DNA from: an uncultured Psychroflexus sp.
Lineage (GTDB): Bacteria > Bacteroidota > Bacteroidia > Flavobacteriales > Flavobacteriaceae
NCBI GenBank assembly: GCA_913062845.1
Contig: CAJXVZ010000008.1
Coordinates: 1 to 64,000, forward strand
DNA length: 64,000 bases
Direction of reading: 5' to 3'
Shown here: in pieces, positions 1 through 64,000 of the stretch
Numbering within the stretch: position 1 is the stretch's first letter
How the letters are laid out: the number at the start of each line of letters is the position of its first letter
The notes under the pieces: generated by a model
What the model saw: the letters and a program-made list of their open reading frames with translations, nothing else
The model's database searches: none
Told to the model about the DNA's origin: nothing
Position numbers and translations under genes: made by a program

Positions 1-458
<458 letters not shown>

Positions 459-706
459 TTATTTTTTTACAAATATCTTAAATTATACATGAGGGTAGAA
501 ATCTGTTGTAGTTTATTTTAGAATTATTGAATCTGTTGTCTGCTTATTTGAATTTGTTTTAATCAATTACTTTATTTACTTAGGCACCCTGTAAATATTT
601 TAAAAAATACCTTATAGCCTTTGCATTGTTTTTATCCTCTGGTAGTTTCCCATTAGCTTGTATTGACTTCTATTTATGCCAAATCGACTTAAAACTTTTC
701 GATTTA

Positions 707-2326
707 TTACAGCCCCAATATTTTATTATAAGTCTGTTCGTTATTCAGGATATTTTTTGCTTGTTTTATGACTTCTGCATTCTGAAGATTATGTTCATAA
801 ACACCTTCTTCGTATGCAAAATGCTTGATGATCTCGTCTGTAAGCAGTGCAGAGATCTGGGTTTTGTAAGTATCGAAAAGATTCATCTTTTCATCCTTTA
901 GCTCGGCCTTCAAGTCATTTAATTTTTCGATGAATTTCGGATCGAGATTATCCTTTTCAGCAGATTGAATAAAATCCTCCAGTTTATTGTCTGTTTCAAC
1001 CTTTATTTGATAATTTCTGTTTTCAATATAATCTACAAAGTTACTGTAAACCTTTTCGTCCACTTCAAAAGTTTTCCAGTCTAGGTTTGGATTTTCATAA
1101 GCCAACTTTGTAGAAAAATCAAAGATCATTAAGTCATCGAGAAGACTTTGGGTGAAATCGCTTATTTCTTCAGCTTCTACGACGATATCTGGTTTAATGC
1201 CACCACCATCATAAACCGTTCTGCCGTTCTTGGTCTGGAAGGCTTTTGAGTTTTCTATAGATTTTCTGACGGATTTTCCGTCTTTATACTCCAATGCCTG
1301 TATACCTCTTCCACTCGGTAAATAATATCTGGAGATCGTTATTTTGACCTGAGTTCCGTATTTTAAAGGTTTTGGTCGTTGTACCAGTCCTTTGCCAAAG
1401 CTTCTGGCACCTACAATGACAGCACGATCCAGATCCTGTAAACTGCCTGAAACTATTTCGCTGGCCGAAGCACTGCGTTCATTGATGAGAACGGTAAGTG
1501 GGATTTCTGTGTCTATAGGTTCATTTCTAGTCGCGTATGTATTATTGTATTCCTTGATTTGAGATTTTGTGTAAACAATAAGCTGGTCTTTAGGTAAAAA
1601 TAGATTGCTCACGTTTACAGCCTCAGAAAGCAGACCACCGGGATTTTTTCTCAGGTCTAAAATAATCTGTTCTGCGCCCTGGTCTTTAAGTTCAAGTAAA
1701 GCCAAACCAACATCTTTTGAGGCAGTTCGGGTAAACTTGCTGAGCACTATATAACCTGTTTTTTCATCAGCCATTCCAAAGAAAGGTACAGAGGTTGGTC
1801 TGCTCAGCTTGCGCTTCAGCTCTACTGTCGTTTTTGAATTCTGACGTTTTATTTCCAGGCTAACGGCGCTGTTTGGTGTACCATTGAGCACCTCGCCCAG
1901 ATTATTGGTATAATTCTCTATGCCTGTACCGTCTATACTCAGAATTTCATCTCCCAGCTTTAAACCGGATTCATCAGCAGCAAAATCTTTTGTGATGTCT
2001 GTTATGACGACTTTATCTTCAAGCTTTTGAAGTACCAGACCCAGATTGGCATAGCTGGCCGACTTATTTATTCTGGCTTCTTCAACATCCTGCTCGTTAT
2101 AAAAATTAGTGTAAGGGTCCAGATCGCTGAGCATTTTTGTGATGGCGGTATCCATGAGTTCTGCCGGATTTACCTCATCCACATAATTCATGTTGACCTC
2201 TTTGTATAAAGCCGTGAAGATTTCAATCTGTTTGGCAATCTCAAAAAAGTCAGATTTGTAAGTATTGAAGCCGCTCAAAATTACAGCTGAAAATGCCGTA
2301 ATGAGGATGTATTTGATATTTTTCAT
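707..2326 (-). CDS. S41 family carboxy-terminal processing protease (CtpA/Tsp-like)
   Basis: Exported serine protease that trims or degrades envelope proteins from their C-termini. A hydrophobic N-terminal segment (about residues 4-20) acts as signal or anchor. A PDZ domain spans about residues 90-165 (GLKLGDEILSIDG), followed by the S41 core with LDLRKNPGG at about 224-231. The Ser/Lys dyad should be S287 in SASASE and K312 in FGKG, spaced 25 residues as in E. coli Tsp (S430/K455). At 539 aa it has a normal CtpA length with a C-terminal helical tail. It follows rnpA with a 17-bp gap, so the two are probably cotranscribed. The natural substrate cannot be read from the sequence. Confidence 0.92.
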   Translation of the reverse strand: MKNIKYILITAFSAVILSGFNTYKSDFFEIAKQIEIFTALYKEVNMNYVDEVNPAELMDTAITKMLSDLDPYTNFYNEQDVEEARINKSASYANLGLVLQKLEDKVVITDITKDFAADESGLKLGDEILSIDGTGIENYTNNLGEVLNGTPNSAVSLEIKRQNSKTTVELKRKLSRPTSVPFFGMADEKTGYIVLSKFTRTASKDVGLALLELKDQGAEQIILDLRKNPGGLLSEAVNVSNLFLPKDQLIVYTKSQIKEYNNTYATRNEPIDTEIPLTVLINERSASASEIVSGSLQDLDRAVIVGARSFGKGLVQRPKPLKYGTQVKITISRYYLPSGRGIQALEYKDGKSVRKSIENSKAFQTKNGRTVYDGGGIKPDIVVEAEEISDFTQSLLDDLMIFDFSTKLAYENPNLDWKTFEVDEKVYSNFVDYIENRNYQIKVETDNKLEDFIQSAEKDNLDPKFIEKLNDLKAELKDEKMNLFDTYKTQISALLTDEIIKHFAYEEGVYEHNLQNAEVIKQAKNILNNEQTYNKILGL

Positions 2327-2343
2327 TTTTAAGTTGATGTATT

Positions 2344-2697
2344 TCAGTTATTGATCTCACTGATTAATTTAATCAGTGCTTTTTCAATTTTTTGATAGTC
2401 TAATTTTTCAGCAATGGAATATACAAACATCATATGAAAGTGCTTATCTTCGGTCTCAATTTTATGTTTATTTAAACGATAAGCTTCTCTCATCTGGCGT
2501 TTTATCCTGTTGCGATCTACGGCTTTTTTAAATTTTTTCTTGGGAACGCTCACCGCACATAAATTCTTTCCGTCACCTTCTATCGGCAAAAAGATCAGGG
2601 TCAAAGGATATTTAAATTTCTTTTTACCATTCTGAAACAGGTTTTCTATATGCTTCTTTAGTCTTAATTTCTCAGATTTTGGAAACTTGTAATTCAT
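2344..2697 (-). CDS. rnpA: Ribonuclease P protein component
   Basis: Protein cofactor of RNase P, which removes the 5' leader of precursor tRNAs. The 117-aa basic protein carries the family signature RNRIKRQMREAYR at residues 62-74, preceded by SVPKKKFKKAV. The length is normal. It lies just upstream of the S41 protease gene and divergent from anmK, with a 52-bp shared upstream region. The usual bacterial partner rpmH is not next to it, which is common in Bacteroidota. Confidence 0.95.
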   Translation of the reverse strand: MNYKFPKSEKLRLKKHIENLFQNGKKKFKYPLTLIFLPIEGDGKNLCAVSVPKKKFKKAVDRNRIKRQMREAYRLNKHKIETEDKHFHMMFVYSIAEKLDYQKIEKALIKLISEINN

Positions 2698-2749
2698 GTT
2701 GTAAAATTACTCATTATAATTGTAGAGCTTTAATTTAGGGTAAACAAAA

Positions 2750-3811
2750 ATGAAAACACAAAAATACAGGGTTATCGGCGTGATGAGTGGTACCTCATTG
2801 GATGGTATCGACCTGTGTGAAGTTGAATTTAAGCTTAAAAAAAACCAATGGTCTTTTTACATATTAAAAGCAAAAACACAGCCATATCCACAGAAGTGGC
2901 TGAAAATATTAAGCAGCGCACATCAGCTCGATAAAGTCCAGCTAGAAAAAACAGACAGTGAGTATACCGATTACCTTGCCGGTGTGATTTCAGAATTTAT
3001 GCAAAGCTCCGATGAGATTGATTTGATCTGTTCTCACGGGCATACCATTTTGCATCAACCCGATGATGGAATCACTTATCAAATTGGTAATTTGCCCAAA
3101 CTTGCAAAACAGGTCGGCAAAGCTCTGGTTTGTGATTTCAGAACAGCCGACGTGAAACTTGGAGGGCAAGGTGCACCGCTGGTACCTTTGGGAGACAGGA
3201 TGTTATTCTCTGAATACGATTACTGTATCAATATTGGAGGTTTTGTAAATATTTCTTTTGAAAATAAAGGCCACAGAAAGGCCTTTGATATTTGTCCGGC
3301 CAATAAAGCTTTGAATTTTTATGCTTCAAAGAGAGGATATGATTATGATGATAAAGGGCAACTGGCATCAAAAGGTAACCTTCAATCTGATCTTTTTAAA
3401 CATTTAAATCAATTAGAATTTTATAGTAAACAACCACCAAAATCTCTGGGCATTGAATGGTTGGAAGCACAGCTTTTACCTGTGGTTGAAAAATTTGATT
3501 GTTCTATTGAAGATAAGCTGCATACCTTATGCAATCATATGGCATTTCAAATCTCCAGAGTTATACAGAATAAGGGCTCAAAAATACTGATAACCGGAGG
3601 TGGAGCATATAATGATTTTTTGTTGAATTGCTTGAAACAGTATTCAAAGTCATCAATTGTAATTATTCCGGAACAGAAAATCGTTGAATACAAAGAGGCT
3701 GTAATTTTTGGTTTACTGGGTGTTTTGAAGTATCGAAATGAAGTGAATGTTTTGAGTTCAGTAACCGGAGCAATTCACGACCACAGTTCCGGCCTTATAT
3801 ACTTGCCATAG
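2750..3811 (+). CDS. anmK: Anhydro-N-acetylmuramic acid kinase
   Basis: Phosphorylates and hydrolyses 1,6-anhydro-MurNAc to MurNAc-6-phosphate during recycling of cell-wall fragments in the cytoplasm. The N-terminal nucleotide-binding motif GVMSGTSLDGIDLCEVEF (residues 10-27) is diagnostic; SHGHTILHQP and CDFRTADVKLGGQGAPLVP follow in the order expected for AnmK, and ITGGGAYN lies near the C-terminus. At 353 aa it is close to the family length. The gene diverges from rnpA and stands alone. It connects functionally to the lytic transglycosylase near 60 kb, whose reaction type creates anhydro-muropeptides. Confidence 0.95.
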   Translation: MKTQKYRVIGVMSGTSLDGIDLCEVEFKLKKNQWSFYILKAKTQPYPQKWLKILSSAHQLDKVQLEKTDSEYTDYLAGVISEFMQSSDEIDLICSHGHTILHQPDDGITYQIGNLPKLAKQVGKALVCDFRTADVKLGGQGAPLVPLGDRMLFSEYDYCINIGGFVNISFENKGHRKAFDICPANKALNFYASKRGYDYDDKGQLASKGNLQSDLFKHLNQLEFYSKQPPKSLGIEWLEAQLLPVVEKFDCSIEDKLHTLCNHMAFQISRVIQNKGSKILITGGGAYNDFLLNCLKQYSKSSIVIIPEQKIVEYKEAVIFGLLGVLKYRNEVNVLSSVTGAIHDHSSGLIYLP

Positions 3812-3918
3812 TGGTTTGGCTAAAACTGCTAAAAAAGTGTTTGATGTTCATTAATTTTATTTGGAATAGTCAATAAAATCTTTAATTAAGAAAGTCAATT
3901 TAAATAGTTTGCTTGATC

Positions 3919-3926
3919 TATATTTG
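3919..3926 (+). promoter_or_regulatory. Bacteroidota -7 box (TATATTTG) of the dehydrogenase gene
   Basis: TATATTTG matches TAnnTTTG exactly and ends 31 bases before the ATG at 3958. No clear -33 TTTG was found at the right distance, so this is a -7 call only. It would drive the dehydrogenase and nhaD together. Confidence 0.55.
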
Positions 3927-3957
3927 CAAAACTTAAAACCTTAGAACCCACCAAATC

Positions 3958-5184
3958 ATGAAGGAACTCCTTACGACCTACGAAAATAAAGAACCAGAAA
4001 TAGTTTTTCATTGGAATGATCCGGAGACAGATGCGCAAGGTTGGACTGTAATCAATTCTCTTCGCGGTGGCGCAGCGGGTGGCGGAACACGAATGAGAAA
4101 AGGACTTGATAAGAACGAAGTGATTTCACTTGCGAAAACCATGGAAGTGAAATTTACGGTTTCAGGTCCAAAGATTGGCGGTGCTAAATCGGGTATAGAT
4201 TTTGATCCGAACGATCCCAGAAAAAGAGGTGTTTTGGAGCGCTGGTACAAGGCAGTTTCTCCGCTACTGAAAGAGTATTACGGTACAGGAGGAGATCTCA
4301 ACGTCGATGAAATTCACGAAGTCATCCCAATTACCGAACAATGTGGTGTCTGGCATCCTCAGGAAGGGGTTTTTTCAGGACATTTTAGTCCAACGGAAGC
4401 AGATAAAATTAATAGGATCGGGCAGTTGCGTCATGGGGTTATCAAGGTTCTGGAAAATACAGATTTCACACCGGATCTGAGTCAGAAATATACCGTTGCC
4501 GATATGATCACAGGTTACGGCGTGGCCGAAGCCATTAAATATTATTACGACATTTACGGAGGAGACGTTAAGGGAAAACGTGCCATCATACAGGGTTTTG
4601 GCAACGTTGGGTCTTCTGCAGCATTTTATTTGTCTAAAATGGGAGCAAAGATTGTTGGTATCATCGATAGAGTAGGTGGTGTCATTAATGAGGATGGATT
4701 TTCTCATGATGAAGTCAAAAAGATGTTTTTAAATAAAGATGGTAATGTCTTATCCGCAGAAAATATGTTGTCTTTTGAAGAGATAAACGAAAAGATCTGG
4801 AAAACCAAAGCGGAGATATTTGCACCTTGTGCAGCTTCGCGGCTGGTATCAAAAGACCAAATTGATAGCTTAGTAGACAATGGGTTAGAAGTGATTTCAT
4901 CAGGTGCCAATGTCCCATTTGCAGACAAGGAGATTTTCTTTGGTCCAATTATGGAATATACCGATGAACGTGTTAGCCTTATTCCTGATTTTATAGCTAA
5001 TTGCGGCATGGCCAGGGTTTTTGCCTATTTTATGGAAAGACGTGTACAAATGACAGACGAAGCCATTTTTAACGATACGTCTATTACGATAAGAAACGCT
5101 ATACAAAACACTTACAACCACAACGATTCCAAATATAATATCAGCCGAACGGCTTTCGAAATTGCACTTAACGAATTACTCTAA
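3958..5184 (+). CDS. Glu/Leu/Phe/Val dehydrogenase family protein
   Basis: NAD(P)-dependent oxidative deaminase of an amino acid, giving a 2-oxo acid and ammonia. The N-terminal half holds the substrate domain with GPKIGGAKSGIDFDP (residues 66-80), whose Lys corresponds to the family catalytic lysine, and GTGGDLNVDEIHEV, with the likely catalytic Asp. The C-terminal Rossmann half begins with IIQGFGNVGSSAA (about residues 209-221). At 408 aa it is nearer to short Leu/Phe dehydrogenases than to 450-aa GDH, and the amino-acid specificity cannot be fixed from motifs. It is followed after 3 bp by nhaD, so the two are probably one transcript. Confidence 0.88.
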   Translation: MKELLTTYENKEPEIVFHWNDPETDAQGWTVINSLRGGAAGGGTRMRKGLDKNEVISLAKTMEVKFTVSGPKIGGAKSGIDFDPNDPRKRGVLERWYKAVSPLLKEYYGTGGDLNVDEIHEVIPITEQCGVWHPQEGVFSGHFSPTEADKINRIGQLRHGVIKVLENTDFTPDLSQKYTVADMITGYGVAEAIKYYYDIYGGDVKGKRAIIQGFGNVGSSAAFYLSKMGAKIVGIIDRVGGVINEDGFSHDEVKKMFLNKDGNVLSAENMLSFEEINEKIWKTKAEIFAPCAASRLVSKDQIDSLVDNGLEVISSGANVPFADKEIFFGPIMEYTDERVSLIPDFIANCGMARVFAYFMERRVQMTDEAIFNDTSITIRNAIQNTYNHNDSKYNISRTAFEIALNELL

Positions 5185-5187
5185 CTT

Positions 5188-6567
5188 ATGTTAACCATTC
5201 TTCTTGTTATTTTTGTGATAGGCTATGTTTCTATCACGCTGGAGCATAGCATACACCTTGACAAGGCTGTACCTGCTCTACTTATGGCCACTCTTATGTG
5301 GGCTATCCTCGCCTTTGGGTTTGGAGAAGGCTGGGTTTCTGTGATCAATATCTATGGAGATGTATTTAATGTTCTGGATCCGGCTCTGGAACCTGATGAG
5401 CACAAATACCAGTTCAAGAAAATACTGATGCACCACTTCAGCAAAACCGGTGAGATCTTATTTTTCCTGATAGGCGCCATGACCATAGTAGAGATCATTG
5501 ATCTGCATCGCGGTTTTGGGATCATAAAAAAATACATTAAAGCAAAAGACAAGAAAAGGCTCTTGTGGACACTTGGTATTTTAGCTTTTATACTTTCGGC
5601 AATTATCGACAACCTTACGGCAATAATTATTCTGGTTGCCCTGTTGCGTAAGATTCTGGTCAGAAGAAAATACAGGGTATGGTATGCCAGCATGATGATC
5701 ATTGCTGCAAATGCCGGAGGCGCCTGGTCGCCAATCGGAGATGTAACCACAACTATGCTTTGGATAGGTGATAAGGTATCTGCCATTGGTCTAACGGAAT
5801 ACGTGGTGATACCGTCTATAATTTGTTTTATCGTTCCGTTTTTTATAGCAACAAGGCTGAAACCTTTTAGAGGTTACGCCATGCGAAAAGAAATGATAAC
5901 TGACGTTGAGACAGAACGGCTTTTAAGTAGCCGCAAAATGTTGATCGTTGGTTTAGGTGGAATTGCTTTTGTTCCTGTTTTTAAGGTCGTAACCGGACTT
6001 CCGCCTTATCTGGGAATGATGTTTAGTCTGGCAGTAGTCTGGCTGGTATCAGAATATGTAAAACCCGAAAAAGGAATCACCAGACAGGAAAAACACCGTT
6101 ATTCAACACATAAGGCTCTTTCAAAAATCGAATTTTCGAGTATTCTTTTTTTTCTGGGAATACTTATGGCGGTTGGTGCATTGGAGAGCTTTGTTCTAAA
6201 TATAAACGGAACTTCAGTTGGAGCTTTGCGTTATGCGGCTGAATCTGTTTCTAATGCCATTCCTTCTATGGATATTGTTGTGATCTTACTGGGAATGATG
6301 TCTTCAATATTAGACAATGTACCTTTAGTGGCAGCTTCAATGGGAATGTTTGATTTTCCGTCAGATAGTCCTGTTTGGCATTTTATAGCCTATTCTGCAG
6401 GAACCGGAGGAAGCCTTTTGGTGATCGGATCTGCTGCAGGTGTAGCTGCAATGGGTATGGAAAAAATCGATTTTATCTGGTACCTGAAAAAGATTACCTG
6501 GCTGGCCTTCCTTGGATTTATAGCCGGGTGTGGCGTTTTTGTTTTGATCGAGAAGTTTTTTTATTAA
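5188..6567 (+). CDS. nhaD: Na+/H+ antiporter NhaD
   Basis: Inner-membrane sodium/proton antiporter of the ion-transporter (IT) superfamily, for Na+ export and pH control. The 459-aa protein is almost entirely hydrophobic, with about a dozen membrane segments. The NhaD-typical stretch ILSAIIDNLTAIIILVALL, the glycine-rich NAGGAWSPIGDVTTTMLWI and the C-terminal repeat MMSSILDNVPLVAASMGMF form the inverted-repeat ion-binding elements. The start lies 3 bases after the dehydrogenase stop. The pairing may couple ammonia or amino-acid metabolism to ion balance in a marine cell, but that is inference. Confidence 0.92.
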   Translation: MLTILLVIFVIGYVSITLEHSIHLDKAVPALLMATLMWAILAFGFGEGWVSVINIYGDVFNVLDPALEPDEHKYQFKKILMHHFSKTGEILFFLIGAMTIVEIIDLHRGFGIIKKYIKAKDKKRLLWTLGILAFILSAIIDNLTAIIILVALLRKILVRRKYRVWYASMMIIAANAGGAWSPIGDVTTTMLWIGDKVSAIGLTEYVVIPSIICFIVPFFIATRLKPFRGYAMRKEMITDVETERLLSSRKMLIVGLGGIAFVPVFKVVTGLPPYLGMMFSLAVVWLVSEYVKPEKGITRQEKHRYSTHKALSKIEFSSILFFLGILMAVGALESFVLNINGTSVGALRYAAESVSNAIPSMDIVVILLGMMSSILDNVPLVAASMGMFDFPSDSPVWHFIAYSAGTGGSLLVIGSAAGVAAMGMEKIDFIWYLKKITWLAFLGFIAGCGVFVLIEKFFY

Positions 6568-6573
6568 AATAAT

Positions 6574-7008
6574 TTGAAACTCTTAGTAATAATCATAAGT
6601 GTTTTTCTTGTTGTTTCCTGCTCCGAAGTGGGAAACGCACCTCAAGTTGAACCCGATACAGTCTGTGATTCTTTTATTGATATCGTGAGTGAAGATCAGT
6701 TTAATACGCCGGGTGATGCGGATTTTAATATTAAAAATGTTGTGATCAATCAAGATTGCCTGAGCATAAGCATAGTTGATAGTGGATGCAATGCTGATAA
6801 CTGGGAAGTTACTTTATTGACGACCTCATCTGTTATGGAAAGCAATCCGATTCAAAAGGCCTTAAAAATTAAGTTGATTAATAATCAAGCCTGTTTAGCC
6901 GTTTTTCAAAAAACAAAGACTTTTGATCTGACTCCAATTCAAGTTGAAGGAGAAGATGAAATTATTTTGAACATTGAAGGCTTGGATATGATAGTTTATA
7001 CCTATTGA
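6574..7008 (+). CDS. Small predicted lipoprotein of unknown function
   Basis: The 144-aa product starts with TTG and has a lipoprotein signal: a basic start (MKLL), hydrophobic VIIISVFLVV and the lipobox cysteine in VVSC at residue 16, followed by SEVGN. The mature part is acidic with several cysteines (DTVCDSF, QDCLS, GCNADNW, QACLAVF) that could form disulphides. I do not recognise a domain. The TTG start is supported because it gives the complete signal peptide and lies 6 bp after the nhaD stop, making it the third gene of that operon. Confidence 0.75.
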   Translation: MKLLVIIISVFLVVSCSEVGNAPQVEPDTVCDSFIDIVSEDQFNTPGDADFNIKNVVINQDCLSISIVDSGCNADNWEVTLLTTSSVMESNPIQKALKIKLINNQACLAVFQKTKTFDLTPIQVEGEDEIILNIEGLDMIVYTY

Positions 7009-7106
7009 TTTATTGTTGTTAGGTTGAAATATTTAAATACCCTACTAATTTATTTTTACACTTTTTAGCCACGAATCAGCTTGCTGCTGACAGGTTTATG
7101 AATAAA

Positions 7107-8054
7107 TCATTCTTTTATGATTTTAATTTGTTTTGATTTTCTATGATTTATCACATTAAGAAAGTAAACACCTTGACTTAGCTCACTTAAATCTAAAGAA
7201 TTATCAACATCATAAAAAGTTTTTACTTTTTGCCCTGAAATATTATAGATTTCTGCTTTGTCTATATTGAATTGACTGGGGTTGTCAAACCATAATTTAT
7301 CTTTAACCGGATTAGGGTAAACCGAAATGGAATTTGTGCTTTCGAAATCTGTTATGGATAGGGTGCAGGTTGAAGAAAAATTTACCGGTACATAAGCATA
7401 GCCGTTCCAATCTAATGGCTGTGTAATAACATTCCATGTATTATACGGAAAGGCATTAGCATTGGCAGCTTGAGCATCGTTAACATTTATACAAACTGGG
7501 AAAGTGTTTGGTGGATCCCAATACTCATGATCTAGATTTATGGTTAAGTTCGTACGTGTTATATCTGGATTTTTCAAATTTATTGTAATTGCATTATATT
7601 TATTATATAAACTAATGTATTCTAGATTTGGTAAATTGCTGAAATTTAAGTCTGAAAGAGATATAAATGGGCTTGTATCAAAACTAAGACTATCTGCTAT
7701 AAATTCTCTAAGACTAAAATTAGAATTGAAAACATCTGTTTGACTGCTAGAAAGGTCAATCCAAAGATTTGAAAGATTTAAAATTTCAAGAGAAGAAAAA
7801 GCCTCAATACCTGAAAAATCAGTTATGATACCACCGTTATATCCCTCTATCGAAAGATATAGATTTGAAAAATCCAATTCCACAACATTTTCAATATCAG
7901 ACGTAAGTACCAGCCCATTGACAACACCATCACTGTCAATATTCAAATCAATCAGGGCTTGCTCAAAATTCGGGTCGGGAATGGCGGTGGTTTGGGCTAG
8001 ATTTTTAGCTGTAAATATTACAACAAAAAATAACATGTATATAAAAGGTCTCAT
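7107..8054 (-). CDS. Secreted LRR-like protein with T9SS type A sorting domain
   Basis: Exported protein carried across the outer membrane by the type IX system. From the start chosen here (MRPFIYML, ATG at 8052-8054) there is a clean signal peptide ending near NLAQ. The longer track ORF overlaps the upstream gene. The segment TAIPDPNFEQALIDLNIDSDGVVNG is the common N-cap of Bacteroidota leucine-rich-repeat proteins, followed by a few degenerate LRRs (SSLEILNLSNL). The C-terminal 80 residues (SVYPNPVKDKLWF...GVYFLNV...KQIKIIKE) are a type A sorting domain. It starts 4 bp after the metalloprotease stop, so both cargo genes share an operon. The ligand is unknown. Confidence 0.85.
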   Translation of the reverse strand: MRPFIYMLFFVVIFTAKNLAQTTAIPDPNFEQALIDLNIDSDGVVNGLVLTSDIENVVELDFSNLYLSIEGYNGGIITDFSGIEAFSSLEILNLSNLWIDLSSSQTDVFNSNFSLREFIADSLSFDTSPFISLSDLNFSNLPNLEYISLYNKYNAITINLKNPDITRTNLTINLDHEYWDPPNTFPVCINVNDAQAANANAFPYNTWNVITQPLDWNGYAYVPVNFSSTCTLSITDFESTNSISVYPNPVKDKLWFDNPSQFNIDKAEIYNISGQKVKTFYDVDNSLDLSELSQGVYFLNVINHRKSKQIKIIKE

Positions 8055-8058
8055 ATTT

Positions 8059-10440
8059 CTAATTTTTAATAAGTTGTTTAGTGTCCACAATCACATTGTC
8101 TGTCACTAAATTTACAATATACTGACCGTTTGGTTTAGAACTTAGGTTAATGGTTTTATACGTCTTGGAAAGGTCTAAAAGATAATTGTCACTTACACCT
8201 GAGTTTAAGTTGGTCACAGTAATAAATGCGGCAGTTGCTGAACCTACATTATAATAAACCGTAAAGTCATTTTGGGTTGGGTTTGGAGACATACTGGTAA
8301 TACTTCTTTCTTCTTTGGCTGTAAAAGTTTGGTAGTCTTTATGCCCATCGCTATCAGCTATAACTTCAAGTGTATATTCTTTTAATAAAGTGTTGGTTAT
8401 AGTTAATGTTTTTCCGGAAGAAACATAATTACCATCCTCATCGTACCAATTATAAACGGCAAATTCATTGATGTCTTCTGCTTCCAATGTCGTTTCGTTT
8501 TGTGTATTTTCCTGATGAGCTTCAGCCCTAAACTCCTGTCTTGTTGAATTTCTATTGATATGATAGGTATAACCGCCTAAAAGTTCGTCTGTACTTGATT
8601 CAGTTTGACTGATATGTAAAGTATAAATTTTACCGGTGACCTGCTGAATTAAAAAATTGACTCTTGGTGTTATAATACCCCATTCGCCGGCTGCGAAGCT
8701 TATATTATCTAAGGATGAATCATTCCCGCCGATATAAATTTCTCTTTCAGAAGCATTAGATATTCTTACATTTGTAGATTGTGCACCACTATCCTGCCAC
8801 GCATCCCATAAGTTTTCGCTTAATCTTACCCTTATTTCTGCTTCATTCCAGATTTGGTTGTATTGATCGGTAAAGAAATTTATATCACTCGTGATAGCCT
8901 GTAATTCGTTGTAGTTACCGGCTGAGATGCTTCCAATCTCAGCATTACCACTAATGTTTACAGTTGTAGTGTTTTTGTAAACTATGTTGTTATTATTTCT
9001 GGTATTTACAGCAGGATTAGGCACTTCTGTAAAGGTCATGGTATCGGTAGTTGATTCTATACGACTCAGGAAACAAAACATCCATGGTTTATTGGTAAAA
9101 CCTGCATTCTCATATTCTTCGGGATTTCTTGGTTGCCAGGCAAATTCTAAAATGGCTTCTTCATCTTTTTGTAAAACAGGTATAGCTTGACTTCCAACTT
9201 CATTCCCTATTTCTAACGAATTTGGTGTGTTTAAATCCCCTGTCCATAAATCATCCCAAGTTTGTTCACCAATGCCACCTTTTGCCCAATAAAGTCTTAA
9301 GGTATCATTTACAGCAGAAGGGTTACAGCTCTTATTTTTTACCCTGACGTAAACATACACCGGTGTTTGATCATTTACGTATTCTAAATCTTGATGTACT
9401 TGGTTTGTTAAGCCATCGGGCTGATTCCTGACCCAAATATCAGGGCTTTCCCAAATGACTCCGGTTTGGTTGTCCGGCTCAATCCCTTCATCTAAACTAG
9501 AATTTGAATGGTATAAATCGTAATATATGTTATCTAAAATGTTGCTAAAAAGATTATCTGCTCTATTGACTATATTTTCATGCATTCTGATTTTTTGACC
9601 TGTTGTAAATAATGTACGGCAATGATGCCTTGTATAAGCCATATAATTTGAGAGCTCATTGACTGTAATATTATAAGGCACACCATCGCAAGGGTTAATT
9701 ATATTTCCAATATATGTTTCGCAATCAGACATTTCATTCCAATAGGTATAAAAACTCGGGGAAGCTTGGGTATCCACAACATAATCGCCTGCTGTTGTCG
9801 CATTAAATAAGGGATCATTAGGGTTTCTGGTTACATTTTCACAACCGTCATGGGTATGTCTCAAACCAAAATTGTGACCTATTTCATGTATAAAAATACC
9901 ATTTACATTTTCTTGATCAACCTTTACAACGAGTTTATCAATAGTATCAGCTTGCCCTCGCGCTGGATAATTGTAAGGAAGTAATACTCTCATAGCCGTG
10001 CCATTGTATTGTACTGCTTCTGGATTGTTTAACAAAGTTGTAATACTCCATCCTGGCGAATCATAATGTTGATCTGATATAAAATAACTAAAATGAACCA
10101 AATTAAAACAAATATTAAAAGAATTAAACTCATTATTCAAAGTATCTATTAAATCAATAGCATCTGCTTGGGAAAGAGATTGAGTCCCATCAGTTTTTTC
10201 AATGCCCCACATGGCTATATTTATATTACGTTGTGGAAATGTTGTCAAATAAGCCGGATCTGTAGAAAAAGAATAAATATTACTGTTGTTAGAATTTGAG
10301 AAACTTTGAACACTTGTCATATCCGTTCCGCAAATATCATCCTGAGCAAAAATGGAAGTCGAACATAAGATGAAAAGAACTAAAACTTTTAATTTTGTAA
10401 GATGTAAGATGTAAGATGTTAGTTGTAAAGGTGTTTTCAT
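8059..10440 (-). CDS. Secreted M43-type zinc metalloprotease with T9SS sorting domain
   Basis: Extracellular metzincin protease. The zinc site HEIGHNFGLRHTHDG gives three His ligands and the general-base Glu of HExxHxxGxxH; the Met-turn follows in NYMAYT. This arrangement matches pappalysin/cytophagalysin (MEROPS M43). Many cysteines near the site suggest disulphides. Middle regions look beta-sandwich-like, and the C-terminus (SMSPNPTQNDFTVYY...NGQYIVNLVTDN...KQLIKN) is a T9SS type A sorting signal. I chose the ATG at 10438-10440 (MKTPLQ), not the track start 8 codons upstream, because it gives a shorter signal peptide. The signal region is encoded across a 7-bp tandem repeat (see findings). 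Confidence 0.88.
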   Translation of the reverse strand: MKTPLQLTSYILHLTKLKVLVLFILCSTSIFAQDDICGTDMTSVQSFSNSNNSNIYSFSTDPAYLTTFPQRNINIAMWGIEKTDGTQSLSQADAIDLIDTLNNEFNSFNICFNLVHFSYFISDQHYDSPGWSITTLLNNPEAVQYNGTAMRVLLPYNYPARGQADTIDKLVVKVDQENVNGIFIHEIGHNFGLRHTHDGCENVTRNPNDPLFNATTAGDYVVDTQASPSFYTYWNEMSDCETYIGNIINPCDGVPYNITVNELSNYMAYTRHHCRTLFTTGQKIRMHENIVNRADNLFSNILDNIYYDLYHSNSSLDEGIEPDNQTGVIWESPDIWVRNQPDGLTNQVHQDLEYVNDQTPVYVYVRVKNKSCNPSAVNDTLRLYWAKGGIGEQTWDDLWTGDLNTPNSLEIGNEVGSQAIPVLQKDEEAILEFAWQPRNPEEYENAGFTNKPWMFCFLSRIESTTDTMTFTEVPNPAVNTRNNNNIVYKNTTTVNISGNAEIGSISAGNYNELQAITSDINFFTDQYNQIWNEAEIRVRLSENLWDAWQDSGAQSTNVRISNASEREIYIGGNDSSLDNISFAAGEWGIITPRVNFLIQQVTGKIYTLHISQTESSTDELLGGYTYHINRNSTRQEFRAEAHQENTQNETTLEAEDINEFAVYNWYDEDGNYVSSGKTLTITNTLLKEYTLEVIADSDGHKDYQTFTAKEERSITSMSPNPTQNDFTVYYNVGSATAAFITVTNLNSGVSDNYLLDLSKTYKTINLSSKPNGQYIVNLVTDNVIVDTKQLIKN
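10397..10417 (-). repeat. 7-bp tandem repeat (gtaagat x3) in the signal-peptide codons
   Basis: Three perfect copies of gtaagat (plus strand), followed by degenerate copies gttagtt and gtaaagg. They lie about 8 codons into the metalloprotease gene. The unit is not a multiple of three, so loss or gain of one copy would shift the frame. Confidence 0.8.
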
Positions 10441-10619
10441 TGCTGTTTGGGCTAGATTAAACAAGTATTTTTAAATTATTTGTTAAATGTATGCCGTATA
10501 GTTTGATTAAAAAAAATAGAAAATTAAAAATTAATCATTTTATGATTATTATCATATTTCAAAAATTTACTTGGTTTTGGTTCAGTTTTAAAAAAACAGA
10601 GAAATTGCTCTAATCAGAA

Positions 10620-11183
10620 CTAAAAATTATAAATATTGTTAGGCGTAATTACATAATCCAAAGCAATATCATGTTGGTCTATTTCCAGATCTTCTCTTAA
10701 AGCTTCAAAAAATGAAAGACCAACTTTCAAGACTGTCGATTTACATTGATTAAGAAACCGATCATAAAAGCCTTGCCCGTATCCAATTCGATGTCCGTTA
10801 TTATCAAAAGCAAGTAAAGGCACAAACACCACATCAATCTTGGTTACATTAACTTCTAGTCCATCCTGTGGTTCAGGAATACCAAATTTATTTTCTTTTA
10901 GTGGTGTAGAATCGGTGAGTAGAAAGTGACTTAAACTATGTGATTTAAAATCACTTTTACTGATGATGACCTGTTTGTCCTTGCCCTGAAGCACATGTAG
11001 CAAAAGGTCTGTGTCAACCTCTTTTTGATGTTTTATACTTAGAAATAAATGAAAATAAGTTTTATCCCAAATGGGTAAATTAAGACACTGATTGGCTATA
11101 GCGATGCTTTTTTCTTCGATTTGAAGATCATTTAGCTTTTGGCGTTTTTGTTTATAAATTGTCCTGATATCTTCCTTAGTCAT
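10620..11183 (-). CDS. 5-formyltetrahydrofolate cyclo-ligase
   Basis: Converts 5-formyl-THF to 5,10-methenyl-THF with ATP, returning an inhibitory folate form to the one-carbon pool. The family signature near the C-terminus, IGYGQGFYDRFL, is present, and KIDVVFVPLLAFDNNGHR precedes it as in other 5-FCL proteins. The track ORF begins 26 codons upstream inside the preceding gene; two adjacent ATGs at 11181-11186 give a normal product of about 187 aa beginning M(M)TKEDIR. This start overlaps the AstE-like gene's stop by 8-11 bp, consistent with translational coupling. Confidence 0.9.
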   Translation of the reverse strand: MTKEDIRTIYKQKRQKLNDLQIEEKSIAIANQCLNLPIWDKTYFHLFLSIKHQKEVDTDLLLHVLQGKDKQVIISKSDFKSHSLSHFLLTDSTPLKENKFGIPEPQDGLEVNVTKIDVVFVPLLAFDNNGHRIGYGQGFYDRFLNQCKSTVLKVGLSFFEALREDLEIDQHDIALDYVITPNNIYNF

Positions 11184-12159
11184 CATCTGTTGAAATATGA
11201 AACAGGGCGTCGCCCTGATATACCATTGGTGATTGGTTGACGTTAATGATGTGGCCGGCACTTCTGGATTTCATGACGTGCTTAAAACTGCCGTAAGGGT
11301 CTGTGATTACGGCTAGAACTTCTTTTTTTTCAACCCATTGGCCAATTTCAACTTTTAAATGTAAAAGTCCACTGTATTTGGCGCGTAGCCATTTGGTTTT
11401 CTCAATAAAAACTGTAGACTTCACCGCTTTTGGAGGATCAAATTCTGCTTTTAGCATGCCCAGGTGTTTCAATACACGTCTTAATCCATCAAGCCCGTGT
11501 TTGGTTATCCCAGGATCGTTATCTGAAGATTTGCCTCCTTCATATAATAATATCGGTATATTAAGATTTTTACAGGTTGTTCTGAATGAACTTTTCAGGT
11601 TTGAAGAAAAGACTGTAAATGGCGCATTAAAGACTTCGGCAAGGTTTTTAAGTTGGTCATCACCTTTCACAATACGTGTCTGTGCCGCGTTAAACCTCTT
11701 GGCGCCGCCGGTATGAAAATCTATAACATAATCTACAGCCGGTAGAATTTCATTGGTGAGTTGATAAGCAAACCTGCTGGCTAATGGTCCTTTTTTAGTG
11801 CCGGGAAATATTCTGTTTAAGTCTCTGCCGTCCGGAAACTCTCTCTGCATATTAAGAAATCCAAAGACATTGAGTACGGGAATGCAGATGATAGTTCCTT
11901 TAAGCGGTCTGTTCATCTTTCTGGCCAGGAACTGGCGAACGATTTCTACGCCGTTTATTTCATCACCGTGAATTCCTGCTGTGATAAGGACAACTGGTCC
12001 GGGTTTTTTTGACCGTTCAATGATTACAGGAACTTCAACAGCAGATGTGGTAAAGAGTTTGGCTGTATGAAGATTTAACCTTTTGTGTTGCCCTGGGAAC
12101 ACCTCTTCATCCAGAATACGCAAGACATTTTTATCATCTATAAATGGCTTATCAGACAT
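11176..12159 (-). CDS. Succinylglutamate desuccinylase/aspartoacylase family protein
   Basis: Zinc carboxypeptidase-like deacylase (M14 fold, AstE/AspA family). The metal motif [16 protein letters not shown] (His and Glu ligands, about residues 62-77) and [13 protein letters not shown] are present, followed by [11 protein letters not shown] with the third His ligand. At 327 aa the length is normal. The gene overlaps the rimK stop by 8 bp and sits in the order rimB-like, rimK, deacylase. Since RimK adds glutamates to a protein C-terminus, an exopeptidase-like role in trimming such tails is an attractive idea, but family members act on many N-acyl amino acids and the substrate is not shown. Confidence 0.88.
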
Positions 12160-13024
12160 TCTTTTCGATGTATTGTACGATTTTTCGGGCGATGTCCTTA
12201 CCGGTAGCTTTTTCTATGCCTTCCAGACCCGGTGATGAATTTACTTCCAGAATCAACGGACCGCGATCACTTTGTAACATGTCAACACCGGCAACACCAA
12301 GCCTCATGGCCTTAGCTGCTTTTATGGCTGCAATTTCTTCCTCATCCGTAAGTTCTATAACCTCTGCCGAACCACCCTGATGGAGATTAGACCTGAATTC
12401 ACCTTCTTTGCTTTGACGCTTCATAGCACCAACAACGTGGCCGTCTATTACAAATACACGGATATCAGCACCTTTGGCTTCCTTTATGAACTCCTGAACA
12501 ATTACCCTCGCCTGCAGTCCGTTAAAGGCTTCAATTACTGATTTTGCCGCAGTTTTGGTTTCAGCCAGGACTACACCCAAACCCTGAGTACCTTCCAGAA
12601 GTTTAATGACCAAAGGTGTTCCGCCAACCTGTTGGATCACACCTTCGACATCTCTGGAATAATTAGTAAAAACAGTTTTTGGTAAGCCTATTCTGGCGCG
12701 TGTCAGCACCTGCATACTTCTTAGTTTGTCCCGACTTCTTACCAGTGCTTCAGAATCTATGGTACTGAAAGCACCCATCATTTCAAATTGTCTGACTACA
12801 GCAGTGCCGTAAAAGGTTACAGAAGCGCCTATTCTTGGTATTATGGCATCTGTATCTTCGATATATTTGCCTTTGTAGTAAACATTGGGGTTACGTTTCT
12901 CAATTACCAAATCACATTTCAACGGATCTATGACCTGAACATTGTGTTTTCGCTTTTCGGCAGCTTCAACAAGTCTTCTGGTAGAGTATAATTTAGGATT
13001 TCTTGATAATATTTTGATATTCAT
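12152..13024 (-). CDS. rimK: RimK-type alpha-L-glutamate ligase (ATP-grasp)
   Basis: ATP-dependent ligase that in E. coli adds glutamates to the C-terminus of ribosomal protein S6. Seen here: N-terminal [22 protein letters not shown] as in RimK, then the ATP-grasp core with [20 protein letters not shown] (nucleotide-binding loop), [20 protein letters not shown] and the metal-binding [15 protein letters not shown]. About 290 aa, normal for RimK. I start at the ATG 13022-13024; the track's start three codons earlier is possible. It overlaps the end of the retropepsin-like gene upstream by about 32 bp and the start of the deacylase downstream, so the three are translated from one mRNA. Confidence 0.92.
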
Positions 13025-13463
13025 AGATTTCATTTTTATGTGATAAATCCGTTAATGAGGGATCCACAACAAATTTGGGATTTAAAAATTTACGGCCTAA
13101 AAGTACAGGAAACTTCATGTCTTTCCTGTCACTGAGTGACAACGAAATGCTATAGCTTTTTCCAAACAATCTTATTGCTGATTTTATTTCATACCTGTTC
13201 TGCGCAATTCCATTACTGCTTTTAACCCGAATTGTTTTGAAGTTTTTAAAAACATGGATATCATCACTGTATTCAGGATGTTTATCATCTAAAAAACTGC
13301 AATATAACAATCCATCGTCTTTTACTTTGATAAAGCCACAATGTATAGATGAAGTGTACGCGCCGGTGTCAACTTTCACTTCAACCTGATTAAACCCAAT
13401 ATCCGGAAAGTCGGCGATATCTTTACGCCCAATTACAATTTTGTGTTTTTGACTATACTTCAA
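12993..13463 (-). CDS. RimB-like retropepsin (ATP-dependent zinc protease family)
   Basis: Small aspartic-protease-fold protein of the family named ATP-dependent zinc protease (DUF785). The active-site motif [14 protein letters not shown] has the catalytic Asp at residue 32, and PVLLGRKFL near residue 124 is the second conserved element of retropepsin-like folds. At 156 aa it is a single domain that would dimerise. In Pseudomonas the homologue RimB is reported to remove glutamates added by RimK. The gene overlaps rimK here, which supports a modification/demodification pair. It starts 2 bp after the pyk stop. Confidence 0.85.
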
Positions 13464-13465
13464 TA

Positions 13466-14896
13466 TTACTTAATTTCAGAAACTCTTAGGGTATTAACCA
13501 TTCCTTTGTCATCAATTGGCATGGCTGCCAGGTTGATAAGGAAGTCTCCCTTTTCAACATATTTACTTTTATGGGCAATTTCATTAACATCTTCTATGGT
13601 AACATCTGTACTTTCAAATTTGTCGTAATAAAAGGCATTCACGCCCCAAAGTAAACTCAACTGAGTAAGAATTACTTTATTTGATGTAAAAGCTAAAATA
13701 TGTGCTTCCGGTCTCCATGCAGAAATCTGAAATGCCGTATAACCACTATTTGTTAATGTACAAATTGCCGTGGCATCTATTTCATTGGCCATTCTTGCGG
13801 CGTGATAGCATACCGATTTTGTAATGTACCGTTTTGTCTTTATAGTTGGTGGATTATGAGGGACTTTAATAAGTTCAGAGTTTTCTACGCTTTTTATGAC
13901 CTGGCACATTTTCTGAATAACTTGTACAGGGTATTTTCCAACTGAAGTTTCGCCGCTAAGCATAACTGCATCAGCCCCATCCATAACTGAGTTTGCCACA
14001 TCATTGACTTCTGCTCTTGTAGGGGTTAGGCTATCTATCATGGTTTCCATCATTTGCGTGGCAATTATGACCGGAATTCTGGCTAGTTTTGCCTTTAAGA
14101 CCAATTGCTTTTGGATCAAAGGGACTTCCTGTGCAGGGATTTCAACACCAAGGTCACCTCGTGCGACCATAAGACCATCACAATAAGCGGCAATCTTATC
14201 GATATTTTTAACGCCTTCGGGCTTTTCAATTTTGGCTACAATTGGTATTTTATGGCTACAATTTTCTTTGATGAGTTGTTGTAATTCTTTAAGATCGCTT
14301 GCGTATCTCACAAAAGAAAGTGCAATCCAGTCCACTTCGAGTTTGCAGGCAAATTTTGCATCTTCAACATCTTTTTCTGTAAGCGCAGGCAAAGAAATTT
14401 TTGTATTAGGAAGGTTGACCCCTTTCTTTGATTTTAAGGCTCCACCTTGAATAACATTGGCTTCTACAGTATCTTTTTTGTTGGTGGACACAACCTCAAA
14501 AATCAACTTTCCATCATCCAATAGAATACGTTCGCCAGCTTTCACATCTCGAGGAAAAGCCTCGTAGTTCATATAGACCTCTTCAGCATTGCCTTCAAAT
14601 TTTTCTCCGGTTTTAAATTTTATTTTGTCTCCAGCGTTCACGACAACGCCATCCTGCATAACACCAACACGCAACTTAGGTCCTTGAAGGTCACCTAAGA
14701 TTCCGGCATTGAGGCCCAATTCTTTATTGAGTTCACGAATCATTTTTACTCTTTGTTCTACATCTTCATAATTGGCATGGGAAAAATTGATTCTAAAAAT
14801 ATTAACGCCTTCCTTTAGCATATCTCTCAAAACTTCTTTGCTTGAGGTAGCCGGTCCAAGAGTGGCGATAATTTTGGTTTTTTTGTTTGATTTCAT
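13466..14896 (-). CDS. pyk: Pyruvate kinase
   Basis: Last step of glycolysis: phosphoenolpyruvate plus ADP to pyruvate plus ATP. The N-terminal KIIATLGPATSSKEVLRDM and RINFSHANYEDV are classical. The active-site signature appears as IPIVAKIEKPEGVKNID, and MVARGDLGVEIPAQEVPLIQK and GADAVMLSGETSVGKYPV follow in order. The C-terminal allosteric domain is present; the total of 476 aa is normal. It lies 20 bp downstream of the IPExxxVDY gene and 2 bp upstream of the retropepsin-like gene. Pairing with an IPExxxVDY gene is characteristic of Flavobacteriia. Confidence 0.97.
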   Translation of the reverse strand: MKSNKKTKIIATLGPATSSKEVLRDMLKEGVNIFRINFSHANYEDVEQRVKMIRELNKELGLNAGILGDLQGPKLRVGVMQDGVVVNAGDKIKFKTGEKFEGNAEEVYMNYEAFPRDVKAGERILLDDGKLIFEVVSTNKKDTVEANVIQGGALKSKKGVNLPNTKISLPALTEKDVEDAKFACKLEVDWIALSFVRYASDLKELQQLIKENCSHKIPIVAKIEKPEGVKNIDKIAAYCDGLMVARGDLGVEIPAQEVPLIQKQLVLKAKLARIPVIIATQMMETMIDSLTPTRAEVNDVANSVMDGADAVMLSGETSVGKYPVQVIQKMCQVIKSVENSELIKVPHNPPTIKTKRYITKSVCYHAARMANEIDATAICTLTNSGYTAFQISAWRPEAHILAFTSNKVILTQLSLLWGVNAFYYDKFESTDVTIEDVNEIAHKSKYVEKGDFLINLAAMPIDDKGMVNTLRVSEIK

Positions 14897-14916
14897 AGTA
14901 ATTTTTGTAAAATTAT

Positions 14917-15396
14917 TTAATCGAAAATTAAGTTTTTTGGATTTTTTATATCGCTATTATTAATTTCGTAGGCACTTATAATTTGAGGTATGTCATTTAA
15001 GTCATGTAACATTTTTTTTATCTTAAATCTGTCATATTCGTCTTCGATCTTTATAAAATAATCACATTGTCTATGCGAATTAATCAAATGTTTATCAATT
15101 TGTTGCGTCTCAAAATCAAAAAGTGAATTTGCAAATTTAGAATTTTGGTCAATATACTTAGATTTATTCTGAATGAAATATATTTTACAAGCAGTTTTAG
15201 CGTCAGTAAAAGAAAAAAGTGAAAAGTTGATATTAAAGCCTTTATAAATAAGTTCGATGTCTTTTTTATCTCTTTTAAATTTAGTCTTCAAATTATTGTT
15301 TATTAAAAAAACAATCTTGTAGGGTTCTATAGAGGCACTTATGCCGATAAGTTTATATTCAACATCTTCAATACTATCAAGGAGTAGTTTTCTCAT
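14917..15396 (-). CDS. IPExxxVDY family protein
   Basis: Function unknown. The 159-aa protein has the family hallmark in altered form: LINSHRQCDYFIKIED (about residues 108-123) sits where the name-giving IPExxxVDY-(F/L)-x-(K/R) segment is found, so the Pro and Val positions have diverged. No signal peptide or membrane segment is seen; it is probably cytoplasmic. It precedes pyk by 20 bp, the position this family keeps across Flavobacteriia, which supports the assignment more than the motif alone. A role related to pyruvate kinase is only a contextual guess. Confidence 0.7.
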   Translation of the reverse strand: MRKLLLDSIEDVEYKLIGISASIEPYKIVFLINNNLKTKFKRDKKDIELIYKGFNINFSLFSFTDAKTACKIYFIQNKSKYIDQNSKFANSLFDFETQQIDKHLINSHRQCDYFIKIEDEYDRFKIKKMLHDLNDIPQIISAYEINNSDIKNPKNLIFD

Positions 15397-15514
15397 CGCG
15401 TAAAATTAAGTATTGTAAATGATTAAGGTATTATGAACACGTTAATTTATTAAAACAAAAAATTTTTAAATATTGACAAGCAGTAAGTTATGCTTTTTTT
15501 GCCCTTTGGAGATA

Positions 15515-16255
15515 TCAATCAATGATTTTGTCCTGAAGTGCGTAATAGGCTCTTCTGCACACCTTTTCTTCTGCTTTTTTCTTTGAAGTTTCTCTTGCTT
15601 TGGCCATGATTTGTCCATTTAAGACAAAAGACATGGCAAAATATTTTTGCCCGTTTTCTTTCAGGCCTGTATCAATACATTCCTTTATATCGTAATTGAA
15701 TTTGTTTTTTTGGCACCATTCAATCATGTAGCTTTTGTAGCTAATAACTTTATTTTCAAGTTCTTCTATATCAATAAACGGAATAATAATTTTTTCGGCT
15801 ACAAACTTTTCGCATTTTTTGTAGCCTTGATCAATATATATGGCGGCAATAAGAGCCTCCAAAAGGTTTCCATAAATGTTATCGCTAAAATGCTCTTTTT
15901 TTACCTGAGACTCTAAGAATTCAAGTAATTTGAAAGATTTACCGATCTTATTCAGGTTATTGCGGCTTACAGCTTTGGCTCTCATCTTAGTGAGGTAGCC
16001 TTCGTCGCCTTGTGGTGATTGTTTAAACAGGTGAGTAGAAATGATAGAGTCTAACAAGGCATCACCTAAAAATTCTAACCTTTCATAATTGATATCATTA
16101 CCAAATTTATCTTTCAGGTTCATTGACCTATGCGTGAAAACACTTTTGTAAAGGCTAACATTTTTAACCTTAAACCCCAATACCTCATACAAATTATATA
16201 AAAAACTCCCGTCCTTTTTGGAACGGGAGCTAAAAATATCTTCAATAAATTTCAT
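15515..16255 (-). CDS. rnc: Ribonuclease III
   Basis: Double-strand-specific endoribonuclease for rRNA and mRNA processing. The signature NYERLEFLGDALLDSIIS (about residues 57-74) contains the catalytic acidic residues; a second acidic helix GNLLEALIAAIYIDQG supplies the rest. The C-terminal dsRNA-binding domain ends in KKKAEEKVCRRAYYAL. At 246 aa it is normal. It starts 15 bp after the fabF stop, in the order acpP-fabF-rnc known from many bacteria. The first codons (FSSRSKKDGSF) form a strong terminator-like hairpin, described separately. Confidence 0.95.
   Translation of the reverse strand: MKFIEDIFSSRSKKDGSFLYNLYEVLGFKVKNVSLYKSVFTHRSMNLKDKFGNDINYERLEFLGDALLDSIISTHLFKQSPQGDEGYLTKMRAKAVSRNNLNKIGKSFKLLEFLESQVKKEHFSDNIYGNLLEALIAAIYIDQGYKKCEKFVAEKIIIPFIDIEELENKVISYKSYMIEWCQKNKFNYDIKECIDTGLKENGQKYFAMSFVLNGQIMAKARETSKKKAEEKVCRRAYYALQDKIID
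16200..16229 (-). terminator. Terminator-shaped hairpin inside the 5' codons of rnc
   Basis: On the minus strand CTCCCGTTCC-AAAAA-GGACGGGAG is followed directly by six T. The stem has 7 perfect pairs (CTCCCGT/ACGGGAG), a one-base bulge and two further GC pairs around an A5 loop. It lies at codons 9-19 of rnc, about 45 bases after the fabF stop. It could end acpP-fabF transcripts or control rnc. The shape is clear; its use is inferred. Confidence 0.6.
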
Positions 16256-16270
16256 GAAATATATATAGTA

Positions 16271-17524
16271 TTAGGCGTCCACAGATTTAAAAACAACGCA
16301 TGCATTATGACCTCCAAAACCAAAAGTGTTGCTCATTGCAATATTCACTTTTCTTTTTTGTGCCTTGTTGAGCGTTAGATTTAATTCCGGATCAATATTT
16401 TCATCAAATGTCTCATGATTTATGGTTGGTGGTACAAGGCTGTGTTCCAATGCTAAAATTGAAGCGATAGCTTCAATAGCACCGGCGGCACCTAAAAGGT
16501 GACCTGTCATAGACTTAGTTGAGTTAATATTGATATTTTTGGCATGATCCCCGAAAACCTCTTTTATGGCTTTTAGCTCTGCAACATCACCAAGCGGAGT
16601 AGAAGTACCATGTGTATTAATGGCATCTACATCTTCCGGGTTAAGGCCTGCATTTCTAAGGCAATTGTTCATAACTGCAACCACACCTTTGCCATCCGGA
16701 TGAGGAGCAGTCATGTGATAGGCATCAGATGATAAACCTCCGCCAATAACCTCGGCGTAAATTTTTGCACCTCTTGCTTTTGCATGTTCGTATTCCTCAA
16801 GAATAAGCGCACCTGCACCTTCTCCCAAAACAAATCCATCACGTGTAGCATCAAAGGGTCTAGATGCTGTCTCCGGACTATCATTTCTGGTAGATAAGGC
16901 ATGCATAGCATTAAAACCGCCCATACCGGCTTCTGTTACAGCAGCTTCACTGCCACCGGTTACAATGATATCACTGTAACCCATTCTGATATAGTTGAGA
17001 GCGTCAATTATGGCATTTGCCGATGAAGCACATGCTGAAACCGTTGTGTAATTTGGCCCCATAAAGCCGTGCTTAATGGAGATGTTACCTGGAGCTATGT
17101 CTGCAATCATTTTTGGAATAAAAAACGGATTGAATCGAGGTGTTCCATCGCCTTTGGCGTAATTGATGACCTCATTCTGAAAAGTTTCCAAACCACCAAT
17201 TCCTGCACCCCAAATAACACCAACACGGTATTTGTCAACAGTTTCTAAATCAATTTTGGAATCTGATATAGCCTCATCAGAGGCAACCATAGCGTATTGT
17301 GCAAATCTATCCAACCTGCGAACCTCCTTTCTGTCAAAATAGTCTTCTGCATTGAAATTTTTTAATTCACATGCAAATTTGGTTTTGAATTTCTCGGTAT
17401 CGTAGTATGTGATAGGAGCAGAGCCACTCTTGCCAGTGGACAAACCTTCCCAATATTCCCGGATGTTATTTCCAATTGGCGTAAGTGCTCCCAAGCCTGT
17501 TACAACAACGCGCTTTAATTCCAT
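16271..17524 (-). CDS. fabF: Beta-ketoacyl-ACP synthase II
   Basis: Condenses malonyl-ACP with acyl-ACP in fatty-acid elongation. The catalytic triad is visible: Cys in TVSACASSANAI (about residue 164), His in NTHGTSTPLGD and His in STKSMTGHLLGAAGA. The end shows the glycine-rich NTFGFGGHNACVVF. Length 417 aa, normal for FabF. It starts 10 bp downstream of acpP and is followed by rnc, the classic acpP-fabF-rnc order. Confidence 0.97.
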   Translation of the reverse strand: MELKRVVVTGLGALTPIGNNIREYWEGLSTGKSGSAPITYYDTEKFKTKFACELKNFNAEDYFDRKEVRRLDRFAQYAMVASDEAISDSKIDLETVDKYRVGVIWGAGIGGLETFQNEVINYAKGDGTPRFNPFFIPKMIADIAPGNISIKHGFMGPNYTTVSACASSANAIIDALNYIRMGYSDIIVTGGSEAAVTEAGMGGFNAMHALSTRNDSPETASRPFDATRDGFVLGEGAGALILEEYEHAKARGAKIYAEVIGGGLSSDAYHMTAPHPDGKGVVAVMNNCLRNAGLNPEDVDAINTHGTSTPLGDVAELKAIKEVFGDHAKNININSTKSMTGHLLGAAGAIEAIASILALEHSLVPPTINHETFDENIDPELNLTLNKAQKRKVNIAMSNTFGFGGHNACVVFKSVDA

Positions 17525-17534
17525 GAATTTATAT

Positions 17535-17768
17535 TTATTTTGCGTCTTCTATGTAAGAAATCGCCTGACCAACTGTAGAAATGTTTTCTGCCTGGTCGTC
17601 TGGGATCTGAATATCAAATTCTTTTTCAAATTCCATGATTAATTCTACGGTGTCTAATGAGTCGGCACCTAAATCGTTTGTGAAACTTGCCTCGTTTACA
17701 ACTTCATTCTCGTCTACGCCTAGTTTGTCAACGATAATGGCTTTTACTCTTGATGCAATGTCTGACAT
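17535..17768 (-). CDS. acpP: Acyl carrier protein
   Basis: Carries growing acyl chains on a 4'-phosphopantetheine arm. The attachment serine is in [19 protein letters not shown] (Ser at about residue 36), and the 77-aa acidic product has the normal length. First gene of the acpP-fabF-rnc operon, divergent from purN. A full Bacteroidota promoter is seen upstream. Confidence 0.97.
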
Positions 17769-17797
17769 AATTAATTTGTTTTAAAGTTTATTGAGGG

Positions 17798-17827
17798 CAA
17801 AAATAAGAAACTTTGCCGTATTTCAAA
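17798..17827 (-). promoter_or_regulatory. Promoter of the acpP-fabF-rnc operon
   Basis: On the minus strand TTTG (17827-17824), an 18-base spacer and TATTTTTG (17805-17798) match the Bacteroidota consensus TTTG/TAnnTTTG. The -7 box ends 29 bases before the acpP ATG. This is the only promoter in the window where I could see both boxes. Confidence 0.65.
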
Positions 17828-17889
17828 TTTTAATTTCAAAAATGTAAAAACTAACTTATGATATAGTGGATTGATTACATATTTATAAA

Positions 17890-18513
17890 TTGCAAAATAC
17901 AAAAAAAAATATATTCCTAAAAGTGAAAAATAATTCCCCTGTATCTCTTGTTTTGTTTGCGTCGGGTAATGGTTCCAACGTTTTGAACATAATCAATTAT
18001 TTCAAGTCTATACCTGAAATCAATGTTTCAGCAGTCTTCTGTAACAACAAAGACGCAAAAGTTATCGCCAAATCCAAAAAAGAAGGTATCGAAGTTTTTG
18101 TATTCAATAAAAAAGAGCTTGCAGAAAAAGATACTGTTCTCGATAAGCTAAGGTATTATTCAACAGATTTTATAGTATTAGCGGGGTTTTTGCTTAAGAT
18201 TCCTGATAAAATCATAAACACATATCCGAACAGGATTTTAAATATCCATCCTGCTTTGCTTCCAAAGTACGGTGGTAAAGGGATGTATGGGATGCATGTG
18301 CATCGCGCCGTTGTTGAGAACTGTGAACCCGAATCTGGGATAAGTATACACTACGTTAATGAACATTATGATGAAGGTGCAATTATTTTTCAGGCTAAAT
18401 GTCAGGTATTAAAAACAGATACGGCCGAAGATGTAGCCGCAAAAATTCACGATTTGGAAATGCAGCACTTTCCTGAAGTCATCCACGGTGTTCTTCAAAA
18501 AACAAGAAGTTAG
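17890..18513 (+). CDS. purN: Phosphoribosylglycinamide formyltransferase
   Basis: Third step of purine synthesis: transfers formyl from 10-formyl-THF to GAR. The N-terminal LFASGNGSNVLNII binds phosphate, and ILNIHPALLPKYGGKGMYGMHVHRAV holds the catalytic Asn/His (NIHP) of the GART family; a DEGAIIFQA element follows. About 200 aa, normal. No ATG is available at the 5' end: the track uses TTG at 17890, while GTG at 17923 would give a start closer to homologues (VKNNSPVSLVLFASG). Both remain possible. Divergent from acpP. Confidence 0.9.
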   Translation: MQNTKKNIFLKVKNNSPVSLVLFASGNGSNVLNIINYFKSIPEINVSAVFCNNKDAKVIAKSKKEGIEVFVFNKKELAEKDTVLDKLRYYSTDFIVLAGFLLKIPDKIINTYPNRILNIHPALLPKYGGKGMYGMHVHRAVVENCEPESGISIHYVNEHYDEGAIIFQAKCQVLKTDTAEDVAAKIHDLEMQHFPEVIHGVLQKTRS

Positions 18514-18534
18514 TTCCGGGTTGCTTATAAAATT

Positions 18535-19668
18535 TTAGCGTTTTACTAATTTTCCGGCTTTCCAGATCATTTCAATCTTCTTGATGTCATGAATATCCTG
18601 AGATGGATCTCCATCAATTAAAAGTAAATCGGCCAGGTATCCCGGCTTAATGTACCCCATTTTATCCAAATTAAAGGCAAGTGCAACATTGCTTGTAGCT
18701 GTTTTTAGAATTTCAATTTCAGACATGCCAGCTTCTTTGAATAGAAACAGTTCTTCGTATAAATCGGTACCGTAATTTATATTAAGATTTGGAGGATCAG
18801 TTCCTGCGAGAATCGGGATTTTAGCATCGTGTAGCTTTTTTATTTCGGTCAATAACTCTGCTTTTGACAGGAAATCTTCACTTTTATCGCCCATAGCTTC
18901 AAAGGCTTTAAGTGTAGTCAATAAGGTTGGTATGATAAAAAACGTTTTGTTATCTGAAAGTTGATTAAGTTTTTGAAGGGGAATTAATTCATCCCACCAG
19001 ATATGTACCAATGCATCTGCATTATTCTCCAAAACCTGAATGGCATCTTTAAGTCTGCTGATATGCACCACAGCTTTGAGATTTGCCTTATGGCTTTCTT
19101 CAATTATAGCTGCAACTGTTTCCTGAGAAAGTGTTTCCCGATAAGGTTCAACTATGATTTTAATGTAGTCTACATTGGAGGCTTTTCGTTCAGCAACAAA
19201 TTTTTTGGCGTCCTCAGGTTTTTCAAGAGTAGGTACTGCAAAACCAAACTGCGTACCATGTCCGCCAGGCGCTGTTGCCGCAAATCCGGCTACATAATAT
19301 CTCGCGTAATTGGTAGAGTCTTTGAGCATTCTCATGCTATGCTGAAAATTTTCCAGACCATGCATGTCCATAACATTTACAACACCAGCCTTCACGGCCT
19401 GATTTAGAGATGCAGGAGCCCATGCATGCACATGCGCATTTGATAATCCCGGTATAAGGGTTTTGCCTGCACCGTCTATGACATCTAGGGTCTCGTCTTC
19501 GTGCAAACCCTGACCAATTTCAGTGATGAAACGTCCCTCTATTTTTACATCGGTTTTTGTTATAATGTTGTTGCCGTCAAAAACTTTTACATTTTTTATG
19601 ATAAAGCTTTCCTGAGCAAACAGTTGTAAGCTAAGCAGCAGACTTATGATGATAGTGATAGATTTCAT
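18535..19668 (-). CDS. Secreted amidohydrolase family protein
   Basis: Metal-dependent hydrolase of the imidazolonepropionase/prolidase-like amidohydrolase group, exported by an N-terminal signal peptide (MKSITIIISLLLSLQLFAQ). Metal-site elements are visible: NAHVHAW (HxH), DYIKIIVEP with the probable carboxylated Lys, VVHISR and LVHIWWDE with further His, and AGTDPP with the catalytic Asp near residue 291. The C-terminal GYIKPGYLADLLLIDGDP is typical of the beta-sandwich part of these enzymes. 377 aa. The substrate cannot be predicted; dipeptides and cyclic amides are common for exported relatives. Its end lies 21 bp from the convergent purN stop. Confidence 0.87.
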   Translation of the reverse strand: MKSITIIISLLLSLQLFAQESFIIKNVKVFDGNNIITKTDVKIEGRFITEIGQGLHEDETLDVIDGAGKTLIPGLSNAHVHAWAPASLNQAVKAGVVNVMDMHGLENFQHSMRMLKDSTNYARYYVAGFAATAPGGHGTQFGFAVPTLEKPEDAKKFVAERKASNVDYIKIIVEPYRETLSQETVAAIIEESHKANLKAVVHISRLKDAIQVLENNADALVHIWWDELIPLQKLNQLSDNKTFFIIPTLLTTLKAFEAMGDKSEDFLSKAELLTEIKKLHDAKIPILAGTDPPNLNINYGTDLYEELFLFKEAGMSEIEILKTATSNVALAFNLDKMGYIKPGYLADLLLIDGDPSQDIHDIKKIEMIWKAGKLVKR

Positions 19669-19712
19669 GTGGGTATTTTTTCAAAGTTAATTGAATTCTG
19701 TTAAAAACTACA

Positions 19713-20309
19713 CTAGCCTTCAGATCTCATTATTTCTTTGATCTTTTTCTCCTCCCATTTTTTACCCAAAAACAGGTCTTCACCAAATACACCTATAGCA
19801 TGCGCAATTAGCCCAGTTCCCCAAAATAACGGGGTAGAAAGTGCACTAAAACTGAATAAATCTACATTTGTATTCCACACAATAGTAGACACAATAAATG
19901 CATTTATCAATAAATAAGCAGCAAAATGACTGTGAAAACCTTTGATGCTATCTACTTTCTTTTTGGCATTCAGGTAAGACTGATGACTTTCTTCTTCTGT
20001 TGGATTTAAATGATTTTCTTCCATCATCAGTTTTTCAATTTTTTGCTGTTCCCACTTTTTCCCGTAAATGATATTGACATCAAAGACATAAAGCGCTTTT
20101 ACGGCGACACCAAGTCCCCATCCGATGAGCGGAAACCAAAACCATTGAAATTCGGTTCCAGAATATTCATACCAAATATAAAATATTCCCAGGTTCACAA
20201 AAACATAGATGATCAGGCTGTTGTAAAATGATTTTAATTCTTTTACATCTTCTTTTGCTTTTTGATAAGCTTTAAGATTTACGGGAGTTTTTGAATTTGA
20301 ATTATCCAT
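19713..20309 (-). CDS. Duplicated 2TM-domain membrane protein
   Basis: Inner-membrane protein of unknown function made of two tandem 2TM domains. Each unit has two hydrophobic helices and ends with a conserved basic tail: GKKWEQQKIEKLM (about residue 91) in the first and GKKWEEKKIKEIM (about residue 193) in the second. Most family members carry one unit of about 80-100 aa, so 198 aa reflects an internal duplication. It precedes the amidohydrolase gene on the same strand (44-bp gap) and diverges from the RNase H gene. Confidence 0.85.
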   Translation of the reverse strand: MDNSNSKTPVNLKAYQKAKEDVKELKSFYNSLIIYVFVNLGIFYIWYEYSGTEFQWFWFPLIGWGLGVAVKALYVFDVNIIYGKKWEQQKIEKLMMEENHLNPTEEESHQSYLNAKKKVDSIKGFHSHFAAYLLINAFIVSTIVWNTNVDLFSFSALSTPLFWGTGLIAHAIGVFGEDLFLGKKWEEKKIKEIMRSEG

Positions 20310-20426
20310 AGCTAAAAATATTTATTATTATTGAATCAAATTTCCAGGAATAGAATGGATTTTAAAAATACAATTTGCTGAATTGTAGAATTATATTGAT
20401 GAAATGTAAATTAAAGAAAATGCCAA

Positions 20427-21050
20427 ATGGCTAAAAAGCAAAAATATTATGTGGTTTGGGACGGACATAATCCCGGGATATACAAAACCTGGGATGAATG
20501 TAAACTACAGATTAAAAATTATTCTCAGGCTAAATATAAATCCTTTCCAAATCACGCAACGGCTGAAAATGCTTTCAATATGGGATTTTACGAGTTTCAA
20601 AAGTTGAAAAAACACAAGTTTATTAAACCGGAAATCCCGAATGCTGTAAACCGAAACTCGATCTGCGTTGATGCTGCTTCCAGCGGAAACCCCGGAATTA
20701 TGGAATATCGTGGTGTAGATACACAAAGCGGTAAAGTGCTGTTTCACAAAGGTCCTTTTCAACAGTCCACCAACAATGTAGGTGAATTTTTAGCTTTAGT
20801 TCACGGTTTGGCTTTTTTAAAACAGCATAAAAGCAACAAGCTTATATATTCAGATTCCAGAACGGCTATGAGTTGGGTCAGGAAAAGACATGCCAAGACC
20901 AGCCTGAAGCAAAGCTCCAAAAATGCTGAAGTTTTTGAACTCATAAAACGAGCTGAAGAATGGTTAAAGCAAAATACCTACAAGACTGAAATTTTGAAGT
21001 GGGATACAAAGGTCTGGGGTGAAATTCCGGCTGATTTTGGCAGGAAATAA
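20427..21050 (+). CDS. Ribonuclease HI with N-terminal viroplasmin-like domain
   Basis: Cleaves RNA in RNA-DNA hybrids. Residues about 5-50 (YYVVWDGHNPGIYKTWDECKLQIKNY...) form the caulimovirus viroplasmin-like hybrid-binding domain seen in eukaryotic RNase H1 and many Bacteroidota enzymes. The catalytic domain follows with Asp in ICVDAASSGNPG, Glu in VGEFLALVHGL and Asp in LIYSDSRTAM. The C-terminus (WGEIPADFGRK) is short of the usual last acidic residue context, but length 207 aa is normal for this subtype. Single gene, divergent from the 2TM gene. Confidence 0.9.
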   Translation: MAKKQKYYVVWDGHNPGIYKTWDECKLQIKNYSQAKYKSFPNHATAENAFNMGFYEFQKLKKHKFIKPEIPNAVNRNSICVDAASSGNPGIMEYRGVDTQSGKVLFHKGPFQQSTNNVGEFLALVHGLAFLKQHKSNKLIYSDSRTAMSWVRKRHAKTSLKQSSKNAEVFELIKRAEEWLKQNTYKTEILKWDTKVWGEIPADFGRK

Positions 21051-21095
21051 TTCAGAATTTAAAACCAAATATAATGTATTTTAAGTGAAGCCTTA

Positions 21096-21103
21096 TATTT
21101 TTG
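21096..21103 (+). promoter_or_regulatory. -7 box (TATTTTTG) of lnt
   Basis: Exact TAnnTTTG match ending 18 bases before the ATG at 21122. It covers the TTG that the ORF track used as start, which argues that the real start is the ATG downstream. Confidence 0.55.
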
Positions 21104-21121
21104 TGTTTCATAACATCAATA

Positions 21122-22720
21122 ATGTCAAATTTTAAACCAATAGGACTTGCTGTTTTATCCGGCTTATTGCTGAGTTTGTCCTGGCCAACTTACGGATTTG
21201 CAGGACTTATTTTTACAGGTTTTGTGCCTTTGCTTATCGTTTTTCGAAACCTTCGCGACCATTCGCCAAAACGCATGATGCTTAAAAGCTTTGGTTGGGC
21301 TTACATTAGTTTTTTTACATTTAATATCATCACTACTTTTTGGTTGTATTATTCTACGGCATTTGGAATGTGGTTTGCCGTTTTGGTGAATTCGGCATTG
21401 ATGGCCTTGGTATTTTTGTTTTATCAATTTATTGCCAGAAGAACCTCTAACCGAAATTCGCTAGTGTTTTTAATTGCTCTATGGATTGGCTTTGAAAAAT
21501 TACATCTAAACTGGGAGTTTTCCTGGCCGTGGCTTAATTTAGGAAATGTTTTTTCTGAAAACATCAATTGGATACAATGGTATGAATATACCGGAACATT
21601 TGGCGGTACGCTTTGGGTATGGATCCTTAATGTTTTTATTTTTAGCGCTGTTATCAAATGGCAACAAAAGAGTTTAAGGGTAATTGCAACCAGTATTGGT
21701 TTAATGTTATTTCTAGGTATTCCAATTTTAGTCTCTTATATCATCAAGTTACAATACAAAGACTTTGAAGATACCGCAGAAGTTATTGTACTTCAACCTA
21801 ATATAGATCCTTATTCTGATAAATATTTTACAAAAGATCAGCAAATTGCGGCTAACCTGGAAGAACTCATAGATCAACAAAAACCGATAAATGATGCGGT
21901 GATTTTATCACCTGAAACAGTTTTTGCCAATGGTACTTTACTTAGTAGGTTTGAGCGGAGTCAGGCCAGTGAATTTACGAGAAAAATACTGGCTAAATAT
22001 CCCCAGGTAAGCCTGATTAATGGTATTTCCATGGCAGAGATCGTTAGGGATACAAGTCGGATAAAAGCACAAACTAACTACGATCAAAGGGGTTTCTATT
22101 ACAATGATTTCAATTCTGCATTTTTTGCAAAAGCGGGTCAGCCGGTTGAATTTTACCATAAATCTAAATTGGTGGTCGGGGTTGAAAATTTTCCTTACCA
22201 ATCATTTCTAAGACCAATTTTAGGTGATGTGATGCTTGACATGGGAGGAACTGTTGCTATGAAAACCACTCAGGACGAGCGAAGTATTTTTGAAGTCAAT
22301 GAGAATTTAAAAGTTGCTCCCATTATTTGTTATGAATCGGTTTATGGTGAGTTTGTGACGGGTTACGTCCAAAACGGGGCGACGCTATTAGGTATAATAA
22401 CAAACGATGCCTGGTGGGGCGAAACACAAGGTCATAAGCAGCATTTTTCATATGCTAAATTGCGTGCCATTGAGACCAGAAGAAGCGTCGCCCGGAGTGC
22501 CAATACAGGAATCTCAGGATTTATTGATCCGCTCGGTCAGGTTTTAAGCAGATCAGTTTACAATACAAAAACTTCGCTCAAGGCTGAGGTACCGCTAATG
22601 ACAAAAACAACCTTTTATGTGAAATACGGTGATTATATCGCAAGAGGATCTTATTTTTTGATCATATTTATTGGTATTTTTGCTGTTTTAAAGCACAAAA
22701 GAGAAGGGATTAAGCGTTGA
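21122..22720 (+). CDS. lnt: Apolipoprotein N-acyltransferase
   Basis: Integral inner-membrane enzyme that adds the third acyl chain to the N-terminal cysteine of lipoproteins. About six to seven membrane helices fill residues 1-210, followed by a nitrilase-fold periplasmic domain. The catalytic triad is visible: Glu in ILSPETVF, Lys in YHKSKLVVGVENFP and Cys in IICYESVYGEF. A last helix near the C-terminus re-enters the membrane. I start at ATG 21122 (MSNFKPIG), not the upstream TTG, because the -7 box overlaps that TTG. Downstream is purE with a 41-bp gap. The many lipoproteins in this window fit the presence of lnt. Confidence 0.93.
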   Translation: MSNFKPIGLAVLSGLLLSLSWPTYGFAGLIFTGFVPLLIVFRNLRDHSPKRMMLKSFGWAYISFFTFNIITTFWLYYSTAFGMWFAVLVNSALMALVFLFYQFIARRTSNRNSLVFLIALWIGFEKLHLNWEFSWPWLNLGNVFSENINWIQWYEYTGTFGGTLWVWILNVFIFSAVIKWQQKSLRVIATSIGLMLFLGIPILVSYIIKLQYKDFEDTAEVIVLQPNIDPYSDKYFTKDQQIAANLEELIDQQKPINDAVILSPETVFANGTLLSRFERSQASEFTRKILAKYPQVSLINGISMAEIVRDTSRIKAQTNYDQRGFYYNDFNSAFFAKAGQPVEFYHKSKLVVGVENFPYQSFLRPILGDVMLDMGGTVAMKTTQDERSIFEVNENLKVAPIICYESVYGEFVTGYVQNGATLLGIITNDAWWGETQGHKQHFSYAKLRAIETRRSVARSANTGISGFIDPLGQVLSRSVYNTKTSLKAEVPLMTKTTFYVKYGDYIARGSYFLIIFIGIFAVLKHKREGIKR

Positions 22721-22761
22721 TCCATGAATGAGTTCAGCGTCATTAAAAAATCAATAATATT

Positions 22762-23244
22762 ATGAAAACCGTAGCCGTAATTATGGGAAGCACCAGTGAT
22801 CTTCCGGTCATGCAAGACGCTATAGATATTTTAAAATCTTTTGATATTCCCGTTGAGGTGGATATTGTTTCAGCGCATCGCACACCGGATAAGTTAATGA
22901 ACTATGGAAAATCCGCAGCAAACAGGAATATAGGGGTTATTATAGCCGGAGCCGGTGGTGCAGCACATTTGCCGGGAATGATAGCATCTGTTACGGCCTT
23001 ACCTGTGATAGGCGTTCCTGTAAAATCCAGAAACTCAATTGATGGCTGGGACTCTGTCTTGTCTATTCTGCAAATGCCTGGTGGCGTTCCGGTGGCAACA
23101 GTAGCTTTGGATGGTGCAAAAAATGCCGGTATATTGGCAGCTCAGATCTTAGGGGCGACCAACGAAGATATCTACCAAAAAGTTGTAGACTATAAAGAAC
23201 AACTCAAGGCCAAAGTAATCAAAGGTGCAAAGTCTTTAAAATAA
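22762..23244 (+). CDS. purE: N5-carboxyaminoimidazole ribonucleotide mutase
   Basis: Purine synthesis: moves the carboxyl group from N5-CAIR to give CAIR. The 160-aa class I PurE has GSTSDLPVMQDA (residues 9-20), the catalytic SAHRTPDKL (His at about 40) and IIAGAGGAAHLPGMIASVT. The normal partner purK is not adjacent in this window. The gene ends at a shared terminator with the convergent hsp20 gene. Confidence 0.96.
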   Translation: MKTVAVIMGSTSDLPVMQDAIDILKSFDIPVEVDIVSAHRTPDKLMNYGKSAANRNIGVIIAGAGGAAHLPGMIASVTALPVIGVPVKSRNSIDGWDSVLSILQMPGGVPVATVALDGAKNAGILAAQILGATNEDIYQKVVDYKEQLKAKVIKGAKSLK

Positions 23245-23273
23245 AAAACCCCTCAGGCATTCGCTGAAGGGTT
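23243..23273 (-). terminator. Terminator between convergent purE and hsp20
   Basis: AACCCCTCAG and CTGAAGGGTT form a 10-bp stem with one C-A mismatch and a 7-base loop. On the minus strand the stem runs into a T tract (23248-23243), so it mainly ends the hsp20 transcript, but it starts right at the purE stop and may serve both. Confidence 0.75.
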
Positions 23274-23294
23274 CAGTTTCATTTCCTCAATTGA

Positions 23295-23729
23295 TTAGCT
23301 GATGTCTATCATTCGCTTAGGTTGCGTTTTGGCTTCCTCACGCTTCGGAAGATCTAAGGTTAAAACACCGTTTTTATAGGTTGCTTTAATTTTTGAAGTA
23401 TCAATGGTTTCAGGCAAAGTGAAACTTCTTTTGAAGCTTTCATAGCTAAACTCTCTTCTTGTGAAGTTTCTTTCTTTATCTTCTGTTTGATTTTCTTCTT
23501 TAACTTCTGAAGATATGGTAAGTAAATCATTATCTAATTCGATATTGAAGTCTTTCTTTGATTTACCGGGAGCAGCCATCTCTAAGCTGTATTTGTCTTC
23601 TTTTTCTTCAATGTTTACAGCAGGTAGAGAATTCATAGTTGTTAACCGTCTTTGAATATTGTTGTCTTCAAAGATGTCTTCTAATAGACTTGGCAACCAA
23701 TTTCCGTTTGTTCTTTTCATAAGTTCCAT
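23295..23729 (-). CDS. Hsp20/alpha-crystallin family small heat-shock protein
   Basis: ATP-independent chaperone that holds unfolding proteins. The alpha-crystallin domain spans about residues 38-130, with LEMAAPGKSKKDFNIELDNDLLTISSE and, at the end, IKATYKNGVLTLDLPKRE, which contains the A-x-x-(N)GVL signature. 144 aa, normal for bacterial class A Hsp20. Two in-frame ATGs (23727-23729 and 23718-23720) could start it; the N-terminus MKRTNGNWLPSLLED is typical either way. Monocistronic with its own terminator. Confidence 0.93.
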   Translation of the reverse strand: MELMKRTNGNWLPSLLEDIFEDNNIQRRLTTMNSLPAVNIEEKEDKYSLEMAAPGKSKKDFNIELDNDLLTISSEVKEENQTEDKERNFTRREFSYESFKRSFTLPETIDTSKIKATYKNGVLTLDLPKREEAKTQPKRMIDIS

Positions 23730-23870
23730 AATATTTAATTTTTTTGGGTTAAACTTTCTTATTTATTTGCTTTCAAAAATTCAATTCCTGTACCACTCAA
23801 CAAGCAATGACATTATGTCTTAATCAATTGCTTTTTAAATGACATATCGACAGCTGATTTATCTTAAAGC

Positions 23871-23901
23871 AAAAAAAAGACCCCTGGTAAGGCGTCTTTT
23901 T
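23871..23901 (-). terminator. Terminator of the msrB-msrB-lipoprotein operon
   Basis: AAAAAGAC and GTCTTTTT form a perfect 8-bp outer stem with an inner CC/GG pairing, and an A8 tract on the plus strand gives a T8 tail on the minus strand. It lies 24 bases after the stop of the collagen-like lipoprotein gene. Confidence 0.75.
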
Positions 23902-23924
23902 AGTACTTATTGTAACTCTAAAAG

Positions 23925-24452
23925 TTAAAAACTTCGAACTTCAAATTCTGGATTTTGAGCTTTTAGTGCGCTTTGTACTTCATTATAATTCTCAATATTA
24001 ACGTCAAATTGCTCAACAAAATCAGCAGGTAAAACAGCGATTCTAAATATTTGATTGTTAGTAAAACCTGGTCCTAAAGTATCCAGATTTACATTTCCGT
24101 CTAGAAATAAATTTACATCTAAAAATGTATGGTTGAAATTATAAACGACCTGAGATCCACCACTTACAAAAAATGTCGCAGGAAGAGGTGTCCAGACATC
24201 AATAGGTCCTGATGGGTCACTAATTTGTTCTTCAAGTAGATATACCATTACAACATCACTTTCAAAAACTTCTAAATTGTTGGGAAAAGTGATCAGATTG
24301 GAATAGCCATTACCAGGTGTGAAATCAACACTCACGTCAAATACATTACCCAGAATATTTACACCGTCAAATCCCGGAGGTCCTGGAGGACCTTGTGGTC
24401 CTTCGCAACTTAAAAACGTTACACTTAATAATAAAACAAATATTTTTTTCAT
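23925..24452 (-). CDS. Lipoprotein with short collagen-like repeat
   Basis: Envelope lipoprotein of unknown role. The signal MKKIFVLLLSVTFLSC places the lipobox cysteine at residue 16. Directly after it comes a short collagen-like Gly-x-y run, GPQGPPGPPGFDG (about residues 18-30), then a mostly beta-type domain without recognised motifs. 175 aa. Such short GPP stalks directly after the lipid anchor are common in Bacteroidota surface proteins and may act as a spacer. It is the last gene of an operon with two msrB genes, starting 4 bp after the second msrB. Confidence 0.85.
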   Translation of the reverse strand: MKKIFVLLLSVTFLSCEGPQGPPGPPGFDGVNILGNVFDVSVDFTPGNGYSNLITFPNNLEVFESDVVMVYLLEEQISDPSGPIDVWTPLPATFFVSGGSQVVYNFNHTFLDVNLFLDGNVNLDTLGPGFTNNQIFRIAVLPADFVEQFDVNIENYNEVQSALKAQNPEFEVRSF

Positions 24453-24456
24453 GGCT

Positions 24457-24828
24457 TTATTGGTTTTTGGGGTTAAAATCTAAACTTACTGAATTCACAC
24501 AATAGCGTTGGCCTGTTTCTGTAGGGCCATCGTCAAATACGTGTCCCAAATGACCGTCACAATTATTGCATAGAATTTCTACGCGTTTCATACCAAGCGA
24601 GTGGTCTGGTTCGTAGCGAATGGCGCCCTCTTTTGCCTTATCGAAACTCGGCCAGCCGCAACCGCTGTCAAATTTTGTGTTGCTGTCAAATAATTCTGCA
24701 CCGCAGCCCTTGCAAACATAGGTGCCGTTTTCGAAATGCATATTGTATTTGCCCGAAAAAGGTCTTTCCGTGCCTTTATTTCTAAGTACATCGTATTCTT
24801 CGGCAGTTAATTTTTCTTTCCAGTTCAT
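24457..24828 (-). CDS. msrB: Cytoplasmic methionine sulfoxide reductase B
   Basis: Reduces the R-form of methionine sulfoxide in proteins. The 123-aa product has the two zinc CxxC pairs (CKGCG and CNNCDGH), the conserved CGWPSFDKA and the catalytic Cys in QRYCVNSVSLDF near residue 113. It has no signal peptide, so it is probably cytosolic. It sits 17 bp downstream of a second, exported MsrB, so the pair may serve the two compartments. Confidence 0.95.
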   Translation of the reverse strand: MNWKEKLTAEEYDVLRNKGTERPFSGKYNMHFENGTYVCKGCGAELFDSNTKFDSGCGWPSFDKAKEGAIRYEPDHSLGMKRVEILCNNCDGHLGHVFDDGPTETGQRYCVNSVSLDFNPKNQ

Positions 24829-24845
24829 GGTCTCTTTATTTATGA

Positions 24846-25325
24846 TTATTGAGATTTAGGTATAAAATCCAGAGCTACGCCATTAATGCAATGCCTTTTA
24901 CCCGTGGTTTCTCTTGGACCATCATTAAAAACATGTCCCAGATGTCCGCCACACTTACCACACAATAATTCATCGCGTTTATAACCTAATTTTCGGTCTG
25001 AAGAATAAGCGAGGCTACCTTCAATAGCTCTGTCAAAACTTGGCCAGCCGGTTCCACTGTCAAACTTGTGTTTAGTTTCGTATAGTGGGTTTTCACATGC
25101 AGCACAAACAAAAACTCCGGGTTCTTTTATGTCTAAAAGATCGCTGGTAAATGGTCTTTCTGTTGCAGCTTTTCTAAGTACTTCATATTCCATTGCCGTC
25201 AATTCAGCTTTCCATTCTTCTTCTGTTTTTGTCACTTCAAATTCCTGTTTTTTTTGATCGTCCTGAGCCGAAGATTGACAACTCCACAGACTGCAAACAA
25301 TCAATAGTGATAAAATGGGTTTCAT
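24846..25325 (-). CDS. msrB: Lipoprotein-type methionine sulfoxide reductase B
   Basis: Exported paralogue of the adjacent MsrB, probably repairing oxidised envelope proteins. The start is the ATG 25323-25325, which gives a lipoprotein signal MKPILSLLIVCSLWSC; the track ORF adds 31 non-homologous residues upstream. It keeps both zinc CxxC pairs (CAACE, CGKCGGH), GTGWPSFDRA (Cys replaced by Thr compared with the cytosolic copy) and the catalytic Cys in KRHCINGVALDF. First gene of a three-gene operon ending with the collagen-like lipoprotein. No electron donor for the envelope enzyme is encoded nearby. Confidence 0.92.
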   Translation of the reverse strand: MKPILSLLIVCSLWSCQSSAQDDQKKQEFEVTKTEEEWKAELTAMEYEVLRKAATERPFTSDLLDIKEPGVFVCAACENPLYETKHKFDSGTGWPSFDRAIEGSLAYSSDRKLGYKRDELLCGKCGGHLGHVFNDGPRETTGKRHCINGVALDFIPKSQ

Positions 25326-25648
25326 AATTTTTTTATTTGTAAAATAACAAATTAAACTTAGCTTTGAATTCTTAGGTTTCGTTAATCTTTTAATAACGTA
25401 CTGTTTATGATTAAACAATTACGATGCCATGAGTGTGTCTAATTATTGGAATAATATATAAATAACTGTTATTCAGATCTATATGATTTTAAAATTAATA
25501 AGATTTTAAGGCTTTTAACTTTTTATTCAGTTTTATTATCATGTTACAAATGATGATATTTTTTATTTATTCTGTATTAAATTCATAAAAAGCTCTTTTA
25601 GTCTGAATATTTAAATTAAAATTCTTTTATTTTTGATAAAAATTGAAG
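25326..25648. other. Intergenic region between divergent msrB and toxin-antitoxin operons
   Basis: About 320 AT-rich bases without a credible ORF. The right end carries the promoter box of the DUF433 gene (next entry). The rest should contain the msrB operon promoter, but I see only imperfect -7 boxes there. No repeats or stable hairpins were noticed. Confidence 0.6.
25628..25635 (+). promoter_or_regulatory. -7 box (TATTTTTG) of the DUF433/DUF5615 pair
   Basis: Exact TAnnTTTG match ending 13 bases before the ATG at 25649, implying a leader of about 10 nucleotides. Confidence 0.5.
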
Positions 25649-25876
25649 ATGAATCTTAAACAAAGAATTACAATTGATCCTGAAATTTGTCATGGTAAAC
25701 CATGCATAAGAGGTATGAGATGGCCTGTGGAAGTCATTTTGGATTTACTAGGTTCAGGTATGAGTGTTGAGGACATTCTTGAAGATCATAAAGAATTGGA
25801 AAAAGAAGATATTTTAGCAAGCTTACACTTTGCTAAGTTATCTTTATCAGGTCAGATGGTAAAAGATGTAGCCTGA
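25649..25876 (+). CDS. DUF433 antitoxin-like protein
   Basis: Small helical protein (about 75 aa), probably the antitoxin of the following PIN-like gene. The conserved core RITIDPEICHGKPCIRGMRWPVEVILDLLGSGMSVEDILEDHKELEKEDILASLHFA is a textbook DUF433 sequence, with the GKPCIRGMR motif at about residues 14-22. I use the ATG at 25649; the TTG at 25643 in the track is the alternative. The stop codon overlaps the next gene's ATG by one base, so translation is probably coupled. DUF433 proteins contain a winged-helix-like fold and are expected to repress their own promoter; that is family knowledge. Confidence 0.88.
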   Translation: MNLKQRITIDPEICHGKPCIRGMRWPVEVILDLLGSGMSVEDILEDHKELEKEDILASLHFAKLSLSGQMVKDVA

Positions 25877-26244
25877 TGACGATTTTATGTGATGTCCATA
25901 TATCCTATAAAATTTGTAAATTCTTAGATGATCAGAACATCAATACAATTCATGTCAATCAAATTTTGAATAAATCAGAAACTAAAGATTCTGAAATTTG
26001 TAGTTATGCTGATCGTAATGATTATATAGTCCTTACAAAAGTTATTGATTTTAAGAATACATTCCTTATAAACAAAACACCTAAGAAACTTATTAAAATC
26101 AATCTTGGTAATATTTCTAATCAAAAATTGATGAAAATTTTAGAAGAGCATTTGAATTTAATTATTAAGCTCAATAACCACAGTTCATTTCTTTTAGAAA
26201 TTGATACAGATCAAATTTATTTCATCGATTCCAGTCAAAACTAA
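25876..26244 (+). CDS. DUF5615 PIN-like toxin candidate
   Basis: PIN-like nuclease-fold protein, the usual partner of DUF433. Seen: N-terminal ILCDVHISYKICKFLDDQNINTIHV, which aligns with the first conserved Asp region of the family, and SEICSYADRNDYIVLTKVIDF, which aligns with the I-x-x-x-A-x-x-x-x-x-I-(I/V)-TKDxDF region. The first Asp of TKDxDF is Val here, while the second Asp is kept. 122 aa, normal length. It overlaps the DUF433 stop by one base. Whether the substitution removes nuclease activity is open. Confidence 0.82.
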   Translation: MTILCDVHISYKICKFLDDQNINTIHVNQILNKSETKDSEICSYADRNDYIVLTKVIDFKNTFLINKTPKKLIKINLGNISNQKLMKILEEHLNLIIKLNNHSSFLLEIDTDQIYFIDSSQN

Positions 26245-26264
26245 GACTCTGTCTCAATTCATTT

Positions 26265-27044
26265 ATGACCATAACAAGTCCCAAAAACACTCAAATTAAA
26301 TACTTAAAACAACTTCAGTCTAAGTCTAAATTGAGGATAAGAGACAATTGTTTTGTTGTTGAAGGTGTGCGGGAAATTGAAATGGCTCTGAAATCAAGGT
26401 ATCGATTCAAAACAATTTTTATTTCTGAAGAATTATACAATGCTGAATTGAACCTTCCTTCAGATGTCGAAATTATAAAAATATCCACTGTAGTCTACGA
26501 ATACCTGGCTTACAGGTCAGGTACAGAAGGTATAATCGGCTTGGCTGAAAGTCGGTCACATGCGTTATCTGACTTAAGATTTAAGAGCGATTCACCTTTA
26601 ATTTTAGTATTAGAATCACCCGAAAAACCAGGAAATATTGGTGCTATTTTACGTACTGCAGATGCTTCATCTGTGGATGCGGTTATTATCGCCAATCCGA
26701 TAACTGACCTGTACAATCCTAATACTATCCGGTCTAGTTTAGGAGCAGTCTTTACGAATCAAATCGCCATGGCAAACTCAGAGAAAGTGATTGAGTTTTT
26801 ACAAGATCAACATATCCAGATGTATGCTGCTACGCTTCAAAATTCAAATTCCTATCTGAAACATGATTACACCAAGCCCACCGCTTTTGTGATGGGTTCA
26901 GAAGCTCATGGGTTGGCAGAAATCTGGCGAAAGCGAAAAGACATTCAGGCCATCAACATTCCTATGCAGGGAGACCTGGATTCTATGAATTTGTCGGTTT
27001 CTACAGCTATATTGACTTTTGAAGCAGTACGACAGCGGTCTTGA
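26265..27044 (+). CDS. TrmH/SpoU-family RNA 2'-O-methyltransferase
   Basis: SAM-dependent methylation of ribose 2'-OH in rRNA or tRNA. The N-terminal RNA-binding part (residues 1-100) includes LKQLQSKSKLRIRDNCFVVEGVREIEMAL. The SPOUT knot shows LVLESPEKPGNIGAILRTADA (motif 1 with the catalytic Asn/Arg), FVMGSEAHGL (motif 2) and INIPMQGDLDSMNLSVSTAI (motif 3). 259 aa. The target is not determinable; 23S rRNA is common. The start lies 20 bp after the DUF5615 stop. Confidence 0.92.
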   Translation: MTITSPKNTQIKYLKQLQSKSKLRIRDNCFVVEGVREIEMALKSRYRFKTIFISEELYNAELNLPSDVEIIKISTVVYEYLAYRSGTEGIIGLAESRSHALSDLRFKSDSPLILVLESPEKPGNIGAILRTADASSVDAVIIANPITDLYNPNTIRSSLGAVFTNQIAMANSEKVIEFLQDQHIQMYAATLQNSNSYLKHDYTKPTAFVMGSEAHGLAEIWRKRKDIQAINIPMQGDLDSMNLSVSTAILTFEAVRQRS

Positions 27045-27082
27045 TCTCGATACTCCCGAAGTGCATTCGGGATTATTCGATC
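27043..27082. repeat. Imperfect hairpin directly after the trmH-family gene
   Basis: TCCCGAA-gtgca-TTCGGGA forms a perfect 7-bp inner stem, with outer GATC/GATC and CGA/TCG pairs. It begins at the stop codon of the methyltransferase and could end its transcript, although no T tract follows. The core resembles the CTTCCCGAAG arms found at the tRNA-Phe locus. Confidence 0.6.
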
Positions 27083-27089
27083 TTACTTT

Positions 27090-27273
27090 TTTCCTGACCC
27101 GAAAGGTTTTGCCAACCTTTTGGGGTCTTCCCTTCAATGTTTTCTGGATACATTTCAAGTTTGTATTTACTTTTGAATAATGAACAAGGAATGCTGAATA
27201 CCGAATAATGAAGTGTCTTTAATTATTTCGGCATTCAACATTCGTTATTCCTTGTTCGATATTCTAATTCCGG
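27090..27273. repeat. Structured intergenic repeat, copy A
   Basis: About 184 bp, largely repeated at 27404-27586. It contains a hairpin from GACCCGAAAGGTT / CAACCTTTTGGGGTC and then a long imperfect inverted repeat built on GAATAATGAACAAGGAAT ... ATTCCTTGTTCGATATTC. No ORF of note; a track ORF on the minus strand (26898-27158) is a shadow. Confidence 0.8.
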
Positions 27274-27307
27274 CTATTAGATTTGAAGTTTTGTAATACA
27301 CTTGTCA

Positions 27308-27348
27308 GGTCGAGTGTCCCGACGATTAAGTCGGGATGTAACGAGACC
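27308..27348. repeat. Hairpin between the two repeat copies
   Basis: TCCCGAC-gattaa-GTCGGGA is a perfect 7-bp stem flanked by GGTC/GACC. It is of the same type as the hairpin at 27043-27082, with a different stem sequence. Confidence 0.6.
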
Positions 27349-27403
27349 CTTGATCTGACGTTGACCTTGTTATAGGATTAGTTCTACCATTGCATCAGAC
27401 TTA

Positions 27404-27586
27404 TTTCCTGACCCGAAAGGTTTTGCTAACCTTTTGGGTCTTTCCGTCAATGATTCAAGGATACATTTCAAGTATGTATTTACTTTTGAATAATGAACAA
27501 GGAACGCTGAATACCGAATAATGAAGCGGCTTTCAATATTTCGGTATTCAACATATGTTATTACATGCTCGATATTCTAATACCGG
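27404..27586. repeat. Structured intergenic repeat, copy B
   Basis: Second copy of the element at 27090-27273, with the same order: TTCCTGACCCGAAAGGTTTTG hairpin, then GAATAATGAACAAGGAACGCTGAATACCG and its inverted counterpart. The right arm is more diverged (ATATGTTATTACATGCTCGATATTC) than in copy A, so the long stem is weaker here. Copy B ends about 85 bp before the OppB-like permease gene. Confidence 0.8.
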
Positions 27587-27671
27587 AGTTGGCTAAATCA
27601 CTTTATTGTCAATCTCCAAGTTATAATAAGTCTCTATTCCTTAAATTTGCTTAAATTAAATCACGTTTCAT

Positions 27672-28751
27672 TTGATCATTCTAGGACTTAAAAAACTGGG
27701 TTACGCCATTCTCACACTTCTGGGAGTAGTTACAGTCATATTTTTTATGTTTTCAGTCTTGCCCGGCGATCCGGCGCAGATGATGCTGGGGCAAAACCAG
27801 TCACAGGAACAAATCAATCAGGTGAAACAAAAGTATGGGTTCGATCAACCGGTTTCAACCCAGTATCTTTATTATTTGAATGACTTATCGCCGTTATCCT
27901 TTCACAGTACACGAGAAAGTCACTATACTTTTTTAGATTCTGGAAAGTACAATGCCTTTAAATTGTTTGAAATTGGCAATACCATAACGGTTCTAAAAAC
28001 ACCATACCTCAGAGAATCTTTTCAGCAAAATGGCAGATCGGTTGGTTCTATTATTGCCGAGACGCTTCCTAATACGGCCATTCTTGCTGTAAGTGCTATT
28101 GCTATTGCTTTGGCCATTGGCATACTTCTGGGTATTTTTTCAGCAATTTATCAGGATACGTTTGTAGATAAAAGTATTCAAATCCTAAGCACTTTAGGAA
28201 TGAGTGTGCCTTCGTTTTTCAGCGCTATTTTATTTGCATGGTTCTTTGCTTTTGTTTTAAAGGACATCACCGGACTTAATATGACAGGAAATCTCTATGA
28301 GTTAGACGATTTTGGTGAAAAAAGAGAATTAATTCTAAAAAACCTGATTCTTCCGGCGGTAGTTTTAGGCATACGCCCCTTAGCTGTGGTATCCCAACTC
28401 ATGCGGAATGCGCTACTTGAACAACTGCAGGAAGATTACATTCGGACGGCGCGGGCAAAAGGCTTGTCAGAATTCAATATCATTTATAAGCACGCAGTGA
28501 AAAACGCCTTAAACCCAGTTATCACCGCCATATCGGGATGGTTTGCCTCCATGCTGGCAGGCGCCGTTTTTGTGGAATATATTTTTGGCTGGAACGGATT
28601 GGGAAAAGAGATTGTAAATGCCTTGGAAACGCTGGATTTACCTGTCATTATGGGTGCAGTCTTAATTATTGCGCTTATGTTTATCTTAATCAATATCTTT
28701 GTAGATATTATCTATGCTTGGTTAGACCCAAGAATACGATATTCAACTTAA
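27672..28751 (+). CDS. OppB/DppB-type ABC transporter permease
   Basis: Inner-membrane permease subunit of a peptide/nickel-type ABC importer. Six membrane helices are expected, the first being LGVVTVIFFMFSVLPGDPAQ with the conserved GDPA. The EAA loop that docks the ATPase is clear: EDYIRTARAKGLSEFNIIYKHAVKNALNPVI. The insertion YYLNDLSPLSFHSTRESHYTFL between helices 1 and 2 is longer than usual. 359 aa. The only available start is TTG at 27672. No second permease, binding protein or ATPase is adjacent; the following gene is tpiA after 12 bp. Confidence 0.9.
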   Translation: MIILGLKKLGYAILTLLGVVTVIFFMFSVLPGDPAQMMLGQNQSQEQINQVKQKYGFDQPVSTQYLYYLNDLSPLSFHSTRESHYTFLDSGKYNAFKLFEIGNTITVLKTPYLRESFQQNGRSVGSIIAETLPNTAILAVSAIAIALAIGILLGIFSAIYQDTFVDKSIQILSTLGMSVPSFFSAILFAWFFAFVLKDITGLNMTGNLYELDDFGEKRELILKNLILPAVVLGIRPLAVVSQLMRNALLEQLQEDYIRTARAKGLSEFNIIYKHAVKNALNPVITAISGWFASMLAGAVFVEYIFGWNGLGKEIVNALETLDLPVIMGAVLIIALMFILINIFVDIIYAWLDPRIRYST

Positions 28752-28763
28752 AAACAACATATT

Positions 28764-29516
28764 ATGAGAAAAAACATTGTAGCCGGAAACTGGAAAATGA
28801 ATAAGACTTTAGAAGAGTCTCAGGCACTAACCAAAGATTTACTGGCGAAAGTCCCCGCAAATACCAATACAAATGTTATCATAGCACCGACTTTCCCAAA
28901 CCTTTATCCTGTTCAGGAAATGATCAAAGATTCAAATATTTCATTGGCTGCTCAAAATGCGCATTTTGAAGAAAGCGGTGCATTCACGGGTGAAGTAAGT
29001 GTAGAAATGCTACAGAGCGTAGGCATAGAAACCGTGATTATCGGCCATAGTGAACGTCGCTCTATTTTTGGTGAAAGTCACGATTTATTAGCTCAAAAAT
29101 CCTCTAAAGTGGTCAAAGCAGGTTTACAGCTTATGTTTTGCTTTGGTGAAGTTCTGGAAGACAGAAAAGCCGGAAAACACTTCGACGTAGTTAAATCACA
29201 ATTGGAAGAATCTGTATTTCAGTTAACAGCCGATGACTTTAAACAAGTGGTTTTAGCTTATGAACCAGTCTGGGCGATTGGTACGGGCGAAACGGCTTCA
29301 CCGGAACAAGCGCAGGAAATGCATGCCTTTATCCGTGATTTACTGAAAGACAAATATGGTGAAGACACTGCTGAAAATACTTCAATTTTGTATGGCGGAA
29401 GTGTCAAGCCTAATAACGCCAAAGAAATATTTTCAAAGCCCGATGTTGATGGCGGTCTAATAGGTGGAGCTTCCCTAAAAGCTGATGATTTTGTAAGTAT
29501 TGTAACTGCATTCTAA
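28764..29516 (+). CDS. tpiA: Triosephosphate isomerase
   Basis: Interconverts dihydroxyacetone phosphate and glyceraldehyde-3-phosphate. The N-terminal AGNWKMNKT has the active-site Asn and Lys, IIGHSERRSIFGE the electrophile His, and AYEPVWAIGTGETASPEQAQ the catalytic Glu and flexible loop. ILYGGSVKPNNA binds phosphate. 250 aa, normal. Second gene in a run permease-tpiA-prmA-clpS with short gaps. Confidence 0.97.
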   Translation: MRKNIVAGNWKMNKTLEESQALTKDLLAKVPANTNTNVIIAPTFPNLYPVQEMIKDSNISLAAQNAHFEESGAFTGEVSVEMLQSVGIETVIIGHSERRSIFGESHDLLAQKSSKVVKAGLQLMFCFGEVLEDRKAGKHFDVVKSQLEESVFQLTADDFKQVVLAYEPVWAIGTGETASPEQAQEMHAFIRDLLKDKYGEDTAENTSILYGGSVKPNNAKEIFSKPDVDGGLIGGASLKADDFVSIVTAF

Positions 29517-29525
29517 TAGTAAAAT

Positions 29526-30353
29526 ATGACATACGCAGAAGTTCGTTTTAGAGTGAAGCCACAAAAAGAAGGATTTGAAATTCTGATTGCACAATTGAGC
29601 GAGCTTCCGTTTGACAGTTTTGTTGAAGAAACCGCCCATTTAAAAGCTTATATAAAAATTAAAGATATATCTGAGGAGCAAATAAACTCTTGTCAGATAT
29701 TTAATAATCCTGATTTTGATGTTGAATACAGCATTCACGATATTGAAGACATCAATTGGAATCAAACCTGGGAAGATAATTTTAAGCCTGTACAAATATC
29801 GCCGGAATGTATCATAAGAGCTCCTTTTCACGAACCTGTTAAGGTAGAATACGAGTTGATCATTGAGCCAAAAATGTCGTTCGGTACGGGTCATCATGGT
29901 ACAACACATCTAATGCTGGAACACTTGCTGAAAGAAGATTTAAAAAATAAATCTGTTTTGGACATGGGATGCGGTACAGGTGTATTGGCTGTATTATCTG
30001 AAAAATTAGGGGCAAAACATATACTGGCTATAGATGTAGACAATTTGTGTTTTATAAATACACTTGAAAACCAGGAACGAAATAACTGCGACAAAATCAC
30101 TGTTAAAGAAGGAAGCTACGAACAGATTGAAGGATACTTTGATATTATCCTGGCAAATATCAATCGAAATATTTTACTCGATCAGATCCCAAATTATGTT
30201 GAGCACGCAAATCCCGATGCCATATTTTTACTGAGTGGATTTTATGAGGTAGACCTTGAACTTATAAATGACTTGTGTAAGGAACAAGGTTTGAAATATG
30301 TTAAACACCAATTAAAAAATGATTGGGTCTGTGCTAAATACGTGAAAGATTAA
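29526..30353 (+). CDS. prmA: Ribosomal protein L11 methyltransferase
   Basis: SAM-dependent trimethylation of ribosomal protein L11. The N-terminal recognition domain covers about residues 1-110. The catalytic part has the PrmA signature MSFGTGHHGTTHLMLE, motif I LDMGCGTGVLAVLSEKLGA, and ILANINRNIL in the active-site position (NIN in place of the NP(P/I) of other methylases, normal for PrmA). 275 aa. It starts 9 bp after tpiA. Confidence 0.94.
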   Translation: MTYAEVRFRVKPQKEGFEILIAQLSELPFDSFVEETAHLKAYIKIKDISEEQINSCQIFNNPDFDVEYSIHDIEDINWNQTWEDNFKPVQISPECIIRAPFHEPVKVEYELIIEPKMSFGTGHHGTTHLMLEHLLKEDLKNKSVLDMGCGTGVLAVLSEKLGAKHILAIDVDNLCFINTLENQERNNCDKITVKEGSYEQIEGYFDIILANINRNILLDQIPNYVEHANPDAIFLLSGFYEVDLELINDLCKEQGLKYVKHQLKNDWVCAKYVKD

Positions 30354-30364
30354 AAATCATCTAT

Positions 30365-30372
30365 TATATTTG
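30365..30372 (+). promoter_or_regulatory. -7 box (TATATTTG) of clpS
   Basis: Exact TAnnTTTG match that ends only 4 bases before the first of two adjacent ATGs (30377 and 30380). Transcription from it would begin at or beside the start codon, giving a leaderless mRNA. Confidence 0.5.
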
Positions 30373-30376
30373 TCTC

Positions 30377-30655
30377 ATGATGAGTACAAAAGAAAAAATC
30401 CAGGAAGATGTAGTAGTGGAAGAGCAGGTCTCTAAGGAACATGAAATTATTGTGTATAACGATGATTTCAACACTTTTGATCACGTGATTGATACACTCA
30501 TTGATACTTGCGACCATAATCCCATCCAAGCAGAGCAGTGTACCTTAATTATACACTACAATGGCAAATGTGGCGTAAAGACTGGTGAGTATAAGGATTT
30601 AAAACCACGATGTTCCAAAATCCTTGAGGCCGGTATCACAGCGGAGATCATATAA
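30377..30655 (+). CDS. clpS: ATP-dependent Clp protease adaptor ClpS
   Basis: Adaptor that hands N-degron substrates to ClpAP or ClpCP. The 92-aa product has an acidic unstructured N-terminus followed by EIIVYNDDFNTFDHVIDTLIDTCDHNPIQAEQCTLIIHYNGKCGVKTG, matching the ClpS core with the N-end-rule pocket residues (VYNDDFNTFDHVI). Normal size. It follows prmA after 23 bp but also has its own promoter box. Confidence 0.94.
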   Translation: MMSTKEKIQEDVVVEEQVSKEHEIIVYNDDFNTFDHVIDTLIDTCDHNPIQAEQCTLIIHYNGKCGVKTGEYKDLKPRCSKILEAGITAEII

Positions 30656-30658
30656 TTT

Positions 30659-31258
30659 CTATATTTTTTCTAAAATTCTATTCAAGTCATATTCTCCTCT
30701 GAAGGATCTATACCTTCCACTTCTGTAAATAATAACTGCGCTTCCACAAGGATAATCAAGTGGAAAGAATAATTCTGATACTTTTTTATTTTTATCTTCT
30801 ACCCAATTTATCTTTTGCCCATATTTTAAAAGATCTTCTGAGGACTTGTACATAAAAAGCTGAACAGTATTTCTTTTATTATTGACCTTTTCAGAAAAAG
30901 AAATAAATCTTTCGCCTGCCAATTTAGGATTGCCTGAAGAATTACATTTGTCCTTACCGTGGTAATAGTTAATTATGATTTTACTTTTATCCGAAATAGT
31001 TTGTCCGGACAATTTTGAAAGTTCTTCTTTTAAATTTAAATGTTCTGTTTTTGAGAGTTTTCCGGCTTTAAAGTGTTTGATCTTAATTTTAAATAAAGTA
31101 TCATTATCTTCAATCTCAAGAAAATAATTGTTATCATTTGATTTAGCATACGCCTTTGCCTTAATTTCATTCAGGTCATCATCAAGATAAATTATCTTAT
31201 TCTGGGCATTAAAAATTGTAGAATAAAAAATGCTGATAATTATGATCAGGTATTTCAT
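30659..31258 (-). CDS. Secreted hypothetical protein
   Basis: Not recognised. A clear signal peptide (MKYLIIIISIFYSTIFNAQ) suggests export to the periplasm or surface; there is no lipobox cysteine. The mature part of about 180 aa is rich in Lys, Asp and Asn, with two cysteines (KDKCNSS, DYPCGSA) that may pair. The C-terminal stretch FFPLDYPCGSAVIIYRSGRYRSFRGEYDLNRILEKI looks like the most ordered part. It is convergent with clpS (3-bp gap between stops) and follows the metallophosphoesterase on the same strand after 13 bp, so it is probably the operon's last gene. Confidence 0.72.
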   Translation of the reverse strand: MKYLIIIISIFYSTIFNAQNKIIYLDDDLNEIKAKAYAKSNDNNYFLEIEDNDTLFKIKIKHFKAGKLSKTEHLNLKEELSKLSGQTISDKSKIIINYYHGKDKCNSSGNPKLAGERFISFSEKVNNKRNTVQLFMYKSSEDLLKYGQKINWVEDKNKKVSELFFPLDYPCGSAVIIYRSGRYRSFRGEYDLNRILEKI

Positions 31259-31271
31259 AGGGCTAAATTAA

Positions 31272-32000
31272 CTAATTCCTCCCATTCTCCCCCGGATACA
31301 ATTCATGAACCGGTGTGCTTTGCCAATATTCCTTTGAGTCAACATCAAAAATGGTCAAAGGACCTTTGTATGCCGCAGCCGTGTCAATGTTGTAAACATT
31401 TTGAGCTTGCATTGGGGTGTGTTTACCAAAACGGCTTGTTGGGGTGTGACCGATGTAGATCTCTTTAAATAATTTTAATCGTACAGGATATTTTGGGTCA
31501 TCTTTACTCAGGTTTGGGTCTGTTGCCAAAGCCATTTCCCATAGCGTTCTGTCCCAATAAACCGTGTTTTCATAAAATTCATAATCCGGTCCGTGAAGAT
31601 TGGCAAATCCGGCATGCACATAAAGCCGATTCAGGTCGTCAACATAATAATTAGGCAAATCTTCAATAAAATGGGCATGTAGTTTTTTATGGGTCTTTTT
31701 GATGTTTTTATAGGCTTCTAATGTGCTTTTTCCACCATGTTCGAGCCATTTTGGATTTGTCTTCCCGGTTTTTAGCCAGTTCAAAATAAGTTCATCGTGA
31801 TTGCCTTTAAGGATGATACAATTGTGAGATTGTTTGAGATCTATCAGAAAGTCAAGGGTTTTGGCGCTATCGCTCCAGCCATCAACATAATCACCTAGAA
31901 AGATCAGGACATCTTCCTGAGTTACTTTTGCTTTATCTAAAACTTCTTTCAGCGCTTTTAATCCGCCGTGAATATCTCCTATGACTAATGTTCTGCTCAT
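31272..32000 (-). CDS. Calcineurin-like metallophosphoesterase (PPP-type)
   Basis: Two-metal phosphoesterase of the PPP/ApaH group. All motif blocks are present in order: VIGDIHGGLKAL (residues 6-17), FLGDYVDGWSDS, LKGNHDEL, YVHAGF and IYIGHTP. 242 aa is close to bacterial protein-phosphatase-like enzymes such as PrpA/ApaH. The substrate (phosphoprotein or dinucleotide) is not predictable. The gene starts 1 bp after the AlbA_2 gene stop, so they are cotranscribed and probably translationally coupled. Confidence 0.88.
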   Translation of the reverse strand: MSRTLVIGDIHGGLKALKEVLDKAKVTQEDVLIFLGDYVDGWSDSAKTLDFLIDLKQSHNCIILKGNHDELILNWLKTGKTNPKWLEHGGKSTLEAYKNIKKTHKKLHAHFIEDLPNYYVDDLNRLYVHAGFANLHGPDYEFYENTVYWDRTLWEMALATDPNLSKDDPKYPVRLKLFKEIYIGHTPTSRFGKHTPMQAQNVYNIDTAAAYKGPLTIFDVDSKEYWQSTPVHELYPGENGRN

Positions 32001-32001
32001 T

Positions 32002-33141
32002 TTAATTGTATTTTATTTTTCTCAAGACCCGCATGGCATCTTTGTATTTTCGATAAGCCGTTTTACTTTCTGCTTTCAAATAGGGTTTTGCTGTATCTAA
32101 TTTTTCAATGGCTTCATCAAAACCATTAAGGTAGCCAATGAGATAGACGTAAGCCAAGGAATTTAACTCTAATTTTTCCTGTTCGGTCAGATGGTCTTTT
32201 TTGATAAGTTTTTTTAGTAAATAATCGTTAGAATTCAAATAATGCCTTAAGGTGATAGGGTTGAAACGTGGTGGCTGAAATACCAATTCATTGTCTATAT
32301 CATAACTCATATTGTCCTTAAACCGTATTCGCGTAATTTCCAAAGGATAGTAATAATACTCGCCGTGTAACCCGAGTTGAATGTATTCCAGAATTTTAAA
32401 TTCGTCTTCATTGATTTCAATTTCAACTTCATCCTGATCGGAATAGAACAATTTGACCTGTTCGTTTATGAGCTCAATATTGACTCTGGAGTAATAGGTC
32501 TTTTTGTTGACTTTTTGAGTCTTTCCTGCCCAGCAAAGCACAAAGTATTCTTTAAAGACTTTATAATTCGGATTGAAATCTCTGGCATTTTCCATAAACT
32601 CAAATACACTGTCCAGCGTGAGTTGAATGGTGTTTCGGGAGTGGCTTTCAATGGCTTTAACGAGTTCAGAATTGGTGTCTTTTATTTCAATGTCAAAAAC
32701 CTTTGGTCTGCTGATGCTGCCTTCCCGTACAAAAACTGAACCACCATAATATTTCCAGATATTTCGCCTCAGCGCACAAATACGCTTGTCTTTTTTTGGC
32801 CTAATGGTGATTAATCCTACGACCTTATCGGCAGGTAAATGCGGAAAGGGAATGTTTTCGTAGGTAATGATCGGTGGGTGTTCTAAATACGCATTGACCA
32901 GATTCTGAATTTTTGAATCGTCAAAAAAATCGACACCAACTATGGCGTTGTCTTCGTCCCTCACACCAATGACCAGATAGGAATTGTTATTCGGATTGGA
33001 ATTGCTCATAGCGCAAACATGCTTTAGGAACTTGGCCTTGCCTTCTCTGCTGCCAAAGTCGAGTTTTAGCTTTTTGTCGTAAAAGCTGTTCTCATCATTA
33101 TGGGCAAGCAGGTTTTTGATTAAAAGCCGTTTGTTGATCAT
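32002..33141 (-). CDS. AlbA_2 (Schlafen-AlbA) domain protein
   Basis: Putative nucleic-acid- or nucleotide-binding protein. The N-terminal 150 residues look like an AlbA_2 domain: an acidic start (NSFYDKKLKLDFGSREGKAKFLKHVCAMSNSN), then NNSYLVIGVRDEDNAIVGVDFFDDSKIQNLVNAYLEHPP and VGLITIRPKKDKRICALRRN. The large C-terminal part (about 230 aa) is not recognised and ends in a helical, basic tail. 379 aa. The downstream partner is the metallophosphoesterase and the upstream neighbour, after 86 bp, is a NYN nuclease-like gene. AlbA_2 proteins are variously annotated as ATP-binding or transcriptional regulators; the biological role here is unknown. Confidence 0.75.
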   Translation of the reverse strand: MINKRLLIKNLLAHNDENSFYDKKLKLDFGSREGKAKFLKHVCAMSNSNPNNNSYLVIGVRDEDNAIVGVDFFDDSKIQNLVNAYLEHPPIITYENIPFPHLPADKVVGLITIRPKKDKRICALRRNIWKYYGGSVFVREGSISRPKVFDIEIKDTNSELVKAIESHSRNTIQLTLDSVFEFMENARDFNPNYKVFKEYFVLCWAGKTQKVNKKTYYSRVNIELINEQVKLFYSDQDEVEIEINEDEFKILEYIQLGLHGEYYYYPLEITRIRFKDNMSYDIDNELVFQPPRFNPITLRHYLNSNDYLLKKLIKKDHLTEQEKLELNSLAYVYLIGYLNGFDEAIEKLDTAKPYLKAESKTAYRKYKDAMRVLRKIKYN

Positions 33142-33227
33142 CCCTGAAAAGCATTACCGTAAAAGTAAGGGTTTTATGGAATTGATGCAGGGGAGTATGG
33201 TTTATATTTTGGTTAATATTGTATCTG

Positions 33228-33896
33228 TTATCTATAATTTTGAGGCTTTCTTATTTTAGAAGACAAACCATCTATGTGTTCAAAAAGATGAGGTTTAATA
33301 GGATTCCACATTGGGTCTAACAGAAAATCTATTCCTTCACGCCGAGCAAGCTTTGCTGCTGGCACAAAATCACTATCTCCTGAAATTAGAATAATTTGTT
33401 GAACTTGTTGTTTTAGTGTTATTGATGCTATATCTAAACCTATTTTAATATCAACTCTTTTTTGATTGAAATCAAACTGAACATCTTCTTCTGTTAGATC
33501 ATCGATTGAAATTTTTTTACATAAAAGCTCTTTTGTTTTAGATGGTTTAATTATCCATCTCTTTCTGTCTTCCAAAACTCCAAGACGAAGTGCAACTTTT
33601 CTTTTTTTCTTTAATTCTTCAAAAAAAGAATTTTGAAATTCAAATTGTTCAGTTTTTGAAAAATCAACTGATTTTCCGTTTATTGGGTTATGTTGTTTTT
33701 TATTATATGGTAAACAATCGTAATAAAATATACGGTACAAACTGTAATTTTCACCTTTTTGATTAAGATGACTTATACACATTTGCCATAAATCGTTTGC
33801 AGTTTTGACTGGATCTAATTTTTTTACCTTATGAATTGAGCGGTATCTTTTTAGAAAAAATCCACCATCAACTAATATTGCTGTACTTTTTCTCAT
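33228..33896 (-). CDS. NYN domain (PIN-like) protein
   Basis: Putative metal-dependent RNase of the NYN/LabA (DUF88) group. The acidic residues of the fold are visible: ILVDGGFFLKRYR at the N-terminus, KRVDIKIGLDIASI in the middle and ILISGDSDFVPAAKLARREGI near the end, matching the D-x-x-N/G, D-x-x-(L/I) and GDSDF motifs. The start is the ATG at 33894-33896 (MRKSTAILVDGG); the track ORF adds 26 unrelated residues. About 222 aa. RNA decay is the usual suggestion for the family. The sequence is more AT-rich than its neighbours by eye, so recent acquisition is possible. Confidence 0.85.
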   Translation of the reverse strand: MRKSTAILVDGGFFLKRYRSIHKVKKLDPVKTANDLWQMCISHLNQKGENYSLYRIFYYDCLPYNKKQHNPINGKSVDFSKTEQFEFQNSFFEELKKKRKVALRLGVLEDRKRWIIKPSKTKELLCKKISIDDLTEEDVQFDFNQKRVDIKIGLDIASITLKQQVQQIILISGDSDFVPAAKLARREGIDFLLDPMWNPIKPHLFEHIDGLSSKIRKPQNYR

Positions 33897-34020
33897 TGAT
33901 TTAAATAAAAAAAGCTTTAGGTTTGGTATTTTCGCTATAAGATTAGAAAATTGAAAATACGTTGCCCAAAGCACTATTATACAAAGTTAATAAAAAATCT
34001 TTTATAATCAAATATAATTA

Positions 34021-34731
34021 ATGCAACCCTTTCACTTCAAACAATTTTCCATCCAACATTCACAATCCGGTCATAAGGTGGGTACAGATGGGGTGTTGTT
34101 AGGCGCGTGGACTGATCTGGATTTCAGGCCTTATACCATTTTAGACATCGGAGCAGGAACTGGTCTTATCAGTTTAATCATGGCACAGCGAAGCGCAGCA
34201 GAACAAATAGATGCCATAGAGATCGATCCTGAAGCCTATGAAGAATGTGTGTTGAATTTTGAAAATTCTGCATGGAACGATCGCTTGTTTTGCTATCATG
34301 GCGATATTTTAGAGTTTGCAGATGAACCAGATTTAAAATATGATTTGATCATAAGCAATCCGCCGTTTTTTGAAAGAAACACCAAAGAATCTATAAACAA
34401 AAGAACAGTAGCGCGTCAGCATCAGCTTTTAACCTACGAAGATTTATTGTATTCTGTATCTAAGCTCTTGTCTGAAAACGGTCAGTTTTCAACGATTATG
34501 CCATATTCAGATCACACGGAATTTATCAGTAAGGCTGAAAATCTTCATCTTTTTCCTTTTAAAATAACTCAGGTCAAGGGTCATGAGAATACAGGTTTCA
34601 AAAGAAGTTTAATACAATTCAATTTTCAATCGAAACCTTTAAAAACGGATGAGCTTATTATCGAAAAGGCAAGACATGATTATACCGAAGCTTATAAAAA
34701 ACTGGTAAAGGAATTTTATTTGAAGCTTTAG
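34021..34731 (+). CDS. tRNA1(Val) (adenine(37)-N6)-methyltransferase
   Basis: Class I SAM methyltransferase of the TrmN6/YfiC family, modifying A37 of a tRNA-Val. Motif I is ILDIGAGTGLISLIMAQ (about residues 40-56), the acidic loop is DAIEIDPEAYEEC, and the catalytic NPPF is in LIISNPPFFERNTKES, typical for N6-adenine methylation. The N-terminus MQPFHFKQFSIQHSQSGHKVGTDGVLLGAW is characteristic of this subfamily. 236 aa, normal. Divergent from the NYN gene. Confidence 0.92.
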   Translation: MQPFHFKQFSIQHSQSGHKVGTDGVLLGAWTDLDFRPYTILDIGAGTGLISLIMAQRSAAEQIDAIEIDPEAYEECVLNFENSAWNDRLFCYHGDILEFADEPDLKYDLIISNPPFFERNTKESINKRTVARQHQLLTYEDLLYSVSKLLSENGQFSTIMPYSDHTEFISKAENLHLFPFKITQVKGHENTGFKRSLIQFNFQSKPLKTDELIIEKARHDYTEAYKKLVKEFYLKL

Positions 34732-34819
34732 ATAGAAGTTAGAATTTCTCTTTCGTTAAAACGTCCAATCTCGAGATTTCCGGAGCCAACGAGTGTCTTT
34801 TATTCAAATTGAATAAGTT

Positions 34820-35392
34820 CTAAAGCAAATGCGTAATGTTAGTAGCAAAAAGCTTTACAGCTATCGCCAGTAGTACGACACCAAATATTTTTCTTAAAAC
34901 GCTAATGCCTTGTTTGCCAAAAATACGCTCTAATTTTTTGGAAGATTTCAACACGGCGTAAACAATAATGACATTTATGACTATGGCAATAATGATATTG
35001 ATGGTTTCAAATTCAGACTTAAGCGACAATAAAGTGGTCATCGTCCCGGCTCCAGCTATTAGAGGAAATGCCAATGGTACAATAGCAGCGGTCTCTGGCG
35101 CGTCATCTTTGTAGAGTTGTATGCCGAGAATCATTTCTATAGCCAAAAAGAAAATGATAAAGGCCCCGGCTACGGCGAAGGAATTGACATCGATACCAAT
35201 CAGTTTTAGTATTTCCTCTCCGACAAACAAGAATACGATCATCAGAATAGTGGCCACAATAGACGCTTTTTCGCTCTGTATGTGTCCGACTTTTTTACGT
35301 AAATCAACGATAATTGGTATACTGCCTAGAATATCAATCACAGCAAAAAGGATCATTCCGGCGGTAAGAATTTCTTTAAAATCTATAGTCAT
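34820..35392 (-). CDS. MarC family integral membrane protein
   Basis: Inner-membrane protein of the MarC (UPF0056) family with about six helices; function unsettled despite the old multiple-antibiotic-resistance name. Seen: FAVIDILGSIPIIVDLRKKVG at residues 17-37 and AFIIFFLAIEMILGIQLYKDD, both typical, with PLAFPLIAGAGTMTTLLSL as the conserved second-half element. 190 aa, normal. Single gene. Confidence 0.9.
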   Translation of the reverse strand: MTIDFKEILTAGMILFAVIDILGSIPIIVDLRKKVGHIQSEKASIVATILMIVFLFVGEEILKLIGIDVNSFAVAGAFIIFFLAIEMILGIQLYKDDAPETAAIVPLAFPLIAGAGTMTTLLSLKSEFETINIIIAIVINVIIVYAVLKSSKKLERIFGKQGISVLRKIFGVVLLAIAVKLFATNITHLL

Positions 35393-35570
35393 TATTTGAA
35401 AATTTTGGCCGGCAAAAGTAGTTTTAAATTTCAGTTTGACAATAGGTTTTAAAATTCAGATTCGTTAAGTATATGTTATCTTTTAACAACCTAATTATCA
35501 ATAGTTTTCTCATAAAAAATGCAACGCAGAGGATAGCTTTCAAAAATACATCATCTAAAAAGTCTTTTTG

Positions 35571-35578
35571 TACCTTTG
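35571..35578 (+). promoter_or_regulatory. -7 box (TACCTTTG) of the DUF3109 gene
   Basis: Exact TAnnTTTG match ending 4 bases before the ATG at 35583, as for clpS; a leaderless mRNA is likely. It also shows that the track start at 35568 lies inside the promoter. Confidence 0.5.
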
Positions 35579-35582
35579 TAAA

Positions 35583-36170
35583 ATGTTTCAGATTAAAGAT
35601 ACGCTTGTTTCAGAGGAGATTTTTGATGAAGATTTTACCTGCAATCTGTCCGCCTGTAAAGGCGAATGTTGTGTTGCGGGTGAAGCCGGAGCGCCTGTTG
35701 AAGAGGATGAAAAAGAGATCCTGCAAAAGATATACCCTAAGATAAAGCCATTTTTGCGCCCTGAAGGCCAACAGGCTATTGAAGAGCAAGGTACTTTTGT
35801 GGTTTCAGACTTTGAAGGTTTAGAGACACCACTGGTGAACGGTAAAGAATGTGCCTATGTCACTTTTGATGACAAGGGTGTAGCACTTTGTGGGATTGAA
35901 AAAGCCTACAGAGCAGGGAAAACACACTTTAAAAAACCGGTATCCTGTGAATTGTACCCTATCCGTGTTCAAAAATTATCAAAATTTAAAGCAATCAATT
36001 ATCACAGATGGGACATTTGCTCACCAGCATGTAGCTTGGGCCAGGTATTACAAACACCTGTATATAAGTTCACCAAAAATGCTTTGATACGGAAATTTGG
36101 CGAAGACTGGTACACCGAACTGCAAAAGGTGGCTGACTTGTATGAGAAAGAAAAGAAGACAAATGAGTAA
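35583..36170 (+). CDS. DUF3109 family cysteine-rich protein
   Basis: Cytoplasmic protein of unknown function with a conserved cysteine set that may bind a metal or Fe-S cluster: CNLSACKGECC (about residues 19-29), ECAYVTFDDKGVALCGIEKAYRAG, VSCELYPIRV and WDICSPACSLG. The pattern resembles YkgJ/Fe-S-type zinc or iron binding. About 195 aa. I use ATG 35583 (MFQIKDTLVSEEIF), the usual N-terminus of this family; the track's TTG start is excluded by the promoter. Monocistronic. Confidence 0.88.
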   Translation: MFQIKDTLVSEEIFDEDFTCNLSACKGECCVAGEAGAPVEEDEKEILQKIYPKIKPFLRPEGQQAIEEQGTFVVSDFEGLETPLVNGKECAYVTFDDKGVALCGIEKAYRAGKTHFKKPVSCELYPIRVQKLSKFKAINYHRWDICSPACSLGQVLQTPVYKFTKNALIRKFGEDWYTELQKVADLYEKEKKTNE

Positions 36171-36296
36171 ATAGTTGACAGTTTTATCACTTTTCAGCCT
36201 GTAAATGAGGTTTGAATACTCATACGGTAAGATTTCTCTGTTGAAAACCTGAATTGAAGACATCATTTTACTTTTCTATTAAAACACTAAAAACAC

Positions 36297-36304
36297 TATA
36301 TTTG
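36297..36304 (+). promoter_or_regulatory. -7 box (TATATTTG) of the Uma2 gene
   Basis: Exact TAnnTTTG match ending 23 bases before the ATG at 36328. No matching -33 box was seen. Confidence 0.5.
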
Positions 36305-36327
36305 TATAAACCCGCATCTGAGGTATA

Positions 36328-36927
36328 ATGAAAAAAGTAACAGACATATCAACTTTAGACCCTTCCAAGCAATACACCTATGCGGACTATCTCACCTGGC
36401 AGTTCAGTGAGCGTGTAGAATTGATAAAAGGCTGGTTATATAAGATGAGTCCGGCTCCAAGGCGTATTCACCAAAAAGTAGAAGGAGCTATTTTCAATAA
36501 ATTCTTTAATTATTTAGAATCAGGTACTTGTGAAGTATACACATCACCATTTGATGTAAGGTTGATTAAAAACAAAGGACAGTTTGATAAAGAAATAGAT
36601 ACAGTGGTACAACCTGATATCTGCGTGATTTGCGATCTTGATAAATTGGATGATGCGGGATGTTTAGGCGCACCTGACCTCATTGTCGAAATACTTTCAG
36701 ACAGCACTGCCAAAAAAGACTACAACGAAAAGTTCAACCTTTACGAAGAAAATAAGGTCAAAGAATACTGGATTGCTAATCCGGCAACACATACCATTGA
36801 AATATTCTGTCTTGAAAACGAAAAGTACTATTCCTTAGGCTTGTTTAATGAATCTGAAGGTGAGAAGGAAGTTGTTGGCAAACTTTTCCCGGAATTAAGA
36901 ATCCCTCTAAAAACGATTTTCAATTGA
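36328..36927 (+). CDS. Uma2 family (DUF820) endonuclease-like protein
   Basis: PD-(D/E)XK-fold protein of the Uma2/DUF820 family. The N-terminal YADYLTWQFSERVELIKGWLYKMSPAPRRIHQKV is typical, and the nuclease core shows VVQPDICVICD and GAPDLIVEILSDSTAKKDYNEKFNLYEENKVKEYWIANP, containing the conserved PD, E-x-L and KxxxY elements. 199 aa. Such genes are often orphan and mobile in Bacteroidota; their cellular role is unproven. Single gene between DUF3109 and hflX. Confidence 0.88.
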   Translation: MKKVTDISTLDPSKQYTYADYLTWQFSERVELIKGWLYKMSPAPRRIHQKVEGAIFNKFFNYLESGTCEVYTSPFDVRLIKNKGQFDKEIDTVVQPDICVICDLDKLDDAGCLGAPDLIVEILSDSTAKKDYNEKFNLYEENKVKEYWIANPATHTIEIFCLENEKYYSLGLFNESEGEKEVVGKLFPELRIPLKTIFN

Positions 36928-36994
36928 TTGAGGTTTTAGCATTAGAATTAAAAATAAGCATCTCTGCTAAACCTTTAAATTGTTATAAACATAT

Positions 36995-38200
36995 ATGATA
37001 GAACCCAAAAAAACAGATTACGAAACTACTGTGCTCATTGGTATAGTGAACCAATATCAGGATGAAGAAAAATCTAAAGAGTATTTAGATGAACTCGAAT
37101 TTTTGACTTATACAGCCGGTGGAGAAGTATTAAAACGTTTTCAGCAAAAACTGGATAAACCTAACCCTAAAACATTTATAGGCTCAGGAAAAATTGAAGA
37201 AGTCAGACAATTTGTAAAAGACAATGAAGTTGGTACAGCAGTATTCGATGACGAATTATCACCAGCTCAGCAAAAAAATATTGAGAAAATATTAAAATGT
37301 AAAGTGGTAGACAGGACTTATCTTATCCTGGATATTTTTGCCCAGCGGGCACAAACCAGTTATGCCCGAACACAGGTTGAATTGGCGCAGTACGAGTATC
37401 TTTTGCCCAGACTTGCAGGATTGTGGACGCACTTAGAACGACAACGTGGTGGTATTGGCATGCGCGGTCCGGGTGAAACTGAAATAGAAACCGACCGAAG
37501 AATAGTTCGTGACAAGATTACTTTGCTTAAAAAGAAACTCAAAACCATAGACAAACAAATGGCCGTACAGCGAGGTAATAGAGGTGCTTTGGTAAGAGTA
37601 GCGCTGGTAGGTTATACCAATGTTGGTAAATCGACCTTGATGAATGTCATAAGTAAAAGTGATATTTTCGCTGAGAATAAACTCTTTGCCACTTTAGATA
37701 CCACTGTGAGAAAAGTGGTGATAGGCAACTTGCCTTTTTTACTTTCAGATACGGTTGGGTTTATCAGAAAACTGCCAACGCAGTTGGTAGAGTCTTTCAA
37801 ATCAACATTGGATGAGGTGCGTGAGGCAGACTTATTACTTCATGTGGTAGATATATCTCATCCTCAATTTCAGGACCATATTGAATCAGTCAATCAAATT
37901 CTTGATGAAATTGAAGCTTTGGACAAACCTTGTCTGATGGTTTTTAATAAAATAGACCAATACCAGGCCGAAGCTTTAGACGAAGATGATTTGGTCACTG
38001 AAAGAACAGAAAGACACTTTACTCTGAAAGACTGGAAGCAGACCTGGATGAATAAAATTGGTGATGATGCTATCTTTATTTCAGCTATAGAAAAAGAAAA
38101 TATGGACAAGTTTCGCAACAAAGTTTACAAAAAAGTCCGAAAAATCCACGTGACACGATTTCCATACAATAACTTTTTGTATCCGGATATTGAAGTTTAA
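36995..38200 (+). CDS. hflX: GTPase HflX
   Basis: Ribosome-associated GTPase that rescues or splits stalled ribosomes under stress. The N-terminal HflX domain has NPKTFIGSGKIEEV and FDDELSPAQQKNIEK. The GTPase domain begins at about residue 195: G1 GYTNVGKST, G3 DTVGFIRKLP and G4 FNKID. ERQRGGIGMRGPGETEIETDRR is the typical linker helix. 401 aa, normal. Its end abuts the receptor pseudogene, which is convergent. Confidence 0.95.
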   Translation: MIEPKKTDYETTVLIGIVNQYQDEEKSKEYLDELEFLTYTAGGEVLKRFQQKLDKPNPKTFIGSGKIEEVRQFVKDNEVGTAVFDDELSPAQQKNIEKILKCKVVDRTYLILDIFAQRAQTSYARTQVELAQYEYLLPRLAGLWTHLERQRGGIGMRGPGETEIETDRRIVRDKITLLKKKLKTIDKQMAVQRGNRGALVRVALVGYTNVGKSTLMNVISKSDIFAENKLFATLDTTVRKVVIGNLPFLLSDTVGFIRKLPTQLVESFKSTLDEVREADLLLHVVDISHPQFQDHIESVNQILDEIEALDKPCLMVFNKIDQYQAEALDEDDLVTERTERHFTLKDWKQTWMNKIGDDAIFISAIEKENMDKFRNKVYKKVRKIHVTRFPYNNFLYPDIEV

Positions 38201-40974
38201 TCAAAAATTTCTCCCTTTATTAGGATCCTTCCCACCAAATTTGCTGAATTTATAAGTAAATCCAAGCATAAAGTACTGGGTCAAAATAAGCTGATTGGTG
38301 TCTTGTATAAAATCATCTCCTGTGGTTCTTCTGATATTGATGTTTTGATCAAGAAGGTCGTAAACGGTCACTTTCAAAATGGCTTTTTCTTTGGCAAAAG
38401 TGTAACCCAGGCTCATATTCCACATCAGAGAAGTAGAATCAAAATCTTCGCTCACATTTCCAAGACTTATAAAACTGATATCGTTACCCCAGGTCAAATT
38501 TTTAGGCCAGTAAGTCGTGGTGTTAAGTCCGAGATCATAATTAACGAACTCTTCGTCCAGGTTTTGGAGTAGCGAATAATTTGTAAGGTTATAACTAAGA
38601 CCAAATTCCGGCGTGATCTCCAAAAGATCTTCGATCTCGTAAGTTACACTCAATGAAGGAGAAATACTGTAAATATTACTGGTAAATAGCTGCTCATTTG
38701 AAAATCCTAAATTCCTTCTGTAAGACATGTTCAGATCGGTGCCAAATGAAAAGTCTTCCCTATCATTTTCATTTTTAGTCTTTTTCAGACTTTTATTCAG
38801 ATAAAAGCTCAAGTAGGCTTGTTGTCCGCCGCTCAGGCTGGTATAGGTGGTTGTTCTTACCAGATCATCGTCTGTGGTTACTACCGGAACTACCTGGTCC
38901 TGATTGTAGGTATAACTGGAATAGAGTCCGAAACCGCTTCGGGTTTTGTAATCGTATTTGTTGTAATTCAGATTAAACCGACGTACTATCGCTGCATCAA
39001 GATTAGGATTACCTTCCACAATATTTAATGGGTCTGTCTGTATGCGAACAGGTTGGAGCTGGTTTACACCCGGAATTTGTGTAGAATTGTTGAACCATGC
39101 TGATATCCTGGATTTATTTTTAAAGTTATACGCAAAGTACCCGTTATAGGCAAAAACATTAAAATTGCTTTCCAGCCCTATGTCCTGTATGAGGTTATCT
39201 GTCTTCAACTCAGTTCTGTTTAATCCGGCACTAAAGCTCATGAATAAGGTATCATTGCTATACCTCAAACCTGCTTTGGGAATATGCTTTTGAGATCTCA
39301 CCTCAAATGAGTTACTTAAATTTTCATTGAGGTCACTAAATTCTCCATTGTTTTCATCAAAGTCAAAAACATTACGTTCAGAGGCTTGGTTTTCTGTACT
39401 GTATTCGTAATCAAAATTATAAAACAAGTTTTCTGCAAGCTGGTTTCTGTAGCTGGCACCAATAGTGTAGCGATCGCTTTCATTATTACTTTCAATATTT
39501 TGATTTTGGATTTCAGTATTGGCATTATTTCCAAATACTTCACGTGTCGAATTAAAAAAACTGGAATTTTCAGAGCGACTATTGTTGTTTGAAAATCTTA
39601 AGGATGCGTAAGCACCTTTAACTTTCAGTTTTCTTGATACCGAAATATTATTGCTGAAGCTCGTATTTTCAAATTCAGACCGGTTTTCAGTTGAAAGTTG
39701 ATTGATAAGATTTCCATCTTCGGACAATGACTCAGAATCTGAAAAATTTGATTTTCTCCTCTGGAAACATTCAAGCCGGGTCTTATTGAAATTCTGGTTA
39801 AGGTATCCGGTCGGATACTGTAGTTCACATTGGCCCTGTGGGAATCAGATCTGTTAACGGAACTATTGTCTGAGTTTGAAAAAAATGTCCGGTCCGGAAG
39901 TATATTCTCTCTCCTTGTTGATGTTTCATTTATAGTCTTATTTCTGCCAAAGAAATAGCTGGACTCCAATTCCTGTTTTTTATTCCATTCGTCGGCATAA
40001 CTTACACCGATATTATCAGATTTGGTGATGCCGCTGTTACCTCCAAAATTTATCCCGTTTATACCAAAGCCACCATCAGAACTACGACTAATCGATGAAA
40101 CATTTCCCATCATATAGTAAACTTCATCAAAGCTGAATCCCGGATTGTTAATATTATTTGAGCCTGCAATAACACTTACCCTGGTATCTTCTTTAAAGTA
40201 ATTGGCAAATCCACTCATGGCATACCTTTCGTCTGTGCCACCACTTAAGGTCAATCTGGAGAAAAATCCTCTGTTTTTATCCTCGTCTATGGTGATATTG
40301 ATGGTCTTGTTTTCCTGATCGCCTTCTTCACCTGTAAATTCCTGAGCATCCGTTTTGGTGTCTACAACCTGAATTTTGTCAATTATAGATTTAGGTAAGT
40401 TTTTTGTTGCAATACTGGGATCATCACCAAAAAATGACTTTCAGTTAACAAGAATGCGTTGAACAGGTTTCCCATTGACCGTGATATTTCCCTCAGCATC
40501 AACCTTAAGACCTGGTAACTTCTCTAAAAGTTCCTCTAAATTGGCGCCATCTCTGGTTTTGAATGAGGAGGCGTTAAATTCGAGCGTATCTTTCTTAATA
40601 ACAATGGGTGAGCGGTCTGTCTGTATAGTCACTTCATCTAATTGGTCTGCAGCAGGGTTAAGATATATGGTTCCAAGATCTATTGGCGACGTCCGGATAT
40701 CCAGTTTTCTTGAATAGGTTTTCATTCCTGTATAGCTCACATTAAATGACAAAACAGAATCATTAGTGTAATCTTCTATTTCAAAAAAACCTTTTCCGTC
40801 TGTTATTGAATAAGATACCATGGAGGAATCCTTAAGACGTTCCAGATATACAGTAGAAGATATCAAAGAAGCTTGTGAAATACTGTCTTTGACAACACCT
40901 GAAATTTTAAATGAATTTTGAGAAAAGGAGAAAACAGCATATAGAAGAACAAAAACACTTAAAATGTATTTCAT
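38201..40974 (-). pseudogene. TonB-receptor-like outer-membrane beta-barrel protein, broken by one nonsense codon and one frameshift
   Basis: Three track ORFs (40441-40974, 39625-40254, 38201-39727) are pieces of one gene. The first carries the signal peptide (MKYILSVFVLLYAVFSFSQ), a carboxypeptidase-like regulatory domain and a plug-like start (VTIQTDRSPIVIKKDTLEFNAS... LEELLEKLPGLKVD). TGA at 40443-40441 interrupts it; the following codons KSFFGDDPSIATKNLPKSIIDKIQVVDTKTD continue in the same frame, where relatives have NGKSFFGDDP, so GGA (Gly) probably became TGA. A second lesion near 39752-39755 (AAAA on the minus strand, five A expected) shifts the frame once. The remainder is a beta-barrel ending GGKDPNKGRNF. 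The total of 2774 bases is one short of a multiple of three, as expected. Confidence 0.85.
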
Positions 40975-41116
40975 ACGATAGATAATTTCTACACCTAAAC
41001 TTTAAGTGCCTAAGTAAGTTTTTTAATAACGTCGCGAAGAACAACAAATTTTACGGTTATCTCAAACTATTTATCATTTTTTGTGTTTGATAACATTTCT
41101 TCATCATTTTGATGTT

Positions 41117-41124
41117 TACATTTG
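41117..41124 (+). promoter_or_regulatory. -7 box (TACATTTG) of asd
   Basis: Exact TAnnTTTG match ending 14 bases before the ATG at 41139. Confidence 0.5.
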
Positions 41125-41138
41125 CAAAAAAATAAATT

Positions 41139-42128
41139 ATGAAAGTTGCAGTAGTAGGCGCTACCGGAATGGTTGGAAATATCATGTTGAAGGTTTTAGA
41201 GGAGAGGGATTTCCCTGTTGATGAATTGTATCCCGTAGCTTCAGAAAAATCTGTAGGCAAAAAAGTATTTTTTAAAGGCAAGCCCTTTGAAGTCATAGGC
41301 TTAGCTGAAGCAGTTAAAAAGAAACCGGACATCGCCTTGTTTTCAGCAGGAGGACAGACCTCATTGGATTGGGCACCTAAATTTGCAGAACATGGCACTA
41401 CTGTAATTGATAATTCTTCAGCCTGGAGAATGCATGAGGATATTAAGCTTGTTGTTCCGGAAATAAATGCGGACCAAATCACAAAAGACGACAAAATCAT
41501 AGCAAATCCAAATTGTTCTACTATTCAGCTAGTGGTGGCGCTTAAACCTTTACACGACGCTTACAATATTAAACGTGTTGTAGTTTCTACTTATCAATCT
41601 ATAACAGGAACTGGTGTTAAAGCTGTTTTACAGCTTGAAAATGAATACTTAAGTCAATCAGGTGAACAAGCCTATCCTTATCCAATTCACAAAAATGCTT
41701 TACCACATTGTGATGTGTTTTTGGAAAATGACTACACCAAAGAAGAAATGAAACTGACCAATGAAACTAAAAAGATACTTTCTGATGATGCCGTAAATGT
41801 TGTTGCTACTGCCGTCAGAATTCCCGTAGTTGGTGGTCATTCTGAAAGTGTTAACATCGAGTTTGAAAAAGCATTTGAAGTTGAGGATGTAAAGCAAAAA
41901 CTCAAAGCCTTTGATGGTATAATTGTTCAGGATAATCCTCAAATGAATACATATCCTATGCCTATTTATGCCGAAGGCAAAGACGAAGTTTTTATAGGAA
42001 GAATAAGAAGAGACTTCAGTGTTGAGAATGGCTTAAATATGTGGATCGTAGCAGACAACCTCAGAAAAGGAGCAGCAACAAATGCCGTTCAAATCGCAGA
42101 ATATGTTGTAAAGAAATTTAAAGTTTAA
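41139..42128 (+). CDS. asd: Aspartate-semialdehyde dehydrogenase
   Basis: Second step of the aspartate pathway: NADPH reduction of aspartyl phosphate, feeding lysine/DAP, threonine and methionine. The N-terminal VAVVGATGMVGNIMLKVLEERDFP binds NADP; the catalytic Cys is in IIANPNCSTIQLVVALKPL (about residue 128), and the active His in RIPVVGGHSESVNIEF. 329 aa, normal. It overlaps the convergent folB stop by 4 bp. The preceding pathway enzyme, LysC, is in the same window at 54-55 kb. Confidence 0.96.
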   Translation: MKVAVVGATGMVGNIMLKVLEERDFPVDELYPVASEKSVGKKVFFKGKPFEVIGLAEAVKKKPDIALFSAGGQTSLDWAPKFAEHGTTVIDNSSAWRMHEDIKLVVPEINADQITKDDKIIANPNCSTIQLVVALKPLHDAYNIKRVVVSTYQSITGTGVKAVLQLENEYLSQSGEQAYPYPIHKNALPHCDVFLENDYTKEEMKLTNETKKILSDDAVNVVATAVRIPVVGGHSESVNIEFEKAFEVEDVKQKLKAFDGIIVQDNPQMNTYPMPIYAEGKDEVFIGRIRRDFSVENGLNMWIVADNLRKGAATNAVQIAEYVVKKFKV

Positions 42129-42487
42129 GATCTCTTTTTCATCATTTCAACACAAACCGCTTGAACGTCTCCAATAATTGGAGGATTGAGTTTTGAAACT
42201 TTTGTGACAACGCTCTCAACAAGTTGAAGTTCAGAAACCACTCTGTGATTTATCCTTTCAACCACATGCTCCAGAAGTTTCGCAGGTATAGCCATTTCCT
42301 CTTTAACTATTCTGTTGAGTGATACATAATCCACAGTATCTTTAAGATTGTCGGTCTCAGCCGATTTTTTTAAAGAAGCTTCAACGGTCATATCTACACG
42401 ATAATCACTTCCTATTTTGGTTTCTTCGTTAAGGCAGCCGTGGTAGGCGTAAACGCGAATATTCTGAAGGATAATTTTATCTGACAT
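42125..42487 (-). CDS. folB: Dihydroneopterin aldolase
   Basis: Folate synthesis: retro-aldol cleavage of dihydroneopterin. The 120-aa product starts ILQNIRVYAYHGCLNEETKIGSDYRVDM, where YAYHG is the FolB signature, and has YVSLNRIVKEEMA and LLEHVVERI with the conserved Glu. The C-terminal KVSKLNPPIIGDVQAVCVEM has the active-site Lys. Normal length. Convergent with asd. Confidence 0.93.
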   Translation of the reverse strand: MSDKIILQNIRVYAYHGCLNEETKIGSDYRVDMTVEASLKKSAETDNLKDTVDYVSLNRIVKEEMAIPAKLLEHVVERINHRVVSELQLVESVVTKVSKLNPPIIGDVQAVCVEMMKKRS

Positions 42488-42794
42488 ATCTTTTTGATTA
42501 ATGAGTGCAAATAAATGATATTTTTATCAAATATGTTTCAAATTGGATTTTTAGCATTTATGATTTTGTGAAAAGTTAAATGACAACCAATAAAATTGAT
42601 TTTTACACTTAATTGTTCATCAGTTTAAACGAAACTCTTACGAGAAAATGGGTTAAACCAAAAAGTTGTGTATAAATTGAATTATTATTTTGGTTTTTGT
42701 AGAAACACAACATATGCTCCGACCCTTATTTGTACCCTTTCTCAAAAAATAAACCAAAAAATCTTGATTTTAAATCAATTATGTTTTAAAAAGT
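42488..42794. other. Intergenic region before the tRNA-Phe locus
   Basis: About 300 AT-rich bases without a gene. I see no repeat or hairpin of note apart from a palindrome TTGATTTTAAATCAA near 42762. The folB promoter should lie at its left end but no exact -7 box was found. Confidence 0.5.
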
Positions 42795-42795
42795 G

Positions 42796-42819
42796 GTGCC
42801 TTAGCTTCCCGAAGCATCG
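42796..42819. repeat. Inverted repeat arm, left, beside tRNA-Phe
   Basis: GTGCCTTAGCTTCCCGAAGCATCG. Its reverse complement matches 43021-43044 at 23 of 24 positions. The first 11 bases equal the 5' end of the tRNA-Phe. The bases that follow (GAACCAGGGACA, 42823-42834) match the tRNA T-arm. Confidence 0.85.
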
Positions 42820-42850
42820 GAGGAACCAGGGACATAATTAATAAAACAAA

Positions 42851-42877
42851 AAAACCTCATCACATAGATGAGGTTTT
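42851..42877 (-). terminator. Terminator of tRNA-Phe
   Basis: AAAACCTCATC-acata-GATGAGGTTTT is a perfect 11-bp stem, followed on the minus strand by a T7 tract. It lies 6 bases after the tRNA-Phe 3' end. Confidence 0.85.
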
Positions 42878-42883
42878 AAAAGG

Positions 42884-42956
42884 TGGTGCCTCCAGGAATC
42901 GAACCAGGGACACAAGGATTTTCAGTCCTTTGCTCTACCAACTGAGCTAAGGCACC
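42884..42956 (-). tRNA. tRNA-Phe (GAA anticodon)
   Basis: Minus strand GGTGCCT...AGGCACCA folds as a complete cloverleaf of 73 nt: acceptor GGTGCCT/AGGCACC, D-arm GCTC-AGTTGGTA-GAGC, anticodon stem AAGGA/TCCTT with loop CTGAAAA (anticodon GAA), variable GTGTC, T-arm CCTGG-TTCGATT-CCTGG, discriminator A. The 3' CCA is not encoded (the next bases are CCT). A strong terminator follows, so it is a single-gene transcript. Partial tRNA-Phe-like segments lie on both sides. Confidence 0.97.
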
Positions 42957-43020
42957 AGTTTTAGTTTCCCAATTATGGCTTTTACTTAATTTTATAATTT
43001 TCAGTCCTTTGCTCTACTCA

Positions 43021-43044
43021 CGATACTTCGGGAAGCTAAGGCAC
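43021..43044. repeat. Inverted repeat arm, right, beside tRNA-Phe
   Basis: CGATACTTCGGGAAGCTAAGGCAC, the counterpart of 42796-42819. On the minus strand it starts a tRNA-Phe-like 5' half: GTGCCTTAGCT, then 16 foreign bases in place of the D-loop, then GTAGAGCAAAGGACTGAAAAT (to about 42997), which is identical to the D-stem and anticodon arm of the intact tRNA. Confidence 0.85.
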
Positions 43045-43115
43045 TATTTTTTGGGAGTGCAAATATAAATTCAATTATTGTATTGCCAAAACAATTATTC
43101 AAAAAATTCATTTAT

Positions 43116-43123
43116 TACTTTTG
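43116..43123 (+). promoter_or_regulatory. -7 box (TACTTTTG) of coaX
   Basis: Exact TAnnTTTG match ending 6 bases before the ATG at 43130; the mRNA would have a leader of only a few nucleotides or none. Confidence 0.5.
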
Positions 43124-43129
43124 TGAACT

Positions 43130-43861
43130 ATGAATTTAGCGGTAGATATCGGTAATACCTATATAAAAGCGGCATTATTTAAAAATGCTCAGATCATATG
43201 GCACAAGAAAGGCTTACAGGATAACCTGATCCATGTTTTGAGGCCGTTGTTTGAAAAATATAATATCCATCATCTCATTTATTCGGCTTCAGGAAAAACA
43301 GACGACAGGCTGATAAGTTTTTTTAAAGACAATTGCCATACAATAGCTTTTGATCACAAGACCAGATTACCATTTGAGAACACCTACGAGACCCCTGAAA
43401 CACTGGGTTTGGATCGATTAGCGCTGATGGCCGCTGCAAATCATTTATACGCCAGGCAAAATGTACTCGTTATAGATGCCGGTACCTGTATAACCTATGA
43501 TTTTATTACAGAAGAAGGTCGTTATTTAGGTGGAAGTATTTCTCCTGGAATAGAAATGAGACTTAAGGCATTAAATCATTTTACTGCAGGTTTACCAAAG
43601 ATTTCTCTGGAAGAACCTAAAACTGCCCCAATAGGCAAAAATACAAAAGATGCAATACTAAATGGTGTCATTCAAGGTGTTGTCTATGAAATAGATCAAA
43701 ATATTGAACGTTATATATCTGATTTTAAAGATTTAACAATTATTTTAACAGGCGGAGACCAACATTTCTTGTCAACAAAACTAAAAAATAGCATATTTGC
43801 CAATTCAAATTTTCAGCTCTTGGGACTTCATGCGATTCTTGAATATCTTTTGAATGATTAA
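43130..43861 (+). CDS. coaX: Type III pantothenate kinase
   Basis: First step of coenzyme A synthesis, phosphorylating pantothenate. The ASKHA-fold motifs are present: LAVDIGNTYIKAALF (residues 3-17, phosphate-1), TLGLDRLALMAAANHLY, and VIDAGTCITYDFI with GRYLGGSISPGIEMRLKAL. 243 aa, normal. It starts the operon coaX - barrel protein - TPR protein - lptC - small membrane protein - CBS protein - PPIase; its end overlaps the next ORF by 8 bp. Confidence 0.94.
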   Translation: MNLAVDIGNTYIKAALFKNAQIIWHKKGLQDNLIHVLRPLFEKYNIHHLIYSASGKTDDRLISFFKDNCHTIAFDHKTRLPFENTYETPETLGLDRLALMAAANHLYARQNVLVIDAGTCITYDFITEEGRYLGGSISPGIEMRLKALNHFTAGLPKISLEEPKTAPIGKNTKDAILNGVIQGVVYEIDQNIERYISDFKDLTIILTGGDQHFLSTKLKNSIFANSNFQLLGLHAILEYLLND

Positions 43862-45098
43862 AAAAACCTTATTCTTACTCTTATTACCTTTAAGCCTTTT
43901 TTCTCAGGAAGGCACTTTTTCTCCTTATTCTTTTTTTGGAATCGGAAATGAAACGTTTAAAGGCACAGCAGAAAACCGATCAATGGGAGGCATAAGTTCC
44001 TTTGCAGACAGTATTCACCTTAACCTGCAAAATCCTGCGGCATACTCCAAATTAAAATTGACAACTTTTAGTGTAGGAGCCACTGCAAACGCACTAACGC
44101 TTGATAATGGGAATGAAACAGATCAGGTCAACTTTTCAACGGTAGACTATATAGCGATTGGGATACCTTTTAAAAAATTTGGTATAGGTTTTGGTCTTAA
44201 GCCGTTATCTGCTGTAGGATTTGAAATCCAATCTCTTGAGGGAGATGTGGCCCGGTCTTTAAATGGACGTGGCGGTCTTAATACTGTTTATCTTTCAGGT
44301 GGAATAGATATCATAAAAAACCTGAGTTTAGGTATCACAGCAAAATATAATTTTGGTGATATTGAAAACAAGAATATCCTGGCAATTAGTGAGATTGAAA
44401 GATCTTCAAGGGAAATTAATTCGAGTAATATCAATGGATTAAATTATGACCTTGGTTTACAGTACCAATTCAAATTACTCAAAAAATATACAATGAGGCT
44501 ATCTGCCGGATTTTCCCCTGAAACCGCTCTGGATATAGAAAATGACAGGCAATTGGCTACGATCGTTTTTGGAAACGATGGCAGTGAAATCATTGTAGAT
44601 CAGGGTGCTGTAGAAACTTCCACAACAACTGCAAACCTTGATTTAGGACAAAGATTAAATGCAGGTATTGGCATAGGTCAGGACAGGAAATGGTACGTTG
44701 GCTTGGAATATACACAGCAGGACGCCGGGGACTTTAGCTCTATAAACTTTAACAACAATCAGGATCTCAGTTTTGTAGACCGACAGGAATTTAAGCTAGG
44801 CGGTTTTTTTATACCAAGATACAATTCACCACGTTCTTATTTTAACAGAGTAACATACAGAGCCGGATTAAGATATACTGAAACTGGATTAGACTTTAGA
44901 GGAGAGTCTATTAATGAGTTTGGCATATCTTTTGGTTTAGGTTTACCTGCGGGTAGATATTTTACCAATATCAATGCTGGTTTTGAGTTCTGGACCCGTG
45001 GAACAACTCAAAATAATTTAATACAGGAAAACTACCTCAGTTTGTTTGTAAGTTTTTCTTTTAATGATTTATGGTTTCAAAAACCTAAGTATAACTAA
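43854..45098 (+). CDS. Outer-membrane beta-barrel protein (FadL-like fold)
   Basis: Probable outer-membrane channel. The signal peptide is MIKKTLFLLLLPLSLFSQ, and the mature protein begins EGTFSPYSFFGIGNETFKGTAENRSMGGISSFADSIHLNLQNPAAYSKL, a pattern (RSMGG...NPA) typical of FadL/PorV-like barrels of Bacteroidota. Alternating hydrophobic strands continue to the end (YLSLFVSFSFNDLWF), which resembles a C-terminal barrel signal. 414 aa. The substrate is unknown. It overlaps coaX by 8 bp and is followed after 5 bp by the TPR gene, so it belongs to the envelope operon. Confidence 0.8.
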   Translation: MIKKTLFLLLLPLSLFSQEGTFSPYSFFGIGNETFKGTAENRSMGGISSFADSIHLNLQNPAAYSKLKLTTFSVGATANALTLDNGNETDQVNFSTVDYIAIGIPFKKFGIGFGLKPLSAVGFEIQSLEGDVARSLNGRGGLNTVYLSGGIDIIKNLSLGITAKYNFGDIENKNILAISEIERSSREINSSNINGLNYDLGLQYQFKLLKKYTMRLSAGFSPETALDIENDRQLATIVFGNDGSEIIVDQGAVETSTTTANLDLGQRLNAGIGIGQDRKWYVGLEYTQQDAGDFSSINFNNNQDLSFVDRQEFKLGGFFIPRYNSPRSYFNRVTYRAGLRYTETGLDFRGESINEFGISFGLGLPAGRYFTNINAGFEFWTRGTTQNNLIQENYLSLFVSFSFNDLWFQKPKYN

Positions 45099-45103
45099 AT
45101 ATA

Positions 45104-46483
45104 ATGACTATGAAAACTAAATTTTTTGTTTTACTTGTAGCGACTTTCTTAGGATTTTCATCTGTCTTTGCACAGGATGATGATTGTACAAAAGAGTTAA
45201 GTTTATTTAATGATAGTGCAAAAGCAGAGATATATGAGGACGCACTACCACGCTACAAAAAACTGATAAAGGATTGCCCAAAGGTTAGTGTGGCACTATA
45301 CCAGAGAGCAGATAAGATGTTTGAAGATTTGATTGATACGGCCGAAGACGATACAAAAAAGAAAGAGTACGTTCAGATGGCTATAAACAACCTTAACCTG
45401 AGGCTTGAGCACTTTCCTGAGAAATCACCAAAAGGTAAAATATTCTCGGACATTGGCAAGATCATGTATGAGAATAAAATGGGAAGCGCAGAAGAAATAT
45501 TTAAATATTTTGATGACGCCTGGAATATGGATCCGGATAATTTTAAGTCACCGGTTGGACTGTATGTTTACTTTTTGATTTTAGATAATCTGGTTGATGC
45601 TGAAAAAAGGACTATAAACGAACTTTTTGTGAAATACGATGAGGTAATAAATCAGATTGAACGTATGGAAAACGAGCAGGCTGTGCTTGCCAAGCCACTT
45701 GTTGTAAAGCAGGAGAATGGTGAGAAATTATCGTCCAGAGAAGCAAGAATTTTAAAGAATTCAGGTATTTACCTTAGAAACTATGCCAAGATCAAAAAAG
45801 GTATCAATGGCGTTTTAGGTCAGAAGGCAGATTGTGATAATCTGATCCCAATGTACAACAAGGATTATGAGGAGAAAAAAGACGATAAAGACTGGTTAAG
45901 AGTTGCCGCTTCCAGAATGAGTGCAAAAGATTGTACAGGTGATCCGTTGTTCTTCAAATTGGTGGAATCTCTTCACGAGCTTGAGCCATCTGCAAGAACG
46001 GCTTTCTATCTTGGCAGATTAGCTGAAGAAAATGGTAATACAAATAAAGCTTTAGAATATTACAATAATGCTGCAGAATTAGAAGAAAATCCACTGGATA
46101 AAGCAAAGGATTATTTTACTATTGCTGAAATCTATAAGAAGAGAGGGTCTTTCTCATCTGCCAGAAAATATTACAACCTTGCACTTGAAAATAAACCATC
46201 TTTGGGTATTGCTTATTTGAGAATTGCAGACATGATCGCCAAGAGTGCGAACGACTGTGGAGGAACTACTTTTGAAAAAAGAGCTATTTACTGGAAAGCT
46301 GCAAACTATGCAAAGCGTGCGGCTAGCGTAGATGCAACAATAAGTGATAATGCCAATCAGGCAGCATCAAGTTACGAACAGCGTGCACCTTCCAAGGCAG
46401 ATATTTTCCAGTCTGGTATGGCAGGAAAAACAATCAGCTTTAATTGTTGGGTTGGTGGAAGCGTAAAAGTGCCAAGCATATAA
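45104..46483 (+). CDS. Periplasmic tetratricopeptide-repeat protein
   Basis: Exported scaffold-type protein. A signal peptide (MKTKFFVLLVATFLGFSSVFAQ, from ATG 45110; the ATG at 45104 is two codons earlier) precedes a helical protein. TPR units are clearest at ARTAFYLGRLAEENGNTNKALEYYNNAAEL and AKDYFTIAEIYKKRGSFSSARKYYNLALENKP (about residues 310-380). Six cysteines are spread through the mature protein. 459 aa. Its place between an outer-membrane barrel and lptC suggests an envelope assembly role, but no activity can be named. Confidence 0.85.
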   Translation: MTMKTKFFVLLVATFLGFSSVFAQDDDCTKELSLFNDSAKAEIYEDALPRYKKLIKDCPKVSVALYQRADKMFEDLIDTAEDDTKKKEYVQMAINNLNLRLEHFPEKSPKGKIFSDIGKIMYENKMGSAEEIFKYFDDAWNMDPDNFKSPVGLYVYFLILDNLVDAEKRTINELFVKYDEVINQIERMENEQAVLAKPLVVKQENGEKLSSREARILKNSGIYLRNYAKIKKGINGVLGQKADCDNLIPMYNKDYEEKKDDKDWLRVAASRMSAKDCTGDPLFFKLVESLHELEPSARTAFYLGRLAEENGNTNKALEYYNNAAELEENPLDKAKDYFTIAEIYKKRGSFSSARKYYNLALENKPSLGIAYLRIADMIAKSANDCGGTTFEKRAIYWKAANYAKRAASVDATISDNANQAASSYEQRAPSKADIFQSGMAGKTISFNCWVGGSVKVPSI

Positions 46484-46490
46484 GCGTTAA

Positions 46491-47051
46491 ATGAAATCTA
46501 ATAAATACAGGTCAAAAAGCATTGCTGCAATTTTAATAGTGGCGATGCTTTTTGCTTGTGATAATAATTTCAGTGAGGCCAACAAGCTCAATCAGGAGGT
46601 GGATGTACCTCAGGGTGTAACAACCGACGTGAATTTATTTTTTACTGATAGTGGTAAGGTTAAAGCAAATCTTAGAAGTCCGAAGATTTTGGATTATTCT
46701 CAGGAAAAACTGGGATACAGGATATTCCCCGACGGTGTTGAAGTAGATTTTTTTAATCCCGATTCTACCAAGAATACAATTTATGCCGATTCTGCTATAG
46801 TCTTCAACCAGTCTAGTCTGGTTGATATGAGAAAAAATGTTAAGATCATCACCTCAGATAGTCTGGTTCTTACCACAACTCAACTCTATTGGGATACAGG
46901 AAGACAATGGGTTTTTACAGACAGGGACTACAGGATACGATTATCTAACGGCTCGGTAAACGATGGTGCAGGTTTTGATGCAAACCAGGAGTTTAGCTTG
47001 TACAAATCAAGGTCAAATACCGGTCTTCAAATCATAGAAGAAGAACAATAG
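46491..47051 (+). CDS. lptC: LPS export protein LptC
   Basis: Bitopic or lipid-anchored periplasmic part of the Lpt bridge that moves lipopolysaccharide from the inner to the outer membrane. A hydrophobic N-terminus with a lipobox-like cysteine (IAAILIVAMLFACDNN) is followed by the beta-jellyroll: VTTDVNLFFTDSGKVKANLRSPKILDYSQ and IYADSAIVFNQSSLVDMRKNVKIITSDSLVLTTTQLYWDTGRQWVFTD, which fits the LptC/OstA-like repeats. 186 aa, normal. It follows the TPR gene after 7 bp. Confidence 0.9.
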   Translation: MKSNKYRSKSIAAILIVAMLFACDNNFSEANKLNQEVDVPQGVTTDVNLFFTDSGKVKANLRSPKILDYSQEKLGYRIFPDGVEVDFFNPDSTKNTIYADSAIVFNQSSLVDMRKNVKIITSDSLVLTTTQLYWDTGRQWVFTDRDYRIRLSNGSVNDGAGFDANQEFSLYKSRSNTGLQIIEEEQ

Positions 47052-47121
47052 TGTTATAAATTACATATTTGATAATGCATAAATCGCATCAAGACTTAAA
47101 TCTTAAGTCAAAAAAATCTAC

Positions 47122-47129
47122 TACTTTTG
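47122..47129 (+). promoter_or_regulatory. -7 box (TACTTTTG) upstream of the small membrane protein gene
   Basis: Exact TAnnTTTG match ending 23 bases before the TTG at 47153, in the 101-bp gap after lptC. It suggests an internal promoter for the second half of the operon. Confidence 0.5.
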
Positions 47130-47152
47130 TTATGTAATTTAAAATTCAAAAT

Positions 47153-47338
47153 TTGAAATTCTTCAAATATTTTCAATACGCCTATCTCGTGTTTGCAGTT
47201 CTGTTCTTTATAGAAGCTTTTCTGGTGTGGAATGAATCTAGTCAGCGAGCGTATTTATTCATCTTCTTAGGTTTGGTAGCCGTTTTTATGTTCTTTTTTA
47301 AAAGACATTTCCGGAACAAATACAATAATAGATCCTAA
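47153..47338 (+). CDS. Small two-helix membrane protein
   Basis: A 61-aa protein with two hydrophobic helices (about residues 8-26 and 33-49) and a basic tail FKRHFRNKYNNRS, so a small inner-membrane protein is likely. The start is TTG (MKFFKYFQYAYLVFAVLFF). Function unknown. The stop codon touches the next gene's ATG (base 47338 shared), which supports a real, coupled gene. Confidence 0.72.
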   Translation: MKFFKYFQYAYLVFAVLFFIEAFLVWNESSQRAYLFIFLGLVAVFMFFFKRHFRNKYNNRS

Positions 47339-48627
47339 TGCAAACAGATTGGCTTATTATTGGGATTTCATTGCTGTTGTCGGCATTTTTCTCTGGTATG
47401 GAGATCGCGTATGTATCTTCTAATAAATTGCATATTGAGATCGAAAAAAAGCAGAACAGTCTCATAGCCAATATTTTAAGAATTCTTACTGAAAAGCCTT
47501 CAAAATTTATTGCAACAATGCTTTTAGGCAACAATATCGCCCTGGTTGTCTATGGTTTATTTATGGGAGATGTGCTTACGACGTGGCTATCCGGATTTCC
47601 CGAAGATCATGGTATTATATACTATTTTACACACGAAGCAAGGTTGTTTACTCAAACCATTATTTCAACCTTGTTAATATTGGTTACTGCCGAGTTTTTG
47701 CCAAAAGTATTTTTTCAGGTATACGCTAACAAAATATTCAGGATTCTGGCCATACCAACCATTATATTTTATGTGATATTTTGGTACATTACCGATTTCA
47801 TCATTTGGCTTACCGATAGTGTACTGAAAAAGCTTTTTAAAGTAAAAGGTGACAGTGTGCAGCTTAATTTTACAAAGGTCGAGCTGGGACATTATATCAG
47901 CGAACATATGGATTCAGCAGATGAGGATGAAGATGTGGACTCAGAAATACAAATATTTCAAAATGCCCTTCAGTTTTCAAATGTTAAGGCCAGAGAAGTT
48001 ATGATTCCCAGAAATGAAATCATTGCTGTAGAAATTGAAGAACACCCTAAAAACCTCATCGAACTCTTTACCAAAACCGGATTATCAAAAATCCTGATAT
48101 ATAAAGAATCGAATGATGATATAGTGGGTTATGTACATTCTTTTGACATGTTTAAACACCCGGAACACATATCTGATATTCTGAGAAGTGTCATTTTTGT
48201 GCCGGAAACAGTACACGTTAAAGAAGTTTTGAATAACCTGATAAAAAAACAAAAAAGTATTGCCGTAGTTATTGACGAATACGGAGGGACCAGCGGAATG
48301 ATGACCGTTGAAGACATTGTTGAAGAATTATTTGGTGAGATCGAAGATGAACATGACCCTGTAGTACTGATTGAAGAAGAGCTCGAAGACAATACTTACA
48401 GATTTTCAGCCAGGCATGAAGTGGATTATCTCAATGAAAAGTATAAGATCAATATCCCGAGGAGTGAATCCTATGAAACACTGGGCGGTTATATCATGAA
48501 TCATGCTGAAGAAATACCGGAAGCAAATACCAGTTTCGTCATAGATAATTTTAAGATAAGAATCCTTGAAGCCTCAAGTAAAAAAATAGAATTGATTCAA
48601 CTCTCTTTTTTGGAAGATGCAGATTAA
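47338..48627 (+). CDS. Hemolysin-family CBS protein (DUF21-CBS-CorC)
   Basis: Inner-membrane protein related to CorC/CNNM transporters and to GldE of gliding bacteria. The DUF21 membrane domain covers about residues 1-170 (FFSGMEIAYVSSNKLHIEIEKKQNS and ATMLLGNNIALVVYG are typical). Two CBS domains follow at about 215-340 (REVMIPRNEIIAVE... VVIDEYGGTSGMMTVEDIVEELFGEIEDEHD), and a CorC_HlyC domain ends it. 429 aa. GldE is usually next to ssb, which is absent here, so I keep the general name. Role in metal efflux or envelope function is inferred from the family. Confidence 0.88.
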   Translation: MQTDWLIIGISLLLSAFFSGMEIAYVSSNKLHIEIEKKQNSLIANILRILTEKPSKFIATMLLGNNIALVVYGLFMGDVLTTWLSGFPEDHGIIYYFTHEARLFTQTIISTLLILVTAEFLPKVFFQVYANKIFRILAIPTIIFYVIFWYITDFIIWLTDSVLKKLFKVKGDSVQLNFTKVELGHYISEHMDSADEDEDVDSEIQIFQNALQFSNVKAREVMIPRNEIIAVEIEEHPKNLIELFTKTGLSKILIYKESNDDIVGYVHSFDMFKHPEHISDILRSVIFVPETVHVKEVLNNLIKKQKSIAVVIDEYGGTSGMMTVEDIVEELFGEIEDEHDPVVLIEEELEDNTYRFSARHEVDYLNEKYKINIPRSESYETLGGYIMNHAEEIPEANTSFVIDNFKIRILEASSKKIELIQLSFLEDAD

Positions 48628-48714
48628 TATTCTAAACAAATATTAAGTTGATATAGGCCTTATTTTCAACAAAAACCTTATTTTCGCAAACTATATTTTT
48701 TTAAAAATTAAATC

Positions 48715-50778
48715 ATGGCGATTTTAAATTCGATACGGAAGAAGACAGCAGTGCTCATAATCATTATAGCAATGGCATTATTTGCATTTGTACTATCAGA
48801 TTTGATCACAAACAGCAGTTTTTCGCAGCCTAAGGCAGTTGATAAAATTGGTCAGGTAGGTGACAAAGAGATAGACAGAACCGAGTTTGCACGAAATGTT
48901 GAAAATTATATCCGACAAACCCAGGGAAGGTCTACCACTATGCAGGCTGTTAAAACCGTCTGGGATAATAAAGTTCAGGAACTGGTACTTGAAGAAGAGT
49001 TTGAAACCTTAGGCATACAGGTAGGTCGCGACCAGATTATAAACAAACTTGCAGAAACCTTAGCAGGAAATCCTAATTTTTCTGACGATGATGGCTTTTT
49101 TGATGAAGATGTGATGACTGAATATCTGGCAACAATCAAGGCCACCCAACCACAACAATACCAGCAATGGCAACAATATGAAAAAAGTGTAGCCAACCAG
49201 GTAAGAAGAGAAATTTACCTGAATCTTATCAAAGCAGGTGTCGGTGCAACTCAACTTGAAGCTAAACAAAATTATAAACTGGAAACAGATAATGTTTCTT
49301 TTCAGGTTGTACGAATACCATTTGACAAAGCTTCTGAAGTCGAAGTAAGCACAGCCGAGATAAACGCATACATCAAAGAAAACCCTGAAAAATTCGAGCA
49401 AAAAGCTCAAAGAGACATACAGTATGTTTTGTTTGAAAATAAGGCATCGAAAGCAGATGAAGATAGAGCAGAAGAGAATCTCACCGAATTATTAGACGAA
49501 TTTAAATCTACTGAAAATGCTGAAACATTTATCAACATCAATTCTGATGAACCGTATTCAGCATCTTTCAGATTTGAAAATCAATTGCCTTCAGCCAGAA
49601 AAAATGATTTACTGGCTTTAGAAGTAGGAGAGGTTTTTGGGCCATTTAAAGACAATAACGCCTGGAAAGCCACTAAACTGGTCGATACAAAAATGATGGC
49701 AGACTCTGTTAAGGCAAGCCACATTCTTATTCCTAACAGAGGACCAAAAGCTCTAGAAACCCCTGAAGCCTCAAAAAAATTAGCAGATAGCTTATTTGCC
49801 TTAGTTGAAACAAATCCTTCAAAACTGGGTGATTTAGCAAAAGAATTCTCAGGTGATCCCGGCAGCGCAGAAAAAGGTGGTGATCTGGGATGGAATCCTT
49901 ATGGTACTTTTGTACCAAGTTTCAACGAGGCGGTTTTTAACAATGAACCGGGCTATGTTGGTCTTGTAGAAAGCCAGTTTGGCTATCATATTGTTAAGGT
50001 CGAAGAATTATCAGACAAAAGTACAATGTACAAATTTGCTGATCTTACTATAAATATTAAACCATCTGAAGAAACCTTGAATACAGTTTATAAAGATGCA
50101 GGTAATTTCTTTTTGGACGCGAGTGATGGTGAATTTACAGAAGTAGCAGAAGCCAAAGGCTATGAAGTAAAACCTGTTATTGGCATAAATGAGCTCGACG
50201 AAAATATACCGGGATTAGGTGCACAGAGAAATATCGTACAATGGGCGTTTGGAGAAGAGCAGACTGTTGGCGATATCAAACAATTTGAAATTGACAAGGG
50301 CTACGTGATTGTTCAATTGAACAATAAAACCAAAAAAGGATTACAATCTGCACAACAAGCTTCTGCTGTAGTTACCCCAATATTGGAGAAAGAGAAAAAA
50401 GCTGAATCTATAATTGCGCAGATTAATTCTGAAGATTTAAGTACTATTGCTTCTCAATTTGAAGTGTCTGTGCAAACCGCCAGCGCAGTAAATATGGCAA
50501 GTCCTTTAATACCTGGAGCAGGTCAGGAACCTAAAGTTGTTGGAGCTGCTTTCGCACTTGAAAAAGACGAGGTGAGTCAACCGGTAGTAGGTCAAAAAGG
50601 CGTTTACGTTATAAAACTTACAGACAGAGTTGAAGCACCAGAGCTGCCTTCATACAAAAGCGCAGCATTAAGAGAAACTCAAGACAGAATGCAGAAACTC
50701 CAAAACCCAAATAACACTGTAATAAAAGCATTAAAAGATGCTAAGGAGATAGAAGACAACAGAGCTTTGGTCTATTAA
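48715..50778 (+). CDS. PpiD/SurA-like periplasmic peptidyl-prolyl isomerase
   Basis: Membrane-anchored folding factor for exported and outer-membrane proteins. One N-terminal helix (VLIIIIAMALFAFVLSDLI, about residues 13-31) anchors it as in PpiD. A SurA-N-like region includes IGQVGDKEIDRTEFARNVENYI, and the parvulin domain is at about residues 340-450 (VKASHILIPNRG ... DPGSAEKGGDLGWNPYGTFVPSFNEAVF ... SQFGYHIVKVEE). A second, degenerate rotamase-like part follows. 687 aa. Last gene of the envelope operon, ended by a clear terminator. Confidence 0.92.
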   Translation: MAILNSIRKKTAVLIIIIAMALFAFVLSDLITNSSFSQPKAVDKIGQVGDKEIDRTEFARNVENYIRQTQGRSTTMQAVKTVWDNKVQELVLEEEFETLGIQVGRDQIINKLAETLAGNPNFSDDDGFFDEDVMTEYLATIKATQPQQYQQWQQYEKSVANQVRREIYLNLIKAGVGATQLEAKQNYKLETDNVSFQVVRIPFDKASEVEVSTAEINAYIKENPEKFEQKAQRDIQYVLFENKASKADEDRAEENLTELLDEFKSTENAETFININSDEPYSASFRFENQLPSARKNDLLALEVGEVFGPFKDNNAWKATKLVDTKMMADSVKASHILIPNRGPKALETPEASKKLADSLFALVETNPSKLGDLAKEFSGDPGSAEKGGDLGWNPYGTFVPSFNEAVFNNEPGYVGLVESQFGYHIVKVEELSDKSTMYKFADLTINIKPSEETLNTVYKDAGNFFLDASDGEFTEVAEAKGYEVKPVIGINELDENIPGLGAQRNIVQWAFGEEQTVGDIKQFEIDKGYVIVQLNNKTKKGLQSAQQASAVVTPILEKEKKAESIIAQINSEDLSTIASQFEVSVQTASAVNMASPLIPGAGQEPKVVGAAFALEKDEVSQPVVGQKGVYVIKLTDRVEAPELPSYKSAALRETQDRMQKLQNPNNTVIKALKDAKEIEDNRALVY

Positions 50779-50802
50779 TTCAAACAAAACAAATCAATAT
50801 CA

Positions 50803-50826
50803 AGCCATCCTTTAGGGTGGCTTTTT
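50803..50826 (+). terminator. Terminator after the PPIase gene
   Basis: AGCCATCCT-TT-AGGGTGGCT makes a 9-bp stem with one T-G pair, followed by TTTTT. It ends the coaX-to-PPIase operon 25 bp after the stop. Confidence 0.8.
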
Positions 50827-50844
50827 AGTTTAAACCTTTTAAAG

Positions 50845-51345
50845 ATGCTAACAAGCCAGGAAATTATCCAAAAACTTCAACTCCAACCTCATCCTGAAGG
50901 TGGATATTTTAAAGAAACTTACAGAAGTAAAGGAGAAATTGCTACAGGATCTTTGGGCTCTGGCTATCAAGGCAGCAGAAATTATTCGACTGGCATTTAT
51001 TTTTTACTTACTTCAGATAAATTTTCTGCTTTTCACCGCATTAAACAGGATGAGATGTGGCATTTTTATGAGGGTTCGCCGCTTAAAATTCACATGATAT
51101 CCAAAGATGGAACATATTCGTTTGTAGTGATTGGCAGAGATTTAAGCTCAGGTCATGTTCCTCAGTATGTTGTTGAAGGAGGCGTATGGTTTGCCGCAGA
51201 AGTGATAGAAAAAGATGCTTTTTCATTTGTAGGTTGTACGGTTTCTCCTGGGTTTGATTTTCAGGATTTTGAAATGCCCTCAGGACAGGAATTAGTTGAG
51301 ATGTATCCTGATTTGGAAGCAGTAATTAAAAAGTTTACGCATTAA
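50845..51345 (+). CDS. Cupin-family protein (DUF985)
   Basis: Single-domain beta-barrel of the cupin_5/DUF985 family, enzyme activity unknown. Typical features are LQPHPEGGYFKETYRS (residues 14-29), STGIYFLLTSDKFSAFHRIKQDEMWHFYEGSPLKIHMI with the cupin metal-site His/Glu candidates, and VEGGVWFAAEVIEKDAFSFVGCTVSPGFDFQDFEM. 166 aa, normal. It lies 19 bp after the PPIase terminator and probably has a separate promoter. Confidence 0.9.
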   Translation: MLTSQEIIQKLQLQPHPEGGYFKETYRSKGEIATGSLGSGYQGSRNYSTGIYFLLTSDKFSAFHRIKQDEMWHFYEGSPLKIHMISKDGTYSFVVIGRDLSSGHVPQYVVEGGVWFAAEVIEKDAFSFVGCTVSPGFDFQDFEMPSGQELVEMYPDLEAVIKKFTH

Positions 51346-51890
51346 ACGCTTGTTTATTTAAAACCAGTAAACTTATATGTCGAATAGATCTTATGACTTA
51401 AGCATGTTTTCAATAATTTTAACTATGTAGTTACAAGCCGTGTAGCTTCGTGTTTTCCACGCCTGCGGCTGGCAGGTCTGAGTTACTTTGTTTTTAGCTA
51501 TACCACAGAGGAAGCACTAAGAAAGCACAGGGTTTCACAGAGTTATATTCATTCTTTTTAACTGAATATCAAACTAATTTTATCACCTATTTGCTTGATT
51601 CAATTGATCTTAATGATGCTTAATGCCTTAATGTTTAAAAAAAAACTGGGATATTATTTCTCTTTAAATGAGCAAATACTTTTAAGACAGAATATATCAA
51701 CAAAGCCATAGGCGGGATTTCGAGAGAATCAGTAAAACCAATCCGCACTGTGTATTGGCTTGTGTTGAAAAGCATGAATTACATCCGTTGAGTAAACGAG
51801 AGGCTCTGTAGTGGTTATGCAAGAATGAATAACAAATTGCGTCACATGTTTGACGTAATTTGTAGCAACACAGTCAATATAAAAACCAAA
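51346..51890. other. 545-bp intergenic region
   Basis: No credible gene. It holds GC-richer islands unlike the AT-rich surroundings (CCACGCCTGCGGCTGGCAGG near 51458 and ACCACAGAGGAAGCACTAAGAAAGC near 51499), which look like pieces of dispersed repeats, and a weak hairpin ACAAATTGCGTCA/TGACGTAATTTGT at 51832-51863 that may end the minus-strand HIT transcript. Possibly a graveyard of a lost gene or element. Confidence 0.5.
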
Positions 51891-52289
51891 TTATAAATTT
51901 TGATAAGCCTCAGCAGTTTTATTTGCAAGGTTTTGAAACTCCTCATCGGTCAGTTTTACTTTTTTGTCAAATCGCATTTCATCCATATGATTCAAAGGAA
52001 TCAAATGTACATGAACATGAGGCACCTCCAGGCCAACAACAGCCATACCTATACGTTTACAATCCACGACCTGTCGCAGGGCCAAAGCCACCTTTCTCGC
52101 AAAAGCCATGAGCTTTTTGTATGTGTTTTCATCCAGGTCAAAAATTTTGTCAACTTCTTTTTTCGGTACACATAACGTATGGCCTTTGGCATTAGGATTA
52201 ATGTCAAAAAAAGCGATGAAATCATCGTTCTCAGCTACCTTGTAAGAAGGTATTTCGCCGTTGATAATTTTTGTGAAAATACTTGGCAT
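51891..52289 (-). CDS. HIT family nucleotide hydrolase
   Basis: Histidine-triad hydrolase for nucleoside phosphoramidates or adenylated amines. The catalytic motif HVHVHLIP (about residues 97-104) and the N-terminal IFTKIINGEIPSYKVAENDDFIAFFDINPNAKGHTLCVPKKEV are typical of Hint proteins. 132 aa. It follows the OlsF-like gene with only 2 bp between stop and start, so the two are cotranscribed. Confidence 0.93.
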   Translation of the reverse strand: MPSIFTKIINGEIPSYKVAENDDFIAFFDINPNAKGHTLCVPKKEVDKIFDLDENTYKKLMAFARKVALALRQVVDCKRIGMAVVGLEVPHVHVHLIPLNHMDEMRFDKKVKLTDEEFQNLANKTAEAYQNL

Positions 52290-52291
52290 AG

Positions 52292-54097
52292 TTATTTGTT
52301 TTTTTGTTGTTCTTCAAGCTCTGCCTGAAATTCTTCAAGAACGGGTTTTACCGTACTTTCCGGTAGATCCTTGATGCGGATATACATCAAACCATCTACA
52401 GAGTTATTAAATAATGGGTCTACATTAAAAGCAACGACTTTAGCGTTTTGTTTGATGTACTTTTTGATGAGAACCGGTAATCTCAGGTTGTCTGTCTCCA
52501 ATTCATCAATAAGCTTATCGAACTTGTTGAGATCAGCTTTTGTAGCATCAAAAACAAAATCTTTGTCAACATCCTTTAGTTTAACTTTAAATTCCTTGCG
52601 TGGATGAACATATTGGGCCAGATAGGGGTCGTAATAATTTGATTTCATGAACTCTATCATGATAGATTTCGAAAAATTTGAAAACTTATTACTTATGCTC
52701 ACACCGCCAATCAGGTATTTATGTTCCGGAAATCTAAGTGTGCAGTGTACAATGCCTTTCCAAAGTAAAAATAAGGGCATAGGCTTTTGCTGATATTCCT
52801 GTATAATAAAAGCTCTGCCCATTTCAATAGCGGTATTCATCAATTTATGAGATTCAGGTTCAAATTTGAATAACTCACTCAGATAAAAGCCTTCCATGCC
52901 ATGTTGGCCATATATCTCTTTTCCCAAACCCATTCTGTATGCTCCGGCTATTTTTTGGGCATCTTCATCCCATAGGAACATGTGGTAATAATAATTGTCA
53001 TACCTGTCCAGGTCAATGGGTTTGTTAGTGCCTTCACCGATTGATCTGAAAGTGATTTCGCGCAGTCGACCAATTTCTCTTACTACATTTGGGACCAAAG
53101 ACTGTTTAGCAAAAAAAACTTCATAGTTTTTACTTTTGGTCAGACACTTTTTTTGCTCCCGACAAACTTCAATCTCTTTCAATATCTGAGATTGAGAACC
53201 TTCTGAAACTATTTTTCTGGCCTTCTGTTGAAGCGGAAGTTTGATCTGCTTTGGAAAACGGGTAATGAGTTTTGATTTTTCAAAACTACTGGAAAGCATA
53301 TAGGTTTTCTTCCTCAGAAATGCCTTATAACTCTGCAAATCGTCAAATTCGTCCTGATCTTTTTGGGGTATTGGAAAACCTATTCTTACAATGATTTCCC
53401 GGTTGCGTTGATTCAGCATTTCACTCGGAATCTTTGCAGTTCTTAAATCGTCACTGATTTTTGCGAGTTTATAAAAAGCAAGACTGTTTTTAGCATGAAA
53501 GTAAACTGGCAATACAGGGGCATTGGCTTTCTTGACCAGCTTTATGGCCTCATCTGTCCAGGGTTTGTCAACTATAGATTTGTCTTCCTTAAAGGTGGAT
53601 ACTTCGCCTGCAGGGAAAATACCCAGTGGATGCCCGTCTTTAAGATGGGAGAGCGCCTGTTTAATGCCCGAAACACTTGACTTCACTTCTTGTCTGGTCT
53701 CAAATGGATTCACTGGCATTACTTTTTCCTCGAGTGGTCTGAGTCTTTGAAGCAGGAAATTTGCAATAACTTTATAATCCTCGCGGGCTTCAAGCATGAG
53801 TTTAAGTAAAATCATGCCATCTATGGCGCCTAAAGGATGGTTTGAAATGCTTATGAAACTTCCGGTTTTTGGAATTCTCTTTAAGTCCTTTTCAGGAATT
53901 TGAAAGGATACACCCAATTCCAGTAATACAGCATCTATAAAATCCAAAGCTTCTAAATGCTTGTAGCGGTCGTAAATAGCATTGAGCTTACTGAGCTGAG
54001 AAACTTTTAAAAATAAATGACCCATTAATGTACCTACACCACCTAACTTTTTTAAATTCAGCGCTGTAGCTACCTCTGAAGCGTTTACTATTGGCAT
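52292..54097 (-). CDS. olsF: Bifunctional acyltransferase of the OlsF type (PlsC + GNAT-like)
   Basis: Probable synthase of ornithine- or glycine-type aminolipids. The N-terminal half is PlsC-like with SISNHPLGAIDGMIL (about residues 82-96) as the acyltransferase motif and IFPAGEVSTF as motif III. The C-terminal half (from about residue 320) is a hemolysin/OlsB-like N-acyltransferase: VVREIGRLREITFRSIGEGTNKPIDLDRYDNYYYHMFLWDEDAQKIAGAYRMGLG. A fusion of both steps is known as OlsF in Serratia and Flavobacterium, and at 601 aa the size fits. Which amino acid is acylated cannot be told. It precedes a HIT gene after 2 bp. Confidence 0.8.
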   Translation of the reverse strand: MPIVNASEVATALNLKKLGGVGTLMGHLFLKVSQLSKLNAIYDRYKHLEALDFIDAVLLELGVSFQIPEKDLKRIPKTGSFISISNHPLGAIDGMILLKLMLEAREDYKVIANFLLQRLRPLEEKVMPVNPFETRQEVKSSVSGIKQALSHLKDGHPLGIFPAGEVSTFKEDKSIVDKPWTDEAIKLVKKANAPVLPVYFHAKNSLAFYKLAKISDDLRTAKIPSEMLNQRNREIIVRIGFPIPQKDQDEFDDLQSYKAFLRKKTYMLSSSFEKSKLITRFPKQIKLPLQQKARKIVSEGSQSQILKEIEVCREQKKCLTKSKNYEVFFAKQSLVPNVVREIGRLREITFRSIGEGTNKPIDLDRYDNYYYHMFLWDEDAQKIAGAYRMGLGKEIYGQHGMEGFYLSELFKFEPESHKLMNTAIEMGRAFIIQEYQQKPMPLFLLWKGIVHCTLRFPEHKYLIGGVSISNKFSNFSKSIMIEFMKSNYYDPYLAQYVHPRKEFKVKLKDVDKDFVFDATKADLNKFDKLIDELETDNLRLPVLIKKYIKQNAKVVAFNVDPLFNNSVDGLMYIRIKDLPESTVKPVLEEFQAELEEQQKNK

Positions 54098-54135
54098 GGA
54101 TGGTTTGTCTTAGTAAAATGTAAATATACTAAACT

Positions 54136-55398
54136 TTATCTATTATCATTTATGACAAATTGAACTGTTTGTTGTGTAAATTGTTTTAAAAGAACATCTT
54201 TGTTCTTTGTCATTTCTTTTAAGGTTTTTTCGTCATAATGCCTGATAGTAAGAAGAGTTACGCCTTTATCATATTTGACCTTAAATTTTGCTTTTAATAA
54301 TTCAATAAGTTTATCTGCATTTTTGAATTTATTATCAATACAAACTGAAAAGCTGATTGCTGAGTTTTGAATAAGGTCTACTTTGATTTGATACTTATGG
54401 AAAAGCGCAAATATTTCGCTGATATTGTCTTCAACAAAAAATGAAAAATCTAAAGTTGACAATGAAAGTAATATCAGATTATTCTTAACGATAAAGCAAG
54501 GTACTTCCGGCTCTATAGCTTGGCCTTTGGTTACACAGGTTCCAGGTGCTTTGGGATCGTAAAAAGACTTGACAAATAGAGGTATTTCTTTTTGTTGAAG
54601 TGGTTGCAGCGTCTTTGGGTGGATGACGGATGCGCCAAAGAATGCCAGTTCAATGGCCTCTTCATAAGAAATTTGGTTGAGCAGTTTTGTGCCTTGAAAA
54701 ACGTTAGGGTCGCCGCTTAAAACTCCGGGAACATCTTTCCAGATGGTGACATTTTCAGCATTGAGGCAGTAGGCCAGAATACCAGCAGTATAGTCACTAC
54801 CTTCTCTGCCAAGGGTTGTTGTAAAGTTATTATCATCCGAACCAATAAATCCCTGTGTGATATTGAGCTCGTCCAGATTTATATGCGCCTGGATTTTTGA
54901 TTGGGTCTGTTCCCAATTGACCTCTGCATCCCGATAAGTGTTATCCGTATCGATGAGGTTTCTGCAATCATGCCAAACATTCTCTAAACCCTGTGTCATC
55001 AAAAACTGACTGACAATACTAGTGCTGATAAGCTCACCAAAGGCAACTACCTGATCATAAACGAAGTCAAAATTTGGAGATTTATTTCTGTCTAAAAAAA
55101 TACCTAATTCATCAAAAAAATAATTCACTTTTGTGTAAGCCGGGTGCTGTTTGGTTTCAAACAGCTCATCCAATATATTATGATGAAAAATACGGAGTTC
55201 CTCAATTTTGGATTTCAGATTTTCATCTTTGGCAAAATATAATTCTATAATCTTTTCCAGAGCGTTTGTCGTCTTTCCCATAGCAGAGATCACAATAACT
55301 TTCTTGCTTTTGCCCATCAACTTGATGACGTTGGCAACGTTTCTGACACCTTTCGCATCTTTAACGGATGCACCTCCAAATTTAAAAACCTGTACCAT
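54136..55398 (-). CDS. lysC: Aspartate kinase (monofunctional)
   Basis: First step of the aspartate pathway: phosphorylates aspartate, feeding Asd (also in this window). The start VQVFKFGGASVKDAKGVRNVANVI has the kinase KFGGxS motif, GREGSDYTAGILAYCLNAENVTIWKDVPGVLSGDPNV is the active-site/ATP region, and two ACT-like units follow at about residues 300-400 for feedback control. 420 aa, so no homoserine dehydrogenase is fused. Single gene, 38 bp upstream of the OlsF-like gene. Confidence 0.93.
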   Translation of the reverse strand: MVQVFKFGGASVKDAKGVRNVANVIKLMGKSKKVIVISAMGKTTNALEKIIELYFAKDENLKSKIEELRIFHHNILDELFETKQHPAYTKVNYFFDELGIFLDRNKSPNFDFVYDQVVAFGELISTSIVSQFLMTQGLENVWHDCRNLIDTDNTYRDAEVNWEQTQSKIQAHINLDELNITQGFIGSDDNNFTTTLGREGSDYTAGILAYCLNAENVTIWKDVPGVLSGDPNVFQGTKLLNQISYEEAIELAFFGASVIHPKTLQPLQQKEIPLFVKSFYDPKAPGTCVTKGQAIEPEVPCFIVKNNLILLSLSTLDFSFFVEDNISEIFALFHKYQIKVDLIQNSAISFSVCIDNKFKNADKLIELLKAKFKVKYDKGVTLLTIRHYDEKTLKEMTKNKDVLLKQFTQQTVQFVINDNR

Positions 55399-55455
55399 TT
55401 AATTCGATTAATTTGTACTTAGACTACAATTTACGCCTAAAGTTTATTCCTTTTA

Positions 55456-55932
55456 CTAATAATTAAAAGCCTCTATTTTATTTTTATCCATTTGTACGGT
55501 TCTCCACTCTTTGAATACTGTAGCACCATAAGATTCATAAAAGTCTATGGCGTTGGTATTCCAATCCAGAACGACCCACTCCAGGCGATTGATGTTTTCT
55601 GATTTTGCATATCCGATCAGCTTTTCAAACAATGCTTTCCCTATTCCTTTTTTACGATGCGCTTCTTTTACAATAAGGTCTTCCAGGTGTATGGTCAGGC
55701 CTTTCCATGTCGAAAATCTGTTGTAGAATAAAGCCATTCCCAGAATTCCATCAGTTTTGGATTCTGCAACAAAACATTCAAAGGATTTATGTTTTCCAAA
55801 ACCATGCTTAAGCAGATATTCTTCATCAATTTCTACAGCATCAGGTTCATTTTCAAACCTGGCCAGTTCATTAATCAATTCCAAAATACCACCAACATCT
55901 TCAGGTTTTGCAAAGCGAAGATTAAATTCCAT
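55456..55932 (-). CDS. GNAT family N-acetyltransferase
   Basis: Acetyl-CoA-dependent transferase resembling spermidine/diamine acetyltransferases. LTIHLEDLIVKEAHRKKGIGKALFEKLIGYAKSENINRLEWVVLDWNTNAIDFYESYGATVFKEW covers motif A (R/QxxG: RKKGIGK) and the motif B NxxAxxFYxxxG-type end. The LEDL and FYESYGA pattern fits the SSAT-like group. 158 aa. The substrate is not certain. Single gene, 57 bp upstream of lysC. Confidence 0.88.
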   Translation of the reverse strand: MEFNLRFAKPEDVGGILELINELARFENEPDAVEIDEEYLLKHGFGKHKSFECFVAESKTDGILGMALFYNRFSTWKGLTIHLEDLIVKEAHRKKGIGKALFEKLIGYAKSENINRLEWVVLDWNTNAIDFYESYGATVFKEWRTVQMDKNKIEAFNY

Positions 55933-56019
55933 TATATTTATTTTAGTTGCGCAAATTTAAACAAAATCAATTCAGGAATTTAGATGCCGGATTGAGGTAC
56001 AAATTATTAACTTTTTGTT

Positions 56020-56027
56020 TAGTTTTG
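56020..56027 (+). promoter_or_regulatory. -7 box (TAGTTTTG) of fbp
   Basis: Exact TAnnTTTG match ending 24 bases before the ATG at 56052. Confidence 0.5.
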
Positions 56028-56051
56028 TAACAAACTACAACGTTATCGTAA

Positions 56052-57059
56052 ATGGGACAACCACATCAAACATTAGGAGAATACATCATAGAAAACCAAA
56101 AAGCATTTCGTTACTCTTCGGGCGAGCTTTCAAGACTTATCAGCTCTATCAAGCTGGCTGCAAAAGTTGTAAATCACGAGGTGAACAAGGCCGGACTGGT
56201 TGATATTCTTGGCGCACACGGAGAGACCAATGTACAGGGCGAAGATCAGCAAAAACTGGATGTTTATGCCAATGAAGTTTTTATAGATACCCTCATAAAT
56301 CGTGAGATTGTTTGTGGTATTGCTTCCGAAGAAGAAGACGAATTCATTACCGTGAAAGGGCATAATGGTAATCATGATAATAAATATGTGGTTTTGATGG
56401 ATCCTTTAGATGGCAGCTCTAATATAGACGTCAATGTTTCTGTAGGAACTATTTTTTCGGTCTATCGCCGTATAACGCCTGAAGGTCAACCTGTAGAACT
56501 TAAGGATTTTCTGCAACCCGGAAATAAACAGGTTGCTGCCGGATATATTATTTACGGTACTTCTACAATGCTGGTTTACACCACAGGCCACGGTGTAAAT
56601 GGATTTACCCTTAATCCGGCTATCGGAACATATTACCTTTCTCATCCCGATATGAAATTCCCCAAAACCGGAAAGATTTATTCAATGAATGAGGGTAATT
56701 ATGTGCATTTTCCTAAAGGTGTAAAAAATTACATTAAATACTGTCAGGAAGAAGAGGGAGACAGACCATACACGTCGAGATACATTGGGTCTTTGGTCTC
56801 TGATATTCATAGGAATATGATCAAAGGCGGTATTTACATTTACCCAAAAAGTTCAAAGGTGGCAAACGGAAAACTAAGATTGCTCTACGAGTGCAATCCT
56901 ATGGCCTTTATTGTTGAACAAGCCGGAGGTAAGGCCAGTGATGGTTACCAGAGAATCCTGGATATTGAACCTACTGAGCTTCACCAACGTGTACCATTTT
57001 TTTGTGGAAGTAAGAAAATGGTAGAAAAAGCAGAAGAATTTATGAAATCATCGGTTTAA
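56052..57059 (+). CDS. fbp: Class 1 fructose-1,6-bisphosphatase
   Basis: Gluconeogenic hydrolysis of fructose-1,6-bisphosphate. The metal-binding signature [25 protein letters not shown] (about residues 116-140) is clear, with ASEEEDEF providing the first Glu pair and [26 protein letters not shown] the sugar-binding end. 335 aa, normal for class 1. It diverges from the GNAT gene. Together with Tpi and Pyk it shows both glycolytic directions in the window. Confidence 0.96.
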
Positions 57060-57137
57060 TCAGGATGATTTTCAATTGAATTTTATTTGAAAAATGAATC
57101 TTAGACCCGGATTGAGATTACAAACTCAAACAGCTAT

Positions 57138-57890
57138 CTATTCCATAGCGTTAATAACTTCATCAGTTATTTCAAGGGTATGATATACATTTTGGACGTC
57201 ATCATCTTCTTCAAACTTGTCGATGAGGTTCATGATTTGTTTGGCGTCGTCAAGGGGTAGTTCAACAGTATTCAAAGGTATACGCTGTAATTCGGCATTC
57301 TTTGGCTCAATTTTCATTTTTTCAAGACATTCGTTCATTAATCCAAAATCTGAAAAATCTGTATAAACCATAAAGACATCCTCATGTTCTTCAATTTCTG
57401 TTGCGCCACCTTCAATAAGCTGTAGCTCAAGGGTATCTTTATCCATTTCAAGTTTGTTTTTATCCAGTACAAAAACACCTTTCCTTTCGAACAAAAACTC
57501 TACAGAGCCATTCGTGCCGAGACTACCTCCGGCTTTGGTAAATATAGAGCGAACACTGGCAACGGTTCTGTTGGTGTTATCGGTCCTGCATTCCACAAAA
57601 ATGGCTATACCATTTGGTCCATAGCCTTCGAAGGTGACGAGCTCATAATTGTCTGCGTCTGCGCCACTTGCTTTTTTTATAGCCCGTTGTATGGTGTCTT
57701 TAGGCATATTAATACCCTTGGCATTGGCAATGGCATTTCTAAGCGCCGGATTGGTTTCTGGATCCGGATTTCCGCCTTCTTTGATCGCGACAGTTATCTC
57801 TTTAATTGCTCTTGTAAACTGCTTTGCCCGTTTTTTATCCTGGGCACCTTTCCGGTGTTTTATGTTTGCCCATTTACTATGTCCTGCCAT
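57138..57890 (-). CDS. YebC/PmpR family protein
   Basis: Cytoplasmic protein reported as a transcriptional regulator in some bacteria and, for some members, as a translation factor at proline-rich stalls. The N-terminus MAGHSKWANIKHRKGAQDKKRAKQFTRAIKEITVAIKEGG is diagnostic, and GTNGSVEFLFERKGVFV and PLDDAKQIMNLIDKFEEDDDVQNVYHTLE complete the three-domain fold. 250 aa, normal. Convergent with fbp. Confidence 0.95.
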   Translation of the reverse strand: MAGHSKWANIKHRKGAQDKKRAKQFTRAIKEITVAIKEGGNPDPETNPALRNAIANAKGINMPKDTIQRAIKKASGADADNYELVTFEGYGPNGIAIFVECRTDNTNRTVASVRSIFTKAGGSLGTNGSVEFLFERKGVFVLDKNKLEMDKDTLELQLIEGGATEIEEHEDVFMVYTDFSDFGLMNECLEKMKIEPKNAELQRIPLNTVELPLDDAKQIMNLIDKFEEDDDVQNVYHTLEITDEVINAME

Positions 57891-57976
57891 AATGAAGTAA
57901 TATTATATCAAATTTTGTGTTATGTTAGTAATAAATTCATAATATAAAAAAATTTTTAAACTTTAAAATTGAGCCT

Positions 57977-59740
57977 ATGGCGTTCTTATCGAGTTTAAGT
58001 GATAGTGCAAAGAAAAGTATCCAAAGATTTCCTGTAGTTTCTCTTTGGGCCTTGTTTGGAAGCTTTTTTCTGATTGGTATTTTACAAACAGACAGCGACC
58101 TTAGTGATTACGAACCTTTAAGTATGGTCCTGACATTAGGGGTGTCATGGTTAATTGGCTGTCAGTTTTTATCGGAAACCCTTAAACAAAATACTTTAAA
58201 CAGATTCGTTTTCAAGCTGGTAATACTGCTTGCGCTTGTGTCTTTTTACTTATATCTTAGAAGTTTTGGTAATGATCTACCTGAACAAGCTTATGAACGT
58301 TGGGGTCTTCTGCTTGTTGCAGGACATTTGTTTATCATATTTTCACCCTTTGTGTTTTTATGGGATAAAAGTTTATTCTGGAATTATCTTAAAAGCATGA
58401 TCATTGCGGTTTTGAGAAGCAGTATCTACGCCATTATACTGTACATAGGTTTAGCATTGGCCATAAGTGCCATGGAATTTCTGTTTGATGTAGAATTTGA
58501 TGGCAATATTTACTTTCAGACCTTTATTTTTTGTCTGGGTATTGTAAACACTTTTGTGTATTTGCACGATTTTCCAAAAATAAGCGATCTTCAAAAAAGC
58601 ATAGATTTTAATAAGGCTATAGAGGTGCTCATACTTTACATTCTTATTCCTTTGAGTCTGTTGTATATGCTTATTGTGTATGCCTACGCTTTAAAAATCC
58701 TGATCGACTGGGAATTACCGAGAGGATGGGTTACATATTTAATCTCAGGATTAAGTTTGCTGGCGTTTATCATTCATATTGCCATAGAACCCGTGAGGAA
58801 TAAGCATAATACCAAGGCTATACAATTATTTTTTCCCTATTATTTTTATGCTATTCTTCCTCTTTTACCATTACTTTTTATTGCGCTATACAGAAGGATT
58901 GCAGATTATAACTTTACAGAATTAAGGTATCTGGGCTTAGTCCTCGCTTTCTGGATCACAGGAATGCTGCTATATATGCTCATTTCCGGTAAAAAGCCTT
59001 TAAGTATGTACGCCAAGTCAATGTTTATTCTGACTTTGCTATGTACTTTTGGTCCCTTATCGGCTTATAAAATCTCTATGTCAGCACAATTGAGCGAACT
59101 TGAAGAACTGACAGAAAGTTTGAACAAGAACACAAAAAAAGCTTTTACAAAAGAGCAGTATGACAGGTTTTCAAGTATTATCAGATATATAGATTACAGG
59201 CACAATCTGGAAAAGACTGAAGCCTATTTTGGCTTTGATCCCGGAACTGAATTTTCTGAAACTTCTGCTTATGGTATACCAGATAAAATAGTTGAAAAAC
59301 TTGATATTGAAATTCTATCCAATGATTATAACTCGGATAGACCAAGAATTTTCTACAAACTAAAGGATTTCGATAACGGGTTTGCCGAAGAAGTGTCAGA
59401 CTACAATAATTTCACTGTACTTTATATAGAAAAAAACATTGATGAAAACAAAGCTCTGCAAATACATACAGGCACAGATAATATTTTAAGTCTCAGATAC
59501 TACGATGAGGTGTTGTTAGAAACTGATATGACATCTCATTTAAAAGCAATGGCAGATAAATACGATTATTTGAACAATGCGTCACATGATGAGTTTTCTT
59601 TTAAATTCAAAAATGATAAAGGCGATTTTCTCTTTGTATTTGACGAATTGAATTATGGCTACATGGACAAAAAGATTGAAATCTCAGGTGGTAAAGTGTT
59701 GGTCTTTTACACAACTTATGCCAAGCTGGAGTTACCATAG
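57977..59740 (+). CDS. DUF4153 membrane protein
   Basis: Large inner-membrane protein of unknown function. Roughly eleven hydrophobic helices fill residues 20-380, followed by a soluble C-terminal domain of about 200 aa (from SAQLSELEELTESLNKNTKKAF). The phrase LHDFPKISDLQKSIDFNKAIEVLILYILIPLSLLYMLIVYAYALKILI is typical for DUF4153, in which the middle helices carry conserved charged or polar residues. 587 aa. Divergent from the YebC gene; no operon partner. Confidence 0.85.
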   Translation: MAFLSSLSDSAKKSIQRFPVVSLWALFGSFFLIGILQTDSDLSDYEPLSMVLTLGVSWLIGCQFLSETLKQNTLNRFVFKLVILLALVSFYLYLRSFGNDLPEQAYERWGLLLVAGHLFIIFSPFVFLWDKSLFWNYLKSMIIAVLRSSIYAIILYIGLALAISAMEFLFDVEFDGNIYFQTFIFCLGIVNTFVYLHDFPKISDLQKSIDFNKAIEVLILYILIPLSLLYMLIVYAYALKILIDWELPRGWVTYLISGLSLLAFIIHIAIEPVRNKHNTKAIQLFFPYYFYAILPLLPLLFIALYRRIADYNFTELRYLGLVLAFWITGMLLYMLISGKKPLSMYAKSMFILTLLCTFGPLSAYKISMSAQLSELEELTESLNKNTKKAFTKEQYDRFSSIIRYIDYRHNLEKTEAYFGFDPGTEFSETSAYGIPDKIVEKLDIEILSNDYNSDRPRIFYKLKDFDNGFAEEVSDYNNFTVLYIEKNIDENKALQIHTGTDNILSLRYYDEVLLETDMTSHLKAMADKYDYLNNASHDEFSFKFKNDKGDFLFVFDELNYGYMDKKIEISGGKVLVFYTTYAKLELP

Positions 59741-59856
59741 GCGTTAGAAGTATCCTAACAAAATTATCAATAATTTGAAAATACCTTATAATTTCATATA
59801 TTTATATAAATACAATTTATCTGAATAGTAAATCAGATTCAATTTGTACAATATAT

Positions 59857-61314
59857 ATGAGTAAGACAAAAGGTTATGTTTTTATTGTCAGCTTTCTGGT
59901 ATTGCTACTATCATGTCAGCAAAATCAGAAAACAGAATTGGCTGAAAATGAAGAGGAACTCATAAACCCGATAGTAGCAAATTCAGTTGACAGAGATTAT
60001 GACGCGATAAAGAAAGAAGGTGTCCTACGGGCACTGATAGTTTATAGCAGTACCAGTTATTTTCTTTACCGTGGGCAACCTATGGGTTTTGAATATGAAA
60101 TACTCAAAAAACTTGCAGATGATTTGGACCTGGAGTTGGAGCTTGTCATTTCTGATAATCTTGATAATCAGTTTGAAGTTTTAAACAGAGGAGATGTGGA
60201 TATCATTGCTCATGGTATGACCATAACCAACCAAAGAAAATGGGAAGTAGCTTTTACAGAAAATTTATACCTCACCAGACAGGTTCTTGTTCAGAAAAAG
60301 CCGGATAACTACAGGACGATGAAGTGGTCTGCCCTTCAAAAGCACCTCATAAAAGATCCAATAGAACTTATTGGAGACACAGTTTCCATCAGAAGAAATT
60401 CTGCCTATTGGGAACGAATTGAAAGCCTGTCCAATGAAATTGGAGGAAGAATATACGTGGACACGCTTGACAGTAAATTGTCTGACGGAGAAATCATAGA
60501 TATGGTTGCACAGGGCAAACTGAAATACACCGTTGCTGATGAAAATTTGGCTAAAATAAATGCTTCATATCAACCAATACTCCATGTTAGTGTGCCCATA
60601 ACTTTTACACAGCGCATTGCATGGGTAACCCGTAAGAAGTCAAAAAATTTCAGAGCCAAAGTAAATGAGTGGATTAAAAATCAACGAAATACACTGGACT
60701 ATAGAGTGACTTACAACAAGTATTTTAAAAATAAAAGATCCTTCAAAAGAAGGACCCAAAGCGATTACTATAGTCTCAATAATAAACAAATCAGCAGATA
60801 CGATGACATGATTAAAAAGCATGCCAAAGATCTTGGATGGGACTGGAGACTGCTGGCCGCACAGGCTTATCAGGAGTCTAAATTTAATCCCAATGCAAAA
60901 TCATGGGCTGGTGCAAGAGGTCTGATGCAAATTATGCCGGCAACTGCAATGGATCTGGAAATTAAGGGCTTGTCTGATCCTTCTGAAAGTTTACGGGGTG
61001 GCACAGCATATCTGAAGGATATCTATGAAAAATTCAGTTATATCGAGGATACTACTGAACGTCAAAAGTTTACTTTGGCCTCTTATAACTGTGGTTACGG
61101 ACACATATTAGATGCACAGAGGCTGGCAAGAGCCAATGATCTCGATCCTAATGTATGGAAAAATAATGTAGATCAGATGTTGCTAAAGCTGAGTTATCCA
61201 AAATATTACAACAAACCTGAGATTAGATATGGCTATGTGAGAGGTTCTGAACCTGTTGCCTATGTTGAAGAAATTTTTGACCGGTATCAACATTACAAGG
61301 CTTTTTTTGATTAA
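59857..61314 (+). CDS. MltF-like membrane-bound lytic transglycosylase
   Basis: Cleaves peptidoglycan to 1,6-anhydro-muropeptides. A lipoprotein signal (KGYVFIVSFLVLLLSC, lipobox cysteine at about residue 21) is followed by a type 3 solute-binding domain (about 45-270: GVLRALIVYSSTSYFLYRGQPMGFEYEILKKLADDLDLE) and then a transglycosylase domain (about 310-485) with the catalytic Glu in AQAYQESKFNPNAKSWAGARGLMQIMPATA. 485 aa, normal for MltF. The anhydro sugars it produces can be recycled by AnmK (at 3 kb). Confidence 0.93.
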   Translation: MSKTKGYVFIVSFLVLLLSCQQNQKTELAENEEELINPIVANSVDRDYDAIKKEGVLRALIVYSSTSYFLYRGQPMGFEYEILKKLADDLDLELELVISDNLDNQFEVLNRGDVDIIAHGMTITNQRKWEVAFTENLYLTRQVLVQKKPDNYRTMKWSALQKHLIKDPIELIGDTVSIRRNSAYWERIESLSNEIGGRIYVDTLDSKLSDGEIIDMVAQGKLKYTVADENLAKINASYQPILHVSVPITFTQRIAWVTRKKSKNFRAKVNEWIKNQRNTLDYRVTYNKYFKNKRSFKRRTQSDYYSLNNKQISRYDDMIKKHAKDLGWDWRLLAAQAYQESKFNPNAKSWAGARGLMQIMPATAMDLEIKGLSDPSESLRGGTAYLKDIYEKFSYIEDTTERQKFTLASYNCGYGHILDAQRLARANDLDPNVWKNNVDQMLLKLSYPKYYNKPEIRYGYVRGSEPVAYVEEIFDRYQHYKAFFD

Positions 61315-61445
61315 CTGTATTTAATTTTCTTTTGACTTAAAACAGCATTTTTAATTGATTCAAAATACTTTTCGTTGATTTTTATAGACTAAGGCTATGG
61401 TTTTTTTATTAATTTAGTAAAGATAATTTTAAAAACCAGTCAATC

Positions 61446-62057
61446 ATGTTAGTCAGCGTAGTTATTTCAATCGTCCTGGGTGTACTGTTTTTACTCATAA
61501 CATTTTTTTCCAAAAAAAATTATAAGGTCAGAGCTGTCCTCGCCATATTGGGGATAAGCTTAATATTTTACGGTAGTTATACTTATGGTACGCTTAAGCC
61601 CGTACCGCTAATAGAAACCTACGATATAGCCAGTAAGCGTGATATAGAGTATCCTGTAAGTAAAGTTCAATTGATATCTCCTGTTCAGGATGATTTTGTA
61701 AAATGCAGAATACTCACGATGGGTGTTTATCCTGAAAGCCATACTAAAGATATCTGGGTTTTGCTTAAACCCTCTGATGATAAATATTACCCACAATCAG
61801 ACTGGACCAACACCTCTTATAAAGAAGACGGAAAGTGGCAAGTGGTCACCAGATTTTGAGGTAATGCCGATGAAGAATTTGATCTGATCGTATATGAGAC
61901 CGATGCCGACGCTTCAAATTACTTTTCAAAGGTTGTGGAAGAATGGAAATCCAACGAAGACTATCCTGGCCTGGAACAAGAAGATTTGCCAGAAGGTGCA
62001 AATGAGGTTGACCGAATACAAGTTACCCTTGAAAATGATTTCAGAGGTATTTTTTAA
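61446..62057 (+). pseudogene. Membrane-anchored hypothetical protein interrupted by an in-frame TGA
   Basis: Not recognised as a named family. The first part (61446-61859) encodes two N-terminal hydrophobic helices and a periplasmic-looking domain with QLISPVQDDFVKCRILTMGVYPESHTKDIWVLLKPSDDKYYPQSDWTN. TGA at 61857-61859 follows KWQVVTRF, but the same frame stays open for another 65 codons (GNADEEFDLIVYETDADASNYFSKVV...NEVDRIQVTLENDFRGIF) and ends at TAA 62055-62057. That continuation is protein-like in composition, so the TGA is probably a mutated sense codon (GGA or CGA). It may be a recent nonsense mutation or a sequencing error. Confidence 0.7.
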
Positions 62058-62059
62058 TT

Positions 62060-62926
62060 TTACGCCTCGTTTTGTTTATAGACTCTTATCCAGTCTACGT
62101 ACATTTTTTGAGGAAAAACAGTGGTATCATCAGGTCTTCCTGCAAAACTTCCACCAACGGCAATGTTTAGCAAAATGAAAAATGGTTTGTGAAACTCAGA
62201 TAGATAAGGTTCTTTAATATTCATAGAAGTCACTTTGTTATCATCAACATACCATTCTATACTATCTTCTGTCCAGACTAAATCAAAAATGTGAAAATCT
62301 TCAGAGAATTTACCTTTACTTAGTTTATAAGATTCAGCTCCCATGAAAGCGTGTTTATTTGTGGAATCTGCATAATGTGCGTTGACTTCAATCGCACCAT
62401 CATCTTTTGAACCATAAAGTTCCAAGATGTCTATTTCGCCGCACTGTGGCCAAGTTGTATCACCTCCGTTTTCGTCTATATTTACGCCAAGCATCCAGAA
62501 GGCCGGCCAAATCCCTTTTCCTTCCGGTAGTTTGATTCTGGCTGAAATTTTACCATATTTCCAGGTCTGTTTATTTGCCGTATTTAGTCTGGCGGAAGTG
62601 TAATGATCCATGCCGTGTTCATCGCTGATATGATTAGCTTGTATGACCAAACAACCATCGTCAATATAAGCGTTTTTTGAGTTATTGGTATATCGTTGCC
62701 ATTCTTCATTGAAACGACCTGCTTTTTCTATTTGAAAATTCCAGTTATCAGGATCTATTTCTTTCTGGTCAAATTCATCAGACCAGACCAATGTCCATGT
62801 TTTGTTCATACCTGTGATCATTTCCTTTGAGTTTTCTTCTTGTTCACTTTTCTGCAGACATGACATGCCTAGCAATGATATTAAAACCAAAGCTAATGAT
62901 CTGAGAGTAAATCCTCTAATATTCAA
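62060..62926 (-). CDS. GH16 family beta-glucanase (laminarinase-like) lipoprotein
   Basis: Secreted endo-glucanase for laminarin-type beta-1,3-glucans. Lipoprotein signal LALVLISLLGMSCLQ with the lipobox cysteine at about residue 23. The catalytic box CGEIDILELYG (about residues 153-163) has the EIDILE form of GH16 laminarinases with the nucleophile and acid/base Glu. WSDEFDQKEIDPDNW and PEGKGIWPAFWMLG are typical too. 288 aa. Algal glucan use fits a marine flavobacterium. No SusCD pair is adjacent. Convergent with the TGA-broken gene; starts 9 bp after the Spy-like gene's stop, so an operon is likely. Confidence 0.9.
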   Translation of the reverse strand: MNIRGFTLRSLALVLISLLGMSCLQKSEQEENSKEMITGMNKTWTLVWSDEFDQKEIDPDNWNFQIEKAGRFNEEWQRYTNNSKNAYIDDGCLVIQANHISDEHGMDHYTSARLNTANKQTWKYGKISARIKLPEGKGIWPAFWMLGVNIDENGGDTTWPQCGEIDILELYGSKDDGAIEVNAHYADSTNKHAFMGAESYKLSKGKFSEDFHIFDLVWTEDSIEWYVDDNKVTSMNIKEPYLSEFHKPFFILLNIAVGGSFAGRPDDTTVFPQKMYVDWIRVYKQNEA

Positions 62927-62935
62927 AATCTTTAT

Positions 62936-63619
62936 TTATTCTTCACGTTTCTGTAATCGTCTTTCCATGGCCTTTTCTTTCATTCGTTGGCGCTGCTCCT
63001 GCATGATTTTAAGGTATTCCTGGTATTGTGTATCAGACAGAATTGCTTTAACCTCTTTGTTCTGGCTGTCGTTTATGTCTTTTAGCTCCTGTCTGGTTTG
63101 TTTGACGCGCTCTTTTCTCAGGGCTCTTCTTCTTTCTGCATATTTCATTCTTATCGCTTTCATTTGCTCCAGCTGTTCTTCGTTAAGGTTTAACCTTTGC
63201 ATTTGATCCTGTCGATTTTGCTGAAGTCTTTTTCTTTTTTGTTGCATACTAGCTCTAAGTCTCGTGCGCTGCTTGTTCTTTAGGTTTTTGTAAGCTTTAA
63301 ATTCATCTGCGCTTAGTATGGCTTGAATTTCGTTGTTCTGAGCTTCATTCATGGCTTTGAGCTCTTCTTTTTGGTCTGTCAGGCGACCATTGCTTTTTAA
63401 GGCTTTTAGCTTTTCGGAATATTTCAGATTGATCGCATTCAACTGCTTTGTTTTTTCTGCATCCAAATCCAAGGCTTTAGCCTGCTTTTGGGTTTGTATT
63501 TCTGCCAATTTTTCAGGAGTTACATCTTTCATTCTTGGTCGTTGGGCCTCTGTCTGGCATGACCAAAATAGAATCGAGATAAGAGTCCATAGCTTTAGGT
63601 TTACTTTTATTATTTCCAT
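62936..63619 (-). CDS. Spy/CpxP-like (LTxxQ-type) repeat protein
   Basis: Exported helical protein with two internal repeats of about 80 aa: QNNEIQAILSADEFKAYKNLKNKQRTRLR and QNKEVKAILSDTQYQEYLKIMQEQRQRMK. The signal region LISILFWSCQTEAQ has a cysteine that could be lipidated. The strongly charged helices and the xxIxxILSxxxxxxY pattern recall periplasmic Spy/CpxP and DUF4890-type proteins that sense or hold misfolded envelope proteins. 227 aa. It is followed by the GH16 gene after 9 bp and has a partial paralogue upstream at 63851-64000. Confidence 0.75.
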   Translation of the reverse strand: MEIIKVNLKLWTLISILFWSCQTEAQRPRMKDVTPEKLAEIQTQKQAKALDLDAEKTKQLNAINLKYSEKLKALKSNGRLTDQKEELKAMNEAQNNEIQAILSADEFKAYKNLKNKQRTRLRASMQQKRKRLQQNRQDQMQRLNLNEEQLEQMKAIRMKYAERRRALRKERVKQTRQELKDINDSQNKEVKAILSDTQYQEYLKIMQEQRQRMKEKAMERRLQKREE

Positions 63620-63790
63620 GATATTATTTTTTTCAAAGTTGAGGATTCTTGATCATAAAAAAACTTGAGATTTGTTGAAATAACTTTTTTTAAGGATAAA
63701 ACGTATATATTAAGGCTCAAAATTTAACCAGATATCTTTAAACTTTGAATACTTGATATGGTTTAATTCTAAATGGAAATCTACAATAGA

Positions 63791-63822
63791 AATGCCACAA
63801 TTCCTTAAGAAATTGTGGCATT
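63791..63822 (-). terminator. Terminator-like hairpin after the partial Spy-like gene
   Basis: AATGCCACAATT / AATTGTGGCATT is a perfect 12-bp stem with an 8-base loop, 28 bases after the stop of the minus-strand gene at 63851. Minus-strand T tract is weak, so it may stabilise the mRNA 3' end or be bidirectional. Confidence 0.6.
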
Positions 63823-63850
63823 ATTGTTGTTTTGAGGATTAAATAATAAA

Positions 63851-64000
63851 TTATTTGTCTTTCTCTTTTTTCATTTTATCAGAAATATCCTCCTTTTTTA
63901 AAGCCAGGTACTTCTGAAACTGTTGAGAACCCAATAATGATCTTATTTTGTTTGAATGTGAACGTTTAAGTGCTTTGATTTCACTTTTGGTATTCTCGTT
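63851..64000 (-). CDS. Spy-like protein, C-terminal part (runs off window)
   Basis: The frame is open from the window edge to TAA at 63851-63853 and encodes NENTKSEIKALKRSHSNKIRSLLGSQQFQKYLALKKEDISDKMKKEKDK. The IRSLLGSQQFQKYLALKK stretch matches the repeat of the neighbouring gene at 62936 (IQAILSADEFKAYKNLKN), so this is a paralogue. The ORF track misses it because its start is outside the window. Confidence 0.75.
   Translation of the reverse strand, partial: NENTKSEIKALKRSHSNKIRSLLGSQQFQKYLALKKEDISDKMKKEKDK

Follow-up and report, generated by a model that had tools for sequence, protein, structure and literature searches.

A conserved terminator-shaped hairpin in the first codons of rnc, behind acpP-fabF, in Flavobacteriales

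Partial terminators or attenuators inside operons are known from Escherichia coli, where those of rplL-rpoB and rpsU-dnaG are intergenic. The element considered here, in the acpP-fabF-rnc gene set of an uncultured Psychroflexus, is comparable in that it would step expression down from an abundant to a scarce product within one operon, but this candidate terminator is at the same time coding sequence of the downstream gene. It has the ordinary attributes of an intrinsic terminator: the stem is rich in GC, the loop is short, a U-tract follows, and the whole points in the sense direction ~40 nt past a stop codon. Unlike such terminators, however, it is contained entirely in the first codons of the downstream gene, where covariation preserves it over a large part of a bacterial order. 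In E. coli, 3' ends that are premature or lie within ORFs have been described, a minority of them with intrinsic-terminator scores (PMC7815308). Those ends were mapped on RNA in one species, whereas the rnc element is a sequence prediction with deep conservation and codon-level selection. Hairpins in the rnc message are also familiar from the autoregulation of RNase III, which acts through the 5' UTR of rnc in E. coli and through its coding sequence in Streptomyces and Staphylococcus aureus (PMC5371410, PMC3386247). In S. aureus the cleaved element is a long irregular helix situated ~300 nt inside the gene (PMC3386247), whereas the rnc-start element has a short stem, keeps its U-tract among relatives and shows an architecture that is not special to rnc. 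In the literature searched, mainly open-access, we found no description of a terminator at the start of rnc or of conserved terminators in downstream coding starts, and the main text of a transcriptome paper on F. psychrophilum mentions neither rnc nor fabF (PMC9723704).

Considering that only 15 nt separate fabF from rnc in the window (the whole 64,000-nt stretch of DNA analysed; Table 1), there is no room between them for an ordinary intergenic terminator, and we propose that this tight packing is the reason why one would reside inside the first rnc codons. The adjacency of the two genes is kept in nearly all relatives.

Table 1. Features of the acpP-fabF-rnc region of the window, and the loci of two further genes discussed in the text
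Feature	Position	Strand	Remarks
acpP	17768-17535	(-)	First gene of the acpP-fabF-rnc set; Pfam acyl carrier protein
fabF	17524-16271	(-)	Pfam ketoacyl synthase; its transcript would be ended by the candidate terminator
rnc (RNase III)	16255-15515	(-)	Pfam match from residue 34, past the hairpin codons
Candidate terminator hairpin	16231-16204	(-)	rnc codons 9-18; 11-pair stem, CAAAAA loop
T-tract, six T	16205-16200	(-)	Phe and Leu codons; first two T may also pair with the outermost stem bases
DUF3822 loci	L298-L327; G010:C1:410313; own genome G000:C83:534-1283		
mscS loci	L328-L354; G010:C1:908255; own genome G000:C82:8486-9409		

Read 5' to 3' on the minus strand, positions 16231-16200 spell AGCTCCCGTTC-CAAAAA-GGACGGGAGTT followed by the T-run, and encode the peptide S-S-R-S-K-K-D-G-S-F-L (rnc codons 9-19; the hairpin with its T-run falls within codons 9-20). 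The initial annotation had pointed to a terminator-shaped hairpin in these first codons, and the structure, the RNAfold result and the score rank all confirm it. Its drawing holds for the hairpin itself and needs correction in the details: no gap interrupts the stem, which has a T-G wobble at the site of the implied bulge, and the loop is CAAAAA. The stem core starts at 16229, 27 nt into rnc and 41 nt past the fabF stop. Six of the 11 pairs are GC and the loop has 6 nt (intrinsic terminators: at least 5 pairs, GC-rich, loop of 3-8), and TTTTTT stands directly 3' of the stem. RNAfold gives -18.8 kcal/mol for a 46-nt segment (z = -5.7), a value that none of 200 shuffles equalled. A consensus terminator scan of a 15 kb region put the rnc-start hairpin at the head of its list of terminator-like sites. 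By a d'Aubenton-Carafa-type score (d = 25.5; as for all our terminator scores, purpose-written scripts with simplified energies were used, and start codons were called by rule) it ranks second in the window, and it is the sole strong terminator there that lies in sense inside a gene. The antisense strand scores -65 in the window, and is negative in every row shown. When the same rnc protein was redrawn with synonymous codons at local usage, the native score was reached in 0 of 1000 cases. Rfam placed the segment in no leader, riboswitch or sRNA family, the best match being at chance level (E = 0.75, with 17.3 bits where the gathering threshold is 84). A repeated genomic element was considered as well and rejected: CCCGT..ACGGG occurs at only four sites of the genome, fewer than its reversed control.

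To see how far the hairpin extends, 130 Flavobacteriaceae loci and then families across Bacteroidota were compared, giving 202 distinct rnc starts from relatives that are unevenly sampled and mutually related. A folding-based score was adopted for this set since the ungapped score missed stems with bulges or large loops. It finds a terminator in 141 of the 202 starts, against 51 of 5050 synonymous redraws, and none of 3525 redraws of the positive genes reached the native score. All 141 positives have 6-8 T within the first 8 nt of the tract. The signal is confined to the start of the gene: with the ungapped score, 130 of 202 sequences are positive in the first 100 nt of rnc, one of 185 in the next bin and none in later bins. 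Most of the Flavobacteriaceae examined have the hairpin at the same place, as do several further families of the order, and the Flavobacterium records in the comparison carry it too. Outside the main family, f2, f3, f4, f7, f9, f11, f13 and f14 have hairpins near this rnc position. In f11 and f13 the stems found there are of unrelated sequence, namely GACTTGC..GCAAGTC in L168, CTCTCC..GGAGAG in L166, GCTCACTTTT..AGGTGAGC in L169 and GCTCTTTAGAC..GTCTAGAGGGC in L160. Class-level outgroups lack it. Moreover, it is absent from L118, L134, L135, L137-L139, L182, L183, L186 and the f5 and f16 rows despite fabF-rnc adjacency, and where the gene sequence of such lineages was examined there was no replacement deeper in rnc; the hairpin is therefore not essential. 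On the FabF tree its pattern of presence and absence requires ~18 changes, and well supported branches force 10 of these; it has been lost, and probably also regained.

The variation within the stem is informative about what is being conserved. The initial annotation had held that the hairpin would lose credit if close relatives kept the amino acids and lost the pairing; the opposite is found, pairing being preserved even where the amino acids differ. Among 52 distinct hairpins 90.4% of the cells are paired and 7 of 9 pairs have changed on both sides, counts that are lowered by ~10 imperfectly aligned rows of alignment A1. Covariation amounts to 38 cells against 13.8 in shuffles, with 0 of 500 shuffles as high, and sliding the partner abolishes the signal. 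Codon pairs travel together, Arg CGT with Asp GAC and His CAT with Asp GAT, while the outer pair alternates between A-T, T-A and C-G jointly with Lys, Asn or Ser codons in one arm and Ile, Asn or Ser codons in the other. As the cells share ancestry, and the CGT/CAT switch comes down to about two events on the FabF tree, we do not treat cell counts as independent. In L092 the stem has become CCTAT..ATAGG, at the price of a Gly to Arg replacement. Codon choice tells a similar story: the stem Gly codon is GGG in 134 of 138 rows (background 11%) and the stem Ser codon TCC in 116 of 138 (background 12%; 18 rows are mis-framed at Ser and Arg, so that TCC is understated). The Phe codons of the T-tract in positives are TTT 259 times and TTC never, as against 1100 and 301 elsewhere in rnc. 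These patterns indicate that the RNA signal is maintained even at the cost of protein changes, that is, by selection at the RNA level.

Could the hairpin simply be the by-product of a selected peptide motif, S-R/H-S-x-x-D-G-x-F-F? The amino-acid motif is conserved too, as this explanation expects, but hairpins of native strength are almost never regained in synonymous redraws, which refutes it as a full account; in addition the codons co-vary, the rare TCC and GGG are fixed, and terminators still form in f11 and f13, where the proteins are unrelated. The segment also precedes the RNase III domain and has low predicted confidence (AlphaFold mean pLDDT 49 for residues 1-10 and 70 for residues 11-20), so that the protein probably tolerates changes there. 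We regard such a coincidence of coding as having next to no chance of being correct. Here RNA structure is seen to constrain protein sequence within a housekeeping gene.

With respect to function, the geometry is suggestive. In the positives the stem begins at a median of 36 nt past the fabF stop (5-95%: 31-60) and 27 nt past the rnc ATG, and the adjacent, co-directional fabF and rnc (the DUF3822 and mscS pairs described below are arranged alike) are separated by a median of 8 nt. Ribosomes close to a stop codon block the E. coli terminator tR2; it reaches full efficiency beyond ~27-30 nt, and it also functions within the initial 100 bp of a coding region (PMC4824070). Given these data, the spacing of the stem places it where a terminator of acpP-fabF should work even when a ribosome occupies the fabF stop or waits at the rnc start. 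We therefore think it likely, from this comparative evidence, that the element is a partial intrinsic (Rho-independent) terminator of acpP-fabF that overlaps rnc and lowers its expression. RNA polymerase would exit fabF and the hairpin would fold ~40 nt beyond the stop, clear both of the ribosome shadow there and of any ribosome poised to start on rnc. Part of the polymerases would then be released at the U-tract, and the remainder would read through to yield rnc. Since the rnc start codon is upstream of the hairpin, rnc could be made only from readthrough, so that termination in vivo would have to be partial or regulated. The expected outcome is a step-down in which RNase III is made in lesser amount than AcpP and FabF, and the earlier suggestion of an excess of acpP-fabF over RNase III is plausible. 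More generally, conservation, covariation, the codons of the T-tract, strand, geometry and genome background now lend strong support to reading the hairpin as a terminator. The case is open to direct test, and concerns unequal expression within one operon in bacteria with tightly packed genes; one prediction is that RNase III levels should shift when the first 20 codons of rnc are replaced by synonymous ones.

Two variants of this function were weighed against it. In the first, the first codons of rnc serve as a leader: a ribosome that starts quickly on rnc would invade the stem and let the polymerase pass, making the element a translation-coupled attenuator and rnc transcription dependent on the start of rnc translation. 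The stem lies 26-31 nt past the ATG in nearly all positives, just beyond an initiating ribosome and within the path of an elongating one, and terminators near ribosomes are repressed in E. coli (PMC4824070). However, the need to clear the fabF stop explains the place equally well, and at DUF3822 and mscS the distance from stem to start codon ranges from ~22 to 95 nt; we consider this variant doubtful, though worth keeping in mind. The second variant starts from the general protection that terminator hairpins give to 3' ends, and holds that the hairpin chiefly stabilises the 3' end of an abundant acpP-fabF mRNA, the drop in rnc being a side effect. The geometry, which suits an ordinary fabF terminator, agrees with it, and by sequence it is hard to tell from partial termination that lowers rnc. 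It leaves unexplained, however, why the terminator survives where fabF and rnc are separated by a 100-nt gap, and we judge it unlikely.

That gap is found in one clade (L024, L025, L027, L061 and L179), in which fabF and rnc are ~100 nt apart and the hairpin is still at rnc +27, not close behind fabF, which counts against the terminator reading. Among the three genomes searched, the spacer is 85-89% identical and single-copy; it has an inverted repeat, AATAAACCAT..ATGGTTTATT, and its first bases resemble an old rnc start.

Because RNase III cuts double-stranded RNA, the initial annotation had also raised the possibility of a self-cleavage site, by which the enzyme would bind or cut the hairpin in its own message and so limit its own synthesis. 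The autoregulation known from E. coli, S. aureus and Streptomyces gives this idea some appeal, as does f9 (L146 and L170), where a strong stem of about -16 kcal/mol is retained at the rnc start and the T-tract has decayed to CTTGTC; this observation counts against the terminator reading, and the stem perhaps has another use there. Yet RNase III needs a long double-stranded helix of about two turns, and the stem in the window and its relatives has just 9-11 bp. Moreover, codon-level selection acts strongly on the U-tract, a feature that cleavage would not require, and the same architecture (a packed gene pair with a terminator in the start of the second gene) at DUF3822 and mscS argues against a role specific to RNase III. 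Self-cleavage is thus unsupported, and we hold it to be very improbable.

The genome background was assessed on 1.6 Mb of G010, a genome of the same genus. At d of at least 10 it has 83 intergenic terminators and only five in sense inside ORFs, of which the one in rnc is the strongest. Among its 1417 ORFs, four have a terminator with d of at least 10 in their first 150 nt, against 0.40 expected from synonymous redraws, and a mid-gene control in the same genome gave no ORF at this threshold. DUF3822 and mscS were picked from the G010 list as negative controls and came out positive. For the DUF3822 gene (PF12864), 29 of 30 relatives, with identities as low as 25%, show a covarying terminator, as against 9 of 1800 redraws; in most rows the gene overlaps a 214-aa upstream ORF, and the stem is mostly 24-37 nt past the upstream stop, near codons 15-25. 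For the mscS gene, which in most rows directly follows a dps-type ferritin gene, 10 of the 25 distinct sequences are positive (redraws 4 of 1500), and 17 are so with a weaker cut-off (redraws 21 of 1500). Here there are two different hairpins at two positions: many sequences have ATTGGGTAGATTC..GAATCTACCCAAT, and L334, L337, L350 and L353 have a different one nearer the start. At least two further gene pairs, those of DUF3822 and dps-mscS, thus share the predicted terminator-in-start arrangement. It is tempting, if speculative, to go further: Flavobacteriales may tune operons in general by means of a small, deeply conserved set of terminators in first codons (rnc, DUF3822, mscS), with selection on RNA shaping part of the N-terminus and the rnc coding start acting as its own attenuator through translation-coupled termination. 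We offer this wider picture tentatively, as a possibility rather than an expectation.

Several minor observations were made along the way. In L354, the mscS gene of G026, the frame seems broken by one internal stop, and the hairpin, whose stem is perfect (d = 19.9), stands upstream of what is left of the frame. A 193 aa lipoprotein-like ORF at G010:C1:971590 has CTTAGTGGCAATATTGCCACTAAG at codon 10 with a T-rich stretch behind it, and is a fourth candidate for a terminator in 5' coding sequence. Finally, rnc of f11 (L358-L374) seemingly has no normal start codon: 14 of 19 loci have an in-frame ATA that shares bases with the fabF stop (ATAA or ATAG), and 7 of those 14 have no ATG, GTG or TTG ahead of the RNase III homology. 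This ATA may serve as a weak AUA start whose use is coupled to fabF.
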